62,089 nt of DNA, from NCBI GenBank assembly GCA_005885405.1, contig VAYN01000013.1, positions 1-62,089 on the forward strand, given 5' to 3'. Each line of letters opens with the position of its first letter. Positions within the stretch are counted from its first letter, which is position 1. The position numbers were made by a program, and so were the translations under genes. The notes under the pieces were generated by a model, which saw only the letters and a list, made by a program, of their open reading frames with translations, had not been told where the DNA came from and made no database searches. Positions 1 to 62,089 of the stretch are shown here, in pieces. The stretch comes from Actinomycetota bacterium. GTDB taxonomy: Bacteria > Actinomycetota > Thermoleophilia > Solirubrobacterales > 70-9.

Positions 1-138
1 GCGACGCTTGTAGGAGATCTCATTCTCCTCTGCCGTCAGGTTGTCGATCATGTCCTTCAGCTCCTTGTCGCTGAGAGAACCGAGATCGGGAAAGGTCTCC
101 TCGATCGTGCTCCTAACTCGAGGAGGCGCTGCCTCCAT
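1..138 (-). CDS. rsiG: RsiG-like anti-sigma factor, 5' part only (cut by window edge)
   Basis: The first 46 codons from an ATG at 138 read into the window edge. The visible protein contains LSDKELKDMIDNLTAEE followed by ENEISYKRR. This fits the start of the RsiG family, in which a helical hairpin carries the c-di-GMP motif E(X)3S(X)2R(X)3Q(X)3D; here E, S and R are present with correct spacing and the Q and D positions fall outside the window. In Streptomyces, RsiG with c-di-GMP holds the sigma factor WhiG; homologues exist in Rubrobacter and other deep actinobacteria. No sigma gene is visible on this side. Start choice rests on being the first in-frame ATG; no strong ribosome site is seen. 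The family assignment is from a short N-terminal match and is moderately secure. Confidence 0.62.
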   Translation of the reverse strand, partial: MEAAPPRVRSTIEETFPDLGSLSDKELKDMIDNLTAEENEISYKRR

Positions 139-153
139 TTTGCGCGGAAGACG

Positions 154-193
154 ATGATAGCTGCCCCAGGGCAAGGTTCAACCCTAGGTTGAA
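154..193 (-). promoter_or_regulatory. Promoter with overlapping palindromic operator upstream of rsiG
   Basis: On the minus strand a -35-like TTGAAC (176-181) is separated by 16 nt from a -10-like TATCAT (154-159). The -35 overlaps a perfect inverted repeat at 177-193: 7-bp arms TTCAACC and GGTTGAA around a 3-bp centre. A dyad over the -35 box is a common place for a repressor or a MerR-type activator. The binding protein is unknown. Confidence 0.5.
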
Positions 194-213
194 GGTTCGG
201 GTCAAGCTGGGCG

Positions 214-852
214 TCAGCTTGCGGTTTGGGCGTCGCGGACCGCGCGGACTCCGCGCTGCGCGTAAAGGACCGTGGCGATGATCGCCATCACCAGGCCCCA
301 GATCAAGAGCGCGCTCGCCACCCAGCCGGGCGCGAGCAGGGCGAGGAAGATCCCGCCCATGATCGGAAAGACCGAGATCCGGCCCGGCCAGTTGACCTCG
401 ATGTCGACCCCGTGACGGAGCCCGTACTGGGCGAGGAACAGCATTGCCACCTCGCGCAGCGCCAGCAACAGCAACGCCCAGTGCGGCAGCAGGTCGAAGC
501 TCCAGCAGACGACGGCGCCGGCGAGGATCGTCAGGCGGTCGACGAGGGGGTCGAGCAGAGCGCCGAGGCGGCTGTACTGGCCGGTGATGCGGGCGAGGAT
601 GCCGTCGAGGTAGTCGCCGGCTGCGATCGCCCAGTAGACCATCGCCGAGGCGACCGACGTCCCGTCCTCGGTGTTGTAGGCGAGGACGAGGAAGACCGGC
701 AGCGCCGCCAGGCGCAGGTAGCCGACCGCGTTGGGAATCGTCCACGGGTGGAACGGTTCCCCTTTCCGCGTCGACGGCGGCGGCGGGGCGCTGCGGTCGA
801 GGCCGAAGAGGCGGCGCATGCGGCCGCGGCCGAAGGGGTCGTGCTCAGTCAT
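214..852 (-). CDS. pgsA: CDP-alcohol phosphatidyltransferase, probable phosphatidylglycerophosphate synthase
   Basis: An integral membrane enzyme of 212 residues that transfers a phosphatidyl group from CDP-diacylglycerol to an alcohol, probably glycerol 3-phosphate, for phosphatidylglycerol synthesis. The family signature D(x)2DG(x)2AR(x)8G(x)3D(x)3D is complete: D80, D83, G84, A87, R88, G97, D101, D105. Hydrophobic stretches lie on both sides of it (about 44-60, 107-125 and 160-195). The N-terminal 35 residues are polar and Pro-rich. It is the last gene of the long minus-strand run after proS, with a 23-nt gap. In actinobacteria close paralogues make phosphatidylinositol phosphate or cardiolipin, so the acceptor alcohol is inferred, not seen. 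Confidence 0.82.
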   Translation of the reverse strand: MTEHDPFGRGRMRRLFGLDRSAPPPPSTRKGEPFHPWTIPNAVGYLRLAALPVFLVLAYNTEDGTSVASAMVYWAIAAGDYLDGILARITGQYSRLGALLDPLVDRLTILAGAVVCWSFDLLPHWALLLLALREVAMLFLAQYGLRHGVDIEVNWPGRISVFPIMGGIFLALLAPGWVASALLIWGLVMAIIATVLYAQRGVRAVRDAQTAS

Positions 853-875
853 CGCGGTGCCGAGCCGGCCATCGG

Positions 876-2402
876 TTAGTACGCCTTTGCGAAAACCGCT
901 TCGGTGACCGCGGGCTTGCCGGTGAGGACGCAGCGGCTGTCGGGGGCAAGTTTTTGGTCGAAGGGGAGGCAGCGGACGGTGACCTTCATCTCGTCGAGCA
1001 GCTGCGCCGACTCGGGCGCTTCGCTCCAGGGGGCGCGGAGGAAGCCGCCGGCGCTGGCGTCGCTGGGGTCGGTATCGAAGAACTCGCGGAACTCGTCCGG
1101 GCCACTGACGTCGAGCCTGGTCCGCGCCTCGAGCCGGTCCTCGGCGGCGTCGTGGTAGGAGGCTTGGATCTCGGCCAGCAGCGAGGGGATCGCGGAGCCG
1201 AGCTTGTCGCGCTCCAGCGACTCGGGCTTCGCGTCCCCGATATCGCGCTGCCGCAGCGCCACCACGCCCTCTTTTAGGTCCCGCGGCCCGAGTTCAAGGA
1301 CCAGCGGGACACCTTTGCGCGTCCACTCCCAGCGCTTGTCCGGCGGTTCGCGGTCGCGCAGATCGGCGCTGACCCGGATCGGAATGCCCTCGAAGGAGAG
1401 GCCGCCGATCTCGCGGGCCAGCTCCTCGGCGGCCTCGAGCACGGCCGGGCCCTCCTCCCCGCGCGGAATCGGCACGATCACCACCTGCTGGGGGGCGACG
1501 GTCGGCGGCAGGCGCAGGCCGATGTCGTCGCTGTGGCTCATGATCAGGGCGCCTAGGAGACGGGTCGAGACGCCCCAGGAGGCGGTGTGGACGAGACTGC
1601 GCTCCCCCTCGCGGTCGAGGAAGTTGATCTCGGCGGCCTCGGCGAAGCTCTGGCCGAGGTAGTGGGAGGTGCCGGCCTGAAGCGCCTTGCCGTCCTGCAT
1701 CATCGCCTCGATCGAGAGGGTCACCACAGCACCGGGGAAGCGCTCTTCCTCTGGCTTCTCGCCGGTCAGCACCGGCATCGCCAAAAAGGACTCGGCGAAG
1801 TCGCGGTAGACCTCGAGCATCTGCTCGGCATTGGCGCGCGCTTCGGACTCCGTCGCGAAGGCGGTGTGCCCCTCCTGCCAGAGGAACTCGGTCGTCCGCA
1901 GCAGCACCCGCGGCCGCATCTCCCAGCGAACCACGTTCGCCCACTGGTTCACCATCAGCGGCAGGTCGCGGTAGGAGTTGATCCATTTGGCAAACGAGCG
2001 GCCGATGATCGTCTCCGAGGTCGGCCGCACGATCAGCGGCTCGGCCAGCTTGCCGCCGGGCCGCAGATGACCGGGGTTCTCGGGGTCTTCTTCCAGCCGG
2101 TGATGCGTGACCACCGCCATCTCCTTGGCAAAGCCCTCGACGTGTTCGGCCTCGCTCTCGATGTAGCTGAGCGGGATGAAGAGCGGGAAGTAGGCATTAC
2201 TGGCGCCGCTGCGCTTGATCTGCCGATCGAGCTCGGCCTGCATCAGCTCCCAGATCGCATAGCCCCAGGGCCGGATCACCATCGACCCGCGCACATGAGC
2301 CAGTTCGGCCACCTCCCCCTCCCGGACCACGGCCTGGAACCAGGCGGGAAAGTCCTCCTGCCTGGAGGGAGACACGCCTTTGTTCTTTGACTTGGAGGCC
2401 AC
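876..2402 (-). CDS. proS: Prolyl-tRNA synthetase, archaeal/eukaryotic type
   Basis: A 508-residue class II aminoacyl-tRNA synthetase that charges tRNA-Pro. The order is catalytic core (about 1-290), anticodon-binding domain (about 295-400) and a C-terminal zinc-type domain. Motif 2 is seen around RWEMRPR and RTTEFLWQEGHTAF; motif 3 around SHSDDIGLRLPP. There is no YbaK-like editing insertion, and the chain ends in Tyr (VFAKAY), both typical of the archaeal/eukaryotic ProRS class rather than the E. coli form. The gene follows ispG in the minus-strand run with a 26-nt gap. Confidence is high from length and motifs. Confidence 0.95.
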   Translation of the reverse strand: MASKSKNKGVSPSRQEDFPAWFQAVVREGEVAELAHVRGSMVIRPWGYAIWELMQAELDRQIKRSGASNAYFPLFIPLSYIESEAEHVEGFAKEMAVVTHHRLEEDPENPGHLRPGGKLAEPLIVRPTSETIIGRSFAKWINSYRDLPLMVNQWANVVRWEMRPRVLLRTTEFLWQEGHTAFATESEARANAEQMLEVYRDFAESFLAMPVLTGEKPEEERFPGAVVTLSIEAMMQDGKALQAGTSHYLGQSFAEAAEINFLDREGERSLVHTASWGVSTRLLGALIMSHSDDIGLRLPPTVAPQQVVIVPIPRGEEGPAVLEAAEELAREIGGLSFEGIPIRVSADLRDREPPDKRWEWTRKGVPLVLELGPRDLKEGVVALRQRDIGDAKPESLERDKLGSAIPSLLAEIQASYHDAAEDRLEARTRLDVSGPDEFREFFDTDPSDASAGGFLRAPWSEAPESAQLLDEMKVTVRCLPFDQKLAPDSRCVLTGKPAVTEAVFAKAY

Positions 2403-2428
2403 GGGCGGAGGCCCGGGAAGCTAGTCGA

Positions 2429-3685
2429 TCAGGCCCGCGTAAAGCGGCGGCCTGCGGTCGGCGAGGCCTCCTCGTCGAGGAGGACCTTGTCGGACTCGCC
2501 GCGTTCGACGGCTTCCTTCTCCATCGCGGCGATCTTCTCGGGGGTGAGGTCGCCGGCGTTTTCTGCCTCGATGTTGGCGACCCACTCTGCTCCCTCGCGG
2601 GACTCGGCCTCGTCGAACTCGACCTGGCCGCCGCGGTCGAGGGACTTGTCGATCTCTTCGAAGAGGGTGTCGACGAGCTTCTCCTGCGGGACCTTCCGCA
2701 GCGGTTTGCCACCGGCGAAGATCAGGCCCTCGTTCTTGGCCCCGGCAATGCCGAAGTCGGCGTGGCTGGCCTCGCCGATGCCGTTGACGGCGCAGCCGAG
2801 GACGGCGACCTCGACGGGCTCGGCGTAGCTTTCGAGCCGCTTCTCGATTTCCGCGACGACGGAGTCCATGTCGAACTGGAGGCGGCCACAGGTCGGGCAG
2901 GCGATCAGGACCGGGCCACGCTCGCGCAGCTGCAGCGCCTTGAGGATCTCCCAGGCGACCTTGACCTCCTCCTCGGCGTGGAAGGTCGAGAGGCTGATCC
3001 GGATCGTGTCGCCGATCCCGTCGGCGAGCAGCGTCCCCAGGCCGACCGCCGATTTCAGCGAGCCGCCCCATTTCGTCCCCGCCTCGGTGACGCCGAGGTG
3101 CAGCGGATAGGGGATCTTCTCCGAGAGCAGCCGGTTGGCGGCAATCGTGTACGGGACGTTGGTCGACTTGATCGAGACCTTGAAGTTTTCGAAGTCGAGG
3201 CCCTCCATCAGCTCGACGAACTCGATGGCGGCGGCGACCAGCGCCTCGACCGGCGCCTCGCGCTCGAGTTCGTGCAGGTGTTTGGGCAGGGAACCGGAGT
3301 TGACCCCAATCCGCATCGGCACGCCGGCGGCGTTGGCCTTCTCAGCGACCTCGGCGACTTTCTCGCGGCCGCCGATGTTGCCCGGGTTGAGGCGGATGCA
3401 GTGGGCGCCGGCGTCGATCGCTTTTAGCGCCAGCGTGTGGTTGAAATGGATGTCGGCGATCACCGGGATCGGCGATTCCTTGACGATCGTCTTCAGCGCC
3501 TCCGCGTCTTGCTCGCGCGGCACCGCGCAGCGCACCAGGTCGGCTCCGGCGTCGGCGACCTTGCGGATCTGCTCCATCGTCGCCGCTAGGTTCGCGGTCT
3601 CGGTCTTGGTCATCGTCTGCACCGCGACCGGGGCGCCGCCACCGATCGGCACGTTGCCGACGAAGATTTGCCGTTTAGAAGCCAT
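2429..3685 (-). CDS. ispG: 4-hydroxy-3-methylbut-2-enyl diphosphate synthase (IspG/GcpE)
   Basis: The [4Fe-4S] enzyme that converts MEcPP to HMBPP in the non-mevalonate isoprenoid pathway. The 418-residue chain shows an N-terminal TIM-barrel part and a C-terminal iron-sulfur part. The three cluster cysteines are visible as CPTC (C263, C266) and LGCAVNG (C298), and the conserved Glu lies in GIGEASH. The last 60 residues are a charged tail beyond the family core. It stands directly after rseP and dxr, the usual actinobacterial order dxr-rseP-ispG. Confidence 0.96.
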   Translation of the reverse strand: MASKRQIFVGNVPIGGGAPVAVQTMTKTETANLAATMEQIRKVADAGADLVRCAVPREQDAEALKTIVKESPIPVIADIHFNHTLALKAIDAGAHCIRLNPGNIGGREKVAEVAEKANAAGVPMRIGVNSGSLPKHLHELEREAPVEALVAAAIEFVELMEGLDFENFKVSIKSTNVPYTIAANRLLSEKIPYPLHLGVTEAGTKWGGSLKSAVGLGTLLADGIGDTIRISLSTFHAEEEVKVAWEILKALQLRERGPVLIACPTCGRLQFDMDSVVAEIEKRLESYAEPVEVAVLGCAVNGIGEASHADFGIAGAKNEGLIFAGGKPLRKVPQEKLVDTLFEEIDKSLDRGGQVEFDEAESREGAEWVANIEAENAGDLTPEKIAAMEKEAVERGESDKVLLDEEASPTAGRRFTRA

Positions 3686-3715
3686 ATACAGAGCTTATTG
3701 AGGCCGGCCGCCGGG

Positions 3716-4810
3716 CTAGCGGACCTCGAACCCTTCGCCGGTAATCCTGCCGATGTCGTTCGAGAGGCCGAGGAAGAACAGCATCAGGACGAGGGCGATC
3801 CCGACCGCGGTCGCGCGCTCCATCACCCGCAGCGAGACCGGGCGGCCGCGGACTTTCTCGACCAGCGACCAGAAGATGTGGCCGCCGTCGAGCGGGAGGA
3901 TCGGCAGCAGGTTGACGAGGCCGAGCGAGAGGCTGACGAAGGCGAGGAGGAGCAGCGCCCGTTCGAGCCCCTTTTCGATCACCTGGTGGCCGACGTCGCT
4001 GATGCCGACGACGCCGGAGACCTGCTCCCGTTGTTCGGCTTCGAAGAGGTGGGTGAAGACGTGGACGGTCCCCTTCGCCACTTCCCAGATCGCGTCGCCG
4101 GCTTCCTTGGCGGCGGTGCCGGCGTCGATCGGGTGGTTGACGCTGCCGTAGGAGAACCCGACCAGGGCGCGCTTTGCTTCCTCGTCGTAGCGCGGGTAGA
4201 CCGTGAGCGCCTTGACCTGGCCGTCGCGGCGGACCTGCAACTGCACCGGCGTCTTCGCCACGCAGCCGTCCACCTGCTTGCCCTCGCACTTGTGGGAGGC
4301 GACGGTTTCGCCAAATTTCACCAGCCGCTCTTCGGTACTGAGACCCGCATAGAAGTGCCCATCGACGGCGACGATCTCATCGCCCGGCTGCAGGACCTTG
4401 GCGGCGGGGGTGCCGGTCCTGACAGCGCCGACGCTCTGTTGGATTTCCTCGCGCCCGTTGGCCCAGTAGACGCCGAAGAGAATGGCGAAGGCGAGGACGA
4501 TGTTCACCGCCGGTCCAGCCGCGACGACGACGATCCGTTTCCAGATGTCCTGCCGGTAGTAGGCGCGATCGGCGACCTCCGGAGGTACCTCCTCCTCCGG
4601 GTTCATCCCGGTGATTTTCACGTAGCCGCCAATCGGGATCGCTTTCACCCCGTACTCGGTCTCGCCGCGTTTGATCGACCAGATCGTCGGCCCGAAGAAG
4701 AGGAAGAAGCGCTCGACCCTCATCCCCGTCGCCTTGGCGGCGAAAAAGTGCCCCGCCTCGTGGAGGATGATCAGCAGGCAGAAGCCGATAAAGACCCAGA
4801 ACCAGCTCAT
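3716..4810 (-). CDS. rseP: Site-2 protease family intramembrane metalloprotease (RseP/Rip1-like)
   Basis: A 364-residue membrane zinc protease that cuts substrates within the membrane, for example anti-sigma factors. The zinc motif HEAGH is at residues 17-21 in the first membrane helix and the second metal motif LDGGH has D308. One PDZ domain lies between, about 115-210. The start overlaps the dxr stop as ATGA (4807-4810), so the two are translationally coupled. The pair is conserved with ispG in actinobacteria; Rip1 of Mycobacterium tuberculosis is the best known relative. The actual substrate here cannot be told from the sequence; the neighbourhood (cdsA, uppS) is envelope-related. Confidence 0.93.
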   Translation of the reverse strand: MSWFWVFIGFCLLIILHEAGHFFAAKATGMRVERFFLFFGPTIWSIKRGETEYGVKAIPIGGYVKITGMNPEEEVPPEVADRAYYRQDIWKRIVVVAAGPAVNIVLAFAILFGVYWANGREEIQQSVGAVRTGTPAAKVLQPGDEIVAVDGHFYAGLSTEERLVKFGETVASHKCEGKQVDGCVAKTPVQLQVRRDGQVKALTVYPRYDEEAKRALVGFSYGSVNHPIDAGTAAKEAGDAIWEVAKGTVHVFTHLFEAEQREQVSGVVGISDVGHQVIEKGLERALLLLAFVSLSLGLVNLLPILPLDGGHIFWSLVEKVRGRPVSLRVMERATAVGIALVLMLFFLGLSNDIGRITGEGFEVR

Positions 4811-5952
4811 GCCGGCATCAACCCCTTGATCTGGTCCTCGGAGCGCTCCCGAGCCTCAGCATCGGCGGCGAAGAGGTCGTCGAAGTGGCCGACTGCCTGG
4901 GCCGGCATCTCCTCCAGCACCCGCTCGATCACGGCCGGGATTGCCGCAAACGGAATCCGCTCGGCGAGGAAGGCGGCGACGGCGACCTCGTCGGCGGCGT
5001 TGAGGACGCAGGGCGCGGTCCCCCCCGCGGCACCGGCCTCGAGCGCCAAGCGCAGGCAGGCGAAGGTCTCGGGGTCGGGCTCCTCGAAGGTGAGCGAGCC
5101 AACCGCGGCGAGGTCGAGCTGCGGCACGTCGACATCGGCCCGCTCCGGGTAGTTGAGCGCGTAGGAGATCGGCACTCGCATGTCGGGATAGCCGAGGTGC
5201 GCCAGGGTCGAGCCGTCGTTCAAGTGGATCAGCGAGTGGATCAGCGACTGCGGGTGGACGACGACGTCGATTCGGTCGTAGGGGACGCCGAAGAGGTGGT
5301 GGGCCTCGATCACCTCGAAGCCCTTGTTCATCAGCGTTGCCGAGTCGATCGTGATTCGGCCCCCCATATCCCAGTTGGGATGAGCAAGCGCGTCGGCGAC
5401 GCTGACGCCGGAGAGGTCATCACGGCCGCGGAAGGGACCGCCGGAGGCGGTCAGCACCAAACGGTCGACGGTGCCCGGCGCCTCACCGTGGATCAGTTGG
5501 AAGAGGGCGGAATGCTCGGAGTCGACCGGCAGCAGACGCGCCCCGGTGGCCTCGGCCAGCGCCATCACCAGCTCGCCGCCGAGGACGAGGCTCTCCTTGT
5601 TGGCGAGGGCGACGTCGATCCCCTCGGTCAGAGCGACGATCGTCGAGCCGAGCCCGGCGGCACCGACGATCGCGTTGAGGACGAGGTCGGGCTCGGTGCT
5701 GACGATCAGCTCCCGCACCCCCTCCTCCCCCGTCAGGACCCGTCCGCTCCAGGTGCCGCGGGCGCTCTCGGCCGAGGCCTCGTCGGCCAGCGCAACCACA
5801 GGCACTCCGTGCTCACGGGCCTGCTCCACCGTCTTCTCCCAGGCGCTGCCCGCTGCCAGGCCAACCGCCTGCAGCTCCTCAGAGGCGCCGATTACCTCCA
5901 GCGCCTGCGTTCCGATGGACCCGGTCGAGCCGAGCACGAGGACCTTCTTCAT
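4807..5952 (-). CDS. dxr: 1-deoxy-D-xylulose 5-phosphate reductoisomerase
   Basis: A 381-residue NADPH enzyme that turns DXP into MEP, the committed step of the MEP pathway. The nucleotide loop GSTGSIG is at 8-14, the ANKESLV helix start at about 117-123, and metal ligands D144 and E146 lie in VDSEHSA; a third acidic ligand falls in NKGFEVIEAHHLF. It opens the dxr-rseP-ispG set. Upstream (minus strand) a TATCCT box at 5962-5967 lies 9 nt before the ATG, a possible own promoter, and a palindromic repeat at 5988-6034 sits further up. Length and motifs agree with the family. Confidence 0.96.
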   Translation of the reverse strand: MKKVLVLGSTGSIGTQALEVIGASEELQAVGLAAGSAWEKTVEQAREHGVPVVALADEASAESARGTWSGRVLTGEEGVRELIVSTEPDLVLNAIVGAAGLGSTIVALTEGIDVALANKESLVLGGELVMALAEATGARLLPVDSEHSALFQLIHGEAPGTVDRLVLTASGGPFRGRDDLSGVSVADALAHPNWDMGGRITIDSATLMNKGFEVIEAHHLFGVPYDRIDVVVHPQSLIHSLIHLNDGSTLAHLGYPDMRVPISYALNYPERADVDVPQLDLAAVGSLTFEEPDPETFACLRLALEAGAAGGTAPCVLNAADEVAVAAFLAERIPFAAIPAVIERVLEEMPAQAVGHFDDLFAADAEARERSEDQIKGLMPA

Positions 5953-5987
5953 GCCTGACAGAGGATACGGAGCGGCCGACCCGGACC

Positions 5988-6034
5988 GCGAGACCGCAAA
6001 ATTGTCTCCTCAAGAATGAATTTGGCGGTCTCGC
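5988..6034. repeat. Palindromic element, diverged third copy (intergenic)
   Basis: An inverted repeat with 16-bp arms (GCGAGACCGCAAAATT at 5988-6003; matching arm ends at 6034, one mismatch) around a 15-nt loop that includes CTCCTCAAGA. The core 5989-6033 is 45 bp, the same length as the two copies at 45848-45892 and 58408-58452, and shares the outer arms and the loop heptamer CTCAAGA with them. It lies between the 215-residue hypothetical gene and dxr. It could act as an RNA hairpin or terminator there, but there is no T-run. Confidence 0.75.
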
Positions 6035-6036
6035 CG

Positions 6037-6684
6037 TTAGCCGCCGAGGCCGCCGAGGAAAGCGAAAGGTCTGGGCAGGTCGTCTTCGGCCTCGCGCAGC
6101 GACGCGGCGACGCCTACCTTGCTGCCGGCGGGTGCTTCGGCGCGGATCCGGTCCGCCAGCGCCCGGGCCGCATCCTCGTCGGCCGCGCCGACCAAGACGA
6201 CCCGCCAGCGCTGCACGGTCGGCAGGCCCTCGCTCCGGTACCGATCCGCGAACTCGCCCGCCTCGTCCATCGAGGGCAACTCGACCTGAGCCTCATATTG
6301 CGGATAGCCCTGTTCTTCGGTCTCCCGGCGTTCCTTGGCGATGCGCACCTGGTGCTCTGCCGCTTCGGCGGCCGCGTCCTCTGGCAGCGGCTTGTCTGCG
6401 GGCTCCCACTCCTGCGAGAGCGAGTGCCAACGTTTGAAGTCGATCGAGACCTCCTCTTCGTCCTCCGTCGTGAGCTGTTCGACCAAGCCGCGGGCCTTTT
6501 CCGCCTGCTGTTGATCGCCCGCGTAGAGGAAGAGCGTCGTCCCGTTGCGCGAGACGATCACCCGGTCGTGGAAGGCCGCGCTCAGGTCGTGCTCCAGCTC
6601 CCGCGCGTCGAGCCGATCGTGCAGCGCGTCGGCAACGCCGTCGTCGCGGAAGTCGATCTGCAGGCGCCAGTCGTCGCTGGCCAT
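6037..6684 (-). CDS. Conserved-looking hypothetical protein, two similar halves
   Basis: I do not recognise this 215-residue soluble, acidic protein. It has two segments of about 75 residues (5-80 and 125-200) joined by a charged helical linker (about 95-122). Each segment has an alternating strand-helix-strand-strand-helix pattern; compare FLYAGDQQQAEKARGLVEQL in the first with VVLVGAADEDAARALADRIR in the second. That suggests an old internal duplication of a ferredoxin-like fold, which is inference. There is no signal peptide or membrane segment. It overlaps the cdsA stop by one base and lies in the lipid/isoprenoid gene run before dxr, so it is co-expressed with envelope genes. Confidence 0.75.
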   Translation of the reverse strand: MASDDWRLQIDFRDDGVADALHDRLDARELEHDLSAAFHDRVIVSRNGTTLFLYAGDQQQAEKARGLVEQLTTEDEEEVSIDFKRWHSLSQEWEPADKPLPEDAAAEAAEHQVRIAKERRETEEQGYPQYEAQVELPSMDEAGEFADRYRSEGLPTVQRWRVVLVGAADEDAARALADRIRAEAPAGSKVGVAASLREAEDDLPRPFAFLGGLGG

Positions 6685-7586
6685 CAGTAGACCACCGCCA
6701 CCGAGAGGTAATACCCGACGACGATCGTGAAGAGGGCGGCGTCGAGGCGGTCGAGGATGCCGCCGTGGGGGCCGAAGAGGGTGCCGGTGTCCTTGGTGCC
6801 GAGGTCGCGCTTCAGCATTGACTCAAAGAGGTCGCCGATCGGGGCCACGGCGGCTACGGCGGCGCCGATCAGGAGGGCGTCCACGCCGGACAGCCAGTCC
6901 TGGTAGAGGCCGGCGAACCAGAAGCCCATCGTCCCGATAACGAAGCCGCCGATTAGACCCTCGACGGTCTTGTTCGGCGAGATGTTGGGGGCGATTTTGT
7001 GGCTGCCGAACATGCGGCCGGTGGCGTAGGCGGCGGTGTCGGCGACGAAGGTGCCGACGAGGACGTCGATCAGCAGAGCGGCGCCGTGGTCGGGCAGGTC
7101 GCGGAGGAAGACCGCGTGCGCGAGCGGGACGCCAATCCAGAGCACCCCTAGCAGCGTCACCCCGAGCGAGACAGTGGCGCCCTCGCGGAGGCGGGCCCTG
7201 ACGACGAAGGCGAACAGCAGAGGGAAGGCCGCGGCGATGACGTAGAGGACGTTGAAGGAGGTGCCGAAGTGGGCGGCGACGACGAGGCCGGCGACGGCGA
7301 TGTAGGCGGGGATCGTCAGCGGCCGGTAACGGCTCGCCATGCTCGTGTACTCGCTGATCGCGACGACGCCGATCGCGATCATCGCCGCGGCGAAGACGAG
7401 GCCGCCGGCGACCGTGATCGCGATCGCGAAGACGATCCAGGGCAGCGCCACGAGGATCCGCTTCGCGGTCTCGCCGCTGCCACCGCCGCGGCGCCGTTTG
7501 CGTTTCGGCTTCCGCGGTGGGCGCTCGCGCGGGGACGTAGGCTCCTCGTCGAAGAGCTCGTCGTCGTCAAAGAGGTCGATTTTCAC
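6684..7586 (-). CDS. cdsA: Phosphatidate cytidylyltransferase
   Basis: A 300-residue membrane enzyme that makes CDP-diacylglycerol from phosphatidic acid and CTP. The family signature is complete near residues 254-280: SMLKRDLGTKDTGTLFG followed by PHGGILDRLD. The N-terminal 40 residues are charged (Arg/Lys-rich), then there are about eight hydrophobic segments. The start overlaps the uppS stop by four bases (ATGA). It supplies substrate for pgsA in the same run. Confidence 0.93.
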   Translation of the reverse strand: MKIDLFDDDELFDEEPTSPRERPPRKPKRKRRRGGGSGETAKRILVALPWIVFAIAITVAGGLVFAAAMIAIGVVAISEYTSMASRYRPLTIPAYIAVAGLVVAAHFGTSFNVLYVIAAAFPLLFAFVVRARLREGATVSLGVTLLGVLWIGVPLAHAVFLRDLPDHGAALLIDVLVGTFVADTAAYATGRMFGSHKIAPNISPNKTVEGLIGGFVIGTMGFWFAGLYQDWLSGVDALLIGAAVAAVAPIGDLFESMLKRDLGTKDTGTLFGPHGGILDRLDAALFTIVVGYYLSVAVVY

Positions 7587-8251
7587 GCCCGGCTCCCGAA
7601 GCGCCGCTGCCGCGTCTCGTACTCACGCAGGCTGTCCTCCAATGCCGCGCGGTCGAAGTCTGGCCAGAGCTCGTCGCGGAAGACGAGCTCGGAGTAGGCG
7701 CACTGCCAGAGCAGGTAGTTGGAGAGCCGCTGCTCGCCGCTGGTCCTGATCAGGAGATCGGGGTCGTGCATCTCCGGCGCGTAGAGCAGGCGCTGGAACT
7801 CCTCCTCGGAGTCCCCTTCGAACCGCCGCGCCGCGTCGAGGATCTCCGCCCGGCCGCCGTAGTTGAAAGCGACGAAGAGAACGATGCGGTCGTTCTCCGC
7901 CGTCTCGGCTTCGGACCATTCCATCCGCTCAACCAGCGCCGGGTCGAGCCCCTCGCGGCGGCCGATGTAGCGCATCCGCACGCCTTCGGTCTTCAGCTCC
8001 GGCGTTTCGGAGCCGATCCGTTCCCCCATCATCTGCAGCAAACCGCGGACCTCCTCCTCGGGGCGGCTCCAGTTCTCGGTCGAGAACGAGTAGACGGTCA
8101 GCTCCTCGATCCCCAGCTCGGCGGCGTCGCGCAGCCGAGCCTTCAGGGTGTCGGCGCCGGCCCGGTGCCCCTCGACGGTCGGCAGCCCCCGCTGGCTCGC
8201 CCAGCGGCCGTTGCCGTCAGTGATGATCGCTACGTACTTGGCTGCGGTCAC
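7583..8251 (-). CDS. uppS: Isoprenyl (undecaprenyl) diphosphate synthase
   Basis: A cis-prenyltransferase that builds the long-chain lipid carrier for cell-wall synthesis. The reading frame stays open 37 codons upstream, into frr, but homology begins just before DGNGRWA, so I place the start at a GTG at 8251, 16 nt after the frr stop, behind a GAGGCGGG ribosome site. This gives 222 residues. Visible motifs are DGNGRWA near residue 12, GHRAGAD, YSFSTENWSRP, FVAFNYGGRAEI and DLLIRTSGEQRLSNYLLWQ. It has the classic frr-uppS-cdsA neighbourhood. Confidence 0.92.
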   Translation of the reverse strand: MTAAKYVAIITDGNGRWASQRGLPTVEGHRAGADTLKARLRDAAELGIEELTVYSFSTENWSRPEEEVRGLLQMMGERIGSETPELKTEGVRMRYIGRREGLDPALVERMEWSEAETAENDRIVLFVAFNYGGRAEILDAARRFEGDSEEEFQRLLYAPEMHDPDLLIRTSGEQRLSNYLLWQCAYSELVFRDELWPDFDRAALEDSLREYETRQRRFGSRA

Positions 8252-8267
8252 GCTGCGGTGGCCCGCC

Positions 8268-8831
8268 TCAGACTTCGAGGATCTCTTCTTCCTTGCCCTT
8301 GAGCAGGGAATCGATCTCGGCGATTGCCTCGTCGGTCTGTTTCTGCAGCGAGGCCTCGGCACGACGCTCGTCGTCCTCGCCGGCTTCGCCTTCTTTTTTC
8401 AGCTCGCGCAGGTCGCTCATGATGTCGCGGCGGACGTTGCGGATCGCGACCCGGCCTTCCTCGGCGACGCCGTGGACGACCTTGACCATCTCCCGCCGCC
8501 GCTCCTCGGTCATCTCCGGGATCTGCAGGCGGATCACGTTGCCGTCGTTGCTGGGAGTGAGACCGACATCGGACTCCTGGATCGACTTCTCGATCGCGCC
8601 CAGCGCGCCCTTGTCGAACGGGGTCACGGTCAGCAGGCGGGCGTCGGAGGCGGCGACGTTGGCCAGCTGCTTCAGCGCCGTCGGATTGCCGTAGTAGTCG
8701 ACCATGATCCGATCGAGCAGGTGCGGTGAGGCGCGGCCGGTCCGCACGGTGGCGAGCTCGCCACGGCTGGACTCGACCGATTTGGCCATCCGCTCTTTCG
8801 CGTCCGCGAGCAGTTCGTCGATCAGCTCCAC
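8268..8831 (-). CDS. frr: Ribosome recycling factor
   Basis: A 187-residue cytosolic protein, the normal family length, that splits post-termination ribosomes together with EF-G. Sequence marks include RTGRASPHLLDRI, LTVTPFDKGALGAIEKSI and the helical C-terminal half rich in Glu, Arg and Lys. It follows pyrH with a 16-nt gap in the usual order rpsB-tsf-pyrH-frr. Confidence 0.96.
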   Translation of the reverse strand: MELIDELLADAKERMAKSVESSRGELATVRTGRASPHLLDRIMVDYYGNPTALKQLANVAASDARLLTVTPFDKGALGAIEKSIQESDVGLTPSNDGNVIRLQIPEMTEERRREMVKVVHGVAEEGRVAIRNVRRDIMSDLRELKKEGEAGEDDERRAEASLQKQTDEAIAEIDSLLKGKEEEILEV

Positions 8832-8847
8832 TGGGGTCCCGTCCTCG

Positions 8848-9588
8848 TCAGTTGGCGGGAGCGCTGGACACCAGCGTCCCCACTTTTTCGCCGCAAACGA
8901 TCCTATCTATGTTCTGCTCGTCGCCCATGTTGAAGACGTAGATCGGCAGGTCGTTGTCCATGCAGAGCGAGAGCGCAGTCGAATCCATCACCTTGAGGCC
9001 GCGCTCGATCGCCTCCTTGTGGGTGATCGAGGGGAGGAACTTTGCCTCGGGATTGGTTGCCGGGTCGGCGTCGAAGACCCCCTCCACCCCGTTCTTCGCC
9101 ATCAGGATCGCCTCGGCGTGGATCTCCAACGCCCGCAGCGCCGCCGCCGTGTCGGTGGTGAAGAACGGGTTGCCGGTGCCGGCGGCGAAGATGACGACGC
9201 GGTCCTTCTCCAGGTGGCGCATCGCCCGGCGGCGGATGTAGGGCTCGGCGACCTCCTGTACTTCGATCGCCGACATCACCCGCGTTTTTTGATCGAGCTG
9301 CTCGAGCGCGTCCTGCAGGGTGAGCGCGTTGAGAACCGTCGCCAACATCCCCATGTAGTCGCCGGTCGCCCGGTCCATGCCGCTGGCGGCGCCGTCGAGG
9401 CCGCGGTAGATATTGCCGGCGCCGACCACGATCGCCACCTCGACCCCGCGGTCGCGCACCGCCGCGACCTGCCTGGCGATCCGGTCGACCTCAGCGGCAT
9501 CGGTGCCGAAGTCCTGGCTGCCCATCAGGGCCTCGCCGGAGAGCTTCAGCAGTATGCGCCCGAAGCGCGGCTCGGCAGAGTCGGTCAC
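8848..9588 (-). CDS. pyrH: UMP kinase (uridylate kinase)
   Basis: A 246-residue amino-acid-kinase-fold enzyme that phosphorylates UMP to UDP and is hexameric in bacteria. The N-terminal phosphate-binding [10 protein letters not shown], the VGAGNIYRG loop, the UMP contact region around [17 protein letters not shown] and [18 protein letters not shown] are all present. It lies 11 nt downstream of tsf. Confidence 0.96.
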
Positions 9589-9599
9589 TACCGGTGACT

Positions 9600-10202
9600 C
9601 TATTCGCCGACGCGGAAGTAGGCGAGGCGGGCGACGCGGATGTTCTCACCCGTTTTTGCCGCCAGCTCCTGGCGCAGCTCCTCGATCGTTTTCGAGTCGT
9701 GCTTCTCGGTGTTGACGTGGGTCTGGTCTAGCAGCGCCACTTCTCCGGCCCACTTGTCGAGCTGGCCCTGGACGATTTTCTCGACCACGTTGTCGGGCTT
9801 GCCTTCTTCCTTCGCCTTCTCTTCGAAGACCCGTTTTTCGGCCTCGCGCTCCTCCTCGGGGATTTCCTCGGTGGAGACGAACTGCGGCGCGGTCGCAGCG
9901 GCGTGCAGCGCTACCTGGTAGGCGAAGACTTTGAACTCCTCGTTGCGGGCGACGAAGTCGGTCTCGCACTGGACTTCGACCATCGCGCCGACCTTGTCGT
10001 TGGCGTGGATGTAAGAGGCGATCACGCCCTCGTTGGTGCCGCGGCCTTCGCGCTTGGCGGCGGAGGCCTGGCCCTTTACCCGCAGCAGCTCGACCGCGCG
10101 GTCGACGTCGCCGTCGGCCTCGACCAGCGCGGATTTCGCGTCCATCATCGCCGCCCCGGTGCGATCCCGGAGCGCCTTCACGTCAGCAGCGGTGATGCTC
10201 AT
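9600..10202 (-). CDS. tsf: Translation elongation factor Ts
   Basis: A nucleotide-exchange factor for EF-Tu. At 200 residues it is a short-form EF-Ts, with one core subdomain rather than the two of the E. coli protein (283 residues). The N-terminal UBA-like part shows [20 protein letters not shown] and the core has [12 protein letters not shown]. The ATG overlaps the rpsB stop (10199-10202), so S2 and EF-Ts are translationally coupled. Confidence 0.95.
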
Positions 10203-11305
10203 TTCGACTCTCCCTCACTCTCAGCTTTCTCACCCTCGGTGCTCTCGGCGGCCGCAGCGCTCTCGGTCGGAGGCGGTGGGGGCTGCTCCTCGGAAGCCTC
10301 CTCTTTCACCTCCGCAACCGAAGCCTCTCCAGCAACGGCCGGGACCTCGGCTTTTGCGGCCTCTGGCGCGGGCGCCTGAGGCTGCTGAACCTGCTGCTGT
10401 TTCGGCGGCTGCCCCTGGACCTGCTGCGCTTTCTGCTGCGCCGCGGCGGTCGCCTGTGCCGCTTTCTGTGCGTCCTCGGCGGCTTTTTTCGCTTCCTCGG
10501 CTTCGACGCGGGCTTTCTCTTCTTCCTCGCGTTTTTTCCGCTCTTCCTCGTCGCGTTTGCGCCGCTCCATCTCTTCGGCGATCCGTTTCTCCTCCTGCAC
10601 GCGCCAGGCCGAGGAGCCGTCCTCGATCGCTTTGCCAATCGTCCCGATCACCAGCTGGCAGGAGCGGATTGCGTCGTCGTTGCCGGGTATCACGTAATCG
10701 ACGGGGGTCGGGTCGCAGTTGGTGTCGACGAGGCCGATGATCGGGATCCGCAGGCGAGCCGCCTCGTTGACGGCGATCTCCTCGGTTTTGAGATCGGCGA
10801 CGAAGACGGCATCGGGGAGGCGGTCCATATCGCGGACGCCGCCGAGGTTGAACTCGAGCTTCGCGAGTTCGGCCTCCATCCCCATCCGCTCCTTGGTCGG
10901 CAGGAGGTCGAGTTTGCCCTCCTCTTTCCAGCCGTTGAGCTCGTGCAGGCGGGCGATCCGGCCCGACATCGTGTTGAAGTTGGTCAGCAGACCGCCGAGC
11001 CAGCGCTTGTTGACGTAGGGCATGCGGCATTTGTCGGCCCATTCCTGGATCGTGTCGCGGGCCTGCTTCTTGGTCCCGACGAAGAGGACGGTGCCGCCGC
11101 CGCTCGAGAGCTCGCCGACGAAGCGGCGCGCGTCCTCGAGCAGGGCCTCGGTCTGCAGCAGGTCGATGATGTGGATCCCGTCGAGCTCGCCGAAAATGAA
11201 CCGGCGCATGTTCGGGTTCCAGCGGCGCGTCTGATGGCCGAAGTGAACTCCGGCCTCGAGCAGATCCCTCAGATCCGCCTGGGGCGATGCGGTGCCAGCC
11301 TCCAT
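10199..11305 (-). CDS. rpsB: 30S ribosomal protein S2 with long C-terminal extension
   Basis: Residues 10-235 are a normal S2 ([60 protein letters not shown]). Residues about 235-368 are an added tail: first a highly charged Glu/Arg/Lys helix that could form a coiled coil, then an Ala/Gln/Pro-rich stretch, then an acidic Ser/Glu end. S2 is normally 230-300 residues, so the tail is unusually long. AAGGAG lies 7 nt before the ATG. It is the first gene of the rpsB-tsf-pyrH-frr run. Confidence 0.95.
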
Positions 11306-11423
11306 TGGTGTTTCTCCTTACGTTGTTTGGTGAAGCGCCCCGCCCCGCTTGCCGGGACCTGGTGGTGGCCAGGCAGGATCCGGTTCCGCGTCGAACGGGG
11401 GTTGGTTTGAACAGCGGATTGTA
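11306..11423 (-). promoter_or_regulatory. rpsB promoter and 5' leader
   Basis: Minus-strand TACAAT at 11418-11423 is a good -10; the -35 is poor. Transcription from about 11411 would give a leader of about 106 nt before rpsB. A small stem (CCTGG and CCAGG around a 6-nt loop) lies midway. Leaders of this kind before rpsB are often sites of S2 autoregulation, but no named RNA motif was recognised. Confidence 0.4.
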
Positions 11424-11434
11424 GAGCGGTGCGC

Positions 11435-12115
11435 CTATTCGGCGTGGGCCGCCTCCAGCGCTCGCTCGAGATCCTCCGGCAGCGGCGAGGTGAAGCTGAG
11501 CGCCTCGCCGCTCTGCGGGTGCCGGAAGGAAAGCCGGTGGGCATGGAGGAACTGGCGCTCGAGGCCGTAGCGGACGGGGCCGCCGTAGGTGGAATCCCCC
11601 GTCAGGGGGTGGCCGATGGCAGCGAAGTGGGCGCGGATCTGGTGCGTGCGGCCGGTCTCCAGCCGCGCTTCCAGATAGGTCTCGCGCGGCAGCAGCTCGA
11701 GCGCGGTGAAGTGGGTGCGGGCTTGGCGGGAGGCGGCGCCTGATACCGCCATCCGGTGGCGCTGCTTCGCGGCGCGACCGATCGGAGCGTCGATCGTGCC
11801 GGTGCGAGAGGCGAGCCGGCCGCCGGCCAGCGCCAGGTAGACGCGCTCGACCTCACGCTCGCGGACCTGCTCCTGCAGCGCCGCGTGGGCCTCGTCGTCG
11901 CGGGCTACGACGAGCAGTCCGCTGGTGCCCTTGTCGAGCCGGTGGACGATCCCCGGCCGCTCCGGTTCGCTGCCCCCGCCGAGGATCTCGGCCAGCTCGC
12001 TGACCAGCGTCGGCCCCTGGTGCGAGGGGGCCGGATGGACGACGAGGCCGGCCGGCTTGTCGACCACGGCGAGGGACTCGTCGAGGTGGACGATCTCCAG
12101 CGCCGACTCAGCCAT
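11435..12115 (-). CDS. RluA/RluD-family pseudouridine synthase
   Basis: A soluble RNA-modifying enzyme that isomerises uridines, most likely in 23S rRNA. The catalytic motif HRLDKGTSGLLVVA holds the nucleophile D61 (numbering from the ATG at 12115), and GRTHQIRAHFA and GDSTYGG are present. There is no N-terminal S4 domain, which full-length RluD has, so the target cannot be named. I use the ATG at 12115, which overlaps the end of lspA; another ATG at 12136 would add seven residues. It is the last gene of the his/sepF run. Confidence 0.88.
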   Translation of the reverse strand: MAESALEIVHLDESLAVVDKPAGLVVHPAPSHQGPTLVSELAEILGGGSEPERPGIVHRLDKGTSGLLVVARDDEAHAALQEQVREREVERVYLALAGGRLASRTGTIDAPIGRAAKQRHRMAVSGAASRQARTHFTALELLPRETYLEARLETGRTHQIRAHFAAIGHPLTGDSTYGGPVRYGLERQFLHAHRLSFRHPQSGEALSFTSPLPEDLERALEAAHAE

Positions 12116-12578
12116 CACTCGTCGCGGGCTCGGCATCGCGGAGGTAGATCAGGACCATGAGGACGACGCCGACGGTTATCGCGACGTCGGCGAGGTTGAA
12201 GGCGGGCCAGGAGCCGACGTGGATGTAGTCGGTCACCTCGCCCGCCACAAGCCGGTCGACCAAGTTGCCGAGGGCGCCGCCGGCGAGCAACCCGACCGCG
12301 ACCCACATTCCCGGCTTGGCGGGATCGCGGCTGAAGACGAAGGCGATCAGTGCCAGGGCGGCCACGGTGACGAGGACGAGCCCGAGGCCGCCCCCGCCGG
12401 CGAGGCCGAAGGCGACTCCCTTGTTGTGAGTCAGCGTCAGGCTCAGCGGGCCGATGACGTCAACTTCTTCGCCGAGAGAGATCTTGTCCTCAACCCGTGC
12501 CTTTACCGCCTGGTCGACGGCGACTACGGCGGCGCAGAGGATGCCCGCGAGGGCCCAGGCGCGAGTGACGGCGCTCAC
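12108..12578 (-). CDS. lspA: Lipoprotein signal peptidase (signal peptidase II)
   Basis: A 156-residue membrane aspartic protease that removes signal peptides from prolipoproteins. The two catalytic aspartates are in GNLVDRL (D108) and FNLADVAI (D131); the conserved N of NKGVAFGL is also present. Four membrane helices are visible (about 8-22, 65-83, 92-107, 130-150). Its start overlaps the yggT stop (ATGA). Confidence 0.94.
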   Translation of the reverse strand: MSAVTRAWALAGILCAAVVAVDQAVKARVEDKISLGEEVDVIGPLSLTLTHNKGVAFGLAGGGGLGLVLVTVAALALIAFVFSRDPAKPGMWVAVGLLAGGALGNLVDRLVAGEVTDYIHVGSWPAFNLADVAITVGVVLMVLIYLRDAEPATSDG

Positions 12579-12877
12579 CCGCGGACGAGGCTGACGATCA
12601 GCGCCTGGGCAACGAAGAGGACGATCAGGGCGACCATCGGACTGAGGTCGAGCGCGAAGCCGCCGCCGCCGACCGGGCGGAGGAAGCGGCGGAAGAAGTT
12701 GAGGTAAGGGTCGGTGACCTCGTGGGAGAAGTCGAGGACCGCCCGCAAATAGGGGTTGTAGGGCATTCGGGGGACGAAGGAGGCGACGATCCGGACGAAG
12801 ATCAGGATCGTGTAGACGACGAAGATGGCGCTGACGTAATCGGCGAAATCGCCCCGATTGAGTGCCAGCGGGATCAC
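12575..12877 (-). CDS. YggT family membrane protein
   Basis: A 100-residue protein with two hydrophobic regions (about 12-35 and 78-98) separated by RMPYNPYLRAVLDFSHEVTD, the typical YggT core. The family is linked to membrane and division processes but has no defined reaction. It overlaps proC by four bases upstream and lspA downstream and belongs to the conserved proC/sepF/yggT cluster. Confidence 0.88.
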   Translation of the reverse strand: MIPLALNRGDFADYVSAIFVVYTILIFVRIVASFVPRMPYNPYLRAVLDFSHEVTDPYLNFFRRFLRPVGGGGFALDLSPMVALIVLFVAQALIVSLVRG

Positions 12878-13614
12878 CCCTTCATCCTCGCCAACGAGGC
12901 CTCGACCGCGGCCGCGAAGGCGGCTCGCGCGCCTTCGCGGTCAAGCGCTTCAAGCCCGGCCTCGGTGCTGCCGCCGGGCGAGGCGACGGCCTTCTGCACC
13001 GCTTTGGGATCGTGCTCGCGCAGCAGCGCGGCGGTGCCCGCAGCGGTCTCGGCAACCAGGTCGCGGGCGAGCTTCGGGTCGAGGCCGGCGGCTGCACCGG
13101 CGTCGGCGAGAGCTTCGGCCACGAGAGCTAAGTACGCGGGCGAGCAGCCCATCACCGCGGTCGCCTGATCGAAGGCGTCCTCGGGGATCTCGACGACCCA
13201 ACCGAGCCGGGCGAGCTTGTCCTGCGCTTCCTCGCCGAGCGAACCGGCGACGCACATCACCCCCTGCCGCACCTCGACGCCGATGTTTGGCATCACGCGA
13301 AGGACGTGCTCGGCAGCGGGAAGCGCCGCGCGCAGGCGCTCCAGCGTCACCACCGCCAGAACCGAGACCACTTCCCGCGCCTCGCCCAGCGCCGGCGCCA
13401 CCTCATCGAGCTTGTTCGGCTTCACCGCCAGCACAACGAGGTCGGCCCGGCGGGCGATCTCATCGTTGGAGGTTGCCTCTCCCCCCAGCTCCTGCGCGAG
13501 CTCCTGCGCCCGGCCGGAGCCGCTGTCGGAGAAGAGCATCTGCTCGAACTCCCCGGCCCAGCCACGGGCGATAGCCGCGGCCATGCTGCCGGACCCGACG
13601 AAACCGACGATCAT
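12874..13614 (-). CDS. proC: Pyrroline-5-carboxylate reductase
   Basis: The last enzyme of proline synthesis: reduces P5C with NAD(P)H. The 246-residue chain starts with a Rossmann loop (VGFVGSGSMAAAIARG), has LAVKPNKLDEV, and carries the C-terminal helical dimer domain with GCSPAYLALVAEALADAG and SPGGSTEAGLEAL. It sits 26 nt downstream of sepF in the division-gene neighbourhood where proC is often found. Confidence 0.94.
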   Translation of the reverse strand: MIVGFVGSGSMAAAIARGWAGEFEQMLFSDSGSGRAQELAQELGGEATSNDEIARRADLVVLAVKPNKLDEVAPALGEAREVVSVLAVVTLERLRAALPAAEHVLRVMPNIGVEVRQGVMCVAGSLGEEAQDKLARLGWVVEIPEDAFDQATAVMGCSPAYLALVAEALADAGAAAGLDPKLARDLVAETAAGTAALLREHDPKAVQKAVASPGGSTEAGLEALDREGARAAFAAAVEASLARMKG

Positions 13615-13640
13615 GGCGCCAGACTACCCAGCGCCGACGC

Positions 13641-14204
13641 TCAGGACTGGTTGAAGAAGCCCTTGTCGATCAGTCGCGCCTTTTCCTCGGCGGAGACGTC
13701 GACGTTGCGAGGCGTCAGCAGGAACATCTTCTCGGCGATCCGCTGCATGCCGCCGTCGAGGGCGTAGGTGAGCCCGGAGCAGAAGTCAATCATCCGCTTC
13801 GAGAGCTCGTGGTCGGCGGTCTGCAGGTTGAGGATCACCGGCACCGAGCGTTTGAACTGGTCGGCGACCTGCTGGGCGTCGTTGAAGTTGCGGGGGATGA
13901 CGAGGTGGACCTGGAGGTCGCCGCCGTCACCGCCGTTGTCGACCGGGCGCAGGGTCCGGGTGCGGCTGGCGGCGATCGGCTCGTCGTCGGCGAAGATGTC
14001 GTCGATCTCGTCGCGGCGCGGGCGGCGCGAGGTCGGCAGGCGGCGCACCGAGCTGCTGCCTTCGCCGCGTTCGCGGCGGCCTTCGAAGACTTCCTCGGTC
14101 CCGGTCTCGGGGTCGAAGTCTTCCTCGTATTCGGGGCCGTAGTCGTGGTCCTCGGCGAGGCCGAAGTAGACGAGCGCGCGGTGCCAAGTGTCTTTTAGAG
14201 CCAT
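13641..14204 (-). CDS. sepF: Cell division protein SepF
   Basis: A membrane-bound FtsZ anchor used by Gram-positive bacteria. The 187-residue protein has an N-terminal amphipathic start (MALKDTWHRALVYFGLAE), an acidic, disordered linker (about 20-95), and the SepF core at about 95-180 with VHLVIPRNFNDAQQVADQ and FCSGLTYALDGGMQRI. The upstream 67-nt gap to yggS holds a TCGGCC/GGCCGA stem, so sepF may have its own start of transcription. No ftsZ is in the window. Confidence 0.93.
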   Translation of the reverse strand: MALKDTWHRALVYFGLAEDHDYGPEYEEDFDPETGTEEVFEGRRERGEGSSSVRRLPTSRRPRRDEIDDIFADDEPIAASRTRTLRPVDNGGDGGDLQVHLVIPRNFNDAQQVADQFKRSVPVILNLQTADHELSKRMIDFCSGLTYALDGGMQRIAEKMFLLTPRNVDVSAEEKARLIDKGFFNQS

Positions 14205-14271
14205 ATCTGCAGCGTGATTCGGCCTTTGGGGGCCGACTCCTTTACAGATTATCCCCAGATTTCGGGGGAAA

Positions 14272-14904
14272 TCACACGAAGAGGGCGTGGCCGAGGCGGA
14301 CGATCGTCGCCCCCTCCTCGATCGCCACCCGCCAATCCTGGGAGGTGCCCATCGAAAGCCGGGTCAGTCCGTGGGCGGCCGCGAGCTCGGCGAGTCGGGC
14401 GAAATAGGGCCGCGAATGCTCCGGATCGGAGCTGAACGGCGGCATCGTCATCAGCCCGGTTACGCGTACTGGAGCGCGCTCGATGAAGGACGGTAGCTCC
14501 TCGGGCTCCACCCCGCCCTTGCCCTCCTCGCCGGAGACGTTGACCTCGACGAGGATCTCGGTCTCCGGGTCGGCGTGCTTCTCGAGCTGCGCCAGGACCG
14601 AGTCGGTGGCGACCGAGTGGATCAGCCGGCAGAGCGGCAGGATCTGCTTGACCTTGCGGCTCTGCAGGTTGCCGATGAAGTCCCACTCGAAAACGTCGCC
14701 CCAGCGCTCGTGCTTCGTCGCCAGGTCCTGCTGGCGGTTCTCGCCGACGAGCCTTACCCCCGCCTCGGCCAACTTCCACATCTCCTCCAGCGGCACGTAC
14801 TTGGTGGCGACGAGGATCTCGGCGCGATCGCCGGCGAGCGACCGAGCCTCGTCGAGGTTTTCGGCCAGCTTCGCCGTGTCGATGTCGTGGACCAGCTCGG
14901 CCAC
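14272..14904 (-). CDS. Pyridoxal phosphate homeostasis protein (YggS/PLPBP family)
   Basis: A 210-residue TIM-barrel PLP-binding protein without known catalytic activity that balances vitamin B6 and amino-acid pools. The PLP lysine lies in LVATKYVP (K35); GENRQQ, FIGNLQSRKV, TGLMTMPP and LSMGTSQDW are family marks. It overlaps pgeF by one base and precedes sepF, the usual order in actinobacteria and Firmicutes. Confidence 0.93.
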   Translation of the reverse strand: MAELVHDIDTAKLAENLDEARSLAGDRAEILVATKYVPLEEMWKLAEAGVRLVGENRQQDLATKHERWGDVFEWDFIGNLQSRKVKQILPLCRLIHSVATDSVLAQLEKHADPETEILVEVNVSGEEGKGGVEPEELPSFIERAPVRVTGLMTMPPFSSDPEHSRPYFARLAELAAAHGLTRLSMGTSQDWRVAIEEGATIVRLGHALFV

Positions 14905-15611
14905 TAGTCCTCGACCCAGGCGATTCCGGCTTGGCGGCCGGTGCGGCCGCGGTCGCGGCGGTGCGAGAAGAAAAGCTCCTCCTCGCAGCTGGTGCAGAGG
15001 CAGGCGGACTCGACCTGCTCCACCCCCGCCCGGGCGAGCAGCTGCCGAGCCACCTCCGGCAGGTCGAGCATGCGGCCCTTGGCGACTCCTTCAAGCCCGG
15101 AGAAGGCACCGAGCACCTCCTCCCCGACCTCGTAGCAGCAGGGACCGATCCCGGGACCGATCGCCGCCGAGGTCGCTCCTACCGCTTCCGCACCCCCGGC
15201 GAGGATTCCGCCCGCGAGCCCGCGCCACCCCGCGTGCACCATCGCAACGCCCCGCGGCCCCGAAAGCGCCACCGGCAGGCAGTCGGCGACGAAGATCAGT
15301 GGCGCGGTGCCGGGAGTGCGCACGACGTGCCCGTCCGCCTCGGGAACGCCCTTCCCTAGAGGGTGCTCGACCAGGTCCGTCCCGTGGACCTGGCGAGCGA
15401 AGACGACTTGATCGGGCGTGAGGCCGAGGGCGATGGCGAAGCGCCGGCGGTTTTCCTTCACTGCCTCCTCTTCGTCTTCCGTCAGCAATCCGAGGTTGAG
15501 GCTGTCGAAGGGCGGCTCGCTGACGCCGCCAAGGCGGGTCGAGAATGCCGCTCCTGCGCCGTCGAGCTCGGCCTCCAGCCAGCGGACCCCGTCGCGCTCA
15601 CGCCACTCCAC
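14904..15611 (-). CDS. pgeF: Peptidoglycan editing factor PgeF / purine nucleoside phosphorylase-laccase fold protein
   Basis: A YlmD/YfiH-family zinc protein of 235 residues. Members clear wrong muropeptide precursors or act on purine nucleosides. Zinc-site motifs are FARQVHGTDLVE, FVADCLPVALSG and MVHAGWRGLAGG. The frame is open for another 49 codons upstream inside cca, but a GTG at 15611 has GGAGG 7 nt ahead and starts just before the first conserved block, so I take that start; it overlaps the cca end by 14 bases. Confidence 0.88.
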   Translation of the reverse strand: MEWRERDGVRWLEAELDGAGAAFSTRLGGVSEPPFDSLNLGLLTEDEEEAVKENRRRFAIALGLTPDQVVFARQVHGTDLVEHPLGKGVPEADGHVVRTPGTAPLIFVADCLPVALSGPRGVAMVHAGWRGLAGGILAGGAEAVGATSAAIGPGIGPCCYEVGEEVLGAFSGLEGVAKGRMLDLPEVARQLLARAGVEQVESACLCTSCEEELFFSHRRDRGRTGRQAGIAWVED

Positions 15612-16698
15612 GGGCCGCCTCCAATGCCGCCGCCAACTCCTGGTCGCGGCCCCACACCTCGCCTTCGAGACGGCCCCGGCGCGCGGCGCGCAGGCCTCGG
15701 CCGACCGCGGGTCCCTCCGGGATGCCGGCCTCGACGAGGTCGTTGCCGTCGATCTCAAGCGTCACGTTCTTCCACGCGGTCAGGTAGTGCTCGATCCAGT
15801 CGGCGCCCATCGCCCGCGCCAGGGCCAACTCCACCGGATCCCGCTGCTCGGCTAGCTCGACCCCCTCGCCGGGGGTCGGCGGCCACATCGAAGCCAACAG
15901 CTCCTCGCCCCCAGGCGGGCCCAGTGCCGCCGAGATCAGCACCTCCTCGCGCGGGGCGAACTGCGCCCAGTGCTCGCGCTCGAACAGATCTGCAACCGCC
16001 TGCATCAGCTCCAGCCCACCGTCGCGCAGTTCGATCAACCCCCACTCGGCAAGGAGCTCGTAGCCGCGGGGGGCGGTCTCTTCCCCGGCCAGTCGCTCCA
16101 GCTCGGCCCGCCGGCGGTCGGCAGAGACGGTGTCGAGGTCCGCTTTGCGGAGCAGTTCCTCGGTCTCCGGATCAAGCCGGAAGCCGAGGCGGGCGGCGTA
16201 GCGGGCGGCGCGGATCGCCCGCGTCGGGTCATCCTCGAAGGAGCGCGGGTGCAGGATGCGCAGGATCCCCTCCTTCAAATCGCCCTCTCCCCCGTGCGGG
16301 TCGGCGAGGCGCGCCTCGCCGTCGATCGGGATCGCCATCGCGTTGATCGTGAAGTCGCGTCGCCCGAGGTCGGCGTCGATGTCCTCGGCCGGGACGACCA
16401 CCGGCAGCGCTCCCGGCGCCGGGTAGCTCTCGCTCCGGGCGGTCGCGATGTCGATCTCGTGCCCCTCCACCTCGACCTTGACCGTGCCGAAGCGCTCGTG
16501 CTCGACCGCCGGCCCCCCAAACCGCTGTGCGAGCGCCGCGGCGTCCCCGACGACGACGAGGTCGACGTCGGCGCGCGGGCGGCCGAGCAGCAGGTCGCGG
16601 ACCGCGCCGCCGACCAGGTAGACGGGCTCCTCGGCCTGCTTCCTCACGACCTCCAGCTCCGGGTGGGCGTGGCGCAACGCCGCGGCGAGGTCAGCCAT
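15598..16698 (-). CDS. cca: CCA tRNA nucleotidyltransferase / poly(A) polymerase family protein
   Basis: A 366-residue class II nucleotidyltransferase that probably adds or repairs the 3' CCA of tRNAs. The head domain shows VYLVGGAVRDLLLGR at 26-40 and catalytic D44 and D46 in RADVDLVV; the RRDFTINAMAI block and the ATP-binding region around DPTRAIRAARYAARLGF follow. The C-terminal third is helical and less conserved; no HD phosphatase signature is obvious. It is 3 nt downstream of hisF, so it likely rides on the his transcript. Confidence 0.88.
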   Translation of the reverse strand: MADLAAALRHAHPELEVVRKQAEEPVYLVGGAVRDLLLGRPRADVDLVVVGDAAALAQRFGGPAVEHERFGTVKVEVEGHEIDIATARSESYPAPGALPVVVPAEDIDADLGRRDFTINAMAIPIDGEARLADPHGGEGDLKEGILRILHPRSFEDDPTRAIRAARYAARLGFRLDPETEELLRKADLDTVSADRRRAELERLAGEETAPRGYELLAEWGLIELRDGGLELMQAVADLFEREHWAQFAPREEVLISAALGPPGGEELLASMWPPTPGEGVELAEQRDPVELALARAMGADWIEHYLTAWKNVTLEIDGNDLVEAGIPEGPAVGRGLRAARRGRLEGEVWGRDQELAAALEAARGVA

Positions 16699-16701
16699 CG
16701 C

Positions 16702-17463
16702 TCAGAGCCGCACGGGGATGCCGTCGGCGGCGAGCCGCTCCTTCGCCTCGCGCACGCGGTAGTGGCCGTAGTGGAAGATCGAGGCGCAGAGGACGGCGTC
16801 GGCGCAGCCCTCGGAGATTGCCTCGCTGAGGTGCGAGAGCTCACCGGCGCCGCCGGAGGCGATCACCGGCACGCTCACCGCCTCGGCAACGGCGTGGGTG
16901 AGCTCGAGGTCGTAGCCGTCGTTCGTCCCGTCTCTGTCCATGCTCGTCAACAGGACCTCCCCCGCCCCGCGCTCGACCGCCTCCCGCGCCCAGGCGACCG
17001 CCTCGCGCCCCTCGACCCGCTTGCGGCCGCCGTTGACGTAGACGCCCCAGCTGCCGTCCTCCTCGCGCTTGGCGTCGATCGCGATCACCACGCACTGGGC
17101 GCCGAAGTGGTCGCTGAGCTCGCTCAGCAGCTCCGGCCGCGCCAGCGCCGCCGAGTTGACGGAGACCTTGTCGGCGCCGGCATCGAGCACCGCCTGAGCG
17201 TCCTGCACCGAGCGGATACCACCGCCGATCGTGAACGGGATGAAGACGTTGTCCGCGGTCCGCCGCGCCAGCTCGACGATCGTCTCCCGCTGCTCGTGCG
17301 AAGCGGTGATGTCGAGGAAGACCAGCTCGTCGGCCCCCTCGGCGTCGTAGCGCTCGGCCAGCTCGACTGGATCGCCGGCGTCGCGCAGCCCGACGAAGTT
17401 CGTCCCCTTTACCACCCGCCCCGCGTTGACGTCGAGGCAGGGTATTACGCGCTTGAGTGCCAT
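16702..17463 (-). CDS. hisF: Imidazole glycerol phosphate synthase, cyclase subunit
   Basis: A (beta/alpha)8-barrel of 253 residues that joins ammonia from HisH to PRFAR, giving IGP and AICAR. The catalytic aspartates lie in [14 protein letters not shown] and in the [14 protein letters not shown] region. It is four bases after hisA and pairs with hisH in the same operon. Confidence 0.96.
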
Positions 17464-17467
17464 CGGC

Positions 17468-18190
17468 TCAGCTTAAGGCGGCGATGCCCTCAGCGACGCT
17501 GAACTCCTTCTCGTACAGCGCCCGCCCCACAATCGCCCCCTCGATGTTGGGAGCCGCCTCGCGGGAGAGCTGTTCGAGATGGGACAGCTCGCCGACGCCG
17601 CCGGAGGCGATCACCTGGGCTGAAGTAGCGGCGGCGATCTGGTTCAGCTCGCGCATCGCCGGCCCCTCCATCGTCCCGTCGACCTCAATTGCGGTGCAGA
17701 GGAAGCGCCCAACGCCTCGGGAGGTGAGCTCGGCCACGGCGGCGGGCGCCTCGGCGTCGCTGGTCTCGGTCCATCCGGAGAGGGAGACCTTGCCGCCGCG
17801 GGTATCCACGGAGACCACAACGCGGTCGCCGTACTCGGAAATTGCCGCCTCGAGCAGCTGGGGATCGCGCAGGGCGGCGGTCCCGATCACGACCCGCTCC
17901 GCCCCTGCCTCGAAGACCGCCGCGATCGAGGCCGGCTCCCGCAGGCCGCCGCCGACCTGGACCGGGCAGTCAACCGCCGCCGCGATCCGCCGCACCGCCT
18001 CGAGATTGCACGGCGTTCCCGCCTTGGCGCCGTCGAGGTCGACGACGTGGAGGAACTCGGCCCCTTCCTCAGACCAGCGCTTGGCGGCGTCGACCGGGTC
18101 GGCGTCGTAGGTCGTCTCCCGCTCGTAGTCGCCCTGGAGCAGACGGACCGCCTGGCCGCCGCGGATATCGATCGCGGGATAAAGGATCAC
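17468..18190 (-). CDS. hisA: ProFAR isomerase (HisA; possibly PriA)
   Basis: A 240-residue half-barrel-derived isomerase for step four of histidine synthesis. [19 protein letters not shown] and [11 protein letters not shown] carry the two catalytic Asp residues. In many actinobacteria this protein (PriA) also serves tryptophan synthesis when trpF is absent; whether that holds here cannot be judged from the window. There is a 10-nt gap to hisH. Confidence 0.94.
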
Positions 18191-18200
18191 GCCTGGCCGA

Positions 18201-18833
18201 TCAGCCGGCGACGGGCGCGGAGACGCAGATGCCGGCGAAGTTGGAGAGCAGTCGCAGCCCCGCCGAGCTCGACTTCTCGGGGTGGAACTGGACGCCGAAG
18301 ACGTTGTCGCGCTGGGCTGCGCAGGCGAAGCGGCTGCCGTACTCGGCGCTGCCGAGCAGGTCCTCGGCGCTCGGCCGCGGCGCGAAGGAGTGGACGAAGT
18401 AGAACGGGGTGCCGGAGGGGATCCCCTCGGTCAACCGCGACTCGCGCTCCCACTCGACTGGCGCCCAGCCGATATGCGGGACCTTGAAGCCCTCGGCCTC
18501 GAGCGCCTCGACCGGGCCGCCCAGCAGGCCGAGCCCATCGGAGCCGCCGAACTCGGTCGTCGACTCGAACAGCAGTTGCAGACCGAGGCAGATGCCGAGG
18601 ATCGGCACCCCCGCCTCGCGGCGCTCCTCGATCAACTCGGCGAGGCCAAGCTCGCGAATCCGCTCCATCGCCCGGGGCATCGCGCCGACACCGGGGAGGA
18701 TGACGCCGTCGGCCGCCCGTATCTCGTCGGGGTCGCGGCTGATCTTCGCAGTCACGCCGACGTGCTCGAGCGCCTTCTCGGCCGAGCGCAGATTGCCCAT
18801 TCCGTAGTCGAGGATCGCGATCCGGGCGCTCAT
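18201..18833 (-). CDS. hisH: Imidazole glycerol phosphate synthase, glutaminase subunit
   Basis: A class I glutamine amidotransferase of 210 residues. The nucleophile Cys is in [11 protein letters not shown] and the His-Glu pair in VQFHPEKSS. The open frame extends into hisB, but the ATG at 18833 overlaps the hisB stop as ATGA and starts the typical [13 protein letters not shown], so it is the start. It works with hisF. Confidence 0.96.
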
Positions 18834-19420
18834 TCGCTCAGCGTCCCCTTGGTCGAGGGCACGCCGGTCTCCTCGGGATCGATCGAGACGGCGACCCGCA
18901 GGGCGCGGGCGAAGGCCTTGAAAGAGGCCTCGATCATGTGGTGGGCGTTGGTGCCCGAGCGAACCCAGATGTGAAGCGTGAGCTTGGAGCTGTTGGCGAC
19001 CGCGCGGAAGAACTCCTCGGCCAGCTCGCTGTCGAAGCCGGCGATCGAGACCACGGGCAGCTCGGCGGCGAAGTCGCAGTAGGGCCGGCCGGAGATGTCG
19101 ATCGCGCACTCGGCCAGGGACTCGTCCATCGGCACCAGGGCCGAGCCGTAGCGGCGGATCCCGGCACGATCGCCGAGCGCCTCGTCGAGCGCCTGCCCGA
19201 AGACGATGCCGACGTCCTCGACGGTGTGGTGGGCGCCGGTCTCGAGGTCGCCCTCGGCCTCCACCTTCAACCCGAGCCGGCCGTGCCGGGCGAGGAGGTC
19301 GAGCATGTGGTCGAGGAAGCCGACGCCGGTTTTGGCGCTCGCCTCCCCGCCGTCGAGGTCGAGGGAAAGCCGAATCTGGGTCTCGGCGGTCTGCCTCTGT
19401 TTGTCAGAAGTTCTGCTCAT
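18830..19420 (-). CDS. hisB: Imidazoleglycerol-phosphate dehydratase
   Basis: A 196-residue manganese enzyme for step six of histidine synthesis. Metal-binding motifs [23 protein letters not shown] and the later [20 protein letters not shown] are present. It is monofunctional; no phosphatase domain is fused. It overlaps hisD by four bases. Confidence 0.96.
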
Positions 19421-20676
19421 CGCCTAATCATCGCTGACTCGCCGTGAACCGGGAAGCCCTCGGCGGTTGCAAGCGCGTTTACGTGCGGGGCCAGCTCCCC
19501 CGCGGCCGCGCCGATCTCGACGTTGGAGATGCGACGGCGGAAGGAGCCGGGGCCGAGCGGGCCGGCGTAGCGACCGGCGCCCCCAGTCGGCAGCACGTGG
19601 TTAGACCCGGCGAGATAGTCGCCAAAGGCGGTGGCGCCATGGCGGCCGACGAAGACGCAGCCGGCGGTGACCGCGCGGTCGGCAAGGAGGGCGGCGTCGG
19701 TCTCCAGCAGCTCCAGGTGCTCGGGCGCGTAGGCATTCGCCAGCGCGATCGCCGCCTCGGTCTCGGGGACCTGGACCAGCGCCAGCGCCGCGTCGCTGAC
19801 GCTCGGGCGCGTGGCGGCTGCCGCTTCGGCCGCCGCGGCGATCTCGTCGAGCACCTGCTCCTCGACCGCGACCGCGACCAGCGGGCTCTCCGGCCCGTGC
19901 TCCGCCTGCGCGCAGAGGTCGAGCGCGGCCCACTCGGGGTCGGTGTCGTGGCCGGCGATCAGCATCAGCTCCGAGGGTCCGGCGAGAGAGTCGATGCCGA
20001 CCTGGCCGTAGACGGCGCGCTTTGCCTCCCGCACCCAGGCGTTGCCGGGGCCGACGATGACGTCGACCGGCGCCACCGTCTCGGTCCCGTAGGCGAGGGC
20101 GAAGATCGCCTGCGCACCTCCCATCGCGTAGATCTCCTCTACGCCGCAGAGCGCCGCGGCGGCGAGGACGAGCGAGTGCACACGGCCGTCAGGTCCCGGC
20201 GGCGAGGCGACCGCGACCCGCTCGACGCCGGCAACCTGCGCCGGGATCGCACACATCAGGACCGAGGAGGGATAGGCGGCGCGGCCGCCGGGCGCGTAGA
20301 CGCCGGCAGCCCCCACAGGAACTTCCCGCAGGCGGACGCTCTGACCGGCGGGCAGCTCGACCGTGCGCTCGGCGCCGATCTGTGGCTCGGCGACGGCGCG
20401 GATGTTGGCGGCGGCAGCTTCCATCGCCTCCCGCAGGTCGGGCTCGAGCACCGCCAGCGCCGCAGCGGCATCCTCGGGGTCGACCCGCAGGGATTCGAGG
20501 CCGGCCCCGGGAGCATCGAAGCGATCGGTCAGCTCCAGCACCACCTCGTCCCCCCGCGTCAGGACCTCGTCGAGGATCTCCCCCACGTCGACCGGCGGCG
20601 TCAGCTCGCTTGCCCACCCGCGCAGAGCCGAGGCGGTGTCGAGCGGGCCTTCCCACTCGAAGCGCCGCGCCCTCAT
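19417..20676 (-). CDS. hisD: Histidinol dehydrogenase
   Basis: A zinc NAD enzyme of 419 residues that carries out the last two oxidation steps to histidine. [31 protein letters not shown] and [14 protein letters not shown] are family marks. The start at 20676 gives an ATGA overlap with hisG; the open frame further upstream lies inside hisG and is not used. hisC, hisE and hisI are not present in this operon. Confidence 0.96.
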
Positions 20677-21320
20677 CGGGCGCTCGCCTCGCGCAGCTTC
20701 GCGGTCAGCTCGTCGATCTCCGCCGCCCGCAGTTTGTGGGCGACCCGGTTGGCGACGAAGCGTGCCGTGCAATCGACGATCTCCTCGCGGACCTCGAGTT
20801 CGTTCTCTTCCAGGGTCCTGCCGGTGGCGACGAGATCGACGATGCCGTCGCCGAGGCCGACCAGTGGCGCCAGCTCGACCGAACCCTTGACCTCGATCAG
20901 CTCGACCCGGCGGCCCGTCGACTCGAAGTAGTCCTCGGCGATCCGCGGGTACTTGGTCGCGATCCGCATCATCCCCAGCCGCCGCTGGGCTTCGCCGAGG
21001 CGGTCGTTGCCGGTTCGCGCCGCCAGGACCATCCGACAGCGTCCGAAGCCGAGGTCGAGCAGCTCGTAGACGACCCGGTCGGCCTGCTCCAGCAAAACGT
21101 CCTTGCCGGTGATGCCGACGTCGGCTGCGCCCGCCTCGACGTAGGTCGGCACGTCGGAAGGCCGCATCGTCACGAACGTCATCCCCGAGGCCTCGAAGAT
21201 CAGCGAGCGGGAATCTCCCCGCATCTCGGAGGTGTCGATGCCGGCGGCGTCGAGGAGGTCGAGCGTTTCGCCGAAGAGGGCGCCCCGCGGCACTGCCAGT
21301 TTCAGCGGCGCGTCAGCCAC
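20673..21320 (-). CDS. hisG: ATP phosphoribosyltransferase catalytic subunit, short form
   Basis: A 215-residue HisG of the short form, lacking the C-terminal regulatory domain found in mycobacterial long HisG. Substrate-site motifs such as DVGITGKDVL and the PRPP loop VATGRTLEENEL are seen. Short HisG needs HisZ for activity and feedback control, and hisZ lies just upstream with an 8-base overlap. Confidence 0.95.
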   Translation of the reverse strand: MADAPLKLAVPRGALFGETLDLLDAAGIDTSEMRGDSRSLIFEASGMTFVTMRPSDVPTYVEAGAADVGITGKDVLLEQADRVVYELLDLGFGRCRMVLAARTGNDRLGEAQRRLGMMRIATKYPRIAEDYFESTGRRVELIEVKGSVELAPLVGLGDGIVDLVATGRTLEENELEVREEIVDCTARFVANRVAHKLRAAEIDELTAKLREASAR

Positions 21321-22290
21321 GGCGCGCCTCCTCGAGCTGGGCGGTGTGGACGCGGTCGAGGTAGAGGGCGAAGCCGGCGGCAGAGAGATCGAGCCCGAAC
21401 TGCTGCATCAGGCCGTCGTAGCGGCCGCCGCCGCCGAGCACGTGCCCGAGCGCCGGGTCGTAGACCTCAAGGATCGCACCGCTGTAGTAACCGAGCTCCC
21501 GCAACAGGCCAAGATCGATCTGCACGCGGTCGGCGATGCCGCGCCGCCGCAGCTCCTCGTAGGTCTCGCTGAGCCGAGCCGTGGCGCGCTCGACAGCCTC
21601 GCCCCCCAGCCCGTGCGCCTGCTCCAGCACCTCGCTCCCGCCGCGGAGCTGGGTCAGCCGCACGCAGGTCTGCGCCTGCTCGGTCCCGATGCCGGCGTCG
21701 ATGAGTTTCTGCTCGAGGCCGACCAGATCGTGTGTGGCCAGGCTGATGAGGATCGAATCGCGCGCCTCCCCCTCGACGCCGAGCTCCTCGAGCAGTTGCC
21801 GGTAGAGGTCGGCGTCGCCGAGGCCGATCACGGCCCGCCCGAGACCGGCGGCGTCGAGCGCCGCCTCGAGGACCTCGATCACCTCGACCGTCCCCTCGCC
21901 CGGAGCTGCGCCGATTAGCTCGACCCCGGCCTGGAGGAACTCGCGCATCTGGCCGCTCTGCGGGCGCACAGCGCGGAAGCCGCTGGCGAGGTAGCTGAAC
22001 CGGAACGGTGGCTCTCCGGCGGCGAAGCGCGAAGCCACCAGCCGCGCGATCGGCACGGTCATATCCGAGCGCAGGGCCAAGAGCTCGCCGCTCTCGTCGA
22101 AGAACCGGTAGGAGCTGCGGGTGGGGCCGTCGGCCCGGGCCATCAGCTCGTCGTACTCGATCGACGGCGTCGCCACCTCGCCGTAGCCGCGCCCTTCGAA
22201 GACCTCCATCAGCGCGCGCTGGAGCTTGCGCAGCTCACGCATCTCGTCGGGCAGCACATCGCGCGTTCCTGGCGGAATCGGGTGGATCAT
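21313..22290 (-). CDS. hisZ: ATP phosphoribosyltransferase regulatory subunit HisZ
   Basis: A histidyl-tRNA-synthetase-like protein of 325 residues that lacks the anticodon domain. Motif 2 region RFSYLASGFRAVRPQ differs from true HisRS, and the C-terminal HisRS-type GGGRYDGLMQQF is kept. It is the first gene of the his operon. A TANNNT box lies 7 nt before its ATG, so its mRNA may be leaderless. Confidence 0.93.
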   Translation of the reverse strand: MIHPIPPGTRDVLPDEMRELRKLQRALMEVFEGRGYGEVATPSIEYDELMARADGPTRSSYRFFDESGELLALRSDMTVPIARLVASRFAAGEPPFRFSYLASGFRAVRPQSGQMREFLQAGVELIGAAPGEGTVEVIEVLEAALDAAGLGRAVIGLGDADLYRQLLEELGVEGEARDSILISLATHDLVGLEQKLIDAGIGTEQAQTCVRLTQLRGGSEVLEQAHGLGGEAVERATARLSETYEELRRRGIADRVQIDLGLLRELGYYSGAILEVYDPALGHVLGGGGRYDGLMQQFGLDLSAAGFALYLDRVHTAQLEEARRG

Positions 22291-22297
22291 CGCGCCG

Positions 22298-22303
22298 ACC
22301 TTA
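22298..22303 (-). promoter_or_regulatory. -10 box of the his operon, leaderless arrangement
   Basis: Minus-strand TAAGGT lies exactly 7 nt before the hisZ ATG (22290), so transcription would begin at or beside the start codon. It sits directly after the murA terminator. No convincing -35 is seen. Confidence 0.5.
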
Positions 22304-22311
22304 CGAGAGCA

Positions 22312-22336
22312 GAGAGAAAACCCCTGCTAAGCAGGG
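22312..22336 (-). terminator. Intrinsic terminator at the end of murA
   Basis: On the minus strand a 6-bp stem (CCCTGC, loop TTA, GCAGGG; 22322-22336) is followed by GTTTTCTCTC. The murA stop codon is part of the hairpin. It separates murA from the his operon start 22 nt further on. Confidence 0.7.
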
Positions 22337-23622
22337 ACCTCCGCAGAAACCCGTTCGATCTGGGCGCCGAGCCCGCGCAGGCGCTCGTCGATCTGCTCGT
22401 AGCCGCGGTCGATCTGGCGGATCTCGCCGATCTCCGAGGTCCCCTCCGCCGCACAGGCGGCGATGAGCATCGCCATCCCGGCCCGGATGTCGGGGCTGGA
22501 GACGCGCTCGCCGTGAAGCCGGCTCGGACCGCTGACGATCGCCCTGTGGGGATCGCACAGCGTGATCCGAGCGCCCATCGCGACCAGCTTGTCGACGAAG
22601 AAGAGCCGGTTCTCGAACATCTTCTCGAAGATCAGGACCTCGCCTTCGGCCTGCGTGGCGAGCGCGAGCGCGATCGAGGTGAGGTCGGCGGGGAAGGCCG
22701 GCCAGGGACCATCCTCGATCTTCGGGATCGCGTCGCCGAGGTCCGCCTCGACTTGCAGGTGCTGACCGGCCGGGACCACCATGTCGCCGCCGTCGATCTC
22801 AGAGCGCAGGCCGAGCCGCTTGAACTGGCGCCTGACCATCGTCAGGTCCGCCGCATCGACGTCGCGAATTCGCAGCTCGCCGCCGGTCGCCGCGGCCAAA
22901 GCCATGAAGCTGCCTACCTCGATGTGGTCGGCCCCGATTGAGTGCTCGGCGCCGCCGAGGCTCTCGCCGCCATTGACGGTCATCACGTTGGAGCCGATCC
23001 CGTCGACGCGAGCCCCCATCTTCGTCAGTAGCCGAGCGAGGTCCTGGACATGGGGCTCGCAGGCGGCGTTGGAGATTTGCGTCGCGCCAGGACACAGCGC
23101 CGCGGCCATCAGCGCGTTCTCGGTCCCCATCACCGAGGGCTCGTCCATGAAGATCTCGCAGGCGGAGAGCCCATTGGGGGCCGAGAGCTCGATCCAGCGG
23201 CTGCCGTCGACGCGGGCGCCGAGGTCCTTGAAAGCGTCAAGGTGGGCATCGAGGCGGCGGCGGCCGATGAAGTCGCCACCTGGCGGCGGCATCCTTGCCT
23301 CGCCGAAACGGGCGAGCAACGGGCCAGCGAGCAGGAATGAGGCACGGATCTTGCGCGAGAGCTCCTCGTCGACGGAACCCCCCGTCACGGCGCGGGCGCA
23401 GAGGCGGACGCTGTTGTCGCCAACCCAGGCGACCTCGACGCCGAGGTTCTCGAGCAAGGCGATCTGTGCTTCGGTGTCGCGGATCCGCGGCACTCGGTGC
23501 AGCAGCACCTCCTCCTCGGTCAGCAGGCAGGCGGCGAGGATCGGGAGAGCCCCGTTCTTGTTGCCGGCGACGGCCACTTCCCCGGAAAGGGGAACGCCGC
23601 CCTGGATAACGAATTTCTCCAT
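22327..23622 (-). CDS. murA: UDP-N-acetylglucosamine 1-carboxyvinyltransferase with Asp at the active-site Cys position
   Basis: The first committed enzyme of peptidoglycan synthesis, moving enolpyruvate from PEP to UDP-GlcNAc. The 431-residue chain has the two-domain EPT fold and K22 in GNKNGALPILAA. The loop that normally reads GGCxIG reads GGDFIG here, with D117 replacing the usual Cys. The same Asp occurs in Mycobacterium tuberculosis and Chlamydia MurA and makes the enzyme insensitive to covalent fosfomycin inhibition. The ATG at 23622 begins the family N-terminus; the open frame upstream lies over the opposite-strand hydrolase gene. Confidence 0.96.
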   Translation of the reverse strand: MEKFVIQGGVPLSGEVAVAGNKNGALPILAACLLTEEEVLLHRVPRIRDTEAQIALLENLGVEVAWVGDNSVRLCARAVTGGSVDEELSRKIRASFLLAGPLLARFGEARMPPPGGDFIGRRRLDAHLDAFKDLGARVDGSRWIELSAPNGLSACEIFMDEPSVMGTENALMAAALCPGATQISNAACEPHVQDLARLLTKMGARVDGIGSNVMTVNGGESLGGAEHSIGADHIEVGSFMALAAATGGELRIRDVDAADLTMVRRQFKRLGLRSEIDGGDMVVPAGQHLQVEADLGDAIPKIEDGPWPAFPADLTSIALALATQAEGEVLIFEKMFENRLFFVDKLVAMGARITLCDPHRAIVSGPSRLHGERVSSPDIRAGMAMLIAACAAEGTSEIGEIRQIDRGYEQIDERLRGLGAQIERVSAEVPA

Positions 23623-23647
23623 CGTTCCGGCTAGGGTAACGACCGTC

Positions 23648-24577
23648 ATGGGGAGGCGGCTGAAGGTCGGCATCGCGGTCGTGGTGGCGCTGCTCGCGCT
23701 GCTGCTCCTGAACGCCTTCGTCACCGATGGTGAAACCGAGAGCGCCGAGATCACCGAACCCGGCGGCCGCATCTTCAAGCTGCCCGGTGGCGACCTCCAG
23801 GTGGTCGACCACAACCCGCAGGGCGGCTCGCCGATCGTCCTCATCCACTGCTTCAGCTGCGCGATCAATTGGTGGGACGGAATGGTGCCCCTGCTGGAAC
23901 GCAACCACCGGGTGATCGCGATCGACATGCTCGGCCACGGCGGCTCTGAAAAGCCCGATTCCGGCTACACGCCGCCGAATCAGGCAGGTGTAATTGCCGA
24001 AGCGCTGGAGCGTCTGCAGGTCAGCCACGCGACCGTGGTGGGACATTCGCTCGGAGGGTCCGTGACCACGGCCCTGGCCGAACAGGACCCAGAACTGGTC
24101 GATCGAGCGGTGATCATCGACATGCCGCCCGACAACTCCTACGGAGACCTCGGCTTCATCGCCGGTCTCGCCTTCCAGCCGCTGATCGGGCCAGCCCTGT
24201 GGCGAATTAAGCCGGATTTCAGCGTCAAGGACGGCCTCGGCGTCGCCTTCGCGCCCGACTACGACGTGCCGGATGCCTTTGTCAGCGACGTAAAGCGCAT
24301 GACCTACACGTCATATGACGATTCCCCCGCCGGCCTCGACGAGTTCCTCGATGACGACCCGCTCGATCAGCGCATGGCGGCCGCGGGCAAGCCCCTGATG
24401 GTCCTGATGGGCGCCGAGGAGCAGGTCGTAAACGACCCCCAGCGCGCCCTGGATCAGTACAAGTCATCGGTCCCCACGGCCGAGATCCACCTGATCGCAG
24501 GCGCCGGCCATTCCCCCAACGTCGAGAGACCCGCCCTGACCGCAAAGCTGGTAGACCGCTTCAGCACTGGAGGCTGA
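23648..24577 (+). CDS. Alpha/beta hydrolase, membrane-anchored
   Basis: A 309-residue hydrolase with one N-terminal hydrophobic segment (about 7-25), likely a signal anchor placing the enzyme outside the cytoplasmic membrane. The nucleophile S134 is in VVGHSLGGSV, the oxyanion region is IHCFSC, and the catalytic His is in GAGHSPNVERP. A lid-like insertion spans about 165-235. The substrate is unknown. It diverges from murA with only 25 bp between start codons; TAGGGT at 23632-23637, 10 nt before the ATG, may be its -10. A fold-level call is secure, a specific function is not. Confidence 0.85.
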   Translation: MGRRLKVGIAVVVALLALLLLNAFVTDGETESAEITEPGGRIFKLPGGDLQVVDHNPQGGSPIVLIHCFSCAINWWDGMVPLLERNHRVIAIDMLGHGGSEKPDSGYTPPNQAGVIAEALERLQVSHATVVGHSLGGSVTTALAEQDPELVDRAVIIDMPPDNSYGDLGFIAGLAFQPLIGPALWRIKPDFSVKDGLGVAFAPDYDVPDAFVSDVKRMTYTSYDDSPAGLDEFLDDDPLDQRMAAAGKPLMVLMGAEEQVVNDPQRALDQYKSSVPTAEIHLIAGAGHSPNVERPALTAKLVDRFSTGG

Positions 24578-24582
24578 TCATC

Positions 24583-24601
24583 TGGCTTTCTAGAGCCATT
24601 T
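24583..24601 (+). terminator. Weak hairpin with T-run after the hydrolase gene
   Basis: A 5-bp stem TGGCT/AGCCA with loop TTCTAG is followed by TTT, starting 6 nt after the stop codon. It is the only terminator-like structure downstream of this gene, but it is short. Confidence 0.35.
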
Positions 24602-24671
24602 AGCTCAACTCCTTGCAACCCCCATTGCAGTTTCAGCAACCCGTCCGGGGGTAGACCTACAGTACGAACCC

Positions 24672-24923
24672 ATGTTCGATCCGAAGACCAAAATCACCAA
24701 CCGGCTGACCGACGCCGCAGACCTCCTAATCGACTTCGCAACCCTAGGCGAGTACGGGCTAGAGCCCGTTGGGAGAACTCGCCAGGGTTGCGCGGACCGC
24801 CCCGCTGCCGCTCACCTGGCCACCGCGCGCACCCGCGCGACCAGCCGATCGGCGCAATGCAGTCTGCTCCAAGAATCAGGTCTGTTCCGCCAGCGCCGAG
24901 TGCGCCCCGGCCAACCGGCCTGA
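24672..24923 (+). pseudogene. Possible gene remnant in the hydrolase-rRNA gap
   Basis: The 540-bp gap 24578-25117 has no clear gene. From the ATG at 24672 about 33 codons have normal high-GC3 codon use and read as a plausible N-terminus (DPKTKITNRLTDAADLL, then IDFATLGEYGLEPV). After about 24775 the frame turns into Arg/Ala-rich sequence with no codon bias, as expected after a frameshift or fusion to non-coding DNA. A TACAGT box lies 8 nt before the ATG. I do not recognise the protein. It may be a short real gene, or the start of a lost one. Confidence 0.3.
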
Positions 24924-24952
24924 GCCAGCCCAATAGCTATCTGCAGTTCGGG

Positions 24953-25101
24953 CCGCGAGTTGGCGCAGGAGCGAGGGGTGCACGGAGCAAGCGATCCGCA
25001 GCGGGCGGGCGGCGCCGCGTAGCAGCGCTACGCAAGCCGGCCGACCGGTGCGTAGCGCGCAGCTACGGGCGCACCGCAGCCCGCGCCAACTCGCGGCGCG
25101 G
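24953..25101 (-). other. Tandem hairpins downstream of 5S rRNA, probable rrn end region
   Basis: Just past the 5S gene (minus direction) there are three GC-rich hairpins: 25081-25101 (7-bp stem CCGCGCC/GGCGCGG), 25047-25075 (CGTAGC/GCTACG plus outer GGTG/CACC) and 25017-25033 (7-bp stem GCGTAGC/GCTACGC, 3-nt loop). A 14-bp inverted repeat, CCGCGAGTTGGCGC at 24953-24966 and its complement at 25083-25096, brackets them. No T-run follows, so this would be a non-canonical terminator or a processing region. Confidence 0.45.
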
Positions 25102-25117
25102 ACTGCCCTAGAAAGAA

Positions 25118-25232
25118 CCGGCGGCGACCTACTCTCCCAGGGGGTTGCCCCCCAAGTACCATCGGCGCAGAGTGGCTTAACTGCTCTGTTCGGAATGGGA
25201 AGAGGTGTCTCCCACTCGCTATGCGCCACCGG
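25118..25232 (-). rRNA. rrf: 5S ribosomal RNA
   Basis: About 115 nt. The ends CCGGTGGCG (5') and CGCCGCCGG (3') pair as helix I, and the internal GAACAGAGCAGTTAAGCC and GATGGTACTTGG segments are typical 5S. Ends are set by the helix and may be off by a few bases. Confidence 0.95.
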
Positions 25233-25257
25233 AATTTTGCGAGACGCAACGCCCGGT

Positions 25258-25281
25258 GGAGCTTGAAAACCGCACAAAGCC
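25258..25281 (-). other. 3' half of the 23S pre-rRNA processing stem
   Basis: This 24-nt stretch in the 23S-5S spacer is complementary to 28374-28397 in the 16S-23S spacer (one mismatch and two G-U pairs). Together they would form the long stem around pre-23S rRNA that RNase III cuts. Confidence 0.75.
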
Positions 25282-25300
25282 AGGGTAAGAAAATAAATAT

Positions 25301-28279
<2,979 letters not shown>

Positions 28280-28510
28280 TGAGCGATTCACTCACAAAGT
28301 GTGTGAATCGTAATTAAATTACCCTAGACCCACCGAAGTGGGTCTAACAGAATTCGTATGAATTCTGATTATTGGCCTTGTGCAGTTTTCAAGGTCCACC
28401 GAGGCGCACCTCCGGGTTCTCCGAAGGAGGTCTCTCAAAACTGAGCAGCGTTAACCCACCGACCTAAATCGATGGGCAGCCCGGTCGACGTTCTAGAGAA
28501 ATCTCCCTAG
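28280..28510 (-). other. 16S-23S internal transcribed spacer without tRNA genes
   Basis: The 231-bp spacer has no tRNA-Ile or tRNA-Ala. It holds several hairpins: TTCTAG/CTAGAA directly after the 16S 3' end (28492-28513), AGACCCAC/GTGGGTCT (28326-28345), CAGAATTC/GAATTCTG (28348-28367) and GATTCAC/GTGAATC (28284-28308). It also carries the 3' half of the 16S processing stem (28429-28451) and the 5' half of the 23S processing stem with a boxA-like CTTGAAAACTG (28374-28397). Confidence 0.85.
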
Positions 28511-30055
<1,545 letters not shown>

Positions 30056-30208
30056 ATGTACTTCTACAGAGAGCCTGTCATATCTCAGTGGCCGCCGAGT
30101 ACACAAATACGGCGACCGACATGACGAGGTAAATCAAGACCATCCGGCACGCTGGCGCACCGAATGGGTCGGGCTGAACATTCCGCAGACCGAAGTCCGC
30201 GGAGATGC

Positions 30209-30231
30209 ACGCTGCTCAGTTTTCAAAGACC
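30209..30231 (-). other. rrn leader boxA-like sequence and 5' half of the 16S processing stem
   Basis: GGTCTTTGAAAACTGAGCAG and the next bases in the leader are complementary at 21 of 23 positions to 28429-28451 downstream of 16S, so they form the pre-16S processing stem. The stretch also resembles boxA antitermination sites. The rest of the leader (30056-30299) holds small hairpins and no gene. Confidence 0.7.
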
Positions 30232-30305
30232 GCTGCGCTCTCTACGGCGGGACTCGCCGCTCTCGACGCTCGGGGCTGCTCAGGGCATCCCCAGAAGGAC
30301 GAAGG

Positions 30306-30334
30306 AGTATAGCGCTCCGGCAGCGGTTTGCCTA
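30306..30334 (-). promoter_or_regulatory. rRNA operon promoter
   Basis: Minus-strand -35-like TAGGCA (30329-30334), 17-nt spacer, -10-like TATACT (30306-30311). It lies just after the tyrS stop and about 245 nt before the 16S 5' end. It is the best promoter in the tyrS-16S gap. Confidence 0.6.
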
Positions 30335-30341
30335 GCCCCTC

Positions 30342-31505
30342 TCAGGCGGCGCTGTCGAAGAGGCTGAGGAAGCGGCGCTTGCCGACCTGCAGGACCTTTC
30401 CAGCCAGCTCCCCACGCGGAATCTCCAGGGTATCGGACGCGACCGTCTCGCCGTCGAGCTTGACCCCGCCCTGCTGGATCAGGCGCCGCGCCTCGCTCGA
30501 GCTGAGCTCGAAGCCGCTGCCGATCAGCTTCGGCAGGAGGATGATCTCCCGCTCGCTGCCGGCGTAGGGATCTATGTCCCAGGAGGGAATCTCGTCGGGG
30601 ACGCCCCGCTGCACGAAGACGCGGTTGAAGTGCTCCTCGGCTGCCGCCCCCGCCCCCTCGCCATGGAAGCGGGCGACGATCCGCCGCCCCAGCTCCCGCT
30701 TGGCCTCGTTGGGCGGGCCCTCGGGCTGCTCGGAACCCAGCAGCAGCCGGTAGTACTCGGCCATCGCCTCGTCGGGGATGCTCATCAGCTTGCCGAACAT
30801 CTCCTCCGGCGGATCGGTGACGCCGACGTAGTTGCCGAGCGACTTGCTCATCTTCTGGACGCCGTCGGTGCCGACCAGGATCGGCATGGTCATGACCGAC
30901 TGCGGCTTCTGCCCGTAGGCACCCTGGACGTCGCGGCCGAAGAGGAGGTTGAACTTCTGGTCGGTGCCGCCGAGCTCGAGGTCCGCCTCGACGGCGACCG
31001 AGTCGTAGCCCTGCAGCAGCGGGTAGAGCAGCTCCAACGCCGCGATCGGCTGGGCCGCGGCCATTCGCTTCTGGAAGTCGTCGCGCTCGAGCAGCCGCGC
31101 CACCGTCGTCTGCGCCAGCAGGCCCAGCAGCGCCTCCGGCTCCATCCGCAGCCACTCGCTGTTGCGGCGGACCTCGGTCTTCTCACGATCGAGAATCTTG
31201 AAGGCCTGCTCCTGGTAGGTGGCGGCGTTGGCCTCGATCTCCTCAGGCGTAGGCACCGGCCGCGTCGCCGAGCGGCCGCTGGGATCCCCCACCTGGGCGG
31301 TGAAGTCGCCGACGATCAGGACGACCTGGTGCCCGGCCCGCTGGAACTCGGCGAGCTTCTCGAGGACGACCGTGTGGCCGAGGTGGATGTCCGCCGTGGT
31401 CGGGTCGATCCCGAGCTTGACCCGCAGCGGCTTGTCCCCCTCTAGCTGCTCGGCGAGCCGCCCCTCGGGCAGCACGTCGACAGCGTTCCGCGTCAGATCC
31501 GACAT
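30342..31505 (-). CDS. tyrS: Tyrosyl-tRNA synthetase
   Basis: A class I aminoacyl-tRNA synthetase of 387 residues. The HIGH-type motif reads HLGHTVV, the KMSKS motif is exact (KMSKSLGN), and a C-terminal S4 RNA-binding domain covers about 325-385. Its start has the 7-nt TANNNT arrangement. It is followed directly by the rRNA promoter, and some transcription may read through into rrn. Confidence 0.96.
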   Translation of the reverse strand: MSDLTRNAVDVLPEGRLAEQLEGDKPLRVKLGIDPTTADIHLGHTVVLEKLAEFQRAGHQVVLIVGDFTAQVGDPSGRSATRPVPTPEEIEANAATYQEQAFKILDREKTEVRRNSEWLRMEPEALLGLLAQTTVARLLERDDFQKRMAAAQPIAALELLYPLLQGYDSVAVEADLELGGTDQKFNLLFGRDVQGAYGQKPQSVMTMPILVGTDGVQKMSKSLGNYVGVTDPPEEMFGKLMSIPDEAMAEYYRLLLGSEQPEGPPNEAKRELGRRIVARFHGEGAGAAAEEHFNRVFVQRGVPDEIPSWDIDPYAGSEREIILLPKLIGSGFELSSSEARRLIQQGGVKLDGETVASDTLEIPRGELAGKVLQVGKRRFLSLFDSAA

Positions 31506-31512
31506 CGGCGCA

Positions 31513-31518
31513 ATGCTA
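31513..31518 (-). promoter_or_regulatory. -10 box of tyrS, leaderless arrangement
   Basis: Minus-strand TAGCAT lies 7 nt before the tyrS ATG (31505), the same spacing as at hisZ, menB and the 61754 gene. There is no Shine-Dalgarno next to the start, in line with leaderless translation. Confidence 0.5.
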
Positions 31519-31571
31519 GACTGCCGCCTCCGCGCAACGGGCTAAGCCTGGTTGCAGCGGTTTCCTTTTTG

Positions 31572-33782
31572 ATGGCTTCCTCGGAACGCAAACCGCGCCT
31601 CAAAAAGCTGCGCGTGCTCTTCGTGCTGCTTGGACTCGGGGTTCTCGCCGTTGTCTCGATGGTCTTCGGGATGATGGCCGCGGTCTCCCAGGACCTGCCG
31701 GCGATCTATGACTTCGCCCAGTACAAGGCCTCGAAGAACAGCATCCTCGTCGACGCCAATGGCGAGGAGATCGGGACGCTGAGCAGCGACCAGAACAAGA
31801 TCCTCCTCAGCTCCGGCGAGATCTCCCCCAACATCAAGAATGCGGTGGTCTCGATCGAGGACTCGCGCTTCTACGAACACACCGGCGTCGACTTCCAGGG
31901 CATCGGCCGCGCCCTCGTCAAAGACATCCTCAGCATGAGCGCCGCCCAGGGTGCCTCGACGATCACCCAGCAGTTCGTCAAGAACGCGCTCGAAGCGCAG
32001 GGGGACCGATCGCTCTTCGTCAAGTTCAAGGAGGCGGCACTGGCCTACCGGCTGGAGCGCCACTGGAGCAAGGACAAGATCATCACCGAGTACCTCAACA
32101 CGGTCTACTTCGGCCAGGGGGCCTACGGGATCGAGGCGGCGGCGCGCACCTACTTCGGCGCCGCCCACCCCGGCTGCGGCTCCGAAGGAGAACCCTGCGC
32201 ATCGGTGCTCGAGCCGTGGGAGGCGGCGCTGCTGGCCGGGATCATCCAGTCCCCCTACGCCTACGACCCGAAGGTCTACCCAGAAAACGCCCTTGCCCGC
32301 CGCAACCTCGTCCTCGAACGGATGGCCGAACAGGGCTACATCTCTGAAGAACAGATGCGCGAAGGCCAGGAGCAGGCCCTGCCGGCGGCCGCCAACATCG
32401 AGCCGCCCAGCCTCGACTCCCGGGCCCCCTACTTCACCGCCTACCTGCGCCAGCAGCTGGTCGAACGCTACGGCGCCTCGAAAGCCTTCTTCGGCGGTCT
32501 GACGGTCAAGTCGACGCTCGACCTGCAGCTCCAGGAAGCCGCCGAAGAAGCGGTCAACTCCTACCTCGGCTACTCGCCGGCGACCGCCTCGGTAGTCGTG
32601 ATCGACAACCACAACGCGGGGGTCAAGGCGATGGTCGGCGGCCCGGACTTCGACACCGCGCCGTTCAACCTGGCGACCCAAGGCCACCGCCAGCCCGGCT
32701 CCTCGATCAAGCCCTTCACCCTGCTGACGGCGCTCGAACAGGGGATCTCGCCCTACACGGTCTACCCCTCCGAAGAGCGCTTCTTCCCGTTCGGGAAAAA
32801 GGGGGGCGAAACCTTCCACGTGACCAACGACGAGGGCTCCTACCTCGGCTCCTGCGACATCGTCTGCGCGACGACCTACTCGGACAACTCGATCTACGCG
32901 GCGCTCGCCCTGGAAGGCCTCGAAGGCAAGACCGTTCGCGACAAAACCGGGGCGATCGCCGGCACGATCCACAAGGCCGGCTACAGCGACCCGATCTCGA
33001 CCAACCCGGCGATGGTCCTCGGCGGCCTCGCCGAAGGCGCGACGCCGCTCGGCTGGACCTACGCCTACTCGACGATCGGCAACAACGGCGACCGCGTCAG
33101 CGGCACCCTCGCCCCCCGCCCCGGCGACAGCCCCGTCTCCTATACCCAGGTGACCAACGACGACGGCGAGACGATCAAGGGCGGCGACAACGACTCCCTC
33201 CACGACCAGGTCTTCAACCAGGAAACGGTCGAAACCGCAAAGGGCATCCTCGAAACCGTCGTCTCCAGCGGCACCGGCACCAACGCCCAGATCGGCGCCG
33301 AAAACCAGTGGGGCAAGACGGGGACGACGGAGAACAACGGCGACGCCTGGTTCTGCGGCGGCATCGGCGACGAAGTCACCGCCTGCGTCTGGGTCGGCTA
33401 CCCCGACACGACGACGCCGATGACGACCCTCTACAACGGCGGCCCGGTGATGGGCGGCACCTTCCCGGCCCTGATCTGGGCGCGGGTGATGTCCGCCTGG
33501 CAGGACATCCAGGCCGAACACGCCGCCGAAAGGGCCGCGCGAAAGGCGGCCAAGGAGGAAGGCAAGGACCCCGAGGAAGCCGAAGCTGAAGTCGAAGAAG
33601 GCTATGTCGCGCCGGAAACCGAAGGGTATGTAGAACCCGAAGGCGAAGCCGAAGCGACGCCCGAACCCGAAGTGGTCGAACCCACCCCGGAAACCGAAGT
33701 CGCACCCGAAGCCGGCGCCGAAGAAGCGACCCCAGAAGCCGTCCCGGAAACTGGCGGGGGCGGCGGCGTGACCGCCGGCTAG
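31572..33782 (+). CDS. Class A penicillin-binding protein (transglycosylase and transpeptidase)
   Basis: A bifunctional peptidoglycan synthase of 736 residues, PBP1A family. An N-terminal anchor helix covers about 13-37. The GT51 domain follows, with E96 in VVSIEDSRFYEHTGVDF and ASTITQQFVKNAL. The transpeptidase domain has SxxK at S377-K380 (PGSSIKPFT), SDN in YSDNS and KTG in GKTGTTE. From about 650 the tail is rich in Glu, Pro and Ala with EGYV repeats and ends in a Gly run; it would lie outside the membrane. The ATG at 31572 is used; a TTG codon directly before it is in frame. It diverges from tyrS across 66 bp and converges on mpg. Confidence 0.95.
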   Translation: MASSERKPRLKKLRVLFVLLGLGVLAVVSMVFGMMAAVSQDLPAIYDFAQYKASKNSILVDANGEEIGTLSSDQNKILLSSGEISPNIKNAVVSIEDSRFYEHTGVDFQGIGRALVKDILSMSAAQGASTITQQFVKNALEAQGDRSLFVKFKEAALAYRLERHWSKDKIITEYLNTVYFGQGAYGIEAAARTYFGAAHPGCGSEGEPCASVLEPWEAALLAGIIQSPYAYDPKVYPENALARRNLVLERMAEQGYISEEQMREGQEQALPAAANIEPPSLDSRAPYFTAYLRQQLVERYGASKAFFGGLTVKSTLDLQLQEAAEEAVNSYLGYSPATASVVVIDNHNAGVKAMVGGPDFDTAPFNLATQGHRQPGSSIKPFTLLTALEQGISPYTVYPSEERFFPFGKKGGETFHVTNDEGSYLGSCDIVCATTYSDNSIYAALALEGLEGKTVRDKTGAIAGTIHKAGYSDPISTNPAMVLGGLAEGATPLGWTYAYSTIGNNGDRVSGTLAPRPGDSPVSYTQVTNDDGETIKGGDNDSLHDQVFNQETVETAKGILETVVSSGTGTNAQIGAENQWGKTGTTENNGDAWFCGGIGDEVTACVWVGYPDTTTPMTTLYNGGPVMGGTFPALIWARVMSAWQDIQAEHAAERAARKAAKEEGKDPEEAEAEVEEGYVAPETEGYVEPEGEAEATPEPEVVEPTPETEVAPEAGAEEATPEAVPETGGGGGVTAG

Positions 33783-34353
33783 ACGGGGCGCGGGCGCGAG
33801 ACGTAGCGGCTGCCGGCGGCACAGAAGCGCCACGGGCGCTCGACCGCTTTCGTAATTCCGATCCGCGGGCCGGTGACGACCTGCGGGGGATCGCCCTCGG
33901 GCGGCGTCAGCAGGAACGGCTCGCGGCTGAGGTCTCGTTCGTTGTCGGAGAGGTCGATTCCAAGCGCTTCGGTCAGCTTGCCCGGCCCCGAGCAGAGCTC
34001 GGTGTCGGGCTTGTCGCCGCCGCGGCGGACGCGCATCTCCTCGACGCCGTAGGTCGGCTCCAGTGCCCGGATCAAAACGGCCGCCGCCTCGCCCTCTGGT
34101 TCGGCGACCGCGTTGAGGAGGCTGTGGATCCCGTAGGAGAGGTAAACGTAGGCGTAGCCGGGCGGGCCGAAGAGGACGCGAGTGCGCTCGGTCAGGCCGA
34201 CGTAGGCGTGGCAGGCCGGATCGTCGGCCTCGTAGCTCTCGGTCTCGACGATGACGCCGCCGCGGCCTTCGTAGAGGAGCGTGCAGCCGATCAGATCGCG
34301 CGCGACCGCATGCACGGACCGGTCATAAAAATCGCGATCGAGCGACTCTCCCC

Positions 34354-34357
<4 letters not shown>
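33779..34357 (-). CDS. mpg: 3-methyladenine DNA glycosylase (AAG/MPG family), probable CTG start
   Basis: A monofunctional base-excision enzyme of about 192 residues that removes alkylated purines. RDFYDRSVHAVARDLIGC, VETESYEADDPACHAY, YAYVYLSYGIHSLLN and CSGPGKLTEALGI match the family. No ATG, GTG or TTG lies close before the conserved start. A CTG at 34355-34357 overlaps the argH stop as CTGA and has a strong GGAGGAG 5 nt upstream (34363-34369), so I propose CTG as start. Further upstream in-frame codons lie well inside argH and would add unrelated Gly/Ala/Arg-rich sequence. Confidence 0.87.
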
Positions 34358-35745
<1,388 letters not shown>

Positions 35746-35755
35746 CGGGCGGGCG

Positions 35756-35761
35756 ATTATG
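35756..35761 (-). promoter_or_regulatory. Possible -10 box of argH
   Basis: Minus-strand CATAAT, 10 nt before the argH ATG. It matches the -10 consensus at five of six positions; no good -35 is seen. Confidence 0.4.
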
Positions 35762-35768
35762 CCGTGAC

Positions 35769-36892
35769 TCAGCCCTGGCCGAGGGCCGCGGTCAGCTCCT
35801 GGCAGACGCGGTCCACCTGCGCCTCGCTCATCGCCGGGAAGAACGGCAGCGCCAGCGAGTCGGCGGCGGCGGCTTCGGCGACCGGGAACTGGCCCTCGCG
35901 GTAGCCCAGTTCGCGCAGGTGCGGGAAGAGGTGGATGCAGGGCAGGTAGGCCTTGGAGGCAACGCCGCGCTCGGCGAGTCGAGCGATCGTCGCGTCGCGG
36001 TCGACGCCCTGCGGCAGGCGCACGGTGTAGACGAACCAGCTGCGGACCTCGGAGCCGCGGCCGGGGATCGGAGTGCGCATTCCCTCGATCGAGCCGAGGC
36101 GCTCCGAGTACATCTGCGCCACCGCGGCGCGGCGATCGAGCAGCGAGCCGAGCTTCTCGACCTGGGCAACGCCGAGCGCGGCAGCAAGGTCTGAGAGGCG
36201 GTAGTTGAAGCCGAGGCGGTCGTGGTCGAGCCAGCCCATGTCGACGGCGCGGCCCTGATTACGCTCCGAGCGCAGGCGGGCGGCCTCCTCGGGTCCCCGG
36301 GGGACGATCATGCCTCCCTCCCCCGTGGTCATCTGCTTGTTGGCGTAGAAGGCGAAGGTCGCGAGGTTGCCCCGGGCGCCGACTTTGCGACCCTCCGAGT
36401 CGACCGCCCCGAGCGCCTCGCAGGCGTCCTCGAGGATGCCGAGCCCGTGCTCGACGGCGAGCGCCTCCAGCTCCGGCATCGCCGCCGGATAGCCGAAGAT
36501 GTGGACCGGCAGCAGGCCGACGGTGCGCTCGCCGGCCGCCGCGGCCGCCGCGGCCGGGTCGATATCCAGCGTCTCCTCCTCGACGTCGACGAAGACCGGC
36601 TTCGCGCCCTCGTAGAGCAAGCAGTTGGCAGAGGCGACGAAGCTGAAGGGGCTGGTCACAACCTCGTCGCCCTCGCCCCAGCCCAGCATCCGCACCCCGA
36701 GGTGGAGCGCGGTGGTGCCGCTGGAGGTCATTACCACGTCCTCGACCCCGAGCCAGGCAGCGAACTCGCGCTCGAACCGCTCCCCCATCGGGCCGAGCGA
36801 GAGCTGGCCGGAGCGCAGCACCTCCAGCACCAGCTCCTCCTCGCGCGTACCAAGATCCGGCTGGGCGAGAGGAATCTGTTGGTGGTCGCTGC

Positions 36893-36896
<4 letters not shown>
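35769..36896 (-). CDS. DegT/DnrJ/EryC1/StrS family PLP aminotransferase
   Basis: A fold-type I PLP enzyme of 375 residues of the sugar-aminotransferase family. The PLP lysine is K187 in FYANKQMTTGEGG, and EDACEALGA carries the cofactor-contacting Asp. The start is a GTG at 36896 that overlaps the cimA stop as GTGA; the family N-terminus IPLAQPDLGTREEE follows at once. Relatives act on nucleotide-linked keto-sugars for surface glycans or antibiotics, yet no sugar gene is near; it lies between cimA and argH. The substrate is unknown. Confidence 0.9.
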
Positions 36897-38446
<1,550 letters not shown>

Positions 38447-38520
38447 CGTTTGCTGCCTTTCGATTCGAAGAAGATCGGGTGGGCCGGAGCCCGGGCGCGC
38501 GGACGTGCCGCGCCGGCCGC

Positions 38521-39501
38521 TTATGCGGCGGGGGTAATTCGCCCGATCGACTCCGAGCCGTTGGCTCCGGGGGAGTCGGATGCGTCAGGAGTCTCGACGA
38601 AGTCGAGCCACTCCAGGTACTCCTCCGCCTTGCCGCAGAGGGCGTCTTCGAACTTCGCCTGCACCTGGCGGGTCACCTCGCCGGGGTCGCCGAGCGGGTG
38701 GTCGTCGATCTCACGCACCGGCACCAGCTCCGCCGCGGTGCCGGTGAGGAAGACCTCGTCGGCGAGGTAGAGCTCGGCGCGGGCGATGTCCCGCTCGACC
38801 ACGGTGTAGCCGAGGTCGCGGGCGATCTGGATCACCGACTTGCGGTTGATCCCGTCGAGGATCGAGGCGACGTGCGGCGGGGTGAGGATCTGGTCGTCGC
38901 GGACGACGAAGATGTTCTCGCCCGAGCCCTCGCAGACGAAGCCGCGCTCGTCGAGCAGGATCGCCTCGTCGTAGCCGGCGTTGGAGGACTCGGTCTTGGC
39001 GAGGATCGAGTTGAGGTAGGAGCCCGAGGCCTTGGCGTGCGGGATCGAGCCGGCGGGGCTGATCCGGCGCCAGCTCGAGACCTTGGCGCGGATGCCGCCG
39101 TTCTTGCTCTCCTCGCCGAGGTAGGCGCCCCAGGGGAAGGCGGCGATGATGACGTCGACCGGGGCGTCTTTGGCGTAAAGGCCGAGGCTGCCGTAGCCGC
39201 GATAAGCGAGCGGGCGGATGTAGGCGGAGCGAAGGTCGTTGCGGCGCAGCAGCTCGTGCGTCGCGAGGCGGATTTCCTCGGCCGAGTAGGGCAGCTCCAG
39301 GTAGTAGAGCTCTGCCGACTTCTCGAGCCGGTCGAGGTGGTCCTGGTGGCGGAAGACGGCTGGGCCGCGCGGGGTGTCGTAGCAGCGGATCCCCTCGAAG
39401 ACGCCGGTCCCGTAGTGCAGGCCGTGGCTGAGGACGTGCGTCTGCGCGTCCTCCCAGGCGACGAACTCGCGTTTCCTCCAAATCAACTCGACCGGATCCA
39501 T
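38521..39501 (-). CDS. ilvE: Branched-chain amino acid aminotransferase
   Basis: A fold-type IV PLP enzyme of 326 residues for the last step to Ile, Val and Leu. HVLSHGLHYGTGVFEGIR, the Lys in HAKASGSYLNS and DERGFVCEGSGENIFVV are family marks. It is the first gene before cimA (74-nt spacer with a GC-rich hairpin-prone stretch). The last 20 residues are Gly/Ser/Pro-rich and outside the fold. Confidence 0.94.
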   Translation of the reverse strand: MDPVELIWRKREFVAWEDAQTHVLSHGLHYGTGVFEGIRCYDTPRGPAVFRHQDHLDRLEKSAELYYLELPYSAEEIRLATHELLRRNDLRSAYIRPLAYRGYGSLGLYAKDAPVDVIIAAFPWGAYLGEESKNGGIRAKVSSWRRISPAGSIPHAKASGSYLNSILAKTESSNAGYDEAILLDERGFVCEGSGENIFVVRDDQILTPPHVASILDGINRKSVIQIARDLGYTVVERDIARAELYLADEVFLTGTAAELVPVREIDDHPLGDPGEVTRQVQAKFEDALCGKAEEYLEWLDFVETPDASDSPGANGSESIGRITPAA

Positions 39502-39509
39502 GTTGGGGA

Positions 39510-39515
39510 ATTATG
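39510..39515 (-). promoter_or_regulatory. -10 box of ilvE
   Basis: Minus-strand CATAAT, five of six consensus bases, lies 8 nt before the ilvE ATG, giving a leader of at most one or two bases. Confidence 0.45.
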
Positions 39516-39587
39516 CCCGATCAAACGCACGGCTACAGCAGGAAGACCTCGAAAGGTCCACGGAACTCGAATATGAGGAGCCATTTG

Positions 39588-40367
39588 ATGCGAATTCCCC
39601 GCCCCAAGCTCAATTACGCGAACGTGATCGCGACGATCGCGCTCTTCGTCGCCCTCGGCGGCGCCGCCGTCGCCGCCGGCCTGCCCCGCAACAGCGTCGG
39701 AACCAACCAGCTGAAGCGCGGCGCCGTCAGCGCCGCGAAGCTGAAGCGCGGCGCGGTCACCGCGGGCAAGATCGCCCCGAAGGCAGTCGTCGCCGGCAAA
39801 CTCGGCGCCAACGCGGTTCTGCCGGGCAACCTCGGCAACGGGATCATCACCACCAACAAGCTCTCCGACAGCTCGGTGATCGCGAGCAAGATCAAGAACG
39901 GCGCGGTCACCACGAACAAACTCAACAACGGTGCCGTGACGACGGCGAAGCTGGGAGACGGTTCGGTCACCCTGGGCAAGCTCGCTGACACCGTCCCGCC
40001 GCTGCTGGGGACGCTGAAAAGCGGCCAAACCTTGCGCGGGGTCTTCGCGCTCGGGGGCGAGGACAAAATCACCCCCGACTCGGTCACCTTCCAGTTCCCG
40101 CTGGTGAACCCGCCAGCAGCGTCGAAAGACAACGTCCTCGACGTCAGCAAAACCAACGCCAACTGCCCCGGCATCACCGGCACCGCCACCCCCCAGGCGA
40201 ATCCGGGCCAGCTCTGCGTCTATATCACCTCGAAATCGGCCGAATTCGAAGGTCTGGAATTCATCGACGGGGCGACCAACAGGCTTGGCTTCGGGCTCGC
40301 CGCCGGCTTCAAACTGGCCGACCCCGCCAACCTGGTCTACGGCCAGTGGGCGGTCACGGCGCCGTAA
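39588..40367 (+). CDS. Secreted stalk-repeat protein (ten decapeptide repeats)
   Basis: A 259-residue exported protein of unknown role. A signal sequence covers about 1-30 (VIATIALFVALGGAAVAA). Residues 35-134 are ten repeats of exactly ten residues with consensus GAVTTxKLxN, which would give a beta-solenoid or fibre stalk. The C-terminal domain (135-259) has two Cys and strand-rich sequence, possibly a jelly-roll head. The ATG at 39588 has GGAG 7 nt upstream; two earlier in-frame ATGs lack one. Proteins with this build are, to my knowledge, common in Thermoleophilia. It diverges from ilvE. Confidence 0.8.
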   Translation: MRIPRPKLNYANVIATIALFVALGGAAVAAGLPRNSVGTNQLKRGAVSAAKLKRGAVTAGKIAPKAVVAGKLGANAVLPGNLGNGIITTNKLSDSSVIASKIKNGAVTTNKLNNGAVTTAKLGDGSVTLGKLADTVPPLLGTLKSGQTLRGVFALGGEDKITPDSVTFQFPLVNPPAASKDNVLDVSKTNANCPGITGTATPQANPGQLCVYITSKSAEFEGLEFIDGATNRLGFGLAAGFKLADPANLVYGQWAVTAP

Positions 40368-40379
40368 CGGTCTTGGCGA

Positions 40380-40444
40380 GAGCCGGCGGGAGGGGTTCGG
40401 CGGACAAAAGCGGGGAGTGTCCGGCGAACCCCTCCCGCCGGCTC
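40380..40444. terminator. Long hairpin between convergent genes
   Basis: Arms of 27 bp (40380-40406 and 40418-40444) with a single mismatch and an 11-nt loop fill the gap between the stalk-protein stop and the leuB stop. Left arm begins GAGCCGGCGGGAGGGG. It can serve as a terminator in both directions, though no T-run follows. Confidence 0.65.
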
Positions 40445-40449
40445 CCTCT

Positions 40450-41559
40450 CTACGCGAGCTCTGCGAGTACCGCCGCGGTCATCTCCTCGGTCCCGACCTC
40501 GCGCTCGGGAGCCGGGTTCTCGCTGGTCGGCGGCTGCACGACGGTGCCGGAAGCGAGGTCGGGAGTACGGAGGCCGCGCTCGAGTACGGCGTCGACCGCG
40601 GCCTCGATGCGGGCGGCGTCCTCGCCCCGGGAGAGGCCGTGGCGCAGCATCATCGCCGCCGAGAGGAAGGTCGCGAGCGGGTTGGCGACCCCCTGGCCGG
40701 CGATGTCGGGGGCGGAGCCGTGGACGGGCTCAAAGAGGCCGGGGGCGCCATCGGCGCCGAGGCTGGCGGAGGGCAGCATTCCCAGGGAGCCGGTCAGCAT
40801 CGCCGCCTCGTCGCTGAGGATGTCGCCGAAGAGGTTCTCGGAGAGGACGACGTCGAAGTCGGCCGGGCGCGAGACCAGCTGCATCGCCGCGTTGTCGACC
40901 AGCAGGTGTTCGAGCTCGACGTCCTCGTAGTCGCCGGCGACGCGGCCGACGACCTCGCGCCAGAGACGGGAGGTCTCGAGCACGTTGGCCTTGTCGACCG
41001 AGGTCACCTTCGGTTTGCGGCCGGAGCTCTCGGCGCGGCGGCGGGCGGCGTCGAAGGCGGTGCGGGCAATCCGGTCGATCTCCTCGGCCGAGTACTCGCA
41101 GGTGTCGTGGGCGACGTCGCCGTCGCGGCCGGAGTCGCCGAAGTAGATGCCGCCGGTGAGCTCGCGGACGACGAGCAGGTCGGTGCCGGCGATCCGCTCC
41201 TCGCGCAGCGGGCTGGCGCCGACCAAAGCCGGGCTCGGGCGAACCGGTCGCAGGTTGGCGTAAAGGCCCATCCCCTTGCGCAGGCCGAGCAGGCCCTGCT
41301 CGGGGCGCGGCGCGTTCGGGTCGGTCGTGTCCCATTTCGGGCCGCCGACGGCACCGAGCAGGACCGCGTCGGCGCTGCGGCAGGCCTCGAGGACCTCGTC
41401 GGTGAGGGCGGTGCCGTGCTCGTCGATCGAGCAACCGCCCATCAGCTGCTCCTCGTAGGAGAACTCACCGAGGGCGTCGAGAACCTGGCGGGCGGCGGCG
41501 ACGATCTCGGGACCGATCCCGTCGCCGGCGAGGACGACTATGCGCGGGGTGCCGTTCAT
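40450..41559 (-). CDS. leuB: 3-isopropylmalate dehydrogenase
   Basis: A 369-residue NAD enzyme of leucine synthesis, also used on methylmalate in the citramalate route. [18 protein letters not shown] opens the protein; [19 protein letters not shown] and [18 protein letters not shown] are the metal and substrate signatures. The ATG at 41559 is the start of homology; the open frame continues upstream through the methyltransferase gene and is not used. It is 14 nt after that gene. Confidence 0.96.
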
Positions 41560-41573
41560 CGGCGGCACTCTAG

Positions 41574-42341
41574 TCAGGACGCCCGAGCGTCGATGTTGAG
41601 GCGCACGTACCGGTAGGAGATCGGCTGCTCGAGGCGATCCATCACCGCGTCGATGAAGGTTTCGCGCTGGTCGTCGGGGAGCCGTTCCAGGTGCGGCGCC
41701 AGGCCGGCGGCTGCGCCGAACGCCCGCGGCTCCTCTGGCTGGACCAACTTCTCCTCCAGCCAGCAGCGGGCCTCGGCGAAGCCGGCCGCGGCCAGTCTCG
41801 CTTCGGTTTCCTTGGGGCCGGCGAAGTTGTATGGCGTCGGCCATCCCTCGAAGGTGGGGGCGAACTCGGGCAGATGGGAGGCGGCCTCGATCGCCGCGGC
41901 GAATTCGGCGACGTTCCCTATGCCGCCGCACTGGGCGACGAGCGGGGCACCCTCCTTCATTGCTGCGCGCAGGCGCTTGAAGAGAAGGTCGTGGTCGGGG
42001 ACCCAGTGGAAGGTCGCGTTGGAGAAGACCGCGTCGACTGGCTCCTCAACCTGGAGCTTGAGCAGGTCGGCGACCCGCAGGTCGACTCGGTCGGCGTAGG
42101 GCTGAAGGTTCTCCCGCGCCGCCTCGATCATCGCCTCGGAGCCGTCAACGCCGACAACCCGTCCCTCCGGCAGCTTCTCGAGCAGCAGCCGGGTAACCCC
42201 GCCAGAGCCGCAGCCGGCGTCGAGGACCGTCTCGGCGCCACTCAGCGGCAGGCGCTCGAGGACCTGCCGCGCCCATTCCTCCTGTGGTTTGGCGAGCCGG
42301 TGGTACGCCGCGGCGTCCCACTCGGCGGCTCCGCCCGCCAT
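41574..42341 (-). CDS. Tam-like SAM-dependent methyltransferase
   Basis: A class I methyltransferase of 255 residues. SAM motif I is [15 protein letters not shown] (about 39-53), followed by [13 protein letters not shown] and the [12 protein letters not shown] block typical of trans-aconitate methyltransferase relatives. Its start overlaps the leuD stop by one base (TGATG), so it is part of the leu operon. E. coli Tam methylates trans-aconitate, and the yeast relative Tmt1 methylates 3-isopropylmalate, the product of LeuC/LeuD, which makes a role on leucine intermediates plausible; this is inference. Confidence 0.85.
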
Positions 42342-42904
42342 CAGAGGCTGGTCGTGACCGGGCCTTGCGAGGCCGCTGGACCGGTCTCGAACTGGTCGAT
42401 CGCGCCCGCGTTTTCGAGCGTGATGCCGATGTCGTCGAGCCCGTTGAGGAGCCGGTGTTTGACGTCGTGCTCGATCTGGAACTGGAAGACACCGGCGGCG
42501 CAGTTGACGGTCTCGTCGTCAAGGTCGATGCGGGCTTCGCCCGCCTCGGCGACGGCGCGGCAGTGCTCCTCGTCGAGGATCGCCGGCAGCAGCCCGATCT
42601 TGGTGCAGTTCGAGTAGAAGATGTCGGCGAAGGACGGCGCCAGGATCGCCTGGAAGCCGAAGTCCTCGAGCGCCCAGGGAGCGTGCTCGCGGGAGGAGCC
42701 GCAACCGAAGTTGGCGCCGGTGACGAGGATCGGGTTCGGCTCCAGCTCAATCTCGCCGTCGCGGATCCAGTCGTAGAAGAGGAACTCGCCGAAGCCGGTC
42801 CGCTCCACTCGCTTGAGGAACTGCTTGGGGATGATCTGGTCGGTGTCGACGTCGCTGCGGTCCAGCACCGACACCTTGCCTTCGATCTTGTCTACGGGTC
42901 GCAT
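42341..42904 (-). CDS. leuD: 3-isopropylmalate dehydratase small subunit
   Basis: A 187-residue swivel-domain subunit. DTDQIIPKQFLKRVERTG, TGANFGCGSSREHAPWAL and SFADIFYSNCTKIGLLP are conserved. The ATG at 42904 follows the leuC stop by 2 nt. It forms the aconitase-like isomerase with LeuC. Confidence 0.96.
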   Translation of the reverse strand: MRPVDKIEGKVSVLDRSDVDTDQIIPKQFLKRVERTGFGEFLFYDWIRDGEIELEPNPILVTGANFGCGSSREHAPWALEDFGFQAILAPSFADIFYSNCTKIGLLPAILDEEHCRAVAEAGEARIDLDDETVNCAAGVFQFQIEHDVKHRLLNGLDDIGITLENAGAIDQFETGPAASQGPVTTSL

Positions 42905-42906
42905 CC

Positions 42907-44292
42907 TCAGCTCCAATTCCTGATGTCGACGAAGTGTCCCTCGACGGCCGCGGCGGCGGCCATTTTCGGGCTGACGAGGTGGGTGCGGCCGCCCTTGCCC
43001 TGGCGCCCCTCGAAGTTGCGGTTCGAGGTCGAGGCGCAGCGCTCGCCTTCGTTCAGCGTGTCCGGGTTCATCCCCAGGCACATCGAGCAGCCGGCCACGC
43101 GCCAGTCGAAGCCGGCGCTCTTGAAGACCTCGTCGAGGCCCTCTTCCTCGGCGGCCTTCTTCACCTGTTGGGAGCCGGGGACGACCATCGCGCTGACGCC
43201 GCCGGCGACCTTGCGGCCCTCGACGATCGCCGCGGCCTCGCGTAGGTCCTCGATCCGCGAGTTAGTGCAGGAGCCGATGAAAATGCGTTCGGGTGCGATC
43301 TCGGTCATCGGCGTCCCGGCCTGCAGTCCCATGTAGGCGAGGGCGCGCTCGGCCGCTTCGCGGTCGGCGGGGGACTCCAGCTCGGCCGGGTCGGGAACGC
43401 GGTCGGTGACCTCGACGACCTGACCCGGGTTGGTCCCCCAGGTCACCATCGGCGAGATCCCGGAGGCGTCGACCTCGACCTCGGTGTCGAAGCTGGCGCC
43501 GTGATCGGTCGGCAGCTGCCGCCAGCGGGCCAGGGCAGCCTCGAAGTCGGCGGGAGCGGCGGGCCGTCCCCGCACCCACTCAAAGGTGGTCTCGTCGGGG
43601 GCGATCATCCCGGCGCGGCCGCCGCCCTCAATCGTCATGTTGCAGATCGTCATCCGGCCCGGCATCGAGAGCGCCTCGATCGCGGGGCCGGCGTACTCGA
43701 CCGCATAGCCGGTCATACCGCCGGTGCCGAGGCGGCCAATCGTCGCCAGGATCAGATCCTTGGGCGTCACCCCGTGGCGCAGTTCGCCGCTGTAGTTGAT
43801 CCGCATCGTCTTCGGCCGCTTCTGGACCAGGCACTGGGTCGCCAGCACGTGCTCGACCTCGGAGGTGCCGATGCCGAAGGCGAGCGCGCCAAAGGCGCCG
43901 TGGGTGGAGGTGTGGCTGTCTCCGCAGACGATCGTCATCCCCGGCTGGGTCGTCCCCAGCTCCGGGCCGATCACGTGGACGATGCCCTGGCGGTCGTGGC
44001 CGAGTGAGTAGACGGGGATGCCGAACTCCTCGCAGTTGCGCTCCAGCGTTTCGACCTGGACCCGGGAGAGCTGGTCGGCGATCAGGCGGGCGGCCATCGT
44101 CCCGTCGGTCGGGGTGTTGTGATCGGCGGTGGCGAGGGTCTTGTCCGGACGGCGGACGTCTCGACCGGCGAGGCGGAGGCCGTCGAAGGCCTGCGGCGAG
44201 GTGACCTCGTGGACCATGTGCAGGTCGATGTAGATCAGCCCCGGCGAAACCTCGTGGGACTCCCAGATCTTGTCGAACATCGTTTGTGGCAT
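42907..44292 (-). CDS. leuC: 3-isopropylmalate dehydratase large subunit
   Basis: A [4Fe-4S] aconitase-family subunit of 461 residues. The cluster cysteines are in [12 protein letters not shown] and in [32 protein letters not shown] is the family signature. It lies 3 nt downstream of the XRE-cupin regulator gene. Confidence 0.97.
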
Positions 44293-44295
44293 TGC

Positions 44296-44895
44296 TTATG
44301 ACCTCCTGAGGCCGGCGGCGATCACGGCGAGGAAGCGGGTCGCCTCCTGGCCTTCGTTCTCGAAGTGATGCGGAAGGTCGGCGTCGAAGGTGACGCTGTC
44401 CCCTTCTTGAAGCTCGTGGCGGGCGCCGTCGACGACGAGCGCCAGGGTACCGGCGAGGACGACCGCGGTCTCGCGGCTCCCCGGCTCGTGCATCGGCGGG
44501 TCCTGGCGGCCGCCGGTGCTGGCGCCGGGCTCGAGCACGTGCAGGGAGACGTCGGCGCGCTGTCCCGGTAGCGGCGGGGTCAGCTCCTCGAAGCGGTGCC
44601 CCCCACGCTCGCTGTGGCGGCGGCCAGCGGCGCGGCTGATCGCGACGTGCTGCCCCTCGTCGAGGCGCAGCAGCTGCGAGAGCGTCAGCTCGAGGCCAGC
44701 GGCGATCTTGGCGGCCACGGCGAGGGTCGGCGACGTCTCGCCGCGCTCGACCTGGGACAGCATCGGCGCCGAGACGCCGGAGCGCTCGGCGAGGTCGCGC
44801 AGGGAGAGTCCCATCGCATCGCGCAAGGCGTGGATGCGGGGGCCGACGGGGGGTGAATCCGCGGCGGCCGGAGTCTTAGTCGCGGTGGGGGCCAT
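44296..44895 (-). CDS. XRE family transcriptional regulator with cupin sensor domain
   Basis: A 199-residue one-component regulator. The helix-turn-helix spans about 20-75 (LSLRDLAERSGVSAPMLSQV) and a C-terminal cupin barrel, about 110-190, would bind a small ligand (HEPGSRETAVVLAGTLAL, DADLPHHFENEG). It is the first gene of the run with leuC, leuD, the methyltransferase and leuB, which suggests control of these genes by a metabolite; the ligand is unknown. Confidence 0.88.
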   Translation of the reverse strand: MAPTATKTPAAADSPPVGPRIHALRDAMGLSLRDLAERSGVSAPMLSQVERGETSPTLAVAAKIAAGLELTLSQLLRLDEGQHVAISRAAGRRHSERGGHRFEELTPPLPGQRADVSLHVLEPGASTGGRQDPPMHEPGSRETAVVLAGTLALVVDGARHELQEGDSVTFDADLPHHFENEGQEATRFLAVIAAGLRRS

Positions 44896-44901
44896 GGGTG
44901 T

Positions 44902-44907
44902 ACGTTA
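44902..44907 (-). promoter_or_regulatory. -10 box of the regulator-leuCDB run
   Basis: Minus-strand TAACGT, 6 nt before the ATG at 44895. The adjoining bases carry an ACGT half-site on each side (44902-44917), which could be an operator for the encoded regulator; that part is weak. Confidence 0.35.
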
Positions 44908-44943
44908 TCACGGACGTTTGTATTTCGCCTTCTTTCTTCCTCT

Positions 44944-45900
44944 TTATCTATCCATCCCGAGCAAGACCCAAAGGTCGGAGGCGATTGCCTCGGCTTCGTC
45001 GTCTAGTTGGTTCCAGGTGAGATGGGTGATCGTGTAGCCAGCGGCGGCGAGGCGTCGATCACGGGCCTTGTCTTCTCGGAAGGCGCTTTTGGTTCCGTGG
45101 GTCTGCCAGCCGTCGAGCTCGACGATCTGGTCGGTGCCCGGCCAATGGCAGTCAACCTCAAAATGTCTGCCGCCGGCTTCGACCAGGACGTTGAAGCGGG
45201 GTAGCGACAGGCGGTGCTCCCGGCAGAAGGGAGCGAAGCGTTCCTCGAGCGGATTCTTCTGCTCTCCCACCGGTTCGTCCTTCAGCCCTTCCAGGGCGGT
45301 GAGCACCTTGCGAATGCCTCTCCGGCCGGGATAGCGGTCAACCAGGTCCCAAAGGGAGAGTCGGTCCCAGAGTTCCTTGAATTCCATCTCACGCAAGAGC
45401 CGCTTCACCTCATCGAGCGGCTCGGTGGCAGCAAGGTCGAGGATGGTGCGCGGGACGGTGGTCACCGCGATCCTGTCTTTACTCGTTACCTCGTCGGGAG
45501 GCACTCGGGAGACGTGGCGGCGGATCAGCTTCGACGACCGAGTGGCATGCGGAACGGTGACGTCGATGGTCGTTCGCGAGGTAGGCCGGAGCCCCCAGAG
45601 TGCTGCCGCTGAGTAGTGGCTGAGGATGGCAGCAGGTCCAGAAGCGAGAACGGCAGCCATCCACCGTCCCTCCTTCTGGATCAATCGGTGACCGACGAGG
45701 TAGACGCCCGCGTGGAAGCGATGCAGCCGCCCGTTCGCGAGCCGCTTCTTGACCGCGCCTTCACTCCATCCCGCCTCCAGCAACTGCCACCGCCCCACGA
45801 TCCCGTGCTGTCGCTCAGCCAAATCCGCCAGCTCACGGTCGTCGTCGCGAGTCCGCGAAAACGGCTCTTGAGGGACCGTTTTTGCGGACTCGATGGGCAC
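44944..45900 (-). CDS. AbiEi-type winged-helix protein fused to a DUF559 nuclease-like domain
   Basis: A 318-residue protein. The N-terminal part (about 25-75) matches the AbiEi antitoxin winged helix (AGWSEGAVKKRLANGRLHRF); a middle AbiEi-like region follows, and the C-terminal 100 residues are DUF559, related to very-short-patch-repair nucleases, with FEVDCHWP, IVELDGWQTHG and a later Lys-rich helix. No AbiEii toxin gene is adjacent. The GTG start at 45900 lies just ahead of a palindromic repeat that codes residues 3-18. It may be a solitary defence or regulatory protein; function unknown. Confidence 0.8.
   Translation of the reverse strand: MPIESAKTVPQEPFSRTRDDDRELADLAERQHGIVGRWQLLEAGWSEGAVKKRLANGRLHRFHAGVYLVGHRLIQKEGRWMAAVLASGPAAILSHYSAAALWGLRPTSRTTIDVTVPHATRSSKLIRRHVSRVPPDEVTSKDRIAVTTVPRTILDLAATEPLDEVKRLLREMEFKELWDRLSLWDLVDRYPGRRGIRKVLTALEGLKDEPVGEQKNPLEERFAPFCREHRLSLPRFNVLVEAGGRHFEVDCHWPGTDQIVELDGWQTHGTKSAFREDKARDRRLAAAGYTITHLTWNQLDDEAEAIASDLWVLLGMDR
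45848..45892. repeat. Palindromic element, copy in the AbiEi-DUF559 gene
   Basis: A 45-bp element: 17-bp arms CGAGTCCGCGAAAACGG and its near complement (one mismatch) around an 11-nt loop. In gene sense it differs from the menC copy at two bases only. It is read in frame as the N-terminal peptide ESAKTVPQEPFSRTR. Confidence 0.92.
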
Positions 45901-45988
45901 CCGCCCACGGTGGCGGGTGCGGGATCAAATTTGGTGCGCGGTTTGTGTCAGCTCTCACACCTCAGTGCGCCGCGACCGTGACTTCCCT

Positions 45989-46104
45989 CTGGAGGGGACG
46001 AGGGTGTCCCTCTCACAGAGGCTCAAGAAGTCGCGTTGGCGCCCTCGAGTCCGTCTCAGCTGCGCGACGGTCTCTGGGAGAGGGGCACCCCTCGTCCCCC
46101 TCCC
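45989..46104. repeat. Long imperfect inverted repeat between leuA and the AbiEi-DUF559 gene
   Basis: The 229-bp gap 45901-46129 has no gene. It holds arms 45989-46019 and 46072-46104 that match as inverted copies with two substitutions and two one-base gaps (core GAGAGGG, CACCC, TCGTCCCC). Smaller pairing GTCGCG/CGCGAC lies inside. It could terminate leuA transcription or be a decayed mobile repeat. Confidence 0.55.
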
Positions 46105-46129
46105 GACCGAGGTTCTTCAAATCCCGGCC

Positions 46130-47728
46130 CTACGGACCCGGCGTACGCTCCACGGCCGCTTCAGCCGTAGCAGCCTCCGCCTCACGCGTCGCCGCGCCTT
46201 CCAAAGCGTTGGACAGCGCCCTCACGTAGGCGCGGGCGCTTGCCTCGAGGATGTCGGTCGCCACTCCCTGGCCGGTGGCCAGGCGGCCTGCCGCTCGCAG
46301 CTGCACGGTCACTTCGCCGAGGGCGTCCTCTCCCCCGGTCACCGCCTCGACCTTGTACTCGACCAGCTCGCACTCGGTCCCGGCCGCGTCCTGGATCGCG
46401 TGGAAGATCGCGTCGACGGGGCCGTCGCCGCTCGATTCGCCTACCGTCTCCTCACCCGAGGGCTGCGTCACCGCCACTTTCGCCACCGGGGGTCGCCTGG
46501 TTCCGGCCTCCACCTCGAACCAGGCCAGCTCGTGGGCTTCGGCGCGGTCGCGCATCTCGTCGGAGACGATCGCCTCCAGGTCCAGCGCGGTCACCTGCTT
46601 CTTGCGGTCGGCGACCTCCTTGAACGCCTTGAAGGCGTTGTTCAGCGCCTGGCCTTCGACCTTGAAGCCCAGCTGCTCCAGGGCGTCTTTCAGGGCGTGG
46701 CGGCCGGAGTGCTTGCCCAGGACGATCGAGTTCGACTCCAGGCCGACTTCGGTCGCGTCCATGATCTCGTAGGTGCTGCGCTCCTTCAGGACGCCGTCCT
46801 GGTGGATCCCGGACTCGTGGGCGAAGGCGTTGCGGCCGACGATCGCCTTGTTCGGCTGCACCGGGTAGCCGGTCAGGCGGCTGACCATGCGGCTGGTGCG
46901 GGCGATCTCCCGCGTGTTGATCCCAGTGCGGAGGTCGTGGACGTCCTCGCGGACGCCGACCAGCATCGCGATCTCCTCCAGCGAGCAGTTGCCGGCTCGC
47001 TCGCCGATCCCGTTGACAGCGCACTCGACCTGCCGTGCCCCCGCCAGCACACCGGCGTAGGAGTTGGCGACGGCCATCCCCAGGTCGTCGTGGCAGTGGA
47101 CCGACATCTCGACCTCGCGCAGCGCCGGCACCAGCTCGTACAGGCGACGGAAGTAATCGGCGTACTCCTCCGGAGTCGTGTAGCCGACGGTGTCGGGGAT
47201 GTTGACGACGGTCGCGCCCTCCTCGACGGCGATCGCGCAGACTTCGGCGGTGAACTCGATGTCGGCGCGGGTCGCGTCCATCGGCGAGAACTCGACGTCC
47301 TCGCAGTAGGACTTGGCCAGCGCCACCGCCGCCCGCGCCTGGCCCTTGACGTCCTCGCGGTCGGTCTGCAACTGGTGCTGAATGTGGATGTCGGAGGTGG
47401 AGATGAAGGTGTGGATGCGCGGACGCGCCGCCTCCTTGATCGCCCCCCAGGCCGCGTCGATGTCGGCTTTGTGGGTGCGGGCCAGGCCGCAGATCGTCGG
47501 CCCCTCCACCACCCGGGAGATCTTCTCGACGGCCTCGAAGTCGCCGGGCGAGGTGATCGGGAAGCCGGCCTCGATCACGTCGACCCCCAGGCGGGCGAGC
47601 TGTTGGGCGATCTCGACCTTCTCGGCCGTGTTCAGCGAGATGCCGGGCGACTGCTCGCCGTCTCGCAGCGTGGTGTCAAAGATGTGGACGCGGTTGGCGT
47701 CGGTATCGGTGTGATTCTGGGGTCCCAT
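46130..47728 (-). CDS. leuA: 2-isopropylmalate synthase
   Basis: The first leucine-specific enzyme: condenses 2-oxoisovalerate with acetyl-CoA. The 532-residue chain has the DRE-TIM barrel (FDTTLRDGEQSPGIS, MSVHCHDDLGMAVANS, NGIGERAGN), a linker, and the C-terminal allosteric LeuA domain at about 400-500, followed by an Ala/Glu-rich tail. AAGGAG lies upstream of the ATG. Expression is very likely controlled through the leader peptide gene 66 nt upstream. Confidence 0.96.
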   Translation of the reverse strand: MGPQNHTDTDANRVHIFDTTLRDGEQSPGISLNTAEKVEIAQQLARLGVDVIEAGFPITSPGDFEAVEKISRVVEGPTICGLARTHKADIDAAWGAIKEAARPRIHTFISTSDIHIQHQLQTDREDVKGQARAAVALAKSYCEDVEFSPMDATRADIEFTAEVCAIAVEEGATVVNIPDTVGYTTPEEYADYFRRLYELVPALREVEMSVHCHDDLGMAVANSYAGVLAGARQVECAVNGIGERAGNCSLEEIAMLVGVREDVHDLRTGINTREIARTSRMVSRLTGYPVQPNKAIVGRNAFAHESGIHQDGVLKERSTYEIMDATEVGLESNSIVLGKHSGRHALKDALEQLGFKVEGQALNNAFKAFKEVADRKKQVTALDLEAIVSDEMRDRAEAHELAWFEVEAGTRRPPVAKVAVTQPSGEETVGESSGDGPVDAIFHAIQDAAGTECELVEYKVEAVTGGEDALGEVTVQLRAAGRLATGQGVATDILEASARAYVRALSNALEGAATREAEAATAEAAVERTPGP

Positions 47729-47794
47729 CGGACCTCTCCTTCTCTCTCTAATTCGAATGGCCTTTGTCTCTCGCGGCTATCGTGCCGCCCAGCG

Positions 47795-47854
47795 CTATTC
47801 CCCCCGAGGGGGGAGGAGAAGGAGTAGCGCGAGGCTGTCGAGCCGGAAGCTCAT
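47795..47854 (-). CDS. leuL: leuA leader peptide
   Basis: A 19-residue reading frame, MSFRLDSLALLLLLPPRGE, seven of whose residues are Leu, five of them consecutive, with mixed Leu codons including CTA and CTT. Directly over its end lies a CCCCC/GGGGG hairpin, and the arms GCGCTA/TAGCGC enclose the Leu codons, so ribosome stalling at low leucyl-tRNA would change the folding. It starts a few bases after a good promoter and stops 66 nt before leuA. This is the layout of a leucine attenuator. Confidence 0.85.
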   Translation of the reverse strand: MSFRLDSLALLLLLPPRGE

Positions 47855-47864
47855 TCGGCTCCGA

Positions 47865-47892
47865 ACCTTAGCGTAGGCTGCGCGAATCTCAA
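47865..47892 (-). promoter_or_regulatory. leuL-leuA promoter
   Basis: Minus-strand -35 TTGAGA (47887-47892, five of six), 16-nt spacer, -10 TAAGGT (47865-47870), 10 nt before the leuL ATG. It is the best-matched promoter in the window. Confidence 0.7.
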
Positions 47893-47945
47893 GCCCGGCG
47901 CCCACCGAATCCGCCCAGCGGACCAACTGGCTCGCCCTCTTCGCG

Positions 47946-49295
47946 ATGGGCATGGCGGTGGTCGTGATCGCCAACGACTTCACCGCGGTCAACGTCGCCC
48001 TGCCGACGATGGAGCAGGATTTCGAGACGAACATCAACACGATCCAGTGGGTGATCAACGCCTACGCGCTCACCTTCGGGGTGATGATCGTTACCGGCGG
48101 GCGGCTCGCTGACATGTTCGGCCGCCGCAACGCCTTCTTCCTCGGCTCGGCGATCTTCGCCTCGATGTCGGCGCTGGGCGGCGTCGCCCCGACCGAGACC
48201 TGGCTGATCGCGGCGCGGGTGGCGATGGGGATCGGCGGTGCGCTGATGTGGCCGGCGATCCTCGGCATGACCTACGAGCTGCTACCCGAAGAGAAGGCCG
48301 GCCTTGCCGGCGGCATCATCATCGGCGCCGCCGGCCTCGGCAACGCAGTCGGCCCGCTCCTCGGCGGCGCCCTCACCGAGGAGCTGAGCTGGCGCTGGAT
48401 CTTCTTCTTGAACGTGCCGATCGCGCTCTTCGCGGTCGGCGTTACCTACTGGCTCGTGCATGTGAAGGAGCCGGCGGCGGGCGAGCGGCGGATCGACTAC
48501 CCGGGGATCGCGACGCTCTCGATTGGGCTCGTCTCCCTGCTCGTCGCCCTCGACCAGGTCGCCGACTGGGGCTGGGGCGACCCGAGGGTGATCGGGCTGC
48601 TGGTCCTGGCCGTGGTGATGGTTATCGGCTTCGCCCGCCTGGAGAGCCGGGCTGGGAGCCACGCGCTCGTCCCCCGCGAGGTGATGCGCAACGAGAGCTT
48701 CACCGCCTCCTGCATCGCCGTCCTCTTCATGGCCGCGACCTTCTTCGCCGCGCTCCTCTACCTGCCTCAGTTCATGGAGAAGCAGCTCGGCTATTCGGCG
48801 CTCGAATCCGGGGTCGGGATGCTGCCGTTCCTCGCCGTCTTCGCGCTCGCCTCCTTCGCCGCCGGGCCGCTCTACAACCGTCTCGGTGCGAAGCCGCTCG
48901 CCGTCGCCGGCGCGGCCCTGATCACGCTCGGGCCGCTGCTGCTCTCCTTCGTCGACGAGGGGTCGGGGTATGGCGCACTCGTCCCTGGCATGGTCGTGCT
49001 CGGCATCGGCGCCGGCAGTTTCATCCCGACCGCGACCACCGCCGGCGTCACCTCGGTCGACGAGTCCCAGACCAGCCTCGCGGGCGGGATCGTCTACATG
49101 TTCCAGATCGCCGGCGGCTCGATCGGCCTCGGCCTCACGACCACTGTCTTCTCCGGCGCGGTGCCGCCTTTTGTCGACGGTGTACAGGCGGCGTTCCGGC
49201 TCGACGCCGCACTCTCTCTCGTCGGCCTCCTGGTCGCGGTTGCCTTCGTCGGTGGCCGGCTGCTGCCGCAGCCCCGGCGTGAAGCCGCCGCCTAA
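47946..49295 (+). CDS. MFS transporter, DHA2 (EmrB/QacA) family
   Basis: A drug/proton antiporter-like membrane protein. GRLADMFGRRNAFFLGS is MFS motif A; LLGGALTEELSWRWIFFLNV is motif C of the family. About 12-13 membrane segments are visible over 449 residues. The first canonical start is the ATG at 47946, but it falls inside the first membrane helix: the frame is open upstream to 47877 and codes TNWLALFAMGMAVVVIANDF. So the true start may be a non-standard codon or the end may be shortened. The substrate is unknown. Confidence 0.88.
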   Translation: MGMAVVVIANDFTAVNVALPTMEQDFETNINTIQWVINAYALTFGVMIVTGGRLADMFGRRNAFFLGSAIFASMSALGGVAPTETWLIAARVAMGIGGALMWPAILGMTYELLPEEKAGLAGGIIIGAAGLGNAVGPLLGGALTEELSWRWIFFLNVPIALFAVGVTYWLVHVKEPAAGERRIDYPGIATLSIGLVSLLVALDQVADWGWGDPRVIGLLVLAVVMVIGFARLESRAGSHALVPREVMRNESFTASCIAVLFMAATFFAALLYLPQFMEKQLGYSALESGVGMLPFLAVFALASFAAGPLYNRLGAKPLAVAGAALITLGPLLLSFVDEGSGYGALVPGMVVLGIGAGSFIPTATTAGVTSVDESQTSLAGGIVYMFQIAGGSIGLGLTTTVFSGAVPPFVDGVQAAFRLDAALSLVGLLVAVAFVGGRLLPQPRREAAA

Positions 49296-49298
49296 TCG

Positions 49299-49895
49299 CT
49301 AGCTGAGAGGCTTGCTCGGTGGCTTGCCGGTCGCGTCTTCTGCGCTGACGGGCACGTCGTCGTCACCACGGCCGCCGTTGAGGTAGTCCGGACCCGGGCC
49401 ACCGATGAGACGGTCGTCGCCCCCGCTACCCCAAAGCCAATCTTCACCCGCGCCGCCGAGGAGCCAGTCGTTGCCACCTTCTCCCAGCAGATAGTCGTCT
49501 CCGGGACCGCCGAGGACCTTGTCGGCACCGCCGCCGCCGCGCAAACGGTCGCGGCCGGGGCCACCGCGCAGCGTCGCCGGCACCAGGATCTTGGGTGAAA
49601 TGATCACCGAGTCGTTGCCGGGACCGCTGTTGGCTTCGAAGCCCCCTATCGCCTTCGCATCGCAGGTGAGCTCGTGCACCGAGCCCTCTTCGTGAGTGCA
49701 GATATCGCCCCCAGCTTCGAGCGGGGAGAGCGAGTCGATCAGATAGCTGGTGCCGTCCTGGCTGAGCTTGACGTCGAAAACATCGTCGCCCGGGCCGGCC
49801 GTAAGCAGCAGCGTCACCGACTGTTCTGGCGCAGCAGCGGCCGTGGCGGAGCATGCCGCCAAGACAAGGATCGCGATTACGAGCAGTCTCTTCAT
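49299..49895 (-). CDS. Calcium-binding RTX-repeat lipoprotein
   Basis: A 198-residue exported protein. The signal sequence MKRLLVIAILVLAAC ends in a lipobox (LAAC), so it is likely lipid-anchored after LspA processing. Residues about 110-180 hold RTX-type nonapeptides (GGPGDDYLL, GEGGNDWLL, GGAGEDWLW, GSGGDDRLI, GGPGPDYLN) that fold into a calcium-filled parallel beta-roll. No enzyme domain is seen. ATG 49895 is chosen because the signal peptide starts there. It converges with the MFS gene, 3 nt apart. Confidence 0.85.
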   Translation of the reverse strand: MKRLLVIAILVLAACSATAAAAPEQSVTLLLTAGPGDDVFDVKLSQDGTSYLIDSLSPLEAGGDICTHEEGSVHELTCDAKAIGGFEANSGPGNDSVIISPKILVPATLRGGPGRDRLRGGGGADKVLGGPGDDYLLGEGGNDWLLGGAGEDWLWGSGGDDRLIGGPGPDYLNGGRGDDDVPVSAEDATGKPPSKPLS

Positions 49896-49985
49896 GCGTT
49901 GATCACCAGCCCGTCCAACAGCGGGCTGCCCCCTTGCAAACAACATAACCGGCCGGAGGTTTCGGCTTGAGAAGAACCGGCGCAG

Positions 49986-52753
<2,768 letters not shown>

Positions 52754-52802
52754 TTAGGCTCGGCCAAGCCGTTTCGTCGACATCCACCCGAGGGAGAGAC
52801 CG

Positions 52803-53426
52803 ATGTATCCAGTCAACTACGAAGCCGATTTCAATCCGGCTCCGAACCGATGGACCACCTTTTTCCGGCCGCTACTGGCGATCCCATGGATCATCGTCGC
52901 CGTCTTCTGGGGGATCCTCTTCCTCTTCACCCACTTCTTCGCCTGGATCGCGATCATCGTCACCGGCCGCTACCCGGAATGGCTGTACGAGTTCAACTCC
53001 GGCGTCGTCCGCTTCGGGGTCCGCACCGGGGCCTGGATCTACCTGCAGACCGACGAGTGGCCGCCGTTCGGGCTGAGCGACGACCCGAGCTACCCGATCC
53101 GGGTCAACATCGCCCCGCGGGCGGAGAGCCAGAGTCGCCTCAAGGCGTTCTTCCGCCTAATCCTGGCGCTGCCGATGCTGATCGTCTCCTACGCGGTCAA
53201 CTACCTGCACCTCTGGGTGGCGGTGATCGCCTGGCTGACGATCGTCTTCCGCGGCTACCAGCCGCAGGGGGTCAACAACGCGCTGACCTTCGCCAACAGC
53301 TTCTACGCTCGCCTCTACGGCTACGTCGCGCTGCTGACCGACGACTACCCGCCGATCGGCGAAGAGAAGGCCAACGGCGCGGCACCCATGGCGACCCCGC
53401 CGGCCCCGGTGAGCCCCAATGTCTGA
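52803..53426 (+). CDS. DUF4389 family membrane protein
   Basis: A 207-residue protein with hydrophobic segments at about 20-55 and 117-150 and repeated blocks RPLLAIPWIIVAVFWGIL and RLILALPMLIVSYAVNYL, each followed by a TGRYPEWLYEFNSGVVRF- or RGYQPQGVNNALTF-like stretch. This two-fold pattern is the DUF4389 build. GGGAGAG precedes the ATG. Function unknown; it overlaps the downstream cupin gene by 8 bases. Confidence 0.85.
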   Translation: MYPVNYEADFNPAPNRWTTFFRPLLAIPWIIVAVFWGILFLFTHFFAWIAIIVTGRYPEWLYEFNSGVVRFGVRTGAWIYLQTDEWPPFGLSDDPSYPIRVNIAPRAESQSRLKAFFRLILALPMLIVSYAVNYLHLWVAVIAWLTIVFRGYQPQGVNNALTFANSFYARLYGYVALLTDDYPPIGEEKANGAAPMATPPAPVSPNV

Positions 53427-53829
53427 GGGCGTTACCAAGGGCGACGGCTACGCGGTCGCCCAGCTCGGCGACCTCGGCGAGGGCTGGGGCTTCCGCAAGG
53501 TCCGCAAGGAGCTGGCCGTGACCGCCTTCGGCGTCAACGCGATCGTGATGCCGCCCAACTACGAGTCGGGCAAGCACTACCACGAGGAGCAGGAGGAGCT
53601 CTACTTCGTCCACCAGGGACGGATGGAGATCGACCTCGACGGCAGCAAGCACGAACTAGGCCCGGGCGGCTTCGCCTGGGTAGACGCCAAGGTGGTCCGC
53701 AGTCTCAAGAATCTGAGTGAGGACGAAGACGCGGTCTACATCTGCGTCGGGGGGAAGGACGGCTACGTCGGCCGCGACGGCCGCCTCCCCGAGGGCGAGA
53801 CCAGCCCGCGGGGGCCGATCAAAGAGTGA
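53419..53829 (+). CDS. Cupin-domain protein
   Basis: A single-domain cupin of 136 residues. Cupin motif 1 is seen as GKHYHEEQEELYFVHQGRM and motif 2 as LGPGGFAWVDAKVVRSL. The metal-binding His pair is partly kept. Ligand and reaction are unknown. It is coupled to the DUF4389 gene. Confidence 0.85.
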   Translation: MSEGVTKGDGYAVAQLGDLGEGWGFRKVRKELAVTAFGVNAIVMPPNYESGKHYHEEQEELYFVHQGRMEIDLDGSKHELGPGGFAWVDAKVVRSLKNLSEDEDAVYICVGGKDGYVGRDGRLPEGETSPRGPIKE

Positions 53830-53838
53830 GGCTCAGCC

Positions 53839-54855
53839 TCACTTCGTGTCCTTAAACGTCTGATCGATCCAGGGCATCATGTCGCGGAGGTCGTGGCCGA
53901 TCTCCTCGATCTGGTGCCCCTCCCCCTCTTTGCGCATGCGGTCGAAGTTCTCGTTCCCGGCGCGGTTCTCGGCGATGAACTCGCGGGCGAAGTCGCCGTC
54001 CTGGATCTCCTTGAGGATCTGTTTCATCGCCGCCCGTGACTCCTCGCCGATGACGCGTTTGCCGCGGGTCATGTCGCCGTACTCGGCCGTGTTGGAGATC
54101 GAGTAGCGCATGCCCTGAATGCCCTTTTCGTACATCAGGTCGGCGATCAGCTTCAGCTCGTGCAGGCACTCAAAGTAGGCAAGGCGCGGGTCATAGCCAG
54201 CCTCGACCAAGGTCTCGTAGCCGGCTCGGACGAGCTCCGAGGCGCCGCCGCAGAGGACCGCCTGCTCGCCGAAGAGGTCGGTCTCGCACTCGTCTTTGAA
54301 GGTCGTCTCGATGATCGCCGCGCGGCCGCCGCCGATTCCGGAGGCGTAGGCGAGGACGAGGTCGTGGGCTTGGCCGGAGTCGTCCTGGTGGACGGCCATC
54401 AGGCAGGGGACGCCGCTGCCTTCCTCGTACTGGCGGCGGACCAGGTGGCCCGGGCCCTTCGGCGCGACCATGCCGACGTCGACGCCGGGGGGCGGCTCGA
54501 TCTCACCGAAGTGGATCGCGAAGCCGTGGGCAAAGAGCAGGAGGTTGCCGGGGGCGATTCCGTCGCTGATCTCCTCGCGCCAGACCTCAGCCTGTTTCTC
54601 GTCCGGCAGCAGGATCATCACCAGGTCGCCGCGGCTGGCGGCTTCGGCGACGTCCAGCACCTCGAGCCCGGCCGCTTCGGCCTTGGCGCGGCTGGAGGAG
54701 TCGGGGCGGAGGCCGACAACCACGTCGACGCCGGAGTCCTTGAGGTTGAGGGCGTGCGCGTGACCCTGCGAGCCGTAGCCGAGGATGGCGACGGTCTTGC
54801 CGTCGAGCTTGCTCAGGTCAGCGTCTTTGTCGGAGAAGATGTCGTCGGTTCGCAT
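53839..54855 (-). CDS. ilvC: Ketol-acid reductoisomerase (class I)
   Basis: A 338-residue NADPH enzyme of valine, isoleucine and leucine synthesis. The Rossmann loop [36 protein letters not shown] and [17 protein letters not shown] are family marks. The ATG at 54855 is the family start. ilvB/ilvN are not in the window; it follows menE by 11 nt. Confidence 0.96.
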
Positions 54856-54866
54856 GAGGCGGCAGG

Positions 54867-56192
54867 CTAGCGGAGCGCCCTGCGCATCAGCTTCCCGGAG
54901 GGCGTGCGCGGCAGCGCCGAGGCGAGCTCGAAGCGCTTCGGCACTTTGAACCCCGCCAGCGCCTCGGCGCAGTGGCGGCGCAGCTCGTCGGGGCTGACCT
55001 CCGCCCCGCCCTCGAGGACGACGACGGCGGTCACTGCCTGCTGCCACTCAGGGTCCTCGCGGCCGATTACCGCCGCCTCGGCCACCTGCGGGTGGCGCAG
55101 CAGCACTTCCTCGACCTCGGCCGGGATCACGTTCTCACCGCCGCTGACGATCATGTCGTCGATCCGGTCGCGGACGTAGAGGAAGCCTTCCTCGTCGATG
55201 TGGCCGAGGTCGCCGGTGTGCAGCCAGCCGTCGGCGTCGGCGCTGCCGGGGGCGACGGTCGGGCCTTGGACGAGGATCTCGCCGTCCTGGATCCGCAGGT
55301 GGGTCGTCAGCAGCGGCCTTCCGGCGGAGCCGAGCTTGCGTTTGGCGTCGGCCGGCGCCAGCGTCGTCACCTGCGAGCAGGTCTCGGTCAGGCCGTAGGT
55401 CTGGACCACGGTCGCGCCCTTGGCGAGCGCCTCTTCCAGCGGTTCCTCGGGGACCGGCCCACCGCCGACGAGGATCGCCCGCGGGCCGGAGAGGTCGACG
55501 CCAGCCTCCAGCAGCCGGGTCAGCATCGTCGCCACCAGCGAGACCTGGGTTATCCCGTCGCTCTCTAACGCCGCGCCAACCCGGTCGACGTCAAAGCCGT
55601 CGTGGACGACCGCCGCCGTCCCGTAGATGACCGAGCGCATGACGATCCCAAGTCCGGCGATGTGGCTGAGCGGGACGCAGCAGAGCCAGCGGTCGCTCGG
55701 GGCGACGCCGATGTTGAAGCCAGAGCCGACCGCGTTCCAGAGGAAGTTGCCGTAGCTAAGCGGGACCGGGCGCGGTGTCCCGGTGCTGCCGCTGGTGAGG
55801 ACGCGGCAGCAGACGTCGTCCATGTCGTGCTCGCCGAGCAGCGGCATGTCGGCCTCGGTCTGGGTCAGCATCCCGGGGTCGTCGAGGTCGATGATCGGCT
55901 CCTCGGCGCTGACGATCGCGGCCCGCTCCTCCGCCGTCAGCCGCGGACCGAGCGGCAGCAGCGCCGCTCCGAGCTTCATCAGCGCGTGCAGGAGGACGAC
56001 CTGCTCGCGGCGCGGGTGCATGGTCAGCGCCGCCGTCGAGCCGCGGCGGACGCCGTGGGCGGCGAGCCGCCGCGCGACCCAGGTCGCCTCCGCCTCGAGC
56101 TCGGCATAGGTCATCTCCGCCCCGTCGGCGACCAGCGCGGTTCGGTCGGGGCAGCTCTGCGATCTCTGGGAGAGCCAGTCGTCGAGCTTCAT
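54867..56192 (-). CDS. menE: o-Succinylbenzoate-CoA ligase
   Basis: An ANL-superfamily acyl-CoA synthetase of 441 residues for menaquinone synthesis. The P-loop is [20 protein letters not shown], then [33 protein letters not shown] and the C-terminal Lys in [12 protein letters not shown]. The ATG at 56192 is 18 bp from the divergent menB start, which supports the menE call over other ligases. Confidence 0.88.
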
Positions 56193-56197
56193 CGGGA

Positions 56198-56203
56198 TAT
56201 CGT
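56198..56203 (+). promoter_or_regulatory. -10 box of menB, leaderless arrangement
   Basis: TATCGT lies exactly 7 nt before the menB ATG (56211) in the 18-bp gap to menE. A GATATC palindrome is at its centre. Confidence 0.5.
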
Positions 56204-56210
56204 CCCCATC

Positions 56211-57080
56211 ATGCCCAAACGCCACAAAGGAGCTCCCCCCGAGGCCGAGCTCTACGCGCCGATCGAGTGGACCGCCGGTCCCGGCGACTACGGGGACATC
56301 CGCTACGAGACCGGCGGCGGGATCGCGAAAGTTACGATCGATCGCCCCGAGGTCCTCAACGCCTTCCGGCCGCAGACGCTGATCGAGGTCTCCGCGGCGA
56401 TGGAGCTGGCGCGCGAGGACAGCGACATCGGCGTCATCGTCTTCACCGGCGCCGGCGAGCGCGCCTTCTGCTCCGGCGGCGACCAGACCGTCCGCGGCGA
56501 CACCGGGTACATGCCGGAGGGCGCCTCGGTCGGGCGCTTCCACGTCACCGACCTGCAGATCCAGATGCGGCGGCTGCCGAAGCCGGTGGTGGCGATGGTC
56601 GCCGGCTACGCGATCGGCGGAGGCCACATCCTCCACCTCTGTTGCGACCTGACGATCGCCGCCGACAACGCCGTCTTCGGCCAGACCGGGCCGCGGGTCG
56701 GCTCCTGGGACGGCGGCTACGGCGCCTCGCTCCTGCGCGACCTGGTCGGGACGAAGAAGGCGAAGGAGTTCTGGATGCTCTGTCGCCAGTACAGCGCCGA
56801 GGAGGCGCGGGAGATGGGGCTCGTCAACGCGGTTGTGCCGATCGCCGACCTCGAGCGGGAGACGGTCGCTTGGTGCCGCGAGATGCTCGCCCTCTCCCCT
56901 TTCGCCCTGCGCCTCGTCAAGGCCAGCTTCAACGCCCACGAGGACGGCTACGCCGGCATCCAGCAGCTCGCCCACGACGCCAACCTCCTCTTCTACGGCT
57001 CCGAGGAGGCTGCCGAGGGGCGTGAGGCGTTCAAGGAGAAACGGTCCCCCGAATTCTCGAAGTTCCCCCGCCGCCCATGA
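56211..57080 (+). CDS. menB: 1,4-Dihydroxy-2-naphthoyl-CoA synthase
   Basis: A crotonase-fold enzyme of 289 residues that closes the naphthoate ring. [39 protein letters not shown] and [20 protein letters not shown] match MenB, including its disordered A-loop. It starts at the ATG at 56211 behind the TANNNT box and ends in an ATGA overlap with menA. Confidence 0.95.
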
Positions 57081-57958
57081 GGATCTGGCTGATGGCGGCG
57101 CGGCCGCGAACGCTGCCGGCGGCGATCGCGCCCGTGCTGGTCGGGACGGCGGCGGCGGTGCAGTGGTACGGCAGCCTGCCGCGCTGGGGCGCGTTCGTCG
57201 CGGCGCTCGTCGGCTCGATCTTCATCCAGATCGGGACCAACCTCGCCAACGACTACTCCGACGCCAAGCGCGGCGCCGACACCGCCGACCGGCTCGGGCC
57301 GGTGCGGGTGACCGCCAGCGGGATGGTCACTCCCCAGCGGGTGATGACCGCGACCTGGATCGCCTTCGCGGTCGCGGTCGCCTGCGGGCTCTACCTCTGG
57401 AGCGTCGCCGGCTTCGGGATCTTCCTCATCGGCCTCTTCTCGATCGCCGCCGGCGTCCTCTACACCGGCGGTCCGCGGCCCTATGGGTATGAGGGCTTCG
57501 GCGAGGTCTTCGTCTTCCTCTTCTTCGGCCTCGTCGCCGTCAACGGCTCCTACTACGTGCAGCTGGAGGAGCTCGACGCGCTGCCGCTGGGGCTTTCGAT
57601 CTCAATCGGCTTCCTCGCCGCGGCGATCATCGTCGTCAACAACGTCCGTGATGTCGAGACCGACCGGCGGGCGGGCAAGAACACGCTGGCGGTGCAGATC
57701 GGCCGCGAGAGGGCGGTCGGCCTCTACCGGCTGCTGCTCGCGGGTGGATTCCTGGTCCTGCCGATCGCGCTTGTGGCCGGCGACGCGAGCCTGCTGCCGA
57801 TGATCGGCTGGCTGGCGGCGCCGCTGGCGGTCAAACCGGCGAAGACGCTGGCGGAGCGGCGCGACGGGCCTGCGCTGAACGAGGTGCTGGCGCAGACGGG
57901 GGCGGTCCTCGGCGTCTTCAGCCTGCTGGTCACGATCGGCCTCCTGATCTCGGCCTGA
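57077..57958 (+). CDS. menA: 1,4-Dihydroxy-2-naphthoate polyprenyltransferase
   Basis: A UbiA-family membrane prenyltransferase of 293 residues. The first Asp motif is [14 protein letters not shown] and the second is [19 protein letters not shown]. About eight to nine membrane helices are visible. It attaches the isoprenoid tail to DHNA. Confidence 0.95.
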
Positions 57959-57970
57959 GAGACTCGGGCC

Positions 57971-59047
57971 GTGCGCCTCAGCTCGGTCGAGGTCATCCCC
58001 TACGCGCTCCCGTTCAAGGAGCCGTACGTGACCGCGCTCGGGTCGTTGACCCAGCGGGAGATGGTGCTGCTGCGAGTGCGGGACGAGGACGGGGTTGTGG
58101 GGCTGGGCGAAGCAGTGCCCTTGGCTTTGCGGGGCGGGGTTGGGCTGCGGGAGGTTGTGCGAGAGCTGGAGCGTTGGGGAGAGGATCGGGAGGTGGATGG
58201 GCTCTCGGCCCCAAGCCGATGCGCGGTGGGGACCGCCCTGATGGATTTGCGAGGCAGGCGGGTTGGGAAAAGGCTGGGTGAGGAGGCGAGGGACGAAGCG
58301 GTTGAGTGCAACGCGACGCTTGTCGCGGGACCGCCGGCGGAGGTGGCGGCCGAGGCGGAACGCTGGGCTCAGGCGGGGTTTACGACCTTCAAGCTGAAGC
58401 TCGGTTCCGAGTCCGCGAGAACGGTCCCTCAAGAGCCGTTTTCGCGGACTCGATGGGCGGGAGACGTGGAGCAGGTGCGGGCGGTGCGGGAGGCGCTGGG
58501 GCCGGAGGTGCGGATTCGGGTGGATGCGAACGAGGCTTGGGACCTGGAAACGGCGAAGACGACGCTGGCGGAGTTGGAGCCGTTCGGGATCGAGTTGGCG
58601 GAGCAGCCTGTAGCGGGGTTGGAGGCGATGGCGGAGCTCGCGGCGTTGACTTCGATTCCGTTGGCTGCTGACGAGAGCGTTGCGTCTCTCGCCGAGGCCG
58701 AGGAGGCCGCGGCGCTTGACGCCTGTTCCTACACCGGGATCAAGCTCTCCAAGGTCGGTGGGCCCGAGGCGGCGCTGGCGATCGCCGACGTTATCCCCAG
58801 CTATGTCACCAGCGCTCTCGACGGACCGGTGGGAATCGCGGCGGCGGCTCAGGTCGCGCTCAGCCTCGCCGAGACCACCCACCCCGAACGCCTGCACCTC
58901 GCTCATGGCCTTGCCACCCAGCGCCTTTTCGCCTCGACGATCGCCGCGGTCGAGTGCGAGGTCCGCGACGGAATGTTGCACCTCCCTCCCGGTCCTGGCC
59001 TCGGCATCGAGATAGACGAGGATGCCCTGCAAGCGCATCGCATCTAG
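57971..59047 (+). CDS. menC: o-Succinylbenzoate synthase with an in-frame palindromic insert
   Basis: An enolase-superfamily enzyme of 358 residues that dehydrates SHCHC to OSB. Catalytic Lys residues lie in TTFKLKLG, metal ligands in RVDANEAW, ELAEQP and AADESV, and the second acid/base Lys in GIKLSKVGG. Between KLKLGS and DVEQVRAVREAL about 18 residues are extra: they come from the 45-bp palindrome (58408-58452) and read SESARTVPQEPFSRTR. The site is a loop between a barrel strand and a helix, so the enzyme may still work. GTG start 12 nt after menA. Confidence 0.9.
   Translation: MRLSSVEVIPYALPFKEPYVTALGSLTQREMVLLRVRDEDGVVGLGEAVPLALRGGVGLREVVRELERWGEDREVDGLSAPSRCAVGTALMDLRGRRVGKRLGEEARDEAVECNATLVAGPPAEVAAEAERWAQAGFTTFKLKLGSESARTVPQEPFSRTRWAGDVEQVRAVREALGPEVRIRVDANEAWDLETAKTTLAELEPFGIELAEQPVAGLEAMAELAALTSIPLAADESVASLAEAEEAAALDACSYTGIKLSKVGGPEAALAIADVIPSYVTSALDGPVGIAAAAQVALSLAETTHPERLHLAHGLATQRLFASTIAAVECEVRDGMLHLPPGPGLGIEIDEDALQAHRI
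58408..58452. repeat. Palindromic element, copy inside menC
   Basis: A 45-bp element: arms CGAGTCCGCGAGAACGG and CCGTTTTCGCGGACTCG (one G-T pair) around loop TCCCTCAAGAG. Read in frame it adds a 15-residue peptide to MenC, 14 of 15 residues identical to the N-terminal peptide at 45848-45892. Confidence 0.93.
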
Positions 59048-59054
59048 GAGTTTC

Positions 59055-60744
59055 ATGGACCCGACCAACGCCAATACCGCTCTCGCCTCTGCTTTCGCCG
59101 AGGAGCTCGCTCGCGGCGGCTTGCGCCTTGCGGTCGTCTCCGGTGATCGTCGACGAGCGCTCTGCCGGGTTCTTCGCCTTAGGAGCGGCGCAGGCGGGCG
59201 GTGACCCGGTGGCGCTGCTCTGCACCTCGGGGACCGCGCTTGTCAACTACCACCCCGCCGTGGTCGAGGCGGACGAATCCGGGATTCCGCTCCTCGTCCT
59301 CAGCGCCGACCGGCCGCCGGAGCTGCGCGGGATCGGGGCGGGACAGACGATCGACCAGATCAAGAGCTTTGGATCCTCGGTGCGCTGGTTCTGCGAAGTC
59401 GGGACCCATGTGGCCGACGACAGCGGGCTCCTCCACTACCGCTCCGTCGCCTGCCGCGCCCTGGCCGCGGCCCATGGCGAGACCCGACCGGGCCCGGTGC
59501 ACCTGAATCTGCCATGGCGCGAGCCACTGGCGCCGCTTCCGGTCGAGGGAGCGGTGACGGCCACGGACCCCCTGGCGCTCAAGGGGCGCGATGGCCGCCC
59601 CCTGACCGCGGTGACGCACATCGACCTCGAGCCATCCGCCTTCCTCCTCGACGAGGTCGCCGGCCACATCGGCAACGCGATCGCCGGCGTCATCGTCGCC
59701 GGCCGCCAGCTCGACCCCGAGCTGCGCGAGCCGCTCGCCCACCTTGCCCGTGTCGCCGGCTTCCCGATCCTTGCCGACCCCACCTCGCAGCTGCGCTGCG
59801 GGCCGCATGACCGCTCGCACGTGATCGCCGCTTACGACCTGCTGCTGCGCGACGAGCGCTTCGCCCGCTCGGTCGTCCCCGACCTGATCCTCCGCTTCGG
59901 CGCGATGCCGACCAGCAAGCCGCTGCGGGCGTGGATCGAGGCGAGCGATGCCGACCAGATCGTGATCGACCCCTACGGGGGCTGGAACGAGCCGACGAAC
60001 CGGGCGGCGGCGATCCTCCGCGCCGACCCGACCGAGCTCGCATCCGGCTGGGCCGCCCGGGTTGAAGGCCTCGAGGGACGGGAACGCCCACTGCCCGACC
60101 GCTGGACCGAAGCCGAGGGGGAGGTCCAGGCGGCGCTGGACGAGGCGCTGGCCGCCGCCGAGATCTCCGAGCCGGCTCTCCACCGGGCCCTCGGTGCCGC
60201 CCACCGCGACGGCGACCTCGTCTACACCAGCTCAAGCATGCCGATCCGCGACCAGGAGGCCTTCCTCGCCGCCAGTGAGAGCGACGTCCTCTTCCTCTCC
60301 AACCGCGGCGCCAACGGCATCGATGGGCTCGTCTCCTCGGGCATCGGCGCCGCCCAGGCAAGCGGCCGCCCGACGACGATCGTCACCGGCGACCTCGGCC
60401 TCCTCCACGACATCGGCGGCCTGGGGGCGCTGCGCGACGTCGAGACCCCGGTCCGCATCGTCGTCATCGACAACGACGGCGGCGGCATCTTCCACTTCCT
60501 GCCCCAGGAGGCGGCGCTGGAGAACGACGAGTTCGAGGCCCTGCTGGGTACCCCCCGCGGCGTCGACGCCGCCAAGGCCGGCGCCCTCTTCGATCTCCCC
60601 CACCGGCGCCTGGAATCGCTCCGAGACCTTCCTGAGGCACTCGCAGCCGGTACCGGCCTCATAGAGGTGAAGACCGACCGCAGGACTAACGCAGAGGCGC
60701 ACCGGGCGCTCACCGCGCGGGTCCACGAAGCGCTCCCGCGCTAG
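59055..60744 (+). pseudogene. menD: SEPHCHC synthase MenD, frame-shifted by a deletion near the N-terminus
   Basis: A ThDP enzyme gene of the menaquinone route. The ATG at 59055, with AGGAG upstream, opens a normal start (TALASAFAEELARGG, then LRLAVVS). At about 59140 the frame breaks: the conserved PGSRSxPLALA segment is absent and the rest continues in another frame from VIVDERSAGFFALGAAQ to the stop at 60744. That second part is intact for over 530 codons, with the Glu of DERSAG, RPPELRGIGAGQTIDQ, VTGDLGLLHDIGGLG and IDNDGGGIFHFLPQ. As read, no full protein is made. A sequencing or assembly error is an alternative. Confidence 0.8.
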
Positions 60745-61754
60745 CAGAGGATCGGTCCGGCCCCGCGACTGGAGCCTGGTTGCCAGGCAGGGCCGGAAAC
60801 GATGATTCCCGGGTCCGAGATAAGGCGCGTGAGACAAGAACCGTCGGCGTTGATCTCCATCAGCTTGTCGCCTTCTTCCGGGGTCAAATCGCCGTTCTCG
60901 TCCACCTGCGAATCGATGAAGGCCAACCGCTCGCCAGAGGGATCCCAGCTGGGTTCGGCAAGGAGGCTGCGCCTACGGAGCAGGAGACGGGATTTCGAGG
61001 GCTCGCCGACGCTGGCGACCCGCAGCTCGTTGATCGGAGGCAGGCGGTCATTGACGCCGCTCGCGCGCCAGGTCTTCCAGCGGATGAACGCCACCTCAGA
61101 GCCATTCGGCGAGTACATCGGCTCCGAGGCTTCCTTCGCCAAAGGCGAGGTGCGGCCAGTCTTCAGGTCGACAGCAACCGCGCTGAGCCCACGGCGGTCG
61201 GAGCGCGTGACCGCGAGCTTCGAGCCATCGGGACTGAACGAGCTCGGCTCGAGGAGCGTCTGCAGCCTCCAGCGGGTCTTACGTCGGACCGCACCGCTCT
61301 CGACGTCGAGCAGCCAGATCGAGCTCTTGTAGAGGTAGTTCTCGCGGCCAGGAAGAACCTTGACCAGCTTCGTGCGCGGGAAGGCGACCGTGCGGCCGCT
61401 CGGTGCCATCACCGCGTTGCTCCCTTCCAGGACTGCGCGGCGATAGAAGCGGAGACCCGGACCGTCTGCGTCCGCAACCGCGACCACCGTTCCCTTCCAA
61501 TCGCCGGTCGCGCCGAGCGCCAGCAGGCTGCCGTCGGCCGACCACGAAGGTCGAGTGAAACTGGCTCCTCTGCTTACGGCCTGCGGCGACTCCCCGCCGG
61601 GCCCCATCGTGAGGATGTCCGCCCCTCGCTCGTCGCGCAGAGAGTCCACCATCACCGCGAGCCGCGGCCCTTCCGGGCTCGCGCCGAGCGCCGGCCGGGT
61701 CATCCCAGTGATGAGAACGGCGCAGATGCAGGCCAGCAGGGCAGCGCGTTTCAC
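60741..61754 (-). CDS. Exported TolB-like beta-propeller protein
   Basis: A 337-residue protein with a signal peptide (about 1-25, ending near PALGA). Four or more PD40-type blades are visible: RPSWSADGSLLALGA, PSSFSPDGSKLAVTRS, PMYSPNGSEVAFIRW and PSWDPSGERLAFID. Such propellers bind partner proteins or ligands in the envelope. A GTG at 61754 is the start; it has the 7-nt TANNNT arrangement. The stop overlaps the menD stop, convergent. A link to menaquinone is not evident. Confidence 0.8.
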   Translation of the reverse strand: MKRAALLACICAVLITGMTRPALGASPEGPRLAVMVDSLRDERGADILTMGPGGESPQAVSRGASFTRPSWSADGSLLALGATGDWKGTVVAVADADGPGLRFYRRAVLEGSNAVMAPSGRTVAFPRTKLVKVLPGRENYLYKSSIWLLDVESGAVRRKTRWRLQTLLEPSSFSPDGSKLAVTRSDRRGLSAVAVDLKTGRTSPLAKEASEPMYSPNGSEVAFIRWKTWRASGVNDRLPPINELRVASVGEPSKSRLLLRRRSLLAEPSWDPSGERLAFIDSQVDENGDLTPEEGDKLMEINADGSCLTRLISDPGIIVSGPAWQPGSSRGAGPILC

Positions 61755-61761
61755 GCTTATG

Positions 61762-61767
61762 ACCCTA
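61762..61767 (-). promoter_or_regulatory. -10 box of the beta-propeller gene, inside the menF stop
   Basis: Minus-strand TAGGGT, 7 nt before the GTG at 61754; its TAG is the menF stop codon. Confidence 0.45.
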
Positions 61768-62089
61768 CTCAGCCAACAGGGGCAGCAAGGCCCCGAGCTT
61801 GACCTCGGTCTCGGCCAGCTCGGCCGCGGGTTCTGAGCCGGCGACGACGCCGACGCCGGCGAAGAGGTGGGCCTCGCGGTCGCGGAGGAGGGCGCTGCGG
61901 AGGGCGACGCAGAATTCGCCGTCTTCGGTGGCGTCCATCCAGCCGACCGGCGCGGCGTACCAGCCGCGGTCCATGCCCTCGAGGTCGGCGATCGCGCCTG
62001 CCGCAGTAGGCCAGGGCTCGCCGCCAACCGCCGGGGTCGGGTGCAGGATCCCGGCCAGCTCGATCGCCGAGTGGGGCTCGGCCAGCTGG
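61765..62089 (-). CDS. menF: Isochorismate synthase, C-terminal part (cut by window edge)
   Basis: The last 107 codons of a chorismate-binding enzyme. LHPTPAVGGEP, DRGWYAAPVGWMD, FCVALRSALL and HLFAGVGVVAGSEPAAEL match the C-terminal active-site region of isochorismate synthases (MenF/DhbC/EntC). With menD, menC, menE, menB and menA nearby the menaquinone enzyme is the likely identity. The N-terminal two thirds lie beyond the window. Confidence 0.88.
   Translation of the reverse strand, partial: QLAEPHSAIELAGILHPTPAVGGEPWPTAAGAIADLEGMDRGWYAAPVGWMDATEDGEFCVALRSALLRDREAHLFAGVGVVAGSEPAAELAETEVKLGALLPLLAE

Follow-up and report, generated by a model that had tools for sequence, protein, structure and literature searches.

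Four described systems come closest to the DNA site that we analyse here: Rickettsia palindromic elements, which are about 150 bp long (PMC10969869); REP palindromes with their RAYT genes, the latter evolving faster than the neighbouring genes (PMC2817692); the EDxHD homing endonuclease I-Bth0305I, which forms a dimer on its target, nearly 60 bp in length (PMC3943268); and AbiEi antitoxins, which repress their own genes by binding to inverted repeats (PMC7319586). The locus in question lies in the genome of a soil bacterium of the Solirubrobacterales (G000), on a 62,089-nt stretch of DNA that we analysed as a whole and refer to as the window. Here a 45-bp palindrome is found both inside menC and at the start of a gene encoding a protein with an AbiEi winged helix and a DUF559 nuclease domain (AbiEi-DUF559), and the in-frame copies of the palindrome, together with the match to the nearby nuclease gene, point to a mobile or self-copying DNA site of a kind that is little known.

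The palindrome (CGAGTCC...GGACTCG) occupies positions 58,408–58,452 of the window, on the plus strand and in frame (ESARTVPQEPFSRTR; encoded peptide KLKLGSESARTVPQEPFSRTRWAGDVEQV) within menC (57,971–59,047, plus strand; o-succinylbenzoate synthase, MR_MLE family). Its 43-bp core, GAGTCCGCGAGAACGGTCCCTCAAGAGCCGTTTTCGCGGACTC, has one exact match in the window (58,409–58,451, plus strand) and one match with two mismatches (45,849–45,891, minus strand) at the start of the AbiEi-DUF559 gene, with no match in 100 shuffles. Since the outer C and G are found in 14 of the 14 tabulated copies, the natural unit is 45 bp, and the AbiEi-DUF559 copy accordingly spans 45,848–45,892 (minus strand, in frame, ESAKTVPQEPFSRTR), with two mismatches to the menC copy. 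Coordinates, alignment and translation bear out the preliminary description as to the position of the palindrome, the identity of the window's two copies at 43 of 45 bases, the in-frame placement in MenC between KLKLGS and DVEQV, and the use of the same frame and transcription sense in the AbiEi-DUF559 gene, where the copy translates as VPIESAKTVPQEPFSRTRDDD, counted from the GTG at 45,900. All three sense frames of the menC copy are open, as are two of its three antisense frames, and the shared frame is therefore weak evidence by itself. Two further suggestions had to be given up: rather than about 18 residues, the net insert in MenC is 16 residues (48 bp) as compared to relatives, and the GCCCAT and ATGGGC flanks do not point to a larger ancestor, as ATGGGC adjoins only the two window copies out of 14.

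Comparison with relatives reveals the palindrome as extra DNA in two host genes, menC and a gene for an FAD/FeS oxidase. Among 18 aligned MenC proteins, drawn from 30 loci, the 16-residue insert just after the KxK motif is present only in the window's MenC and in that of G009, a sister genome of the same genus; the other 16 lack it, in keeping with the earlier expectation that such orthologues exist, and read KLKLG-xGD-DVGQV or similar. Motif reading of 20 of the 30 MenC loci gives the same split, two with the insert versus 18 without. In the enolase superfamily this is where a barrel strand ends and a helix is about to follow, and a poor single-sequence model of MenC (pLDDT 46) agrees locally with a strand end, predicting a strand at residues 139–144, coil, and a helix at 159–176 around the insert. 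In the oxidase the insert amounts to 18 residues as compared to the G003 protein. As judged by eye against the empty relatives, there is no clean target-site duplication in either menC or the oxidase (16 versus 18 codons net).

The genes for the oxidase and RecJ hold other palindromes too. The oxidase carries a second, unrelated in-frame palindrome of about 65 bp in both G000 (L057, contig C30, about 3850–3920) and G009 (L195, contig C13), and yet another, perfect palindrome lies near the same place in the G006 oxidase (L198). Different in-frame palindromes are also found in the C-terminal linker of RecJ in G010 (L210) and G002 (L216), scoring 13 each versus 6–11 in control windows and having no good match among the sampled AbiEi palindromes. 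By eye, RecJ palindromes had been called in six other species; rescoring upholds those of G010 and G002 only, with the other seven non-element linkers scoring 6–11, like their controls (5–10).

To census the family we used a pattern of both arms with up to three mismatches. Applied to 232 Solirubrobacterales genomes, which are draft assemblies and miss copies in unassembled parts, it matched nine times in G000, four times in G009 and once in G063, a member of the same taxonomic family; the remaining 229 genomes had no match, and neither did the reversed-pattern control, in G000 or across the order. In all three genomes that hold the family, one copy is located at the start of an AbiEi-DUF559 gene. 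G009 has two more copies, one in recJ and one in the FAD/FeS oxidase gene, which have drifted and so escaped the pattern. A narrow exact pattern had no matches in a named genome collection from which G000 is possibly absent, and a looser one found 21 loci there: two in Solirubrobacterales (G009 and G063) and 19 in a single Planctomycetota metagenome-assembled genome (JACOUH01; L067–L079, L081–L083 and L085–L087). The latter carry a larger palindrome, GTGGCCGGGGCT-GAGTCCGCGAAGCCCCGG-loop plus mirror image, and we set kinship with it aside, as the two have no more than the outer GAGTCCGCGAA in common and the 19 loci gave no AbiEi-DUF559 match with tblastn.

Four of the nine G000 copies are read in one frame, with the peptide ESA(K/R)TxPxEPFSRTR: those in AbiEi-DUF559, menC, recJ (VESAKTAPGEPFSRTRD) and the gene for the FAD/FeS oxidase (1000 aa; TESAKTVPGEPFSRTRS). 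The remaining five are intergenic, as far as the ORFs listed show. The G009 copies in menC, recJ, the oxidase and AbiEi keep the frame seen in G000, and the copy in a G009 UvrD/PD-(D/E)XK gene uses a different one (SPQKPSIYDSSHGL). The AbiEi frame is found in all three insertions common to G000 and G009 (p 0.04) and in three of four once the UvrD-type copy is included (p 0.11), a rise that leaves the shared frame weak as proof. The predicted picture of tens of copies, many of them in frame, is thus only partly matched: the copies are dispersed and four are in frame, but they number nine. Likewise, an in-frame element across unrelated proteins describes four G000 genes well but does not fit one in-gene copy of G009, which is in another frame.

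Two of the intergenic copies (L055 and L060) directly follow ORF stop codons. Three (L055, L056 and L058, on G000 contigs C11, C29 and C3) adjoin other palindromic units of roughly 150 bp, and a longer match between these three copies is due to these neighbouring units. At L060 (340–4033; G000 contig C7, about 71.6–75.3 kb) a block of 3.7 kb, which G009 lacks at the matching place, has its edge no more than 5 bp from the copy. No longer transposon with these ends was seen among the 20 half-site matches in G000, 18 of which pair as 43-bp units, the other two being single near-matches.

The AbiEi-DUF559 gene of the window (44,944–45,900, minus strand) encodes a protein of 318 aa with a helix-turn-helix and a DUF559/Vsr-like nuclease, our candidate for the driver of the family. 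The AbiEi_4 winged-helix domain, the putative palindrome-binding part, covers residues 23–69 (45,694–45,834, minus strand) and scores 24.5 bits, just under the Pfam cut-off of 25; in another scan it scored 27.9 bits, above the cut-off. The DUF559/MTES_1575 nuclease region (residues ~217–313; 44,962–45,252, minus strand) has its nuclease residues intact, and E219, D250, E261, H268 and D277, as well as P234 and W253, are invariant in all 23 aligned homologues, of which 20 have AbiEi_4, 19 DUF559 and 17 MTES_1575. A profile search matched 3HRL (E 7.8e-5) and, weakly, the catalytic domain of I-Bth0305I (3R3P, E 0.087). With a poor two-sequence model (mean pLDDT 46), Foldseek returned 3r3p as the best PDB match (prob 1.00, E 2.8e-3) and 3hrl at rank 15, with no match below E 0.001; in this weak model the predicted fold resembles that of the homing endonuclease.

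In both G009 and G063 the same gene stands at the same chromosomal place, adjoining leuA, with an in-frame start palindrome (MPAESARTDAYRQVSRTR and MPAESAKTLVEQGFSRTR, respectively). Between G000 and G009 the gene is 68% identical, as compared to 89–92% for long stretches on both sides. The four ORFs around it encode aconitase, a cupin/HTH protein, LeuA and an MFS protein, for a fifth ORF, which overlaps, Pfam gave no match, and no AbiEii toxin was found among the neighbouring ORFs scanned. Among the matches listed, AbiEi-DUF559 genes are present in 45 of the 50 genomes of the host's family, and among plasmids the search turned up one distant homologue. A second AbiEi paralogue of G009 (C3:55676, L099) has one in-frame TAG and an intact start palindrome. 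Within the open-licence PubMed Central literature we found neither AbiEi and DUF559 treated together nor a description of these palindromes.

Is the AbiEi-DUF559 copy just another host gene? A 100-base stretch around the domain start was scored for symmetric palindromes in 107 homologues from 30 genomes, among the matches listed (47 earlier loci or stretches and 60 added ones; one locus, L136, was dropped before scoring as it had no AbiEi match). A strong palindrome (score of at least 12) is present at the start of 64 of these 107 homologues, which come from 21 genomes and are not mutually independent, versus 4 of 106 upstream and 0 of 107 downstream control windows; the mean score is 13.0 at the start, 6.8 upstream, 6.2 downstream and 6.1 in shuffles. 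The start palindromes of the other homologues mostly have their own, different sequence. An in-frame ATG lies inside the palindrome in 44 of the 64, no more than 1 nt from its centre in 38 of these; for the rest, an in-frame ATG is found only upstream (10), only downstream (1) or not at all (9). Strong palindromes also occur at the 3' ends of 9 of 47 homologues, versus 0 of 47 within the gene, and these may be terminators. The AbiEi-DUF559 copy is therefore no ordinary in-gene copy: start palindromes are frequent in this nuclease family, and the dispersed copies track them.

This coupling extends to a second 43-bp family (CCGTCTGCA..TGCAGACGG), present in 4 of the 12 genomes of the genus. A G007 copy lies in frame in an FAD oxidase gene, in the frame used by the AbiEi gene of G007 (PSAVDRPIDGEMQTA and PSAFHRPIAGQMQTV), and matches the AbiEi palindrome of G007 itself. 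In G002, one copy (L189, second palindrome) is near-identical to the palindrome of the G002 AbiEi gene on contig C103, and the palindrome beside it finds its best match in G005. We compared 32 hand-picked non-AbiEi palindromes with 90 AbiEi palindromes (score of at least 8, out of 107), a set that excludes the units of 65 bp and of roughly 150 bp as well as a palindromic trace at L197. The best AbiEi match is in the palindrome's own genome for 17 of the 32, as compared to 2.4 expected, in a set that was partly found with AbiEi-derived patterns and drawn from related genomes that are not independent. The 15 misses are L065, L188, L192a, L192b (a tie), L189a, L178, L180, L182 and every palindrome from the RecJ linker (six) or the oxidase (one) of other species; four of the RecJ entries (L212, L213, L217 and L218) proved to have no clear palindromes on rescoring. 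One of the 17 matches is no independent copy, since L193 (G006 C80:67415) is a decayed AbiEi gene, retaining ~106 bp of upstream DNA plus the palindrome and, after an internal deletion of ~200 bp, 32 bp of the gene. A DUF1810 gene of G000 (L185, 1501–1974; C28:206847) has at its start a palindrome centred on ATG, of the type found with an AbiEi paralogue in the same genome.

Five sites are common to G000 and G009 (AbiEi, menC, RecJ, the oxidase and an intergenic site near an FHA gene), and this sharing shows the insertions themselves to be old and rare events. The orthologous copies differ at 12 (AbiEi), 14 (menC), 16 (RecJ), 9 (FHA intergenic) and 10 (oxidase) of 43 bases, i.e. no less than unrelated sites differ between the two genomes (9–16 versus 7–15); the DNA around menC is 85–87% identical. 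Within G000 the same five sites differ at 2–5 of 43 bases, and from these figures, set against the 9–16 between genomes, we conclude that the copies evolve in concert. All nine G000 copies differ from one another at 1–9 bases (1–7 without the one on C28); within G009, the GAGTCC-type copies, including the UvrD copy, differ at 4–10, overlapping the orthologous range of 9–16. The oxidase copy of G009 is of the GAGACC type, like the second AbiEi gene of that genome, from which it differs at 5 bases, versus 10 from its G000 orthologue and 7 from the G000 AbiEi copy. Symmetry is retained: in an alignment of 17 copies, paired changes fill 25 cells versus 10.8 in shuffles (0/500), and the signal is lost on sliding the partner. 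As related copies are no independent events, the paired changes demonstrate kept symmetry rather than a probability. The unpaired centre, too, is shared by copies within a genome: ATATG in the menC and RecJ copies of G009, TCAAG or TGGAG in G000.

The simplest account that unites these findings, and the one that we prefer, though we give it no more than an even chance, holds that the 45-bp palindrome is the putative DNA target of the AbiEi-DUF559 protein, which would spread and homogenise it; the binding, cutting, conversion and insertion or copying involved are activities that we infer from sequence. The AbiEi-DUF559 gene itself starts with the proposed target. The winged-helix part would bind the palindrome as a dimer, and the protein probably represses its own gene, as suggested by the palindrome being centred on an in-frame ATG in many homologues. 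The nuclease part, of the Vsr/EDxHD type, would cut copies of the palindrome, and repair from another copy would overwrite the cut one, so that the copies within a genome stay alike and change along with the nuclease gene. New copies may arise elsewhere when the wrong breaks are repaired in this way. Of those that land in genes, only copies that preserve the frame and lie in a loop or linker that tolerates them would survive, which fits menC, recJ and the oxidase gene. Such a driver-and-site account would explain the coupling, the symmetry, the concerted change and the occasional new sites. Speaking against it are the 15 misses among the 32 palindromes, the overlap of the distances within G009 with the orthologous range, the age and rarity of insertion, the poor structural model and the fact that no clean target-site duplication was seen by eye.

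Alternatively, the palindromes could be nothing but operators of an AbiEi-type repressor, with all sites changing together as the specificity of the protein changes. AbiEi proteins are indeed described, in the excerpted report, as binding inverted repeats at their own promoters (PMC7319586), the palindromes studied here often lie on an in-frame ATG, and the start of the G000 DUF1810 gene repeats the palindrome type of an AbiEi paralogue, central ATG included. While a pure regulon would account for the coupling, it does not explain extra DNA inside coding sequence: copies lie within menC, recJ, the oxidase gene and the UvrD-type gene of G009, and in menC and the oxidase gene the palindrome is an addition as compared to relatives. 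Moreover, a symmetric binding site would not need the unpaired centre to be shared within a genome. We therefore regard this explanation as rather unlikely.

It is likewise improbable, in our view, that we are dealing with a MITE- or RPE-like element that owes its movement to replication at hairpins or to a transposase unrelated to it, and for which the AbiEi start is one preferred landing place. The recurrence of other palindromes at the same places (the 65-bp one in the G000 and G009 oxidases and another in that of G006, different ones in the RecJ linkers of G010 and G002) and the larger palindromic units beside three copies fit this explanation. A foreign transposase would, however, account for insertion and leave unexplained why palindromes in the AbiEi family are centred on ATG: strong start palindromes in 64 of 107 homologues, 38 of them centred on the ATG, are too regular for random landing. 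Nor does G000 show a longer element with these ends (18 of the 20 half-sites pair as 43-bp units), and no clean target-site duplication was apparent by eye. Finally, chance or a merely structural hairpin (a terminator or folding element) is most improbable, as, despite the two intergenic copies directly after stop codons (L055 and L060), there are nine near-identical copies versus no control matches, copies lie in frame within coding sequence, and no T run is found in the 8 bases on either side of 14 copies read outward.

Returning to the AbiEi-DUF559 protein as the candidate driver, we consider it possible, if somewhat doubtful, that it represents a driver-and-site system unlike the known ones, in which a genome often has several winged-helix nucleases of the EDxHD type, most of them with a start-codon palindrome of their own; these would spread and rewrite copies of that palindrome across the chromosome, so that core proteins such as MenC and RecJ would carry in-frame peptides changing in step with the site of the nuclease. 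We know of no mover so far for in-frame palindromes in proteins. Now that a family of such palindromes is linked to one particular nuclease gene, in concert with which it is rewritten, the question of the mover becomes one for a cut-and-bind assay. If true, the proposal would also give AbiEi-DUF559 genes a role.

How, then, does this family compare with the described systems? As the preliminary description proposed, it works like Rickettsia palindromic elements in being dispersed, in frame in unrelated proteins and absent from 16 of 18 MenC proteins; the link to a nuclease family was not foreseen. Compared by description, the two share in-frame palindromes in unrelated genes, a similar peptide and intergenic copies, but here the unit is 45 bp, it is linked to a nuclease gene, there are nine copies, and one in-gene copy is off-frame. 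With the AbiEi antitoxin of type IV toxin-antitoxin systems the driver gene shares the AbiEi_4 domain and the inverted repeat at its own start, and it differs in having a C-terminal nuclease domain and no AbiEii among the neighbouring ORFs scanned. The nuclease has a fold similar, in a weak model, to that of I-Bth0305I, with E219, D250, H268 and D277 in that order; unlike the homing endonuclease, it is joined to an AbiEi winged helix, its putative site is a palindrome at the start of its own gene, and there is no intron. REP hairpins reportedly carry a GTAG or CGTC tag at one foot. No such tag is common to the 14 palindrome copies, which share only the C and G, and L059 alone has CGTC directly at the foot. 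As in REP/RAYT (TnpA-REP), dispersed palindromes are tied to, and co-evolve with, a fast-evolving nuclease gene of the same genome. The RAYT protein is a Y1 tyrosine transposase encoded between two inverted REPs, whereas here the nuclease combines a winged helix with DUF559, a single palindrome lies on the start codon or N-terminus, and copies are found inside genes; if our proposal is true, this would be a second, unrelated case of a REP/RAYT-type partnership.
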